A stretch of DNA of 29,893 nucleotides, taken from a virus. Made by a program: the position numbers and the translations under genes. Of the stretch, positions 1 through 29,893 are shown in pieces. The notes below the pieces were generated by a model that was not told the DNA's origin, did not search any database, and saw nothing but the letters and a program-made list of their open reading frames with translations. Each line of letters starts with the position of its first letter. Position 1 is the stretch's first letter. The stretch covers positions 1-29,893 of IMG/VR virus record IMGVR_UViG_3300025276_000142; one strand, 5' to 3'.

Positions 1-2
1 AT

Positions 3-77
3 GAAAAGATAAAGCACCTAGAGAGCGAAATCAACTTGTACGAGATGCAAAAGAAGGCCAGCCTTAAGGCTGACTAG
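3..77 (+). CDS. C-terminal end of an unknown helical protein (5' partial)
   Basis: An open frame enters from the left edge and stops at TAG 75-77, giving 24 residues that begin EKIKHLESEINLYEMQ and end KKASLKAD. Leu/Ile spacing (HLESEINLYEMQ) suits the end of an amphipathic or coiled-coil helix. It lies directly before two small membrane proteins, so a lysis-associated role (for example a spanin or other small accessory protein) is possible, but nothing in this fragment proves it. The frame choice rests only on its being open from the edge and on its position, so it is moderately uncertain. Confidence 0.45.
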   Translation, partial: EKIKHLESEINLYEMQKKASLKAD

Positions 78-110
78 CTTTAGTGCTGACTAGCTTTAGA
101 GCTGACTAGG
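69..110. repeat. Short tandem repeat, 16-bp unit, about 2.6 copies
   Basis: The unit gctgactagctttagt (69-84) is followed by gctgactagctttaga (85-100), which differs only in the last base, and then by a partial copy gctgactagg (101-110). Each copy carries a TAG, and the first copy contains the stop of the upstream frame. The last partial copy runs into the AGGGGAAG ribosome-binding site of the gene at 120. It looks like a replication-slippage duplication of the gene junction. Confidence 0.85.
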
Positions 111-119
111 GGAAGTAAT

Positions 120-374
120 GTGGATGATCAAGACAAAGACTTATCTTGGTATGTAAAGTGGGTTTCCTCTATTATACTCCTTACCGGACTCTCTGTAAGA
201 GCTTTAGATGTCGCAGGGGACTACCGCGCTCTTGACCAAGCTCTAAACCTTGCAGGAGTATTCGGATGGCTTATAGTGGGCTTCCTGTGGCGTGACAAGA
301 GTATTATAATAACACAAGCTGCTGGGTCAGTGATGCTACTGTATTTCTTAGCCGAAACTCTGGAGGTAATATAA
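120..374 (+). CDS. Small membrane protein, three predicted TM segments (possible holin/antiholin)
   Basis: The product is 84 residues. A charged N-terminus (DDQDKD) is followed by three hydrophobic stretches at about 14-30, 42-58 and 61-81, with an RDK loop between the second and third. The start is GTG at 120, 6 nt after AGGGGA (108-113). The ATG at 118 in another frame gives only a 12-codon reading and is not used. The stop TAA (372-374) abuts the next gene. Size, three TM segments and position before a holin-like gene suggest a lysis-cassette membrane protein, either holin partner or antiholin. No family motif proves this. Confidence 0.7.
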   Translation: MDDQDKDLSWYVKWVSSIILLTGLSVRALDVAGDYRALDQALNLAGVFGWLIVGFLWRDKSIIITQAAGSVMLLYFLAETLEVI

Positions 375-740
375 GTGATGTTTAAGATACTAAGTAAGAT
401 ACTAGGTAGTGGTGACGTTATTAAGCAAGGCTTAGACCTTATTGATAATATGCATACATCTACTGAAGAAGAGATTGTAGCTAAGACGCAGTCTAAGGTA
501 GACTTATTGTCAGCCTATGCTCCCTTTAAGATAGCTCAAAGGTACTTAGCGTTGATGTTCTCCACTACTTTCCTTTCGACCTTTGCAATTACACTAGGTA
601 TGACCCTAGCTGGTCAAGGTAACATTGAAGGTGTTAAGGTAGTCCTTGGGGACTTCTACATTGGTGAGATTATGCTTGCTATCATCTTCTTCTACTTTGG
701 TGGTGGAGCTATAGAGTCCCTCCAGAAGAAGAAGCAGTAA
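375..740 (+). CDS. Holin-like membrane protein
   Basis: The product is 121 residues. An amphipathic N-terminal half contains IDNMHTSTEEEIVAKTQ, followed by hydrophobic segments at about 58-80 and 94-114 and a short basic tail (LQKKKQ). This layout resembles the 3-TM holin family of phages and gene-transfer agents (I recall Pfam Holin_3TM, not checked here). It would make membrane lesions that release lytic enzyme at the end of infection. Translation may start at GTG 375, directly after the previous stop, or at ATG 378. The Shine-Dalgarno TGGAGGT (361-367) lies inside the upstream gene, so the two membrane genes are probably translationally coupled. Confidence 0.65.
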   Translation: MMFKILSKILGSGDVIKQGLDLIDNMHTSTEEEIVAKTQSKVDLLSAYAPFKIAQRYLALMFSTTFLSTFAITLGMTLAGQGNIEGVKVVLGDFYIGEIMLAIIFFYFGGGAIESLQKKKQ

Positions 741-744
741 GGGT

Positions 745-927
745 ATGGCTGCTAAGAAGAAGAGCACAGTGAACGCTGCAAACAATTACACCAAGCCATC
801 TATGCGAAAGAATCTTGTGGCGAAGGTTAAATCTAGCAGTAGCGGCGGTAAGCCGGGTCAGTGGTCTGCCCGTAAGGCCCAGATGGTAGCCAAACAATAT
901 AAAGCTAAAGGTGGTTCTTACAAGTGA
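745..927 (+). CDS. Small very basic protein with GGKPGQWSARKAQ motif
   Basis: The product is 60 residues, rich in Lys and Arg. The core SSSGGKPGQWSARKAQMVAK is followed by a YKAKGGSYK tail. Short proteins with this K-P-G-x-W-S-A-R-K-A-Q core recur in marine phages and large algal viruses as a domain of unknown function (I believe DUF5872, unverified). The function is unknown. The basicity would allow nucleic-acid binding. The ATG at 745 has AAGGG only 1 nt upstream, which is unusually close, so initiation may depend on re-initiation after the preceding gene stops at 740. Confidence 0.75.
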   Translation: MAAKKKSTVNAANNYTKPSMRKNLVAKVKSSSSGGKPGQWSARKAQMVAKQYKAKGGSYK

Positions 928-959
928 CTAAGACCTGCAAGAAGTGCCAGATTATATAG
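924..959 (+). other. Eleven-codon frame encoding a lone CxxC knuckle (possible gene remnant)
   Basis: A GTG at 924 overlapping the stop of the gene at 745 opens MTKTCKKCQII and ends at TAG 957. The TCKKC pair looks like the first half of a zinc knuckle of the kind that begins many small phage zinc-finger or nuclease proteins. No second CxxC follows before the next gene. It could be the decayed start of such a gene or chance. The evidence is weak. Confidence 0.2.
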
Positions 960-984
960 AAAAGAACAAAGGAGGATATAAGTA

Positions 985-1179
985 ATGAAGGGCGTTAAAC
1001 ACTTCCTGATGGATGGTACCCACTTTAAAGGTAAGACTCACAAGCACCCAGACGGTACTCTTATGACTGGGACCAAGATGTCTAAGGCGGCTAAGAAACT
1101 AGTTCACTATAAAGACTTAAGCAAAACTGCAAAGGTTAAGAGTAATGTCAAAGTTAGCAAGAAGTCAAAAGAGTCTTAG
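985..1179 (+). CDS. Small Lys-rich protein of unknown function (MKGVKHFLMDG type)
   Basis: The product is 64 residues. The N-terminus MKGVKHFLMDGTHFKGKTHK is followed by PDGTLMTGTKMS and a Lys/Ser-rich tail (VKVSKKSKES). The alternating G-K-H/D-G pattern suggests a small beta-hairpin domain plus a disordered basic tail. I recall similar short proteins in marine phage genomes, always unnamed. The ribosome-binding site is strong: AAAGGAGG at 968-975, 9 nt before ATG 985. Its last 35 nt overlap the next gene in another frame. It belongs to the island of tiny basic genes before the terminase. Confidence 0.7.
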   Translation: MKGVKHFLMDGTHFKGKTHKHPDGTLMTGTKMSKAAKKLVHYKDLSKTAKVKSNVKVSKKSKES

Positions 1180-1405
1180 TAACTGGACTAAAGAAAACTG
1201 GGGTACCAAGTCAGGTAATCCGTCTACTCAGGGTAAGAAGGCAACTGGTGAACGGTACCTACCTAAGAAGGCACGAGACGCTCTCTCTGCCAAAGAGTAC
1301 AAGGCTACTACAGCTAAGAAACAGAAAGACACTAAGGCTGGTAAACAGTTTAGTAAGCAGCCTAAGAAGATAGCATCTAAAACAGCTAAGAGCAGGAGTA
1401 AGTAA
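1145..1405 (+). CDS. Small basic protein, W-T-K/TQGKKATGERYLP type, unknown function
   Basis: The product is 86 residues. A conserved-looking core includes SLSNWTKENWGTKSG, STQGKKATGERYLPKKA, ALSAKEYKATT and a Lys-rich C-terminus (KKIASKTAKSRSK). I recall proteins of this pattern from marine phages and large algal viruses, without a known role. Its high positive charge suggests nucleic-acid contact. It starts inside the gene at 985 (35-nt overlap) with only a weak AAGGTTAAG upstream. Its TAA shares one base with the ATG of the next gene (TAATG at 1403-1407), a pattern repeated through this operon. Confidence 0.7.
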   Translation: MSKLARSQKSLSNWTKENWGTKSGNPSTQGKKATGERYLPKKARDALSAKEYKATTAKKQKDTKAGKQFSKQPKKIASKTAKSRSK

Positions 1406-1710
1406 TGCCCTCAGGTCCTAATTATAAGAGAGACTATAAACGTGAACGTGAGCTTCAGTCTACCCCTGTGGAGCTGGCTAAGAACGCTTCACGTAAACGT
1501 GCTAGACGTAAGATGGAAAAGGGTGGCCTAGTCAAGAAGTTTGATGGTAAAGATGTAGATCATAAGAACCGTAACCCTAACGACAACTCCCTTAAGAACC
1601 TAAGCGTTAAACCTAAGTCAGTTAATCGTAGTTTCTCCCGTAAAGTTAATGCTAAGAAGTACGGCAAGCTAGGTGCTTCTAATCCACCTACACAGGGGAA
1701 GAAGTACTAA
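1405..1710 (+). CDS. Small HNH-like protein beside the terminase genes
   Basis: The product is 101 residues. Residues 50-75 read D-V-D-H-K-N-R-N then N-D-N-S-L-K-N-L and end at an N near residue 74. This matches the DH...N...DN...NL...N spine of HNH endonucleases of the phage/group-I-intron type. The rest is Lys/Arg-rich (RKRARRKMEKG) and there is no zinc-binding Cys pair. HNH proteins next to terminases help cos cleavage and packaging in several phages, so a packaging accessory role is plausible. A structural DNA-binding role without cleavage is equally possible. It is coupled by TAATG overlaps at both ends. Confidence 0.6.
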   Translation: MPSGPNYKRDYKRERELQSTPVELAKNASRKRARRKMEKGGLVKKFDGKDVDHKNRNPNDNSLKNLSVKPKSVNRSFSRKVNAKKYGKLGASNPPTQGKKY

Positions 1711-2069
1711 TGGAACGACCGTATACAGCATTCTTTGAATCAAAGGTGGTTTCCTCAACAACAACAGGTGCAGATGCTGACGTAGTCTACACTGTTCCAG
1801 CTAACTTTGATTCTGAGACTACTCTATTAGTATGTACTAATGGTGCTGCTGTAAATCGTATTAATGTTCTGGTCTACCATGCAGACACTGCTCAATACCA
1901 TTACCTAGTCCGTAATCACTCTGTAGCAGGTAATGATACATACCATGTACTGAACAGTGACCGCCTATACCTTCATTCAGGTGATAAGATTGTAGTGTAT
2001 AAAGGAGGGGGTACCTTTGATGTGTCTGTGTCAGGTAAACATACCTACAACCCAGTAAGGACTATATAA
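1710..2069 (+). CDS. Beta-rich small protein, probably virion-associated, unknown
   Basis: The product is 119 residues with almost no charge clustering. It alternates hydrophobic and polar residues (FFESKVVSSTTTGADADVVY, RINVLVYHAD, YLHSGDKIVVYKGGG, FDVSVSG), as in a jelly-roll or Ig-like beta-sandwich. No enzyme motif is visible. It differs sharply from the Lys-rich proteins before it. It could be a decoration protein, a tail/fibre accessory or a scaffold-like head completion protein. Both ends are TAATG one-base overlaps, so it is co-translated with the HNH-like protein and the small terminase. Confidence 0.6.
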   Translation: MERPYTAFFESKVVSSTTTGADADVVYTVPANFDSETTLLVCTNGAAVNRINVLVYHADTAQYHYLVRNHSVAGNDTYHVLNSDRLYLHSGDKIVVYKGGGTFDVSVSGKHTYNPVRTI

Positions 2070-2434
2070 TGACTAAACGCACCCTAACAGATAAACAAGA
2101 ACTATTCCTTGCTGTTCTCTTTGAAGAAGCTCAAGGTGACCCTTTACAAGCTAAGAAACTAGCTGGGTACTCTAAGAACGTTCCAACATCTGTAATCACT
2201 TCTTCTTTGGAGGAAGAGATCTATAGCCTTACCCGTAAGTTCATTGCCCAGAGTTCTACTAAGGCTGCATTCACCATGTTTAAGATTATGGGTGATACCG
2301 ACATGCTAGGTGCTAAAGAGAAGATGGCAGCTGCTAAGGACCTTATGGATCGTGCTGGCTTCACTAAGACTGAGAAGATTGAAGTATCTTCTAAGGAACC
2401 ACTGTTTATCTTACCTGCAAAGAAGGAAACCTAA
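2069..2434 (+). CDS. Terminase small subunit (TerS-like)
   Basis: The product is 121 residues. The N-terminus LTDKQELFLAVLFEEAQGDP then KKLAGYSKNVP looks like the DNA-binding HTH of small terminases that read K-Q-E-x-F plus a Gly-Tyr-Ser turn. The helical middle contains FTMFKIMGDTDMLGAKEKMA, AAKDLMDRAGFTKTEKIEV, matching the oligomerisation/C-terminal part of many phage TerS proteins. It would recognise phage DNA and deliver it to TerL encoded about 600 nt downstream. Two small genes lie between TerS and TerL here. Confidence 0.75.
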   Translation: MTKRTLTDKQELFLAVLFEEAQGDPLQAKKLAGYSKNVPTSVITSSLEEEIYSLTRKFIAQSSTKAAFTMFKIMGDTDMLGAKEKMAAAKDLMDRAGFTKTEKIEVSSKEPLFILPAKKET

Positions 2435-2730
2435 TGGCTATACCTGAACGAGTTAAGACTAAGATGGCAGATGCTGGCCTTAAAGCTGTCAACAAACCAC
2501 AAAGGTTAAATGATGATAGCGGTAAGTCCCATCATGTTATGGCATCTGAGGCAGGTACGTATAAGTATATTAAGTTTGGTGAAAAAGGTGCATCAACTGC
2601 AGGTAAACCTAAGGCAGGTGAGTCTGATAAGATGAAGAAGAAGAGAGCATCCTTTAAAGCTCGTCATGGCAAGAACATTGCTAAGGGTAAGATGTCAGCG
2701 GCCTACTGGGCTGATAAGATTAAGTGGTGA
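2434..2730 (+). CDS. Small basic protein ending KMSAAYWADKIKW, unknown function
   Basis: The product is 98 residues. The N-terminus MAIPERVKTKMADAGLKAVN is followed by KSHHVMASEAG, YIKFGEKGASTAGKPK and FKARHGKNIAKGKMSAAYWA. I recall near-relatives as conserved unknowns in marine phages, with the C-terminal A-R-H-x-K-N-I...S-A-A-Y-W-A-D-K motif invariant. A fold with exposed Lys, His and Trp suggests binding of nucleic acid or a capsid partner. It starts one base inside the TerS stop codon (TAATG), and a promoter begins 13 nt after it ends. Confidence 0.75.
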   Translation: MAIPERVKTKMADAGLKAVNKPQRLNDDSGKSHHVMASEAGTYKYIKFGEKGASTAGKPKAGESDKMKKKRASFKARHGKNIAKGKMSAAYWADKIKW

Positions 2731-2742
2731 TTCAGTTAACCC

Positions 2743-2771
2743 TTGACAAACTAATGTGTGTGTGGTATATT
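2743..2771 (+). promoter_or_regulatory. Sigma70-type promoter before the terminase-portal genes
   Basis: TTGACA (2743-2748), a 17-bp spacer and TATATT (2766-2771) with an extended -10 (TGG just before it). Transcription should start near 2778. That is a few bases after ATG 2773, so the message either lacks the start of the gene at 2773 or mainly serves TerL and portal. It sits in the only gap of this stretch, between genes ending at 2730 and starting at 2773. Confidence 0.8.
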
Positions 2772-2772
2772 A

Positions 2773-3231
2773 ATGGCTCGTAAACAAGCTCCTAGCTTCA
2801 AGTATCGTAAAGAAGGCCAGTCTTGGTACATTCCAAAGAAAGGTCTCGAAGGGGAGTGGTACCCTCTTGTACGTGTTGGAAGGCATGTTCCTTTCGGCTA
2901 TGAACAAGATCCAGACGATAAAGATATACTCCAACCTATTCCTTCTGAATTAGAACTACTAGAAAAGGCAAAGAAGTATATGTCTGAGTATAGTGTTCGT
3001 ATTGTAGCAAGGTGGTTGTCCGAGCAATCTGGTCGTTATATCTCACATGTAGGATTATACAAACGTGTCAATATCGAAGAATCCAGACGAGGCGCAGCCG
3101 ATGCCCATAGAGGATATGCCCGGCGCTATAAAGAAGCCTCGGAGAAAGCGGAAGTCCTCGACAAAGGTAGACTCGGTGGTAGAGGTACAAGAAGTATCGA
3201 CTCCGAAGATGACATCACCAGCGAGAGCTAA
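2773..3231 (+). CDS. HTH-like protein upstream of large terminase, unknown function
   Basis: The product is 152 residues from ATG 2773; a GTG at 2758 in frame is less likely. The first half contains SWYIPKKGLEGEWYPLVRVG, FGYEQDPDD and LQPIPSELELLEKAKKYM. The middle SVRIVARWLSEQSGRYISHVGLYKRV reads like a helix-turn-helix of the recombinase/resolvase sort: a helix, a turn and an S-x-x-G-L recognition helix. A second small-terminase-like or DNA-recognition role is plausible given its place directly before TerL. Its last 167 nt are also read in another frame as the TerL N-terminus. No good Shine-Dalgarno precedes it. Confidence 0.65.
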   Translation: MARKQAPSFKYRKEGQSWYIPKKGLEGEWYPLVRVGRHVPFGYEQDPDDKDILQPIPSELELLEKAKKYMSEYSVRIVARWLSEQSGRYISHVGLYKRVNIEESRRGAADAHRGYARRYKEASEKAEVLDKGRLGGRGTRSIDSEDDITSES

Positions 3232-4651
3232 GCCAGACGATATTGATGTACAGTCTGCACAGGACATTATCTTTGCAGCTAACCCCGGCCCACAGGAAGA
3301 CTTCCTAGCCTCCAGTGAACAAGAGGTTCTTTACGGTGGTGCAGCCGGTGGTGGTAAGTCATACGCGATGGTAGCTGACCCAGTTCGTTACTTTAACAAT
3401 GGTCAGTCCCGTGGCCTCTTAGTCCGTCGATCCACAGAGGAGCTACGAGAGCTCATCTCAGTGTCGAAGCAGTTATACCCTCGTGCTATCCCCGGTATTA
3501 AGTTCATGGAACGAGACAAGACGTGGGTGGCTCCTAGCGGTGCTACACTCTGGATGTCATACCTAGACCGTGATGACGATGTTATGCGCTACCAAGGACA
3601 GGCCTTTAACTGGATTGGACTTGACGAACTTACTCAGTGGCCTACTCCTTTCGCTTGGAACTACATGAGGTCTCGGCTACGTTCTACTAGTGCTTCTAAT
3701 TTACCTCTCTACATGAGAGCTACAACTAACCCCGGGGGTCCTGGCCATCACTGGGTTAAGTCTATGTTTATTGACCCAGCCCCGGCTAACACTAGCTTCA
3801 GTGCTACAAACGAACATGGTGATGTAATACAATGGCCCAAAGGTCATACTAGGGAAGGGGAGCCTCTATTTAAACGTAGGTTTATCCCAGCCAATCTATT
3901 CAATAACCCGTACCTATCGGAAGATGGTATGTACGAAGCCAACCTGCTCTCAATGCCTGAGCATCAGCGACGTCAGTTACTAGACGGTGACTGGAGTGTC
4001 TCAGAGGGTGCAGCCTTTACAGAGTTCAACCCTAAGCACCACGTAGTTGAACCCTTTACTATACCACATGACTGGGCTAAGTTTAGAGCCTGCGACTACG
4101 GTTACGGTTCAATGACAGCAGTTCTCTGGTTTGCTGTAGCCCCTTCCGAGCAGATCGTCATCTACCGGGAGTTGTACTGCAGCAAGGTTACAGCTTCTGA
4201 CTTAGCTGATAGGATCTTAGAAGCAGAAAGAGGTGAGAAGATACGCTACGGTGTCCTCGATAGCTCTCTCTGGCACAACCGAGGAGACACAGGCCCATCA
4301 CTAGCTGAGCAGATGATCCTAAAGGGTTGCAGGTGGCGTCCCTCAGACCGATCAAGGGGTTCACGTATGGCAGGTAAGAACGAGATACACCGTAGGTTAC
4401 AGGTAGACGAGTTTACAGGTGAACCAAGGATAGTCTTCTTTAATACTTGTCGCAACTTAGTCTCTGAATTACCATCCCTACCCCTAGACAAGAACAACCT
4501 AGAAGATGTAGATACTAAAAGCCCTATCGACCATGGGTATGATGCACTGCGGTACGGACTAATGACAAGACCTCGAAGTAGTTTGTTTGACTACGACCCT
4601 ACCTTACAAAGATCAGGCTTCCAAGCCTCTGACTCTGTTTTTGGTTACTAA
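3065..4651 (+). CDS. terL: Terminase large subunit (packaging ATPase and nuclease)
   Basis: The product is 528 residues. Walker A is GGAAGGGKS (91-99), Walker B is WIGLDE with D187-E188, and the coupling motif is RATTNPGG (218-225). The RNase H-like nuclease domain shows D344 (ACDYGYG), D399 (GVLDSS) and D489/D493 (IDHGYDALRYG), so both activities look intact. It would dock on the portal, pump DNA and cut it. The first ~60 residues are charged and probably disordered. GTG 3065 has AGGA 10 nt upstream; ATGs at 3101, 3116 or 3209 are alternatives. With the GTG start it overlaps the upstream gene by 167 nt. Confidence 0.95.
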   Translation: MSISKNPDEAQPMPIEDMPGAIKKPRRKRKSSTKVDSVVEVQEVSTPKMTSPARAKPDDIDVQSAQDIIFAANPGPQEDFLASSEQEVLYGGAAGGGKSYAMVADPVRYFNNGQSRGLLVRRSTEELRELISVSKQLYPRAIPGIKFMERDKTWVAPSGATLWMSYLDRDDDVMRYQGQAFNWIGLDELTQWPTPFAWNYMRSRLRSTSASNLPLYMRATTNPGGPGHHWVKSMFIDPAPANTSFSATNEHGDVIQWPKGHTREGEPLFKRRFIPANLFNNPYLSEDGMYEANLLSMPEHQRRQLLDGDWSVSEGAAFTEFNPKHHVVEPFTIPHDWAKFRACDYGYGSMTAVLWFAVAPSEQIVIYRELYCSKVTASDLADRILEAERGEKIRYGVLDSSLWHNRGDTGPSLAEQMILKGCRWRPSDRSRGSRMAGKNEIHRRLQVDEFTGEPRIVFFNTCRNLVSELPSLPLDKNNLEDVDTKSPIDHGYDALRYGLMTRPRSSLFDYDPTLQRSGFQASDSVFGY

Positions 4652-4669
4652 AACTTACAAGGAATACAC

Positions 4670-6823
4670 ATGGACAAGTTTGAAACAGACAGCACTGAGA
4701 TTGATCGGAATATGGAAGAGGTTGATTCTTCCTTTGTTGAAGACATGGCCGAGGGTGAGACTGCGGACTCCCCAGTAGGTTCAGTTGTTTCTTTCGTAAA
4801 GGCGAGGTTTAGCAAGGCTGAGACAGCTCGTAATACGGATGAACAACGGTGGGTACGTGCTTATCGTAACTATCGTGGTTTATATGGACCTGATGTAGCG
4901 TTTACTAACACAGAGAAGTCTCGTATCTTTGTTAAAGTAACTAAAACTAAGGTATTAGCTGGATACGGGCAGATTGTAGAGGTTCTTTTCGGTAATAATA
5001 AGTTTCCTATCTCTATTGACCCTACTACATTACCCGAAGGCATTGCAGAATCAGTACATTTCGAGTCTAATCCCGACATGCAGGCTGCTAAAGGTGAGTC
5101 AGCCCCAGAGATTAGCCCAGAAGACGCTAAACTACGCCCCGGTGAGACACTTATAGACCTTCAAGAGCGCTTAGGTGGCCTTAAGCCCAAACTAGAGCCC
5201 GTATCTGAGCTCCTAAAAGAAGGTGAAGGCCGTACAGCTACTGAAGTTACCTTCCATCCTGCTATGATTGCAGCTAAGAAGATGGAAAAGAAGATACATG
5301 ACCAGCTGGAGGAGTCTAACGCCTCTAAGAAGCTACGTACAGCAGCATTTGAATGTGCTTTGTTTGGAACAGGCATCATGAAAGGCCCGTTTGCAATAGA
5401 TAAAGAGTATCCGCACTGGGATGACGAAGGTAACTACAAACCTCGTATTAAAACCACTCCAGCATGTGATGCAGTTTCTATATGGAACTTCTACCCTGAT
5501 CCAGACGCTAATAACATGGATGAAGCTGAGTTTGTTGTTGAACGGCACAAGATGTCACGTTCACAACTTCGTTCTCTTAAGCGTCGTCCCTTCTTCCGTA
5601 GTAATGCTATCGATATGGCCCTTACTCAGGGTGAGTCATACACGAAGGAGTGGTGGGAGCAAGCAATGGAGGACGATAGTGGTGACACTTCTACTGAACG
5701 CTTTGAGGTACTAGAGTTCTGGGGATTTGTAGATCGTGATATCCTAGAAGACCATGATGTAACTATACCTAATGAGCTTAAGAAGGCTGATCAACTCAAT
5801 GTTAATATCTGGGTATGTAATGATCAAGTCCTTCGTTTAGTAATGAACCCCTTCAGCCCACAGATCATCCCATACTATGCAGTCCCTTACGAAGTAAACC
5901 CTTACTCCTTCTTTGGTGTAGGTCTTGCTGAGAATATGGACGATACACAAACACTCATGAACGGTTTCATGCGTATGGCTGTAGATAACGCTGCACTGTC
6001 CGGTAACCTTCTCATTGAAGTTGATGAAACTAACCTAGTACCGGGTCAAGACTTAAGTGTGTACCCCGGTAAGGTCTTCCGTCGTCAAGGAGGTGCACCC
6101 GGCCAAGGTATCTTTGGGACCAAGTTCCCTAACGTATCTAATGAGAACATGCAGATGTTTGATAAGTCTCGTCAGTTAGCTGATGAATCAACGGGTCTAC
6201 CTAGCTTCTCTCATGGGCAAACTGGTGTATCCGGTGTTGGTCGTACTGCTAGTGGCATCTCCATGCTTATGTCTGCTGCTAACGGCTCTGTTAGAACTGT
6301 TATCAAGAACGTTGATGATTATCTCCTTGGGCCAATCGGTAAAGCCTTCTTCTCCTTTAACATGCAGTTCGATTACGACCCAGAGATCAAGGGAGACCTA
6401 GATGTTAAGGCCCGTGGTACATCCTCACTGATGGCTAACGAAGTACGTAGCCAGCGCCTAATGCAGTTCTTGGGTGTCGTGCAGAACCCAGCACTTGCTC
6501 CATTTGCTAAGATGGACTACATCATTCGTGAGATTGCTGAGTCAATGGACCTTGACCCTGATAAAGTAGCTAACTCCATTAGTGAAGCTGCTGTGCAGGC
6601 AGAGGTACTTAAGAAGTTCCAAGAACAGAATCCCCCTCCGGCTCCTCCTCCGGCTGACCCTAGTGCTGCCCCTGCTGCACCTACTGGCGGCGCTCCTGCT
6701 GGTAACATAGGAACAGGTGGTGCACCGGTACCGGGTGAGCAAGGCTTCTCAGGAAACACCGGAGGTGGTGGTGGCGAACTAGAAGCTCAGCTAGCTCAGT
6801 ACCTAGGAGGCGCTGGTGGATAG
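4670..6823 (+). CDS. Portal protein
   Basis: The product is 717 residues. A charged N-terminus is followed by FVKARFSKAETARNTDEQRW (about 41-60), VTKTKVLAGYGQIVEVLFGN and the FGTGIMKGPF, FYPDPDANNMDEAEFVVERH and PFSPQIIPYYAVPYEVNPYS segments typical of podovirus-type portals. It forms the dodecameric DNA gate that holds TerL and the tail. Residues about 654-717 are a Pro/Ala/Gly-rich flexible tail (PPPAPPPADP, then GNTGGGGGE and AQYLGGAGG). AAGGA sits about 7 nt before ATG 4670. The stop overlaps the GTG of the collagen-like gene by 8 nt. Confidence 0.92.
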   Translation: MDKFETDSTEIDRNMEEVDSSFVEDMAEGETADSPVGSVVSFVKARFSKAETARNTDEQRWVRAYRNYRGLYGPDVAFTNTEKSRIFVKVTKTKVLAGYGQIVEVLFGNNKFPISIDPTTLPEGIAESVHFESNPDMQAAKGESAPEISPEDAKLRPGETLIDLQERLGGLKPKLEPVSELLKEGEGRTATEVTFHPAMIAAKKMEKKIHDQLEESNASKKLRTAAFECALFGTGIMKGPFAIDKEYPHWDDEGNYKPRIKTTPACDAVSIWNFYPDPDANNMDEAEFVVERHKMSRSQLRSLKRRPFFRSNAIDMALTQGESYTKEWWEQAMEDDSGDTSTERFEVLEFWGFVDRDILEDHDVTIPNELKKADQLNVNIWVCNDQVLRLVMNPFSPQIIPYYAVPYEVNPYSFFGVGLAENMDDTQTLMNGFMRMAVDNAALSGNLLIEVDETNLVPGQDLSVYPGKVFRRQGGAPGQGIFGTKFPNVSNENMQMFDKSRQLADESTGLPSFSHGQTGVSGVGRTASGISMLMSAANGSVRTVIKNVDDYLLGPIGKAFFSFNMQFDYDPEIKGDLDVKARGTSSLMANEVRSQRLMQFLGVVQNPALAPFAKMDYIIREIAESMDLDPDKVANSISEAAVQAEVLKKFQEQNPPPAPPPADPSAAPAAPTGGAPAGNIGTGGAPVPGEQGFSGNTGGGGGELEAQLAQYLGGAGG

Positions 6824-7781
6824 CAAGTTACTAGCAACTATCATCGCTGTAGCACGGAAAGAGTCACAGGCAAACCTCAGTGAGTTCTCCAAACTAGAAG
6901 CTAAGATAGAGGGCCAGCTTAGAGCTCTACACAAAGAAGATCCTATAACGGAGACACCCAACTTTGTAACATACAACGGGTGCCTTTACTGTACTTGGCC
7001 CTCCGGTAGGTCATCTAACCTAGGCAATGTGCTTGGGAAGGACGGTAAGGACGGTACAGCGGGTAAAGACGGTTTAGACGGTGTAGCTGGCCTAAATGGT
7101 AAACAAGGCACTGACGGGGCTCCTGGAGCCTCTGGGAGGCATGGGGCTGATGGTCAGGCCGGTAAGACAGGACCACAGGGTCTTCAAGGCCCTAAAGGAC
7201 CAGTTGGTAACAAAGGCGACAAGGGTATCTCTGGACTACCCGGTATTGACGGTGCTGACGGGAAGGACGGTGCTGACGGTTTTGACGGTGAAGACGGGGT
7301 AGGTATATCTAAAGTTTGGATAGACGATAATTACCACTTGACAATACAGTTAACTTCTGGTATAATATTAGATGTTGGCTACACTAGAGGTAAAACCGGT
7401 GTTGCATCGTCTAAAGGTGGCAGAGTAACGGGCTACGGAGGCGGTGGAGGCGGTGGTACTAGCAACGGTCTTGTTTCGGCTGCCTATGTAGGTGATAACC
7501 TTATACTTACACAAGCCAGTGGTAATACTATTAATGCTGGTCCTATACCTGTTACCACCTATCTTAGATGGATAGACTACGTATCTAACTGGAAAACAAC
7601 ACCTACAGAAATAGGTGCAACAGCTGATGGAGCTGTTTACCAATACGAGTATGCAACCAGTACCTTCTATAGACTGGTTCCTAATGCTGCCTCCCTTCTT
7701 AGAGATTCTTTCTACACTAATTGGGACGCTCCTACTTCAGTTCTTTCTGGTTTTATACTAGACAGGTCTATGGCCGTATAG
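6816..7781 (+). CDS. Collagen-like virion/fibre protein
   Basis: The product is 321 residues. A helical N-terminus (1-40) and a small domain with C56/C59 (GCLYC) precede about 30 uninterrupted Gly-X-Y triplets, residues 74-163 (GKDGKDGTAGKDGLDG at the start). After that come VWIDDNYHLTIQLTSG, a Gly-rich linker (GYGGGGGGG, 207-213) and a beta-rich C-terminal domain. Phage collagen-like segments form trimeric rods in tail or head fibres, so this is likely a trimeric appendage with an N-terminal anchor and C-terminal head. It starts at GTG 6816, 5 nt after AGGAGG (6805-6810), inside the portal gene. It contains an internal promoter. Confidence 0.85.
   Translation: MDSKLLATIIAVARKESQANLSEFSKLEAKIEGQLRALHKEDPITETPNFVTYNGCLYCTWPSGRSSNLGNVLGKDGKDGTAGKDGLDGVAGLNGKQGTDGAPGASGRHGADGQAGKTGPQGLQGPKGPVGNKGDKGISGLPGIDGADGKDGADGFDGEDGVGISKVWIDDNYHLTIQLTSGIILDVGYTRGKTGVASSKGGRVTGYGGGGGGGTSNGLVSAAYVGDNLILTQASGNTINAGPIPVTTYLRWIDYVSNWKTTPTEIGATADGAVYQYEYATSTFYRLVPNAASLLRDSFYTNWDAPTSVLSGFILDRSMAV
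7338..7366 (+). promoter_or_regulatory. Perfect consensus promoter inside the collagen-like gene
   Basis: TTGACA (7338-7343), exactly 17 bp, then TATAAT (7361-7366), with TGG immediately before for an extended -10. The bases also encode TIQLTSGIIL of the collagen-like protein. Transcription would start near 7373, giving a message for the tandem fibre genes from 7796 onward with a roughly 420-nt 5' leader. The match to consensus is complete, but use in vivo is inferred. Confidence 0.7.
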
Positions 7782-7795
7782 CCCAAGGATACAGA

Positions 7796-8956
7796 ATGAC
7801 ATTTGTAATACCAACTGCTGTTGACCTTATGACACAGTCTGTTAACAACCACACTTACAACAGAGGTGGTTTTGCTGGCTCTCAAGAATCTACAACCACT
7901 CAGAGGAGTATTACTAAGAACGGTGGTAACTTACCTCTGGTTGATGTTACAACAGGTAATGCAATCTCTGCAACTAACCTTACTTCAGCTACAGACGGTA
8001 CACTGGCAGGCTTTAACTTTGGTTTCCCTACTGCACTTGATGTTTCAACTGACGATCTGTCTAAGTTAATAGTGTGGACTTATCAGTTCAACGCACCTAA
8101 CCGTATACAGACTGACACAGCAGCCAACAGAGGCGTAGTCTTTCGGTTAAGTTCTGGTAGCGGTAGCCCTCCTACTGTAAATCGAAGTTGGTACATAGCC
8201 GGGAACGATAAGGTTGGTGCATCCGCTCGTGAAAACCCTAAGATGATTATTATAGATCCTAACGACACTACATTCAATGACTTTGTTGGTTCCTTTGATA
8301 ACACTGACGTTCAGGCGTTTGGTCTTGGCACTAATAACGATAGTATCACAGGTACTGGTAGTTCTAACTTCTTCCCTCAACGAATCTTTGTATTTGACAC
8401 TATTAAGAATGCTGCTAATATCCCTCGCTTCCAAGGTGTTTGTAATTGGGGTGACATGATTACAGCTATGGGTACTACCTACGAAACTAAGATTACAGAT
8501 GACTGGATCAAACGTGAGGGGGACGTATTCTCCTATGCCGCCCCCTTTGAGATAGGTGATAACTCAACAGAGACTAACTTTAATGATAATGGTGTTTCAG
8601 TGTTCTGGCCTAATGCCACTGTACTATCTGACCCTGACCCAAGAGTTAGAGTTACTAATAAGTCATTCAGAGCTTACCTTAACTTAAGAGATAACTTCTT
8701 TGACTCAGCTCGATTTAGTGGCTTCTACAACTGTGGTAGTTCTAACCCAGATTGGGACTTTAACATTAGTAACCAAGCCTTTGTAGACTTTGCAGGTCCT
8801 ACCTTTATTAACACAGGTACTTTTACACTTGGCTCTTCTATATCAGGGTATGCTACCTTTGATAGTTGCGGTATAGTCGTGAACAATGGTTCTCAGCTGT
8901 CTGGGGGGACCCTAAAGAACCCTAATTCTACCCACTTAATGAGGTTAGCTCCATGA
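7796..8956 (+). CDS. Tail fibre/appendage protein, paralogue A (short form)
   Basis: The product is 386 residues from ATG 7796, with AAGGA (7785-7789) 6 nt upstream. An in-frame ATG at 7721 would overlap the previous gene and lacks a binding site. The protein is Asn/Thr/Gly-rich and beta-predicted. It shares QFNAPNRIQ (97-105), WYIAGND, VGSFDNTDV (164-172), PFEIGD, a LGSSISG..ATF stretch and a K/T-N-P-x-x-T-H-x-x-x-L end with the next gene. The shared pattern near the end (FTLGSSISGYATFDSCGIVV) suggests a beta-helix stalk. It ends just where the next protein continues for a further ~160 residues. Function as a fibre/spike is inferred. Confidence 0.75.
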   Translation: MTFVIPTAVDLMTQSVNNHTYNRGGFAGSQESTTTQRSITKNGGNLPLVDVTTGNAISATNLTSATDGTLAGFNFGFPTALDVSTDDLSKLIVWTYQFNAPNRIQTDTAANRGVVFRLSSGSGSPPTVNRSWYIAGNDKVGASARENPKMIIIDPNDTTFNDFVGSFDNTDVQAFGLGTNNDSITGTGSSNFFPQRIFVFDTIKNAANIPRFQGVCNWGDMITAMGTTYETKITDDWIKREGDVFSYAAPFEIGDNSTETNFNDNGVSVFWPNATVLSDPDPRVRVTNKSFRAYLNLRDNFFDSARFSGFYNCGSSNPDWDFNISNQAFVDFAGPTFINTGTFTLGSSISGYATFDSCGIVVNNGSQLSGGTLKNPNSTHLMRLAP

Positions 8957-10554
8957 CCTTTACCTTACCACCTCCTAATAACAACCATGAGGACGTCACA
9001 GACTTTAATCCTTTGTACGACCTTGGTATTAACAACCCATCTTTAGGTGCACGAGAAGCTGGTAACTTACCTATTACTAAGTTTGCAACTGAGATTAAAG
9101 TTAACAGTGCTAATACTGTTTCTGGAATACAGTTCCTGTTTAAAGCAGCAGCAGCTTATGATGTGTCAGCCTCTACTAAAGTACTCTTATGGCACAGTCA
9201 GTTTAACGCACCTAACCGTATTCAAGTAAATGATCTTGCTAATGGTGGTATTAGGTTTAGGCTTACGTCTGGAACACCCAGTACTCTTACTGACTATAGA
9301 GAGTGGTATCTTGGTGGTAACGACACTCCCTTTGCTGAGTGCGTTAAGGGTCAAGTACCTTTTGTTATAGACCTAAACGCTGCTGGTAAGTCTGAGGTTG
9401 GTTCCTTTGATAACACTGACGTAAACAAGTACGCTATACTGTTTAACTCTCAACACATCGTTGACACTAGTGGTAACTGGAACTTCCAAGGTAAAGCATA
9501 CGTCCTAGGCACTGAGGTAGGTGATGCTGACATCCCTACGTTTAGTGGTACAAGTGACTTTACAGATGCTGTTACCTTGGTACAGGGAACAGACTATACC
9601 GACAAGATTGGTAATTGGGTACGTCAGACTGGCAGTGTGATCTTTATGGACATGCCCTTTCAGATCGGTGACGGGGCAACATCAACTGTCTTTGATGACG
9701 GTGGTTTTACTGTAGTTAGTCCGGGTAGTAACAGCTCAACAGATCCAAGATACCAGCTTACAACCCAAGCTATGCAAGTCCACACAAACCTACGTGATAA
9801 CATTAACGATTCAGCTACACTTAGCGGAACCTACGTGTGGGGTACAAGAGCTAACTTTAACTTAGACCAATCTAATAACGCCTCTATTAATATCAATGGT
9901 GCCGCCTTTAGGGGTATGGGTGATCTTACAATAGGTTCTTCTGTGTCAGGTTCAGCAACCTTTTCTGACACTGGTATTGTTAAGCTAAAGAATTCAAACG
10001 CTTCCATTGACAACTCTATTATTACAAACCCTTTTCAAACACACGCACTACAGTTCAGTGGAGGATCAATGGACATCTTCGGTATTCGCTTTGAGTCTTA
10101 CAGTGGTAAACACGCTATCTTAATAGATACTGCTGGTACTTACGGTTTAACTGATGTAAACTTTGATGGCACTGGTAACGGTGACATAGAGCTTACTCAT
10201 GCAACTGGTACGGTTACTATAAACTTAGGAGGCTCTACACAAGTTCCTTCAATAACTAACACTGGTGGTGGTACATTCGTTGTCAACCACCCTGACAGAA
10301 CCATACAACTAAATAACATTCAGGCTGGCTCTAGGGTTTACGTTTACGACAATACTAAGTTAGCAGTGTTGTTTAACGAAGTAACAGCGTCTTCAACCTA
10401 CTTTAATACTATCCCTTCTGATGGCACTGACATAGAACTGTTGATCAGGGTGCGTAACGCATCAGGTGTCGTACCCTACAAGAACTTTGTTACAACTACA
10501 ACTCTAACGTCTTCTGGTGTTAATCTAAACATTAACCAAGTAGAAGACACCTAA
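8953..10554 (+). CDS. Tail fibre/appendage protein, paralogue B (long form)
   Basis: The product is 533 residues. It is a diverged duplicate of the preceding gene: QFNAPNRIQ (83-91), WYLGGND, VGSFDNTDV (149-157), PFQIGD, LTIGSSVSGSATFSDTGIVK and ITNPFQTHALQF align in order. A C-terminal module absent from the first copy begins near residue 375 (SMDIFGIRFESYSGKHAI). It ends with a small domain (SRVYVYDNTKLAVLFNEVTA, then IRVRNASGVVPYK and NINQVEDT) of a kind common at fibre ends in marine phages. Its ATG 8953 overlaps the previous stop as ATGA, with GAGGT 7 nt upstream. A beta-helix fibre or spike is likely; any receptor is unknown. Confidence 0.75.
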   Translation: MTFTLPPPNNNHEDVTDFNPLYDLGINNPSLGAREAGNLPITKFATEIKVNSANTVSGIQFLFKAAAAYDVSASTKVLLWHSQFNAPNRIQVNDLANGGIRFRLTSGTPSTLTDYREWYLGGNDTPFAECVKGQVPFVIDLNAAGKSEVGSFDNTDVNKYAILFNSQHIVDTSGNWNFQGKAYVLGTEVGDADIPTFSGTSDFTDAVTLVQGTDYTDKIGNWVRQTGSVIFMDMPFQIGDGATSTVFDDGGFTVVSPGSNSSTDPRYQLTTQAMQVHTNLRDNINDSATLSGTYVWGTRANFNLDQSNNASININGAAFRGMGDLTIGSSVSGSATFSDTGIVKLKNSNASIDNSIITNPFQTHALQFSGGSMDIFGIRFESYSGKHAILIDTAGTYGLTDVNFDGTGNGDIELTHATGTVTINLGGSTQVPSITNTGGGTFVVNHPDRTIQLNNIQAGSRVYVYDNTKLAVLFNEVTASSTYFNTIPSDGTDIELLIRVRNASGVVPYKNFVTTTTLTSSGVNLNINQVEDT

Positions 10555-10578
10555 TCTTAATATTTAAAGGAACTAAAC

Positions 10579-12267
10579 ATGGCTTTTACACCAGCAGATT
10601 GGTCAATTGCAGCTAACGGTGACATCCGTTATATTGGGGATGCGCACGTACCAGCTGGTACAAACCCATCGTATGCAACTGTAATTGAATTTCACCGTGC
10701 ATTGCAAGACTTTGCAGATAACGAAGCTGCCTCTGGTGATGACTTGCTTGACATCTCAAGCCTGACTCCTTCAGAGCGATCAACAGATAACATCATTACA
10801 TTGTTGAACAACTTTAACATTGATCAAACAGGCTCTGAGCACTTGTATGATGGCTCTATCATCCAAGACAATGGTGATGACATTTGGGATGGTATCGTTA
10901 ACTTTGGTAATGCGTCTTATATTAACCTTCACCAAGACGGTACCACTGTTCTTAACAACTTCTGGAATGATAATACTCCTCAAGGCTTCAACTCTAACGC
11001 TAACGCAGGCATCTCTCACCGTTTCCTAGTACAAACACGAAATGGTGGTGTCGACGTAGATGGTCGTCGTCTCCTTGGGCTAGTACGTGAGTATGGTAAG
11101 ACTTACTCTGAGTTCCCAATTAACGGCACCTCGCGGGGTAACAACGTACTTGCCCTGTCTGAAGCAAATGACCTAAACAACACCACTAGTGGAGCCGTTA
11201 TCGGTGCTCTTACCATAGCCAACATTAAAGAGGGTTACAACGCCATTGACGTTAACAACGATGGTACAGATGAGTTTTACTACTCACAGTGGGACTTAGC
11301 TGGTAATAGCATCAATGACTTCTACGAGTTTACAAAGTTTATAACTCGACGTGGAAACACATCGTCTCCATATGGCCTTAGTGGGGATTTGTTTCGAGGT
11401 ATTACTCACCAGATTGGTATTTCATCCCCTAGTGGCACCTTCGTTGAGCCAGAGGCATTAACTTGGACAGGTGGGACAGGTCAACTGTTTGCTATTGACA
11501 GCACAACTGCTGGAACAGTGATGTACATCCAGTTACTTACTGGCATTGCACCTCCTTTGAGCCAGATAATTACTGGCGCTAACGGAGCTTTTGCTACCGC
11601 TGGTGTAGTTATCGCTAGACCAATATCAAACGTATTCTCTGGTCTGTCTACAGGTAGTAGCCTGATCGGTAGTTACGGTTTAGGTATTGAAGCTGCTGAC
11701 CTTTCATCTACAGATAAGGTATTTGACTTAGATAACGTAGAGATCAACCCACCTAATAACGTATCATTCTCCGTACTGAACTTAGTTGTTGGAGAAGACA
11801 GAGTTATGGTAGGCCCCGCTGATCAAGGTGGGTTATTAAACAAGTCTCAGTTAGCAGTCGATATCTCCCTCAATGGGCAGGTTGAAACACAACTAACCGT
11901 TAACACCGCGATTCCTAGTGACACCCCTGCCTCTGGAACAATCCGCATTGTAAACGACAGTGGCTTTGATAGACCTGTCGCTTACGCTAGTTTCAGTGGT
12001 TCTGTATTCACTTTTACAGGCGCTGAGGCCTTCAACGGTACAGAAGAAAACGCTGCTGCTAGTGCTGGTCAAGGAGTTTACATAACTTATATTGACAAGT
12101 TAGCCGCAGCAACTACAGAGACCTTTACAGTTGTTTACAGTGCAGACAGAAGCTTGTTTGTACGTGTACGAGACGGTGGAGCAACACCTATTAGGACCTT
12201 TGAAACTCCAGCTACTATCGGCTCAGCCGGTGGTTCAGTTACAATTATCCGAACAACTGACCTATAG
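10579..12267 (+). CDS. Large beta-rich structural protein, probable fibre
   Basis: The product is 562 residues, beginning MAFTPADWSIAANGDIRYIG, with SYATVIEFHRALQDFADNEA and a middle part ISHRFLVQTRNGGVDVDGRR that I recall from marine-phage structural proteins. No enzyme motif is seen. The C-terminus (TFTVVYSADRSLFVRVRDGG, then TIIRTTDL) resembles the end module of the fibre before it, so the two may be assembled or swapped as a family. AAAGGA lies before ATG 10579. The first ~100 codons use TTG for Leu more than the rest. It is likely a tail fibre or decoration-type appendage. Confidence 0.65.
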   Translation: MAFTPADWSIAANGDIRYIGDAHVPAGTNPSYATVIEFHRALQDFADNEAASGDDLLDISSLTPSERSTDNIITLLNNFNIDQTGSEHLYDGSIIQDNGDDIWDGIVNFGNASYINLHQDGTTVLNNFWNDNTPQGFNSNANAGISHRFLVQTRNGGVDVDGRRLLGLVREYGKTYSEFPINGTSRGNNVLALSEANDLNNTTSGAVIGALTIANIKEGYNAIDVNNDGTDEFYYSQWDLAGNSINDFYEFTKFITRRGNTSSPYGLSGDLFRGITHQIGISSPSGTFVEPEALTWTGGTGQLFAIDSTTAGTVMYIQLLTGIAPPLSQIITGANGAFATAGVVIARPISNVFSGLSTGSSLIGSYGLGIEAADLSSTDKVFDLDNVEINPPNNVSFSVLNLVVGEDRVMVGPADQGGLLNKSQLAVDISLNGQVETQLTVNTAIPSDTPASGTIRIVNDSGFDRPVAYASFSGSVFTFTGAEAFNGTEENAAASAGQGVYITYIDKLAAATTETFTVVYSADRSLFVRVRDGGATPIRTFETPATIGSAGGSVTIIRTTDL

Positions 12268-12278
12268 GATACTGTACA

Positions 12279-12497
12279 ATGACCGCAGAAGCCTACGAGA
12301 GAATAAACCACACCAATATCTTATCTATAGCAGAAACTATGCGACAAGAGAGGGAGGAACGTAGGCTTCTAGAGATTAAAGTTAATAAGTTGTATAACGC
12401 ACTTTCAATGATACAACAAGACTTAATCAAAACACAGCAGTTGGCGTCTTTAGCAATTGCTAGGACTCATGGAAGTTCAACCTCAGGGGGCACGTAA
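12279..12497 (+). CDS. Small coiled-coil protein
   Basis: The product is 72 residues. A charged helix (YERINHTNILSIAETMRQER) leads into EERRLLEIKVNKLYNALSMI and QQDLIKTQQLASLA, with hydrophobic residues at heptad spacing over about 12-60, and a flexible Ser/Gly tail (HGSSTSGGT). It would form a short parallel coiled coil, so a fibre-linker, chaperone or oligomerisation factor is plausible. TAGGAT 12265-12270 precedes ATG 12279. It ends in a TAATG overlap with the next structural gene, implying coordinated synthesis. There is no named family. Confidence 0.7.
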   Translation: MTAEAYERINHTNILSIAETMRQEREERRLLEIKVNKLYNALSMIQQDLIKTQQLASLAIARTHGSSTSGGT

Positions 12498-13642
12498 TGG
12501 CTATTAGCATAGATTGGGGAACTAAAGTCATCTCTATACTAAAGACTGATATGATATTAATATCAGCAGCAGGCGCGCCTACAGAGATTAGACAGCTTTC
12601 AATTGATGCCTTTAGGTTAATACTAAACGACTTACAGGGTGACGTTGATGGTATTACCTTCCCTACTACCCACCTGCACAACGCACCAATCAGCTTGGGT
12701 GGTGTTACTCTAGCACGGGTTGTCGAGATTATTAACGGCTATACAGTGACATTTGAAGATGGTCAGTACGCTGTAAACCTCTCAGGTGCTAACTCTAACA
12801 TTGCAGACGTAACTAATGTTAACCAAGTGTCTGTACGTTCATCTAATTCAGCTGGACTGCAAGACCTTTCAACACTACTTACATCAGCCTATCAGAATCA
12901 TGTTGTGTTTAACTCAGCTGGTCAGGCGGGTACTTTAGTTCCTATCGGTACTAGAGCTACTCCATCCAACAACTTCCCAGATGCAATAGCAATATCTAAC
13001 GCATTAGGTATTCGTCGTATTCAAATGGCTACTTCGGGTTCGCTACTAGGAGGGGTTGTTGCTACGGGTAAAGTGTTCATTGGTGACAACCCTACCGTTG
13101 ACTCCTTAGACATCAGAACTATGGCCGAGGTATCTGACTGTAGCTTCGAGAACCTGACTATTTCTGGTACATTAGATGGGAACAACATCTTTAAGAATTG
13201 CATCATTAACAACATAAACTACGTCAACGGGTTGCTTCAAGAATGTGCCATAACTGGAACTATCGCAGTAGATGGAACCGCGCAGTGTAACATAATTAAC
13301 TGCTGGTCAGGATCCGCTGGTGTTGAAGACGACCAACTGGTTACGATTGACATGGGTGGTGCAGGTAACTCCTTAGCTCTCCGCAACTACGCTGGTGGCC
13401 TAAGGCTAACTAACTACACTGGTGGTGGGGCAATTACCTTAGATTTCTCTTCGGGTCGTGTTATCATTGACGCAAGCTGTACTGGCGGTACAATAGGTAT
13501 TCGAGGCATTTGTGACGTAACTGACAATAGTTCTGCTGGTTGCACCTTACTAGATCAGACTATAGACTCTGGTTTAAATGTTATTAACGAGGGTGTTAAG
13601 AAGTCATCTATTTTGGTCCCTCATACCGCTAATATTCTTTAA
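12497..13642 (+). CDS. Structural protein, baseplate/fibre-like with beta-helix C-terminus
   Basis: The product is 381 residues. The N-terminal part, DWGTKVISILKTDMILIS then LSIDAFRLILNDLQGDVDGI and VTFEDGQYAVNLSGANSNIA, is a widespread phage structural domain seen in tail or baseplate proteins. From about 190 on, short turns (DCSFENLTISGT, NGLLQECAITGT, NIINCWSGS, DVTDNSSAGC) repeat like rungs of a right-handed beta-helix, as in pectate-lyase-type spikes. No catalytic residues were identified. It starts one base inside the stop of the coiled-coil gene and is followed by another helical protein. It is probably a host-binding or stabilising appendage. Confidence 0.7.
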   Translation: MAISIDWGTKVISILKTDMILISAAGAPTEIRQLSIDAFRLILNDLQGDVDGITFPTTHLHNAPISLGGVTLARVVEIINGYTVTFEDGQYAVNLSGANSNIADVTNVNQVSVRSSNSAGLQDLSTLLTSAYQNHVVFNSAGQAGTLVPIGTRATPSNNFPDAIAISNALGIRRIQMATSGSLLGGVVATGKVFIGDNPTVDSLDIRTMAEVSDCSFENLTISGTLDGNNIFKNCIINNINYVNGLLQECAITGTIAVDGTAQCNIINCWSGSAGVEDDQLVTIDMGGAGNSLALRNYAGGLRLTNYTGGGAITLDFSSGRVIIDASCTGGTIGIRGICDVTDNSSAGCTLLDQTIDSGLNVINEGVKKSSILVPHTANIL

Positions 13643-13660
13643 TACAAGGAGCATAAGTTA

Positions 13661-13867
13661 ATGCAAATCAAACGACTAGTAAACGATAAGGAACTATGGG
13701 ACTCCTTCTGTAAAGAGATAGATAATCGTATCGCCTTTGCTTATAAACAACTAGAGCAGAGAGATGAGTCTCTAGAGCTACATCGCCTACAAGGTGAAGT
13801 TAAAGCGTTACGAAGTCTCAAACAGCTACGTGACAAAGTAAACAACTCTAACTCTGAGGTTCTCTAA
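13661..13867 (+). CDS. Small helical protein of unknown function
   Basis: The product is 68 residues, mainly helical and charged: MQIKRLVNDKELWDSFCKEI, then AYKQLEQRDESLELHRLQGE and LKQLRDKVNNSNSEVL. I recall similar tiny proteins between structural genes of podoviruses, without known role. They may be assembly factors or minor virion components. AAGGAG lies 9-10 nt before ATG 13661. Its stop overlaps the next ATG (TAATG at 13865-13869), so translation is coupled to the long low-complexity gene. Confidence 0.7.
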   Translation: MQIKRLVNDKELWDSFCKEIDNRIAFAYKQLEQRDESLELHRLQGEVKALRSLKQLRDKVNNSNSEVL

Positions 13868-15846
13868 TGGATAAGCCTCTGATGGTTAAACCTAAAGCCC
13901 GTCCTAATCTTAAGAGCGGTGAGACAACACCGAGTGGTCGCACTATCTGGAAGGATAAGGACACTGGTGAAGCTTACTCAGAACGTTCTACTACCTTTGA
14001 TATCGAAGGTATCTGGTACACAATGCCAACCGTTGCTGAAGATGGTTCTCAGTACTCAGAGGAGTCCGTTAGGGCCTACGTTATAGGGAATGGACCAGTG
14101 GACTTTATAACTGGTGAAGAGCTTCCTACTTTTAGCAGTAAGAAGGAAGCTGTAGACTACGCTAAGAGCCGGTCGGATACTAGGCGGCCTAACGAAGAAG
14201 CTACTGGATTTGCTCAAGGAGGAGTAACTAAGATGAAGTATAAGTATGAAGAAGGTGGCCTAGCTACAGACGGTCTGAGTATTGACCCTGTATCTGGTAA
14301 CGATATTCCTCTTGGATCTAACGCTGAAGACGTACGCGATGACGTAGATGCTAAGCTATCCTCCGGTGAATACGTAGTACCTGCTGACGTAGTGAAGTAC
14401 GTTGGTGTTGCACAGCTAGAGAAGCTAGTTAATAAGGCTAAGGATGGTCTAGAAGGTATGGCAGAGAACGGTCGTATTGGTGGCGAGCCTGTTGGTGAAT
14501 CAGAAGAAGTTGTAATGACTCTTGGTGGTGACCTCAGCACTCTGGATGGCTATGCCACTGGAGGTATGGTACCCGGTACAGATATCAATGGTATTATCGA
14601 TCGTGTTAAAGCTGCTGCAATGAAAGACCCTTCTATTATTAATATGCTGAAGGCTAAGGGTGTGTTTATTGAAGAACCACAACCACAAGGTCAGGCACAA
14701 CAAGCAGCTATGTCACAGGGTGCTGTACCTAAGCAAGCTGCACCACCTAGTATGCAGGGTCAGAACAATCCTGCTGCTTTCGCTGACGGTGGTATGGTAC
14801 AGCCTAGTGCTTCTACAGGCTTCAACCCATACGCTTTTACACCCGGTTTCTCTATTGAGGCAGGTGCAACAGGTCAGGCTCCCGCAGGTAGTGGTATGGC
14901 CCCTCCTCCCCCTCCTCCCGGTCCTGACGGCCAGACTTGCTCACCGGGATACGGATGGGATTCTTCTAAAGGTATGTGTGTCCCTATGACCATGGCCGCT
15001 GCCCCTGTTACCGGATCACCTCAGTCTAATAATGAAAACGGTACTTCTGATCAAGGGATGGCTCCTCCTGTAAACCCCAACGAGTGGATGTCTAAGTTCG
15101 ACTACACTAACCCAGAGACTTTAACTTCTGAAACAATGACTTCGTTAGGCTTTGTTGATCCTGATGCTAAACCTAAGAAGATTGGTTTAATAGAGTCTAT
15201 TGCCAATGGTATCCTAACGAATATGGCTGGTGGTTTGATTGGTAAAGCTATGGCTGTTAATAACGTTGCTGAAGCTAATGCTAACGCTGCTATACTACGT
15301 AGTAAGGGTCTAGTTGCAGAAGCTGATAAGATACAATCTCAGGTTGCTGTATACGAAGAGGAAAAGGGTATCTCAAACTGGCCTACAGCTATGCGTAGTG
15401 GAGAAGGCATGACTAAACGGGCTATGGAGTCCGACAATGCTAGCAGCTGGAGTAACTGGGGTGCGGCACCTGCTGCTGCTGCTGTACCTGCTGCTGTTGT
15501 ACCTGATGCTGTTGTACCTGATGCTGTTGTACCTGATGCTGTTGCTCCTAACAAGGATAGGGGTAACTCAACCCGAGATCTTGCTAATCGCCAACAGCAA
15601 GCTGATGCTAGAAACAGGGCTTCACAGAAAGTTGCAGCTTCCGAGAAAGCAAAAGGACTTGGTCCTGATAGCCCCGGTGGGCGTACTCGGACAGACACCA
15701 CTGGTAGGAAGATAGAGACGTTCTCTTCTAAGCTAGCCCGTGGTGGTGGCTTTGCTAAAGGTGGTTTAGTTAACCCTCGTGCTGCTAAGGCAGTTACTCC
15801 TAAAACAAAGAAGAAGACTAATAAGAAGGGTTTGGGCCAACGCTAG
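13867..15846 (+). CDS. Long low-complexity virion-type protein with repeated GG(V/L/M) motifs
   Basis: The product is 659 residues. Residues about 20-104 form a compact domain (TIWKDKDTGEAYSERSTTFD then WYTMPTVAEDG) seen at the front of other phage virion-associated proteins. LSSGEYVVPADVVKYVG (164-180) follows. Aromatic-A/E-x-GG-hydrophobic boxes occur at FAQGGV (115), YEEGGL (127), YATGGMV (229), FADGGMV (305) and FAKGGLV (629). Between them lie Gln/Ala/Pro-rich disordered parts, a membrane-like AILRSKGLVAEADK helix region and three VVPDA repeats. It has no enzyme motif. It is probably a virion or assembly protein; the boxes may be partner-binding motifs. Confidence 0.7.
   Translation: MDKPLMVKPKARPNLKSGETTPSGRTIWKDKDTGEAYSERSTTFDIEGIWYTMPTVAEDGSQYSEESVRAYVIGNGPVDFITGEELPTFSSKKEAVDYAKSRSDTRRPNEEATGFAQGGVTKMKYKYEEGGLATDGLSIDPVSGNDIPLGSNAEDVRDDVDAKLSSGEYVVPADVVKYVGVAQLEKLVNKAKDGLEGMAENGRIGGEPVGESEEVVMTLGGDLSTLDGYATGGMVPGTDINGIIDRVKAAAMKDPSIINMLKAKGVFIEEPQPQGQAQQAAMSQGAVPKQAAPPSMQGQNNPAAFADGGMVQPSASTGFNPYAFTPGFSIEAGATGQAPAGSGMAPPPPPPGPDGQTCSPGYGWDSSKGMCVPMTMAAAPVTGSPQSNNENGTSDQGMAPPVNPNEWMSKFDYTNPETLTSETMTSLGFVDPDAKPKKIGLIESIANGILTNMAGGLIGKAMAVNNVAEANANAAILRSKGLVAEADKIQSQVAVYEEEKGISNWPTAMRSGEGMTKRAMESDNASSWSNWGAAPAAAAVPAAVVPDAVVPDAVVPDAVAPNKDRGNSTRDLANRQQQADARNRASQKVAASEKAKGLGPDSPGGRTRTDTTGRKIETFSSKLARGGGFAKGGLVNPRAAKAVTPKTKKKTNKKGLGQR
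15493..15549 (+). repeat. 15-bp tandem repeat encoding VVPDA
   Basis: The unit gctgttgtacctgat occurs three times perfectly (15493-15507, 15508-15522, 15523-15537), followed by a changed fourth copy starting gctgttgctcct. It keeps reading frame, adding five residues (A-V-V-P-D) per copy, in a Pro/Ala linker of the low-complexity protein. Perfect copies point to recent slippage, so copy number may vary between relatives. Confidence 0.9.
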
Positions 15847-15942
15847 GCCCCCCCACAAATAGGGTTTAAAGCATACCACTACTCCTACACTAAACAATAA
15901 GGCAACTCAGCATAAGCTGACCCCAACATAAAGGACTACATA

Positions 15943-16848
15943 ATGGCTGATACTAACATTGTGACAGACGCAACACCTAAGAAAGCAGGGTTTGTTAACC
16001 GTGGTACAAACTACGCCTCTAAGCAAGCACGTATAGATAAAGACGAAAAGGAACTAGAAGAGCTTATGGAAGCTCAGGAGGGTACTTCCAATGAAGAAGA
16101 GGAAGAGCAGACAACGCAGCCCTCTTCTAAAGAAGTTGAAAAGGAAGACTCAGTAGAAGACGAGAACCTAAGTGGGGAGGAAAGATCCTTTAAGAAACGT
16201 TACGGTGATCTTCGTCGTCACATGGCCTCCAAGGAGAAAGAGTGGGAGTCTCGCTTTGAAGCTCTAGAAACTGGTCCTACTTCTATTAGACCTCCTAAAT
16301 CTAATGAAGATATTGAGGCATGGGCAAGCCAGAACCCTGATATTGCAGCTATAGTCGAGACTATTGCAGATAAGAAGGCTACTGAGAAGTTTGCATCAGC
16401 TGAAGGTCGTCTACGTGAGTTTGATGAAGCTAAGTCTGAAGCTGAACGTACTAAGGCTGAGAATAAGATCCGTAGCTCTCATGCTGACTTTGATGAGCTA
16501 CGTGAGGGTGACCAGTTCCACGACTGGGTTGAAGAGCAACCTAAGTGGGTACGTGACGCACTCTATGAGAACTCAGACGATGCTGCTAGCGTTATACGTG
16601 TACTTGACTTGTACAAGGTCGACAATGGTCTCACCCCTTCTGCTAAGAAGGCTAAGGCTAAAGATGCAGCTAAGACAGTATCTAAACGTACCCGTACACC
16701 AGTAGACGAGACAGGTTCTGGGTCTATGATTAAGGAATCTGCTGTAGCTAAGATGACTGATAAACAGTTTGAAGCTAACTACGAAGCAATTCAAGAAGCT
16801 ATGGCCTCAGGGAAGTTTGTATACGACATCTCTGGTAGGGCAAGATAA
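15943..16848 (+). CDS. Capsid scaffolding protein
   Basis: The product is 301 residues. The acidic, disordered N-terminus includes EKELEELMEAQEGTSNEEEE and DSVEDENLSGEE. It is followed by helical parts (SFKKRYGDLRRHMASKEKEW; IEAWASQNPDIAAIVETIAD) and a Lys-rich segment (KKAKAKDAAKTVSKRTRTP) before the C-terminal helix (KMTDKQFEANYEAIQEAMAS). Acid N-terminus, coiled coil and basic C-terminal helix, directly before the major capsid gene, is the usual scaffold layout. Scaffolds bind capsid through the C-terminal helix and leave or are degraded after assembly. AAAGGA precedes ATG 15943. No protease motif is seen. Confidence 0.8.
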   Translation: MADTNIVTDATPKKAGFVNRGTNYASKQARIDKDEKELEELMEAQEGTSNEEEEEQTTQPSSKEVEKEDSVEDENLSGEERSFKKRYGDLRRHMASKEKEWESRFEALETGPTSIRPPKSNEDIEAWASQNPDIAAIVETIADKKATEKFASAEGRLREFDEAKSEAERTKAENKIRSSHADFDELREGDQFHDWVEEQPKWVRDALYENSDDAASVIRVLDLYKVDNGLTPSAKKAKAKDAAKTVSKRTRTPVDETGSGSMIKESAVAKMTDKQFEANYEAIQEAMASGKFVYDISGRAR

Positions 16849-16871
16849 TACCGACATACTTAACTATTACC

Positions 16872-16900
16872 TTGACATCAAGGAATGAGTATGGTATAAC
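16872..16900 (+). promoter_or_regulatory. Strong extended -10 promoter for the major capsid gene
   Basis: TTGACA (16872-16877), a 17-bp spacer ending TGG, then TATAAC (16895-16900). The expected start is near 16907, giving a leader of about 260 nt before the capsid ATG at 17165. It follows the scaffold gene and probably lifts capsid message far above its upstream neighbours. Confidence 0.85.
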
Positions 16901-17164
16901 TGTGGAAGTACATGCGGCCCTACCTATGGTAGACACCCAGCCTGTACTCCACAGTAGACCTCTATGGTCCAAACTGAACACTAACAATCTTTAAGACTCA
17001 CCTGATAAAGCACAGGCCCTTCATGGTAAGGCCGGCCAGCCAAACCCGTAAAGCACCCTATAAGCAATCAGCCTCTTAGACGGATGACTTAGGTTCTATT
17101 AACCGGAGTATGTACTACGATTACTCCTCATACCAAGCCAAACATCTAATGAAGGATTCATATT
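16900..17164 (+). promoter_or_regulatory. Non-coding, hairpin-rich leader of the capsid mRNA
   Basis: This 265-nt stretch has no supported gene. Its inverted repeats are: CTGTGGA(A)GTAC 16900-16911 with GTACTCCACAG 16944-16954 (11 bp, one bulged A); inside it CTACC-TAT-GGTAG 16920-16932; GGC(C)CTT 17015-17021 with AAGGCC 17028-17033; and GGAGTA 17105-17110 with TACTCC 17122-17127. The last ends 23 nt before the ribosome-binding site GAAGGA (17151-17156). Because transcription from the promoter starts near 16907, the full outer hairpin forms only in read-through RNA. It may stabilise, process or control capsid mRNA; that is inference. Confidence 0.55.
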
Positions 17165-18235
17165 ATGGCTTTTCCAGCAGTCCCCGGCTACGGCAACTTA
17201 CCTAACGGTAACTTCTCCAGTGTAATCTATTCGAAGAAAGTTCAACTTGCATTCCGCAAGAAGGCTATCTGTACAGATATCACTAACTCTGACTATTTCG
17301 GTGAAATCGCAGCACAAGGCGACACCGTAAAGATCATCAAAGAACCTGAGATTTCAGTTAGCTCCTATGAGCGCGGTACTCAGATTCAAGCACAGAACTT
17401 GGATGATGAAGATTTCTCCTTGACAATCGACAAAGCTAACTACTTCGCGTTTAAGATCGACGATATCGAAGAAGCTCATAGCCACGTCAACTTCATGGAT
17501 CTTGCTACCAACCGTGCGGCTTACCGCTTGGCTGACCAGCTCGACGAAGAAGTCCTTGGTTACTTGTCCGGCTATAAGCAAACTGCTTTGAATACAGTAG
17601 CAGACCAAGTAAACGACATTGTAAACGGTACTAAAGCTATCCCTACGGCTGGTAACGATGAATTGTTGACTTCAATGAAGTTGATCAAAAGCTCTTTTGG
17701 CAACATTACAGGTGCAACAGGTGACTTCTCTATTCCAGTTGCTGCACGTTTGCCGGGCGCTACTGCCTTGCCAACAACATACGCTTCACCTGTTATGATG
17801 ATTAACCGTATGGGTCGTCTCTTGGATCAACAGAATGTTGACAAAGACGGACGGTGGTTGGTTATTGACCCAGTCCTTTTGGAAGTACTTATGGATGAAG
17901 ATTCACGGTTCTTGCAGGTCGATTGGGGTGATTCAGGCGCCTTGCGTAACGGTCTGACTTTGTCAAACTGGAACGGTTTCCGTGTCTATGTATCCAACAA
18001 CTTGCCAAGTGTAGGTACGGGTCCAGCAACAACCGGTACAGAAAACAACAACACTAACTATGGTGTTATCGTAGCTGGTCACGACTCTTCTGTAGCTTCT
18101 GCTGAGCAGATCAACAAGACAGAGACTTACCGTGACCCTGACAGCTTTGCTGACATTGTACGTGGTATGCACCTGTACGGTCGCAAGATCCTTCGTCCAG
18201 AAGCAATTGCTACTGCAAAGTACAACCTTGCTTAA
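17165..18235 (+). CDS. Major capsid protein
   Basis: The product is 356 residues. It opens with MAFPAVPGYGNLPNGNFSSV and KKVQLAFRKKAICTDITNSD, the start style of podovirus HK97-fold coat proteins of the P22/N4-like sort. It continues with GDTVKIIKEPEISVSSYERG, FAFKIDDIEEAHSHVNFMDL and, near the end, GRKILRPEAIATAKYNL. These are the spine-helix and A-domain segments usual in coat proteins, but no E-loop crosslink chemistry can be claimed. The order scaffold, coat, decoration-like protein fits. GAAGGA is 8 nt before ATG 17165. Leucine is mostly TTG here, unlike neighbours that favour CTA/TTA/CTT, suggesting selection for high expression. It has its own promoter and leader. Confidence 0.88.
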   Translation: MAFPAVPGYGNLPNGNFSSVIYSKKVQLAFRKKAICTDITNSDYFGEIAAQGDTVKIIKEPEISVSSYERGTQIQAQNLDDEDFSLTIDKANYFAFKIDDIEEAHSHVNFMDLATNRAAYRLADQLDEEVLGYLSGYKQTALNTVADQVNDIVNGTKAIPTAGNDELLTSMKLIKSSFGNITGATGDFSIPVAARLPGATALPTTYASPVMMINRMGRLLDQQNVDKDGRWLVIDPVLLEVLMDEDSRFLQVDWGDSGALRNGLTLSNWNGFRVYVSNNLPSVGTGPATTGTENNNTNYGVIVAGHDSSVASAEQINKTETYRDPDSFADIVRGMHLYGRKILRPEAIATAKYNLA

Positions 18236-18242
18236 TAGATAT

Positions 18243-18270
18243 TGGGTGCTCTGGGGAACTAGGGCACCTA
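18243..18270 (+). promoter_or_regulatory. Hairpin after the capsid gene
   Basis: TGGGTGCTC (18243-18251) pairs with GGGCACCTA (18262-18270) around a 10-nt loop: nine base pairs with two G-U pairs. There is no T-run after it, so it is more likely an mRNA-stabilising or processing hairpin than a terminator. It separates coat (ends 18235) from the next virion gene (starts 18306). Confidence 0.5.
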
Positions 18271-18305
18271 TCCCTTATTAGTCATATCTTTGAAAGGATT
18301 CTAAA

Positions 18306-18719
18306 ATGGCTTTACAATCTCCCGTCCTGCTTGAGACAGCTACTCTTGATCACACTGTTCTTACAGCAGACTCAGTACACATCATCGGTACTGTTCCTGA
18401 AAACTGTGTAGTTATTGCTTCAGGCTCTGAATGTGTAGCAGACGCCACTCTTGCTGGTGCAAACGCTGTATCTTTGGGTGTCACAGGTGGTGACGTTGAC
18501 TCAATGGGTACTGTTGATATCAACGCTGGTAAAACCGCTGCTACTATCTTAACAACAGTAGACGGCGTATCTAAGTTTACTAACGCTGCTACAGTGATCT
18601 CAGCTGTTACTGCAGACGCTAACGCACCTACTGCTGGTTCTTATAAGTTCTTCGTAGCTTATGTTCCAATGGGTGCTACTCTCCCAGCTGAAGTAGCTGA
18701 GCGTGATCTGCTAGACTAA
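18306..18719 (+). CDS. Small virion protein, head decoration-like
   Basis: The product is 137 residues, Ala/Thr/Val-rich with few charges and strongly beta in pattern (SVHIIGTVPENCVVIASG, ANAVSLGVTGG, AATILTTVDGVSKFTNAA, YKFFVAYVPMGATL). There are two Cys (about 38 and 47). It lies directly after the coat gene and before a terminator, so it is made at coat-like levels. A decoration protein or a head-fibre component is the natural reading; no family motif confirms it. AAAGGA (18292-18297) sits upstream of ATG 18306. Confidence 0.6.
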   Translation: MALQSPVLLETATLDHTVLTADSVHIIGTVPENCVVIASGSECVADATLAGANAVSLGVTGGDVDSMGTVDINAGKTAATILTTVDGVSKFTNAATVISAVTADANAPTAGSYKFFVAYVPMGATLPAEVAERDLLD

Positions 18720-18732
18720 ATAACTAACTAGG

Positions 18733-18760
18733 AGTCCCTCTTTGGAGGGGCTTCTTTCCT
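18733..18760 (+). terminator. Intrinsic terminator after the capsid/decoration genes
   Basis: AGTCCCTC (18733-18740), loop TTTG, GAGGGGCT (18745-18752): an 8-bp GC-rich stem with one G-T pair, then TCTTTCCT. The pyrimidine tract is C-interrupted, so read-through is likely. This would keep coat message high while letting tail genes downstream be transcribed at a lower level. Confidence 0.75.
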
Positions 18761-18783
18761 CTCTTCTCAGCACAAGGTGATAA

Positions 18784-19506
18784 ATGGCTTATACATACCT
18801 AGACATTACTAATGAAGTATTGGCCCGTATGAATGAGGTTACACTTACCTCTACTGGTTTTGCTAATGCCCGTGGCTTTCAGGTTCAATGCAAGAATGCT
18901 GTAAACGACTCTATTAACTTCATAAACCATCGTGAATTCAACTGGCCTTTCAACCACACTACAGGGTCTGAGACTCTAGTAGCTGGGACTGCCCGGTACT
19001 CAATACCTGCGACTGCTAAGACAGTTGACTATGATACATTCCGTATATCTAAAGACTCCACTCTCGGTACCAACGGGGGTGGTCTTTCTATTTTAGACTA
19101 CAAAGAATACGTAGAGCGGTTCATATACCAAGAAGATGATACAACACTACAAGGTGGGGATCCTCGTGCTGTTGTACGTACACCCGATAACAACTACCTC
19201 CTGTACCCGTACCCTCACAAGGCGTTTACCCTTAAGTATGATTACTACAACAACCCTACAGCCCTTACACTGGCTCTGGACGTACCTGCAGTGCCTGAGT
19301 TATACCGTTCAGTCATTGCAGACGGTGCTACAGCTTATGCATACCAGTATCGAGGCGAGTCAGACCAGTACCAACTCAATTGGCAACGGTTCAATGAGGG
19401 TATAACTAATATGCAAACTATCTTAAGTAATCGTTTTGAATATGTACGTTCAACTGTAATCGAGAAATCAGGAACTACCTCCTCTGTGTTCCCTACTGTA
19501 TCCTAA
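18784..19506 (+). CDS. Head-to-tail adaptor (tail tubular protein A-like)
   Basis: The product is 240 residues. A helical N-terminus (DITNEVLARMNEVTLTSTGF; QVQCKNAVNDSINFINHREF) is followed by a beta insert (FRISKDSTLGTNGGGLSILD; YLLYPYPHKAFTLKYDYYNN) and a C-terminal helix with VIADGATAYAYQYRGESDQY and GITNMQTILSNRF. This is the pattern of T7 gp11/P22 gp4-type adaptors, which attach under the portal and seat the nozzle. It precedes the nozzle gene, as in other podoviruses. AAGGTGAT lies 5 nt before ATG 18784. Confidence 0.75.
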   Translation: MAYTYLDITNEVLARMNEVTLTSTGFANARGFQVQCKNAVNDSINFINHREFNWPFNHTTGSETLVAGTARYSIPATAKTVDYDTFRISKDSTLGTNGGGLSILDYKEYVERFIYQEDDTTLQGGDPRAVVRTPDNNYLLYPYPHKAFTLKYDYYNNPTALTLALDVPAVPELYRSVIADGATAYAYQYRGESDQYQLNWQRFNEGITNMQTILSNRFEYVRSTVIEKSGTTSSVFPTVS

Positions 19507-19521
19507 GAGAGGCTATATAAC

Positions 19522-21237
19522 ATGGCAGATACTACTGGCCTCTCCCCATTCATGTTCCCAGTTGTTGGTGGGTTAATCTTAAATAAGTCTAACTTCCTAG
19601 TACCACCGGGTGCTGCCCTTGAGTTAGAGAACTTTGAGCCCGACACTACGGGTGGGTATCGTCGTATTAATGGTTATGAGAAGTGGGCTTCAGCTGTAGT
19701 TCCCTTTACATCTGCTGCTTCAGAACCAGTCCTTATGTCAGCTGTATATGGTACTGAGGTTATTGCTGCCCGTGGAGAGTCCGTATACCGCTGTACAGAC
19801 GCTACTAATACTTTAAGCAGACGATTGACCACCCCCGCTGGTACCGTTACTGTAGCGTCCACTACGGGCTTCTCAGCTACTGGTACGCTCCTTATTAACG
19901 AGGAACAGATCACTTACACAGCTGTTACACCTACTACCTTCACAGGTTGCACCCGTGGGGCTAACGGTACATCAGCTGTTGAACACTTATCTGGAGCTGT
20001 AGCCAATCAGACTTGGACATCGATTGATTCAGGACGTTCAGATGCACTTAAGTACACCTTCCGTCGTCTCAACTTCAGTGGCTCTGAACTACTACTCTTT
20101 GCAGATGGAGCTAATAATGCTTCGTACTGGGATGGTTCTACTATAACAGATGTTAGTGGTACTAATGCCCCAGCTGACCCACACTTTGTTTCAGTCTTTA
20201 AGAACACTGGTTTCTACGCGGGTACAACAGCTAACCCACAAGAGGTTGTCTTCGCGGCACCTTTAACCCTTGATAACTTCTCGGTAGCTGAGGGTGCTGG
20301 TAGTTTCATAATAGACTCCCCGGTGACGGGTATGATAGTCTTCCGTGATTCTCTCTTTATCTTCTCAGCTAATCGTATCTATAAACTAGTAGGTAGTTCT
20401 CAAGCAGACTATCAGCTAGCTCCTATTACTCGTGAGATTGGTTGCCGTAACGGTTGGACTATTAAAGAGTTTGCTGGTGATGTAGTATTCTTAGGCCCTG
20501 ATGGTTTGCGCACTATCGCTGGTACAACTAAAATAGGTGATGTTGACCTAGGAACTATATCTAAACAAGTACAAGAACTATTCCAGAACCGTGTAGACAT
20601 TGGATCGTTTGATGCTGTAGTTGTCCCTACTAAGACCCAGTACCGTCTTATCTTTAATTCTGAAGAAACAACTGCAGAAACAACTACTGGTGTTATCTGT
20701 GTACGTTCTCAAGAAGGGTACGAGTTTGCCACTACCAGAGGGTTACGTACTTCATGCTCTGACTCTGAAGTATACAATGGGGACTTCTTTGTGGTACACG
20801 GTAGCTATGATGGCTATGTGTACCGTGACGAGAAAGGTGCTACTTTTGATGGTACAACTATCATCGGACGCTACCGTAGCCCAGACCTTACAGCTAATGA
20901 CCCCGGTTTACGTAAAGCATTCCAACGTATTATTATAAACTACGCCCCAGAAGGTATTGTTAATGCTGACCTATTCCTTCGGTATGACTACGAGAATCCT
21001 TCAGCACCCAGACCACCAGCTTATCCCTTCGACTCAACGCAGGTTGTTGCCTTATACGGTACCTCAACCTATGGCACAGCAACCTACGGTGGTCAGACTG
21101 ATCCTCTGATTAGACAACCAGTAGAAGGTTCGGGATTCTCTGTAGCCATTCGAGTTATAGATAGCGGTGTCGGGATCTCACAGCCTTACTCGCTTAAGGG
21201 CTTCCAACTAGAATTCACTACAGCGGCTAGACGCTAA
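19522..21237 (+). CDS. Tail nozzle / stabilisation protein (P22 gp10-like, T7 gp12-like)
   Basis: The product is 571 residues. It has the beta-propeller-like chain of podovirus nozzles: VPPGAALELENFEPDTTGGY, YKLVGSSQADYQLAPITREI, FAGDVVFLGPDGLRTIAGTT, and ASYWDGSTITDVSGTNAPAD. The family forms a hexameric ring below the adaptor, keeps DNA inside and carries fibres. Residues about 104-162 (VTVASTTGFSATG, INEEQITYTAV, FTGCTRGANGT) are a small beta insert also met in other tail proteins, so it looks like a mobile module. It follows the adaptor by 15 nt. A GAGAGG site is about 10 nt before ATG 19522. Confidence 0.82.
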   Translation: MADTTGLSPFMFPVVGGLILNKSNFLVPPGAALELENFEPDTTGGYRRINGYEKWASAVVPFTSAASEPVLMSAVYGTEVIAARGESVYRCTDATNTLSRRLTTPAGTVTVASTTGFSATGTLLINEEQITYTAVTPTTFTGCTRGANGTSAVEHLSGAVANQTWTSIDSGRSDALKYTFRRLNFSGSELLLFADGANNASYWDGSTITDVSGTNAPADPHFVSVFKNTGFYAGTTANPQEVVFAAPLTLDNFSVAEGAGSFIIDSPVTGMIVFRDSLFIFSANRIYKLVGSSQADYQLAPITREIGCRNGWTIKEFAGDVVFLGPDGLRTIAGTTKIGDVDLGTISKQVQELFQNRVDIGSFDAVVVPTKTQYRLIFNSEETTAETTTGVICVRSQEGYEFATTRGLRTSCSDSEVYNGDFFVVHGSYDGYVYRDEKGATFDGTTIIGRYRSPDLTANDPGLRKAFQRIIINYAPEGIVNADLFLRYDYENPSAPRPPAYPFDSTQVVALYGTSTYGTATYGGQTDPLIRQPVEGSGFSVAIRVIDSGVGISQPYSLKGFQLEFTTAARR

Positions 21238-21251
21238 AAGGAGAAAGACAA

Positions 21252-21761
21252 ATGGCAGGTTACACACGCCAAAGGACTTACAGTGACGGTGACGTTATTC
21301 AGGCAGCTGACTCTAATACTGAGTTCGATCAACTACTGGCGTCATTCAGCAGTACTGCCGGGCATAAGCACGACGGTACTGCTGCTGAAGGACCAGTGAT
21401 AGGTTTGATAGGTGACGTAGGGTCTGTAATCCCTTTCAACAAACTATCAGTTAGTACAGTCGATAGTAGATTCAGCTTCTATGTAGATGTGGCCTCTGTT
21501 GCCGTTGAACAACTCAGAGTTGAAGATGGTGTAGTCTACCCCGTCACTAATAACGATATAGACCTAGGCACTTCGGTTCTTATGTTTAAAGATGGATACT
21601 TTTCAGGTGTGCTGACCGCTGACCTTTCAACAATAAGCTCCACAGGTGACCTAGCTGTCGCTGACGGTGGTACAGGATCTTCAACAGCGGCAGGTGCGCG
21701 CACAACCTTAGACGTAGACCAAGCAGGCACTGCCCTTGCATTGTCTATTGCTTTAGGTTAA
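21252..21761 (+). CDS. Tail fibre protein with N-terminal virion anchor
   Basis: The product is 169 residues. MAGYTRQRTYSDGDVIQAAD, then NTEFDQLLASFSSTAGHKHD and EGPVIGLIGDVGS, is a head I recall from many marine-phage fibres. The C-terminus has the fibre motif VADGGTGSSTAAGARTTLDV. The protein is short for a complete fibre, so it may be an anchor or adaptor on which the longer fibre at 22086 assembles. AAAGGAGA lies before ATG 21252. No enzymatic motif. Confidence 0.8.
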   Translation: MAGYTRQRTYSDGDVIQAADSNTEFDQLLASFSSTAGHKHDGTAAEGPVIGLIGDVGSVIPFNKLSVSTVDSRFSFYVDVASVAVEQLRVEDGVVYPVTNNDIDLGTSVLMFKDGYFSGVLTADLSTISSTGDLAVADGGTGSSTAAGARTTLDVDQAGTALALSIALG

Positions 21762-21777
21762 TCAAAGGAACAAACAA

Positions 21778-22086
21778 ATGGCTAATACCTTTCTAAACTA
21801 TACATCAGCTAATGTTGGTGTAACACCGGTAACTACTTATACTGTCGGAGCAGCTACTACAGCAGTTGTCATAGGATGTACTGTCGCTAACGTAACTGCA
21901 GCTCAGATTATAATCGATGTACAAGTAGCTGGTGTTTACCTACTCAAGGGAGCTGCTATCCCTTCTGGAGCAAGCTTAAGTGTTCTGGATGGTAAGATAA
22001 TCCTTGAAGCTACAAACACTGTTGTTGTAACATCTGATACCACTACTTCTGCTGATGTGGTCCTAAGTGTTCTGGAGCAAACATAA
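21778..22086 (+). CDS. Small beta-sandwich protein, probable fibre/virion accessory
   Basis: The product is 102 residues, nearly all small hydrophobic and Thr residues: TYTVGAATTAVVIGCTVANV, AAQIIIDVQVAGVYLLKGAA and IILEATNTVVVTSDTTTSAD. This alternating pattern fits a single jelly-roll or Ig-like domain with no catalytic residues. It is sandwiched between fibre genes, with AAAGGA before ATG 21778 and a TAATG overlap with the S74 fibre gene, so a fibre-attachment, trimer-cap or decoration role is likely. Confidence 0.65.
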   Translation: MANTFLNYTSANVGVTPVTTYTVGAATTAVVIGCTVANVTAAQIIIDVQVAGVYLLKGAAIPSGASLSVLDGKIILEATNTVVVTSDTTTSADVVLSVLEQT

Positions 22087-23513
22087 TGTCAGGTTATATC
22101 GGTAATATACCAACACCACAGGCTACACAGTCCCGTCAGAACTTTATAGCTACAGCTGGGCAGACTAGCTTCGCTACCATCGGGTACACTCCTAACTTCC
22201 TAGACGTGTACCTTAATGGTAGTCATCTTTTAAATGGCACTGACTACACAGCAACTAATAGCTCTGACGTAGTTCTTACGGTAGCTGCTGATGCCGCTGA
22301 TGTTATTGAGGTTATCTCTTACACGACCTTTCAAGTACTAGACCAGTCATTGCTTGGTACAACTACAGTGGTTGACCTAGACGTAACAGGCGTCCTGACC
22401 ACCACGGCTGCGACTGTGTTTAACGGTGGCATTACAATGCCGGATAATGCCAGAACCATCCTTGGCGATGGGTCTGACTTACAGATTTACCATGACCCTG
22501 CAGGTCCATCCAACTATATTGAGGCTACAGCAGGCGAAGGCGATTTAGTCCTTAAAGCAGGTAATCAAATACGGCTTCAACAGTCTGATGGAGATGACCT
22601 TGCTACCTTCAATGAAGATGGTTCCGTCCAGCTTTACTACGACGACGCTGTAAAGATTGAAACTAGCAGCACAGGCGCAGGCATTACGGGTAGGTTAGAA
22701 ACCTCTGCCAATAACAACGATGGCGCAAAGGCAAACTACATACGCATCACTGACACTGATGTAACTGCAACAGAGGGTAATCACCAAGGTGGAATAGAGT
22801 TCTTCAGCAATGACGTTACTCCAGGTATTTCTGCAAGCATTGAAGTCGTGTATGCAGGCGCTGGCGGCGGCGGTCAGATTACTTTTAACACAAATGCTAC
22901 AAGCCAAGGCACTCTAACGGAAGCGGTAAGAATAGACGAAACAGGCTCCTTGCTTGTGGGGACTGTCTCTACCCCAGAGAATGGGTCTTCGGGCATTGAG
23001 TTAGATCCGCTTGGATTTATCAGGCTGAGTCGTGTAGGGAGTACCACTAAGACGCACGCTGTTTTTGACAACAGCAACGGTACTGTCGGCAGTATTACAA
23101 CTTTAGGAACAGCCACAACCTACGCTACATCCTCAGACTATCGCTTGAAGACTGACGCACAGCCAATGACAGGTGCATCTGCCCGTGTCCAAGCACTGAA
23201 CCCAGTGAACTTCGAATGGATCGTAGACGGTGCTCGCACAGATGGTTTCCTTGCACATGAAGCACAGGCAGTTGTTCCAGAGGCTGTCGTAGGCGCTAAA
23301 GACGCCATGAAAGATCAGAGGTATGAAGTTACCCCAGCGATCATAGACGAAAACGGAACTGAGACAACGCCAGCAGTCATGGGTACTCGCAGTGTACCAG
23401 ACATGCAGGGAATTGATCAGAGCAAGCTAGTACCTTTGCTGACTGCTGCACTGCGAGAAGCACTCACTAAGATTGATGAGATGGAAGTACGCATTGCAGC
23501 CCTAGAAGGATAA
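22086..23513 (+). CDS. Tail fibre/spike with C-terminal S74 intramolecular chaperone
   Basis: The product is 475 residues. An N-terminal beta domain (FATIGYTPNFLDVYLNGSHL) is followed by a repeated shaft (ILGDGSDLQIYHDP; GEGDLVLKAGNQIRLQQSDG; DLATFNEDGSVQLYYDD) and, from about 349, TSSDYRLKTDAQPMTGASAR and NFEWIVDGARTDGFLAHEAQ. The latter is the Peptidase S74/endosialidase chaperone domain. S350 and K355 match the Ser-Lys dyad, so self-cleavage just before S350 would free a ~126-residue chaperone ending in a coiled coil (EMEVRIAALEG) after trimerisation. The HxxA/H391 region fits the family. It binds host surface structures; the receptor is unknown. Confidence 0.88.
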   Translation: MSGYIGNIPTPQATQSRQNFIATAGQTSFATIGYTPNFLDVYLNGSHLLNGTDYTATNSSDVVLTVAADAADVIEVISYTTFQVLDQSLLGTTTVVDLDVTGVLTTTAATVFNGGITMPDNARTILGDGSDLQIYHDPAGPSNYIEATAGEGDLVLKAGNQIRLQQSDGDDLATFNEDGSVQLYYDDAVKIETSSTGAGITGRLETSANNNDGAKANYIRITDTDVTATEGNHQGGIEFFSNDVTPGISASIEVVYAGAGGGGQITFNTNATSQGTLTEAVRIDETGSLLVGTVSTPENGSSGIELDPLGFIRLSRVGSTTKTHAVFDNSNGTVGSITTLGTATTYATSSDYRLKTDAQPMTGASARVQALNPVNFEWIVDGARTDGFLAHEAQAVVPEAVVGAKDAMKDQRYEVTPAIIDENGTETTPAVMGTRSVPDMQGIDQSKLVPLLTAALREALTKIDEMEVRIAALEG

Positions 23514-23537
23514 CTTAGTAATGAAGCAAGAAAGTAC

Positions 23538-23566
23538 TTGACAGATCAGTAAAACATGTGTATAAT
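23538..23566 (+). promoter_or_regulatory. Perfect consensus sigma70 promoter before the acyltransferase gene
   Basis: TTGACA (23538-23543), a 17-bp spacer and TATAAT (23561-23566), with no mismatch to consensus. Transcription should begin near 23573, leaving a 34-nt leader before GTG 23607. It sits in the 93-nt gap after the S74 fibre and probably drives the acyltransferase and the internal-virion block. Confidence 0.9.
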
Positions 23567-23606
23567 AAACTTAATGTTTCCCCCCGGTAACACATAGGTA
23601 TACACA

Positions 23607-24032
23607 GTGATCGTAGATAGGTATAGGGCTGTAGGGGATGGTATAGAACTACTAACTAAAGGAGATACACACTCTAAGTATACTCCAAGTGAAGTAATCT
23701 CCTATCTCCTACTCCCTATCAACACTAACAAGATTAGACTATACTATGTAGATGATAAACCTATAGGTCTAGTTACTTGGTGTTGGTTATCACCTACTAA
23801 AGCTATTAGCTTCCTAGAAGATAGTTATACTCCTACTGAAGATGATTATAAACTAGATGACCCCGGTGGAGACTACCAACTCTGGGGCCTAGAATTCATA
23901 GCCCCTTATGGTCACACTCCTCAGATGATGAGGACTATAAGGAGAGAATACAAAGAACTGTATGGAACCACAACGAGTGTCCACTTCCGCAGGTTCTACG
24001 ATAGGAACAAGTTACACAAGAGGATGTTCTAA
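23607..24032 (+). CDS. HlyC-type lysine acyltransferase (RTX toxin activator family)
   Basis: The product is 141 residues. It matches the HlyC/ToxC family (PF02794 by recall): catalytic His at H22 in GDTHSKYTPSEVISYLLLPI (HlyC H23 in SPLHRNWP), then RLYYVDDKPIGLVTWCWLS and DYQLWGLEFIAPYGH. HlyC Asp92 is replaced by E96 and the Asp after PFG by H103. The family transfers acyl chains from acyl-ACP to lysines; no RTX toxin is in this window. The start is GTG 23607: an in-frame stop at 23595 excludes an earlier one, and AGG lies 8 nt upstream. It sits 2 nt before the helical-repeat gene. Its substrate is unknown. Confidence 0.85.
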   Translation: MIVDRYRAVGDGIELLTKGDTHSKYTPSEVISYLLLPINTNKIRLYYVDDKPIGLVTWCWLSPTKAISFLEDSYTPTEDDYKLDDPGGDYQLWGLEFIAPYGHTPQMMRTIRREYKELYGTTTSVHFRRFYDRNKLHKRMF

Positions 24033-24034
24033 GA

Positions 24035-26899
24035 ATGTATACCCCTTTTTCAATACAGAGGCACTTACACCCACGTCAGTCTGGTCTAATGACTTTTGGT
24101 GGAGGTGGTGCTGATGCCGCAGTCCCCGGCGTCCCTGTCACACCCGCAGTTGTCCCTGATACTCAGGCTCAGATTGATGCGCAAGCTATTTCTCAAGCAG
24201 CGACAGACCGTCTAGATGCTACGAATGCTGCTAACGCTCTTGCTGAGGAAACTGCTGCTGCAGCGGCTGAAGCTAAGAGGGTTGCTGAAGAGGCTACTGC
24301 GGAGACCCGTGCTGCAGCGGCTGCTGCCAAAGCACAAGCTACATCTGACGCTGCTGGAGCTATGCAGACAGCCTCTGTCACAGACCCTGCCTCTCTTGTC
24401 ACAACAGCTCCAGTATCTACTATTAATACTAATGCTACTGGTACTTCTATTGACGCTACTGCCGGTCAACTTACTACTGACGCCCCACAGGTAAATGTAG
24501 ATGACACATTCGGAGCAGCCTCTGTAGACCCTACTGTATCTGCTGCTGCAGTACGTGCTGAAACATCAGCCCTAGCCCCTGTGCAGGGTACTGTAGCTCC
24601 TGAAGCACAAGTCACTGCTGCTCAAGCTGAGTCGTCACCAGAAGCTATGGCTACTGCTGCTGGTTTCGATGCTCAGTTCCTACAAGAGGTACAAGCTGGT
24701 ACTCGTACCGTATCTCCTGACGAGATGACAAGGTTTGCTGAAGCTAATAACATACCAGTAGCTGAAGCTGCAGAGATGGTAGGTCAGTACCAGAACGTAA
24801 CTGCTGCTACCTTCGAAGATCAGACACCTGAGGCTATAGCACAGGACGCATACACTCTAACACCTAGCCAGATTGCACAACAACAAGCAACAACAGTCCA
24901 GCAAGCTGCTACTGCCGCTGAGTACCCTACAGCTGAGGCTGCCGCATCTGACTGGCAGTCTACTATTCAAGCTGCACAGGGGTCTATTGCTGCTAATGAA
25001 CTAGTCAATGCTAATGATGTTGTAGGTGCCGCCACAGCTGTTACTGCTGTAGCTGCAACCATGTCAGCACTAGATACTAACTCAGTGGCTCAAGCTGCAC
25101 AAGGTAGCTTCTCTCAGTCTGCCTTAGCTCAAGCTGCACAAGGTACTGTACCTGCTTCGGCTACTGTCCAAGGGCAGATGGAAAGCCTTATGCAACAGTT
25201 TAATAACGGTACCCCTGCGTGGGCTGCTGGTGGCATGAGAGCCGCTAACGCATCTATGGCTGCTCGTGGTATGGGTGGTAGCTCAATGGCTGGGGCTGCT
25301 ATTATACAGTCTGTCATGGAGTCTGCAGTACCTATTGCTGCCCAAGATGCCCAGATGTTTGGTCAGATGAACTTGACTAACCTTAACAACCGCCAACAAG
25401 TATCTTTGACTAATGCTGCTGCACAACAGAACATGGAGCTGGCTAACCTAAGCAATCAGCAACAGGCTGCTATGCAGAACTCAGCTAACTCCTTTGCCCT
25501 CCAGTCTCAGAACCTATCTAATACACAGTCTACTGTTATAGCTAACGCCCAGTTTAAGGCAGCATTACAGAACAAAGTTATTGATGTAAAGACCCAGACA
25601 TCTTTGGCTAACGCTGCTAAGTATGCTGAGATGAATCAGATCAACTTGAACAACAGGCAGCAGGCTGCTATACAGAACTCATCTCAGAACCTTCAAGTCA
25701 ATATGGCTAATCTATCTAATGAACAGCAGTCTGCCCTTAGTAACCTGCAGGTCCGTGCTTCTCTGATTGGTCAAGAGTTATCTAACGAACAGCAGATGTC
25801 TGTTCTCGCTACTACTCAAGACTTCCAACGTGCTAACTTTGATGCCTCTGCTAAGCAGCAGGCTTTCCTACAGGATGCAGCAGCTAAGGCTTCCCTTGAA
25901 GGTAAGTCAATGGACATCCGCCAACAGACTCAGTTGTTTAATGTTTCTTCTCAGCTAGAAGAACGTAAGATAGAGTTAACCAACGAACAACAAACATCTA
26001 TGTTCAACTCCACCAATAAGTTGAGTATCAGTATGGCTGAGATGTCTAATCGTCAACAGACTGTATTAGCTAATGCACAGATCGAAGCTGCACTACGTGG
26101 CCAAGAGATGAGCAACAAGCAACAGTCAGCTGTGCTCAATGCAGCTAAGTACGCTGAAGCAGCTAATATGACATTCACAGCTGAGCAGAACGCTGCCCTT
26201 AGTAACTCTCAGATGATGCAGACTATTGGTCTAAGTGAGATGTCTGCTAAGAACACTGCTGTACTGCAGAATGCAGCTACTACTGCTAACATGGACATGG
26301 CTAACTTAAACAACCGTCAACAAAGCGCTGTACTCAACGCACAGTCCTTCCTAGCCATGGACATGAAGAATATGGACATTGCCCAGCAAACGTCTATGTT
26401 TAAAGCTCAGAGCAACATACAGTCGATCTTCACTGACCAAGCAGCTGATAACGCTGCCAAGCAGTTTAACGCCGCTAGTGAGAACCAGACTAATCAGTTC
26501 TTTGCTAACATGAGCATGCAGGTACAACAGTTTAATGCTGGTATGACAGTTCAACGTGAACAGTTTAACGCAGAGAACAGCTTAGTGGTAGCACAGGCCA
26601 ACGCGCAGTGGCGTCAGAATGCGACTACTATTAACACTGCTGCTCAGAATGAATCTAACCGTGCTGCCGCCTTAGCTACTAATAGTCTAACGGACCGTAT
26701 GGTTGACACTGTCTGGCAGCGTGAGCGTGACATAATGGACTATGCTTTCCGCCAGTCTGAGAGTGCAGCTGATCGTTCTGTACAGTTCTTTCTAGCAGAT
26801 AAAGCAGATCAAATGTCTAAGTATCAAGCGTCTCAGGCAGCGAGTGCTGCTGATAAACAAGCTAAGGGCTATATCCTTTCTAAGTTATTAGGTTTTTAA
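24035..26899 (+). CDS. Giant helical repeat protein, probable internal virion/ejection protein
   Basis: The product is 954 residues. An Ala-rich helix (about 45-112), a long disordered Ala/Thr/Pro part, and helix-forming VAQAAQGSFSQS/LAQAAQGTVPAS repeats lead to GTPAWAAGGMRAANASMAAR. Residues 450-801 are sixteen consecutive 22-residue repeats with consensus L-S-N-x-Q-Q-x-A-x-x-N and no insertion, then 11-residue QFNA repeats to about 863. The C-terminus is ADKADQMSKYQASQAASAAD and GYILSKLLGF, an amphipathic membrane-like end. Hendecad periodicity implies an extended alpha-helical bundle. Internal core protein, ejection channel or tape-measure-like roles are possible. AGAGGA precedes ATG 24035. 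Confidence 0.75.
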   Translation: MYTPFSIQRHLHPRQSGLMTFGGGGADAAVPGVPVTPAVVPDTQAQIDAQAISQAATDRLDATNAANALAEETAAAAAEAKRVAEEATAETRAAAAAAKAQATSDAAGAMQTASVTDPASLVTTAPVSTINTNATGTSIDATAGQLTTDAPQVNVDDTFGAASVDPTVSAAAVRAETSALAPVQGTVAPEAQVTAAQAESSPEAMATAAGFDAQFLQEVQAGTRTVSPDEMTRFAEANNIPVAEAAEMVGQYQNVTAATFEDQTPEAIAQDAYTLTPSQIAQQQATTVQQAATAAEYPTAEAAASDWQSTIQAAQGSIAANELVNANDVVGAATAVTAVAATMSALDTNSVAQAAQGSFSQSALAQAAQGTVPASATVQGQMESLMQQFNNGTPAWAAGGMRAANASMAARGMGGSSMAGAAIIQSVMESAVPIAAQDAQMFGQMNLTNLNNRQQVSLTNAAAQQNMELANLSNQQQAAMQNSANSFALQSQNLSNTQSTVIANAQFKAALQNKVIDVKTQTSLANAAKYAEMNQINLNNRQQAAIQNSSQNLQVNMANLSNEQQSALSNLQVRASLIGQELSNEQQMSVLATTQDFQRANFDASAKQQAFLQDAAAKASLEGKSMDIRQQTQLFNVSSQLEERKIELTNEQQTSMFNSTNKLSISMAEMSNRQQTVLANAQIEAALRGQEMSNKQQSAVLNAAKYAEAANMTFTAEQNAALSNSQMMQTIGLSEMSAKNTAVLQNAATTANMDMANLNNRQQSAVLNAQSFLAMDMKNMDIAQQTSMFKAQSNIQSIFTDQAADNAAKQFNAASENQTNQFFANMSMQVQQFNAGMTVQREQFNAENSLVVAQANAQWRQNATTINTAAQNESNRAAALATNSLTDRMVDTVWQRERDIMDYAFRQSESAADRSVQFFLADKADQMSKYQASQAASAADKQAKGYILSKLLGF
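25382..26437 (+). repeat. Sixteen exact-length 22-residue (66-bp) helical repeats
   Basis: Reading from L450 of the 954-residue protein, sixteen units each exactly 22 residues follow each other, for example LNNRQQVSLTNAAAQQN..., LSNEQQSALSNLQVRAS..., MSNKQQSAVLNAAKYAE.... Positions 1 (L/M), 3 (N), 5-6 (QQ), 9 (hydrophobic) and 11 (N) are the most constant. The DNA is diverged, so selection, not recent slippage, keeps the period. Confidence 0.9.
26459..26623 (+). repeat. Hendecad (11-residue) QFNA repeats following the 22-mers
   Basis: Five 11-residue units: KQFNAASENQT, NQFFANMSMQV, QQFNAGMTVQR, EQFNAENSLVV, AQANAQWRQNA (residues about 809-863). They continue the helical phase of the 22-mers (22 = 2 x 11) with a different consensus, suggesting one continuous alpha-helix of about 414 residues. 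Confidence 0.85.
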
Positions 26900-26912
26900 A
26901 TAGGAGTTAAAG

Positions 26913-27605
26913 ATGACTACAGGTGCTTTCGCATATCGCAAGAACTTAGAACAGGCCCGTAAGGCTCTCTTGGACCGCGGTGATACTCAGTATAAGACCC
27001 CCTCAGCTAAGGAAGGCTTGGACTCACAGCAAGGCCTCATGCGTCCTCAGGCTCGTCCTACTCCAGAGGCTGGAGGTCTAGTATCTGGCATCGGCTTAGC
27101 CCTCATGGAATCAATGGGGGCCCCTGTCGCTCGTCCCGATTACTTTGATCCACAGGCACCTTCACCTGAAGGTACTGATCGTCCCTCATCCCGTAGGGAT
27201 GCTACTGCAAACTCCTTTCGTGACCGTTTGAAACGTTCCGAGAGTAGTGGTAATAGTGAGATACAGATTCAGTTAGAAGATGGTCGCACAATGACTGGTG
27301 CTTATCAGTTTGGTGATGCTCGTCTGAAGGACTACAAGAAAGCAAACAAGGTTAAGTTCACTACAGAAGCCTTCCGTAAAGACCCTGAGTTACAGGAAGA
27401 AGTATTCCAGTGGCACATGGCAGATATTGATCGTGTAATTAAGAAACTACCTAAGGCCAAGGGGTTATCGCAAGATGGTCTTCGTGCTGTAGCACACTTA
27501 GGTGGTAACGAAGGAATGATGAAGTACGTTAATACAGGTGGTAAGCACAACCCAGCTGATAAGTTTGGGACTAGGCTGTCCGACTACTACGCTAAGTTCA
27601 AATAA
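26913..27605 (+). CDS. Virion-associated lytic transglycosylase (SLT-like)
   Basis: The product is 230 residues. A flexible Pro-rich N-terminus (about 1-95) precedes a goose-lysozyme/SLT-like domain: RLKRSESSGN with probable catalytic E110 (ESSG 110-113), MTGAYQFGDARLKDY (127-141) matching the G-x-Y-Q-F motif, and AVAHLGGNEGMMKYVNTGG (192-210) matching the A-x-x-G-G substrate motif. It would cleave glycan strands during genome entry. It is placed between internal-virion genes rather than next to the holin, which favours an entry enzyme over the lysis enzyme. TAGGAG precedes ATG 26913. Confidence 0.8.
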   Translation: MTTGAFAYRKNLEQARKALLDRGDTQYKTPSAKEGLDSQQGLMRPQARPTPEAGGLVSGIGLALMESMGAPVARPDYFDPQAPSPEGTDRPSSRRDATANSFRDRLKRSESSGNSEIQIQLEDGRTMTGAYQFGDARLKDYKKANKVKFTTEAFRKDPELQEEVFQWHMADIDRVIKKLPKAKGLSQDGLRAVAHLGGNEGMMKYVNTGGKHNPADKFGTRLSDYYAKFK

Positions 27606-27620
27606 TAAGGATTGATAACA

Positions 27621-28160
27621 ATGATGATTCCCGGCCAGTCCCTGACATCAGAGCCAAAGAATGCTCCATACGAAAACCCACCTGAGATGACTAACCCTGA
27701 AGATGTTGTCTTCTGGCACCTAGACAGCCTCTCAGAGCCCGATAAGATAGAAGCCTTACTAGATGCTATGGAACTTGGTTTAGACGTTGTAACGCTCACT
27801 GAGGGCATCCTACGGGGTGCTGTGGCTGAGGGAAGGCATACTATTGATGTGTCCCTGATCGTAGCTCCTGTTATACATGAGTTTATCAAGACTACAGCTG
27901 ATAAGGCCGGTATTGATTACGAAGAAGGTCTCCCTGTTGATGACAAAGAGGAACGTCTTGACATTAAGTATAAGATCAATGAGCATAAAGCTAGGAAGAT
28001 GATTGCTGAGTTTGAAGGTAAAGAAGAAGAAGAGGACATGGAGGAGGCCCCTATGGAGGCGGCTATGCCTGTTCAAGATGAACCTACGGTAGACGAAGAG
28101 ACTCCAGCTGCATCTGCAGGTCTGATGTCCCGTCCATCTAACTTAGAAGGTGATGTATAA
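27621..28160 (+). CDS. Acidic structural/virion protein of unknown function
   Basis: The product is 179 residues from ATG 27621, with AAGGA (27607-27611) 9 nt upstream; TTG 27612 directly abuts that site and is unlikely. It has MIPGQSLTSEPKNAPYENPP, PEDVVFWHLDSLSEPDKIEA, LLDAMELGLDVVTLTEGILR and VSLIVAPVIHEFIKTTADKA, then an acidic disordered tail (EEEEDMEEAPME). I recall relatives among structural genes of marine phages, sometimes in T4-like ones. Its helical core and position suggest a minor virion component. It ends in a TAATG overlap with the next gene. Confidence 0.65.
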   Translation: MMIPGQSLTSEPKNAPYENPPEMTNPEDVVFWHLDSLSEPDKIEALLDAMELGLDVVTLTEGILRGAVAEGRHTIDVSLIVAPVIHEFIKTTADKAGIDYEEGLPVDDKEERLDIKYKINEHKARKMIAEFEGKEEEEDMEEAPMEAAMPVQDEPTVDEETPAASAGLMSRPSNLEGDV

Positions 28161-29893
28161 TGTCGTTTTGGTCTGGTGTTGTAAAAGGTATGGAGTCTAA
28201 TCAGGCTCAACGTAACACGGAAGCTCAGCGTGAGGAGCGCGAGGCTGCTCGTGAAGAGGCTACTAAGTGGCAGGAGAAGATGTTTGAGTACACTTCTAAG
28301 AGAGAGGCTTTGCTCGACGAACGGGCTCAGACTGCCCTTGACTTAGCGAATAGTCGTTTTGACTTAACTGAGGCAAGGTCTGATGCTGCTCTAGCTTTAG
28401 AGCAAACTCGTTACGAGGAAACAGCTAAGCTGACTGCAGAAAACCTTGCAGCGGAACTGGCCCATAGAGCTAGTCGCGACAAAGCTGGAGATGAGAAGGA
28501 CCTAAAGGCTTGGGAGTTGGAAGTCAGGAAGTTCGAAGTTAGCAAAGGATCAGTTGAGTCTTCTCAGAAGAATGCTGACCGTATCTTTACTCAGTCGGTT
28601 GCTGAGTTTAACGCGCAGACTAAGATTTACACAGCTGATAGCTTACGTAAAGATAGTGCTGAAGCCCGTGCTGTTGCTGAGGGTCTACGCCAAAAGGAAC
28701 GTGATAGAATCGGTGATGACGCAGCTAAGGCTAACTTTGACAGGAGAATCGAGGAGTGGGACGATCAAGTAGAGCAAGAGAGAAAGAGACTTGGTCTTCT
28801 ACAGAGTGCTGAAGTCCGTGCAGTGGATGCGTCAAGACTTAACCGTACCGAGATGCTTTTGAAACTGATGCCTACTAATATGATTGATAGTCTGGGTGGT
28901 GAGACGCCTAGTGGTGGTGATGACGAGATGACTATGAGTGTTAAGGCTATGCAGGTTGGTGGTAATGAGTTTAGTGCTCTACTAGCTGAAATGGGTGAAG
29001 ACGAGCAGAGTTCTGACTTCTTCAAAGCCGCAGCTAAAAGCCCCGCTGCTCAAGCTACTATCATGAGCTTTATGAAAGCACAGGCTAAGAAGAGTAATAC
29101 CATTAAACTAGAGGATATGCCTAAGTACTTTAAGTATCTTGGTACTGTTAAAGGTAAGGGTGAGAAAGAAGCTAAAGAGTTCTTAGAAACTATTATGAAT
29201 GGTGATAATAACCTAGGTGATGTAGACTCAACCGTTAAGGGTCTTATGGTTCTAAAGAACCTAAAGGCTACTGAGGAGTTGTTTGTACAGATAAGTGCTC
29301 CTTCTAGTATTACAGACAAGAATGCTCAGGTTGCATTCTGGCAGGATGCTATTGAAGTTGAGGCCCGACTAGCTACAGATAATCTTCCAGCTGAGCAGAA
29401 GGCTACTGTAAATGACGCCTTGGCTATGCTGCGCCGTCCAGAAACTAAGAATAAAGGTATAGGCGTATTAGCAAAGATGGGCTTCGGTCGTATAGCTGCT
29501 ACAGACGGTAATATGATGGAAAACTCAATCATTGGGAGTTTCTATACTAGTGATCCTACTACCTCTGGCCCTGCTTCTACTGCTTCTGACCTTGATGGTG
29601 GTAACGTTGTTAACCAGAGTGCTATTGATGCTGATATTATAGCTTCTGATCAGTCGACTAGCTTCGATTCATGGGATGCAGTTACTGCTGCTCGTAAGGA
29701 AGGCTTCACTGGTAACGTAAATGTAAAGGGTGTTGTGAGGTTCGTACCTCCTCTAGAACCGAACGCAACTACCGCAGGGAATGTACCTGGCAGTACTGTC
29801 GAAGAAGGTATACCCGGTCTAGAGTCTGCTGTAAAGGGGTATGCTGTAGCACCCGAAGGTGCCTCTAGGTCTGCTCAGTTGAGAGAGTCACAA
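28160..29893 (+). CDS. Long coiled-coil internal virion protein (3' partial)
   Basis: The frame is open for 578 codons from ATG 28160 to the right edge with no stop, so the C-terminus is missing. It starts MSFWSGVVKGMESNQAQRNT. Residues about 10-225 are highly charged and helical (REEREAAREEATKWQEKMFE; ALALEQTRYEETAKLTAENL; RRIEEWDDQVEQERKRLGLL), a long coiled coil. A helical, less charged middle has VKAMQVGGNEFSALLAEMGE and KLEDMPKYFKYLGTV. The final part is Ser/Thr/Gly-rich. This is the style of large internal core proteins of podoviruses; no enzyme motif is seen in the visible part. Confidence 0.8.
   Translation, partial: MSFWSGVVKGMESNQAQRNTEAQREEREAAREEATKWQEKMFEYTSKREALLDERAQTALDLANSRFDLTEARSDAALALEQTRYEETAKLTAENLAAELAHRASRDKAGDEKDLKAWELEVRKFEVSKGSVESSQKNADRIFTQSVAEFNAQTKIYTADSLRKDSAEARAVAEGLRQKERDRIGDDAAKANFDRRIEEWDDQVEQERKRLGLLQSAEVRAVDASRLNRTEMLLKLMPTNMIDSLGGETPSGGDDEMTMSVKAMQVGGNEFSALLAEMGEDEQSSDFFKAAAKSPAAQATIMSFMKAQAKKSNTIKLEDMPKYFKYLGTVKGKGEKEAKEFLETIMNGDNNLGDVDSTVKGLMVLKNLKATEELFVQISAPSSITDKNAQVAFWQDAIEVEARLATDNLPAEQKATVNDALAMLRRPETKNKGIGVLAKMGFGRIAATDGNMMENSIIGSFYTSDPTTSGPASTASDLDGGNVVNQSAIDADIIASDQSTSFDSWDAVTAARKEGFTGNVNVKGVVRFVPPLEPNATTAGNVPGSTVEEGIPGLESAVKGYAVAPEGASRSAQLRESQ

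Follow-up and report, generated by a model that had tools for sequence, protein, structure and literature searches.

A structured RNA of about 130 nt, together with a 5' hairpin (P1), lies between a sigma-70 promoter and the major capsid gene in HMO-2011-type phages. As comparison of related leaders shows, this is a folded RNA with covarying helices, a fixed place before the capsid gene, and a self-complementary loop tip, and we file it as a new RNA family, a structured phage leader with an unusual symmetric kissing-loop signature. With rather more belief than doubt, we read this RNA as a new type of structured 5' leader of the capsid mRNA that would act in cis, probably by dimerizing, to stabilize the message and support its translation.

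The window analyzed here is a whole virus record of 29,893 bases whose closest named phages are the Roseobacter CRP phages and Puniceispirillum phage HMO-2011. Its major capsid (coat) gene occupies positions 17165-18235 on the + strand and encodes a 356-aa protein (phrog_267 major head protein, E 1.1e-62). The ORF 5' of the capsid gene (15943-16848) falls in phrog_13678, whose function is unknown; we call it scaffold-like from its genomic place. The gap before the capsid gene contains 316 nt without ORFs (16849-17164), and about 265 nt of it are downstream of the -10 element, in agreement with the 265-nt gene-free segment described in the initial annotation. The extended -10 promoter proposed there was also recovered (16872-16900, + strand), with a -35 element TTGACA at 16872-16877, a 17-nt spacer, and an extended -10 element TGG-TATAAC at 16892-16900, in which TG precedes the -10 hexamer TATAAC (16895-16900). 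This promoter carries 11 of 12 consensus bases and is one of four sites in the window scoring at least 11; these sigma-70 sites, at 2743, 7338, 16872, and 23538, have a 17-nt spacer and agree with the 12-base consensus at 11 or 12 positions, and all are on the + strand. The columns of TTGACA and TATAACT showed at least 90% conservation in an alignment of 70 leaders. We also observed TTGAC-N17..18-TATAAC at about 10.3-13.7 kb on the + strand, at similar positions, in 8 of 13 records of isolated phages. This recurrent sequence and the capsid genes are on opposite strands, and it represents either a promoter or a coding coincidence.

Promoter geometry and the onset of P1 pairing place the probable start of the capsid transcript at about 16907 (+ strand), an A located 7 nt past the -10 element. 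Over 46 leaders, mean P1 pairing climbed at positions 4 and 5 after the -10 element (0.65 and 0.79, versus 0.46 and 0.51 with a shuffled discriminator), so that the 5' strand of P1 begins about where the transcript should.

Judged from the window sequence alone, the leader appears ordinary. We counted 10 inverted repeats of at least 6 nt, compared to 10.1 in 300 dinucleotide shuffles, and the minimum free energy was -57.3 versus -54.6 ± 4.3 for shuffles (z = -0.63). The inverted repeats noted initially are thus present, but their number does not exceed that of shuffled sequence, and in a single sequence they could have arisen at chance level. Since both repeat number and fold energy are ordinary in the window, only comparison decides. 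On that basis, the initial view of a promoter-driven, structured, noncoding leader before the major capsid gene was right, for reasons that could not be seen at the time, namely abundant compensatory changes in relatives, and only part of the accompanying interpretation has to be given up (see below). The single-sequence fold of the window gives back the P0/P2/P3 structure that was derived by comparison. A hidden small ORF was considered and rejected, as the core was open in any of the six frames in only 1 of 53 representatives.

An ORF-free gap of 212-347 nt precedes the capsid gene in all 70 sequences with a readable upstream ORF, a set composed of the window and 69 viral loci among the matches listed in a first capsid scan. 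Common to the aligned leaders are the promoter, ACCTG-NNN-AAGTAYAGGCCC, and the GCACCCTAGAAA and AGCCTCTT blocks. From these conserved sequence anchors we derived the helices P1, P0, P2a-c, and P3. Among the matches listed, 204 of 208 leaders were parsed, 137 of them distinct; leaving out CRP-212, which was misparsed, gave 136 distinct leaders and 53 diverse representatives.

All elements of the leader described here are on the + strand of the window. The P1 hairpin (16907-16948) has outer arms at 16907-16912/16943-16948, an apical stem CTACC/GGTAG, and, in the window fold, an internal loop formed by GCC (16917-16919) and ACACC (16933-16937). Complementarity in the window extends P1 to 16899-16906/16948-16955, mostly upstream of the probable start; such a lengthened P1, which includes bases around the -10 element and discriminator, would form only in read-through RNA from upstream. 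P1 is followed in the window fold by an accessory hairpin, P1b (16953-16975; GACC 16957-16960/GGTC 16966-16969), which is seen in the lineage of the window, with arms that by eye differ in relatives L001, L005, L006, L007, L013, and L015. The rod domain P0-P2-P3 (16976-17096) is closed by P0 (16976-16979/17093-17096 and 16981-16984/17089-17092). Inside P0 are P2a (16993-16996/17074-17077) and P2b (17003-17006/17067-17070), both covarying in relatives, and between them an internal loop of CTCACC (16997-17002) and GCC (17071-17073). This GCC/ACC motif also occurs in P1, and few parts of the leader vary less than these twin internal loops. A conserved region, AAGYAYAGGCC/CACCCUANAA (17007-17064), holds P2c (17014-17016/17057-17059), and the module at P2c, AGUA/GAA in most relatives and AGCA/UAA in the window, is by resemblance presumably sarcin-ricin-like. 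The rod ends in the P3 hairpin (17019-17053), whose tip CGGCCA (17033-17038) contains the self-complementary tetramer GGCC (17034-17037).

Downstream of the rod, we found the hairpin GGAGTA/TACTCC (P5, 17105-17127) that had been highlighted just before the ribosome-binding site. Its arms (GGAGTA 17105-17110, TACTCC 17122-17127) and a second TACTCC (16945-16950) were confirmed in the sequence. The hairpin is real and covaries in its own lineage, but it is an accessory element, of a class that 23 of 136 distinct relatives possess. The rod and the ribosome-binding site GAAGGA (17151-17156) are separated by a AAGCCAAA element that is conserved and unpaired; in the window it corresponds to AAGCCAAAC at 17135-17143, with GCC[ATC]A 28 nt before the ATG. 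The spacing is conserved: 62 of 66 distinct leaders have GCC[ATC]A 21-29 nt ahead of the ATG. In the window, the rod ends about 70 nt ahead of the capsid ATG; in the relatives checked by eye this distance is about 16-100 nt.

We analyzed covariation at several levels of independence from the structure. With anchor-based positions and no structural fitting, pairing of P3, P2b, and P2a in the 53 diverse sequences was in each case as high in 0 of 2,000 shuffles. The P1 motif was present in 42 of the 53 representatives, and in the 39 used for the outer stem the paired fraction was 0.766 compared to 0.465 ± 0.025 in shuffles (0 of 2,000 as high). A plain MAFFT alignment unfitted to structure (A1; 40 sequences, comprising 39 of 52 core references and L017) gave a covariation of 0.299, versus 0.127 ± 0.009 when shuffled and 0.067-0.108 when slid. 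This alignment trained the covariance model R1, from which isolates and some divergent or short-P3 leaders were left out. R1 matched the window at 16971-17100 (E 1.6e-20), the window being 1 of the 40 training sequences. We then aligned to R1 a held-out set of 94 sequences (A2), drawn from 117 matches at E ≤ 0.01 with near-duplicates dropped by eye. All 32 of 32 model pairs changed on both sides in some held-out sequence, so that the covariance check suggested with the initial annotation came out in favor of the structure. Covariation in this set was 0.531, compared to 0.177 ± 0.007 for shuffled and 0.058-0.095 for slid alignments; the slid control matters here because the held-out alignment is fitted to R1. 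P0 covaries in the held-out set but pairs in only 50.5% of cells on the unfitted alignment. RNAalifold on A1 returned only four pairs, a CCUG/YAGG hairpin that competes with P2b and P2c. We rejected this hairpin as the final structure, as it excludes P2b and P2c, which covary better; it may occur as a folding intermediate.

When viral contigs were searched by the RNA pattern alone, 114 of 116 among the matches listed had the capsid gene 67-204 nt downstream, and in the remaining two the match was near a contig end, too short to show a capsid gene. Among isolate genomes, R1 matched once in each of 11 of 13 records, immediately 5' of the coat gene. The other two, both rhizobial phages, were without a match at E ≤ 1 in that search, and in another R1 search phiM6 reached only 17.7 bits (E 0.36). 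For more distant capsid genes, R1 matched at E ≤ 0.01 in 117 of 240 loci among those listed, and all 117 matches were on the + (coding) strand just before the capsid gene; when the same 240 loci were parsed by pattern, 9 had too little upstream DNA and 97 were unparsed. Among the pattern matches listed, the isolate records, and the distant capsid loci, the leader RNA was never found away from the capsid gene. Host-genome copies were also considered, but the four core-pattern matches in genome contigs had neither a CACCCTAGAAA block nor an adjoining capsid gene; two of them reappeared at E 0.77 and 2.9. In ctYwJ313 (L087:1842-2411), the leader is interrupted by an HNH endonuclease gene, which leaves the P1 region near the promoter on one side and the rod (R1 match 2367-2493) on the other, still ahead of the capsid gene at 2528. 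In one relative, a group I intron (L024:4058-4289; RF00028, 82.9 bits) lies at the extreme 3' end of the capsid gene, which matches at 3001-4071.

The P3 tip varies in a manner expected of a loop that pairs with itself. Among 214 distinct hairpins from the loci listed, 166 have a GNNC tetramer at the tip (119 GGCC, 23 GCGC, 15 GATC, and 7 GTAC), and 164 of these 166 were scored as self-complementary; the two scored as nonpalindromic are L036, whose GAGCGC in fact holds GCGC, and L076, a shortened hairpin. All four possible self-complementary GNNC types are present and other combinations are almost absent. The middle bases were complementary in 36 of 36 diverse GNNC representatives compared to 19.4 expected (0 of 10,000 shuffles), and 0 of 38 P1 loops had a self-complementary tip. 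On the capsid tree (FastTree, 199 rows), we counted at least 20 changes among the four tip types; recombination between leader and capsid gene is possible and would make such counts too high. Because neighboring bases cannot pair together, this covariation points to the same loop pairing in two molecules, the signature of a symmetric kissing loop and thus of RNA homodimerization. A symmetric kissing loop seen by cryo-EM in OLE RNA is supported by changes of the same kind (GGCC to GAUC or AGCU), according to the part of PMC12286853 available. We rejected the idea that the P3 tip pairs with another copy of its tetramer elsewhere in the leader, as such a copy was found for GCGC in 0 of 23 (1.9 expected) and for GATC in 3 of 15 (3.9 expected); in the small GTAC class, where such pairing may occur, it was found in 6 of 7 (3.1 expected). 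The 48 of 214 tips without GNNC include 12 TGGCAA and 8 CGGCAG or CGGCGG, the rest being mostly short or odd. These exceptions and at least 17 changes between palindromic and nonpalindromic tips on the capsid tree imply that the dimer contact would be dispensable in some phages.

These data are consistent with the following sequence of events. A host-type sigma-70 promoter would start the RNA at about 16907, and a start there would place the 5' end within hairpin P1; the rod, the unpaired AAGCCAAA element, and an open ribosome-binding site would follow. The GNNC tip of P3 most likely pairs with the same tip on a second transcript to form a kissing-loop homodimer. The most likely role of the leader, exerted in cis, is to prolong the life of the capsid message and to keep its translation efficient, and it may do so as a dimer and with a protein on the two GCC/ACC loops. 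Our inferences concern where transcription starts, dimerization in vivo, and what the leader does to stability or translation. We favor action in cis because the capsid gene is downstream in 114 of 116 contigs, the spacing to the ATG is held, and the ctYwJ313 rod stays with the capsid gene. The compensatory changes in relatives and the fixed position upstream of one gene are those of a cis leader, and the apical loop covaries among palindromes, with the 48 tips without GNNC and the 2 scored as nonpalindromic as exceptions. We considered masking of the ribosome-binding site and rejected it, as its mean unpaired probability was 0.36 in 38 real leaders versus 0.31 in shuffled ones; a simple off-switch is thus unlikely. 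We found no conserved alternative fold masking this site or forming a terminator, as a riboswitch would have, and on the + strand between the leader RNA and the capsid gene no terminator-like site was called. We also dropped the idea that GCCUCUU is boxA-like, because this strand pairs in P2a. The evidence for cis action together with an open ribosome-binding site therefore leads us to favor a stabilizing, translation-supporting, and probably dimerizing leader.

Other functions of this RNA must be weighed against this one. Phage coat proteins are known translational repressors, and the RNA has the scaffold-like ORF on one side and the coat gene on the other, with its internal loop motif, one of its least variable parts, present twice and its ATG spacing fixed. 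Coat or scaffolding protein might thus bind the twin GCC/ACC loops and repress capsid synthesis when free protein accumulates. No conserved structure masks the ribosome-binding site, and we regard this autoregulation as unlikely, although protein binding at the twin loops would be the foremost competitor of, or complement to, the favored reading. The leader also resembles HK022 put in being a promoter-proximal, conserved, multihairpin RNA behind a near-consensus promoter upstream of late genes, so that the nascent leader might bind host RNA polymerase for processive antitermination and late-gene read-through. Terminator-like sites, however, are near chance in number (16 versus 12.3 ± 3.8, both strands), the 12-of-12 promoter at 23538 is not followed by such an RNA, the rod in ctYwJ313 has moved off the promoter but been kept with the capsid gene, and the ATG spacing is conserved. 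We consider antitermination improbable. Much the same standing applies to action in trans, whether as a small RNA released by processing or as an RNA with a structural or packaging role that would multimerize via P3 tips in the manner of phi29 pRNA or of OLE and GOLLD. The compact independent fold and symmetric kissing-loop signature, as found in RNAs acting as multimers (PMC12286853, in the portion available), would suit such a role, but the RNA was never away from the capsid gene among the matches listed, no + strand terminator-like site was called ahead of the gene, the ATG spacing is conserved, and no Rfam family matched at E ≤ 10. Antitermination and a packaging-type RNA in trans are both less likely than the favored cis-acting leader.

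Two further readings appear still weaker. The initial annotation had proposed two alternative folds, in which TACTCC at 16945 would pair with GGAGTA at 17105. A ligand or temperature switch could use this exchange, or could let GUUUAGCUU alternate between the 5' strand of P0 and AAGCC further downstream, and in some leaders the sequence allows both of these complements. The 6-nt complement of the window was reached by 18 of 200 shuffles, the lowest count among the 23 leaders with the hairpin class; across these 23, the longest complement was 0-6 nt and was matched by 18 to 200 of 200 shuffles. The 16945/17105 complement is therefore not kept in relatives, and this part of the earlier proposal is not supported. 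AAGCC, in turn, stays in the lineage of the window though its would-be partner has changed, and shuffled leaders leave the ribosome-binding site no more open than real ones do. We regard a switch as very improbable. The palindromic tip might instead act in the DNA, as an operator for a protein or a restriction-type tetramer, rather than as an RNA contact, given that GGCC, GCGC, GATC, and GTAC are also DNA palindromes. G-U, however, is the commonest standard pair at P3 columns 76-124 (45 sequences), which indicates a helix in RNA and not in DNA, the palindrome stays in the apical loop, and P1 loops are without any. A DNA site seems the most doubtful explanation of all.

Comparison with known RNAs further separates this leader. 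In Rfam 15, no family matched the window at the gathering score or positions 16840-17180 at E ≤ 10, and the group I intron model RF00028 gave no match over the window leader at E ≤ 10. Nine relatives scanned whole against Rfam gave two matches at E ≤ 3, neither over the leader. Mu-gpT-DE RNA lies near Mu-like major head (gpT) genes and shares with this leader a conserved RNA structure and the association with a phage head gene. It is cataloged as RF03012 (PMC7657543, available in part) and differs in that the window leader has no RF03012 match at E ≤ 10 and occurs in other phages. OLE and the phage- or prophage-encoded GOLLD RNA have symmetric kissing loops (PMC12286853, in the portion available), and the window leader carries the same signature, from which a dimer is predicted. 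OLE and GOLLD are large stand-alone RNAs, whereas the window leader is compact and fixed before one gene. The phi29 packaging RNA is a phage RNA that multimerizes through 4-nt loop-loop contacts; the leader has no Rfam match to it and lies before the capsid gene, never apart from it among the matches listed. The T7 phi10/gene 10 leader is similar in place, with a strong promoter and a 5' stem-loop leader before the major capsid gene, but is much shorter and is not known to carry these motifs, while the HMO-2011-type leader has a sigma-70 promoter and a complex covarying fold. The manA, wcaG, and PhotoRC-II RNAs are structured RNAs of marine cyanophages, several in potential 5' untranslated regions, in the available part of PMC2864571; they are linked to metabolic or photosynthesis genes, and the window leader has no Rfam match to them. 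In the published descriptions of HMO-2011-group and RCA-phage genomes that were searched, the words promoter, noncoding, and non-coding were absent, and such a capsid-leader RNA is unmentioned in the literature searched, which covered the field in part.

HMO-2011-type phages are a dominant, broadly distributed marine viral group, according to the available part of PMC9038755. The leader places a folded RNA in a fixed position before their most-used structural gene, and with the loop covariation that points to RNA-RNA dimers this would make control of the capsid mRNA testable in cultured phages. With confidence that falls a little short of even, we suggest that the capsid mRNAs of these phages dimerize via the leader-tip kissing loop, controlling capsid synthesis or gathering nascent subunits. 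If true, this would be a dimer-initiation-like element on an mRNA of a double-stranded DNA phage, and a small, gene-linked case would be added to the few known natural RNA homodimers. The self-complementary leader tip suggests that phages may have a new means of handling the messenger they use most.

Follow-up and report, generated by a model that had tools for sequence, protein, structure and literature searches.

The closest described relatives of the protein analyzed here are gp25 of phage HMO-2011 (phage1322_25) and its counterparts in CRP roseophages, HTVC pelagiphages, CHOED, Slicky01, phiM6 and RHph phages. These are homologous to it over the N-domain, the helix and the C-terminal end, and they share its gene position and the 11/22-residue unit. 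HMO-2011 gp25 and the relatives in isolates have fewer units and are annotated as "hypothetical protein", in one case as "huntingtin". The literature covered, to which the HMO-2011 genome paper did not belong, gave no function for gp25 or its relatives. In all, tblastn detects relatives in 25 phage records, which are HMO-2011-like or allied podoviruses with mostly hypothetical annotations, and in hundreds of IMG/VR contigs. The gene order resembles that of SU10 gp20-24 and of T7 14-15-16; the SU10 proteins gp20-24 are in virions and are missing from genome-release particles (PMC9509320).

The window, i.e. the whole stretch of DNA that was analyzed, is a virus record of 29,893 bases from a podovirus of the HMO-2011 type. 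Its portal and adaptor are of the SU10 type, with Pfam hits to SU10_portal and SU10_adaptor. The coat protein has matches to major-head-protein PHROGs and a further one to P22_CoatProtein that falls short of the curated cut-off. The repeat protein is encoded on the plus strand by a 954 amino acid open reading frame at positions 24035–26899. It is followed on the same strand by a 230 aa lysozyme/endolysin-like protein (26913–27605; PHROG 26675), by p182 (27612–28160) and by the start of the next large gene (28160–29893), an open reading frame that is cut by the window end and that the gene order of the relatives places in a gp15-like position. CRP-603 has a Hydrolase_2 protein at the place equivalent to that of the lysozyme-like gene. 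The p182 gene is a conserved partner: of the 243 relatives with room for it, 242 have it downstream. In the records read, the repeat protein is followed in relatives by a lysozyme or by small genes and then by p182, after which come a protein of ~300–1000 aa and one of ~1100–1300 aa.

A gene for an HlyC-type lysine acyltransferase (23607–24032; Pfam HlyC, E 3.5e-13) stops just 5′ of the repeat gene. Homologues are present in 20 further fetched loci. Adjacency was measured at 20 places, the window included, and at 14 of them the gene is immediately next to the repeat gene, on its upstream side in some clades and on its downstream side in pelagiphages. The enzyme could be a candidate acylator of a neighbouring virion protein, the independent clades being few. 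A tail-fibre protein (22086–23513) that is encoded two genes before the repeat gene displays a C-terminal Peptidase_S74 domain of its own. Elsewhere in the window, a collagen-repeat tail-fibre-like protein (6816–7781; Pfam Collagen, E 8.5e-15) immediately follows the portal gene, and a 15-base tandem repeat of 4.8 copies with 96% matches (15473–15544) lies within a 659-aa open reading frame at 13867–15846.

All parts of the repeat protein are encoded on the plus strand. The N-terminal arm, residues 1–374 (24035–25156), is of low complexity, rich in Ala, Thr and Gln, and hypervariable, with no conservation in an alignment of 19 relatives (A1). Across the relatives, arms are up to ~1,100 aa long and taken together contain 6.4% Pro; DUF4214 is found in the arm of one relative and is not general in the family. 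The conserved N-domain, residues 375–436 (25157–25342), has the pattern GQ..L...F..G.tPAWAAG..R....M.aRG...SS.A..A....mESA.PIA, in which P394, W396, A397, P433, I434 and A435 are invariant in A1. The predicted continuous hendecad helix spans residues 436–914 (25340–26776) and the C-terminal tail residues 915–954 (26777–26896). The HMO-2011 gp25-like family, as defined in this analysis, is recognized by the N-domain invariants, the hendecad helix and W859 and R914 of the C-domain, and the window protein displays all of these. The protein itself matches nothing in Pfam or PHROG. Relatives of solved structure were found neither for A1 or A7 nor for the large downstream protein of two relatives. 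Foldseek searches with low-confidence models gave no match in the PDB and only four significant matches in BFVD (25–51% sequence identity, both query models being of low confidence), which are likely family members.

The repeat array begins at base 25382, the first base of residue 450 in the 24035–26899 reading frame. Sixteen units of 22 residues occupy residues 450–801 (25382–26437). They are followed, with the hendecad phase unchanged, by 11-residue QFNA-type units at residues 802–867 (26438–26635), a part that varies by 11 in relatives. A gap-free division and the identity autocorrelation bear out the first-pass annotation, which had described units of exactly 22 residues from L450 to D801 and 11-mers thereafter up to residue 863, whose last base is 26623. 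Over residues 450–863 there are 98 matches at lag 22 against 38 expected (z 10.5 versus shuffles); at lags 66, 44 and 11 the matches number 95 (z 11.3), 79 (z 8.1) and 64 (z 4.1). Tandem Repeats Finder did not report the 22-residue array in the window DNA, which indicates that the repeat is old and maintained at the protein level. The autocorrelation and the lack of a DNA-level array rule out chance or recent DNA slippage as the origin of the repeat.

The length of this region was compared across relatives. Addition of IMG/VR loci gave 289 non-redundant proteins, in which the distance was taken between an N-anchor (window residue 436) and a C-anchor (window residue 846). This anchor distance takes 28 values from 102 to 850 residues, and 27 of them, covering 288 of the 289 proteins, are congruent to 3 modulo 11. 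The sole exception (L035, anchor distance 650) has a two-residue deletion. A variable unit length in homologues, the outcome that the first-pass annotation had set against its own reading, is thus not seen; the comparison of repeat number that it had proposed shows that the number of units varies and the unit length does not. In 19 relatives the spacing N452–Q784 is always 2 modulo 22 and N806–F844 is always 5 modulo 11, while W859–R914 is 55 residues in 19 of 19 proteins checked. Parsimony on a FastTree tree built from the N-domain, C-domain and p182 (258 rows) requires about 71 length changes, a count that is approximate because it is a parsimony reconstruction and 54 inner branches of the tree have weak support. 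Seventy of these changes are multiples of 11, and 30 of them of 110 as well. The commonest is exactly 110 (5 × 22), which occurs 19 times on the tree. The window itself, with an anchor distance of 410 against 190 in its nearest kin, is longer by 220. A five-unit (110-residue) super-repeat is visible in the longest members, where identity at lag 110 is 0.38, compared with 0.22–0.28 at lags 22, 44, 66, 88 and 132 and 0.10 in shuffles. The longest relative (L157:4268-9529) has a spacing of 850, i.e. 4 × 110 beyond that of the window; its unit consensus is different and less regular, and the 11-residue quantum is retained.

The sequence evidence favours a single continuous hendecad helix of ~480 residues at positions 436–914. 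From the equivalent of residue 436 to that of residue 914, the 289 relatives have not one Pro in 93,984 residues, against the 6.4% of their N-terminal arms. The constant unit length, the 11-residue quantum and the absence of Pro fit one continuous hendecad helix. The 11-residue unit, a seam at hendecad positions a/d/h and a conserved phase are those of a hendecad coiled coil, and the 3-4-4 spacing of the seam positions (9, 12, 16, 20, 1 and 5 of the unit) continues across unit boundaries. Of the 44 turns of the window protein, 25 have Asn at one and the same phase out of eleven, and family-wide position c is Asn in 60% of turns. The hydropathy period of residues 450–801 is 3.665, the hendecad value, with a power inside the shuffled range. 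An AlphaFold2 model of residues 366–954 is all-helical and of low confidence (mean pLDDT 63, pTM 0.24), with breaks at several unit boundaries; that of one short relative is similar (pLDDT 59).

With the length in nm calculated for a straight helix as (anchor distance + 71 residues) × 0.15 nm, the window helix would be ~72 nm long and those of the family ~26 to 138 nm, an eightfold range of anchor distance. The first-pass annotation had predicted one helix of 414 residues, or ~62 nm. Its continuity is supported by the quantised lengths and the absence of Pro, and its extent is revised: the phase persists beyond residue 863 and W859–R914 is constant at 55 residues, so that the helix likely covers ~436–914. 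The further remark that this length is more than enough to cross a Gram-negative envelope, taken as a conserved design, does not agree with the family range of ~26–138 nm. Moreover CRP-3 and CRP-207, both from strain FZCC0040, have 162 and 217 residues respectively between the P433 and W859 equivalents, thus the helix length is not set by the host envelope. A Gln/Asn core lining a polar channel had also been proposed, from N3, Q5, Q6 and N11 of the unit. The a/d/h seam is made up of unit positions 9/20, 1/12 and 5/16. By phase, hendecad h, which is within the seam, falls on unit position 5, a Gln, and on unit position 16, an Ala or a Gln. Q6, N11 and N22 are off the seam, and N3 falls in a second, weaker stripe on the opposite side. 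Of the four residues named only Q5 is therefore in the seam, and nothing supports a channel.

The oligomeric state is suggested by the C-terminal ends of some relatives. Peptidase_S74 chaperones belong to homotrimers; the abstract on MyRF says likewise. An S74-like C-terminal tail follows the C-terminal region in 20 of the 289 relatives, all with a 146-residue spacing; in CRP-3, L192, L205 and L215, the four relatives that were tested, it scores above the Pfam cut-off. The domain is absent from the window protein in Pfam searches. Since S74 chaperones are homotrimeric and such tails occur in some relatives, a trimer is predicted for the family, and it is our best guess for the tailless window protein as well. 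A wide channel would need more than the three chains that the S74 tails predict. The tail is found in CRP-3 (L017) and in the L192–L240 group, where a cut at the S-D motif would give an end similar to the C-terminus of relatives without the tail.

There is about an even chance that the repeat protein is an ejection protein housed inside the virion and has a trimeric hendecad stalk; its location and role rest on the analogy with SU10, T7, P22 and DEV, and the continuous helix and trimer are what we infer. The quantised lengths, the lack of Pro, the gene order and the SU10-type portal and adaptor speak for this reading. Its gene would be the first in the ejection-protein cassette of HMO-2011-type podoviruses. 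Uninterrupted hendecad helices, most likely three, would lie parallel to each other and form a nearly straight stalk that joins the conserved N-domain to the conserved C-terminal end and whose length depends on how many 22-residue units there are. Evolutionary change in length would be by whole hendecads only, most often by five-unit (110-residue) blocks, because other indels would disrupt the phase of the helix. At infection the protein would exit the head together with the lysozyme and the large proteins of the downstream genes, and would help to lengthen the short tail. Relatives with S74 tails match PHROG 4287 'DNA ejection protein' (SU10 gp21/gp22; best E 1.3e-15 over A7, mainly through the tail), and an S74 tail alone is thus no proof of a fibre. 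Other results count against the ejection reading. In local hhalign comparisons neither the helix nor the N-domain displays significant profile similarity to SU10 gp18 and gp20–gp23 or to T7 gp13–gp15, and the neighbouring large proteins have no detectable homology to solved structures or to the ejection proteins of SU10 or T7. No proteomics data were found. S74 tails are typical of tail fibres, and a straight 72-nm rod would hardly fit in a head of ~65 nm, as in Slicky, or ~70 nm, as in CRP-9 and CRP-13 (PMC10507051, PMC8528129), the longest relative reaching ~138 nm. With a length close to the width of the head, the rod would be bent or unassembled inside it, or else be outside.

An outside position is proposed by a second reading, which is possible and which we hold less probable than not: an external trimeric needle or fibre stalk, whose N-domain docks to the tail, whose coiled coil projects and whose C-terminal end contacts the cell, the S74 domain folding the trimer and then being cleaved off. 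The S74 matches at the Pfam cut-off in four relatives and the motif in 20 of 289 agree with such a stalk, as do the tail-fibre genes immediately upstream, and lengths to ~138 nm suit an outside appendage better than a head. However, tail fibres have a conserved N-terminal dock and a variable C-terminal receptor-binding domain. In A1 the reverse is observed: conservation extends to the C-terminal end, which is without a receptor-binding or adhesin domain, and the N-terminal arm, the expected dock, is hypervariable and appears disordered. This arrangement is the opposite of that in a receptor-binding fibre and counts for the ejection reading. In addition the SU10 needle gp18 shows no similarity, and S74 tails are found in the PHROG 4287 'DNA ejection' profile too.

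It is improbable that the protein is a monomeric 3-11 amphipathic helix on membrane or DNA, like the helices of perilipin 4, synuclein and apolipoproteins. The period of 11/22 residues and the predominance of uncharged polar residues are in keeping with this, and by phase the second stripe, b/f/j, is hydrophobic, if weaker, and faces away from the a/d/h seam. Punctuating prolines however are absent, the seam is narrow and coiled-coil-like with Gln at h, and the S74 tails of relatives indicate trimers. A tape measure, i.e. a ruler for the length of another virion part as in siphophage tails, is very improbable. The large quantised length range at constant unit length is what such a ruler would display, but a long tail is not expected in a podovirus with an SU10-type portal and adaptor. 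A tape-measure role is also disfavoured by the lengths of the next two large proteins, which show no positive correlation with helix length (rho −0.21, n 229; rho −0.01, n 78). A solenoid in which each 22-mer is a helix and a turn, for which the helix breaks of the low-confidence AlphaFold2 model and the N-cap-like 'LSN.QQ' might speak, is hardly credible given that Pro is absent from all 22 unit positions across 1,981 units, that 11-residue insertions exist and that the hydrophobic spacing is uninterrupted at the boundaries.

An eightfold length range, stepped nearly always in exact multiples of 11 residues, would be expected if this virion-type protein of a marine, short-tailed phage is a rod of adjustable length, probably for DNA delivery. 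The strict 11-residue rule is a clean and testable structural prediction, that of one uninterrupted hendecad helix. A wider and rather doubtful suggestion is that a delivery or attachment stalk evolves by a structural quantum, hendecads fixing the phase and the 110-residue (16.5 nm) block being preferred since the bundle repeats there. If true, this would give a natural series of homologous coiled coils from ~26 to 138 nm. As it offers over 20 different stalk lengths among homologues, the series could be used to ask what role length has in phage entry and also why the 110-residue step is favoured.

Among the known systems, gp21 and gp22 of SU10/phiEco32 (PHROG 4287) resemble the repeat protein in their Q/N-rich layout and in their position beside a transglycosylase and two large genes, and some PHROG 4287 members apparently end in S74, like some relatives of the repeat protein. 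They differ in the lack of a long repeat array, and no significant profile match extends beyond the S74 tail. The small membrane ejection proteins T7 gp14, P22 gp7 and DEV gp73 likewise precede gp15- and gp16-like genes, but T7 gp14, the one compared, is 196 aa long, has no repeat and gave no profile match. The needles P22 gp26 and SU10 gp18 have a long trimeric helical stalk, known from the literature and general knowledge, as is predicted for the window protein; SU10 gp18, the only needle compared, is without similarity, and a distal knob or beta-prism was not found in the window protein. The 22-mers of apolipoproteins and the 11-mers of perilipin and synuclein share the 22 = 2 × 11 periodicity, with no relation implied. 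From these the window protein is distinguished by the absence of inter-unit Pro, by its Gln/Asn/Ala-rich composition and by its coiled-coil-type seam.
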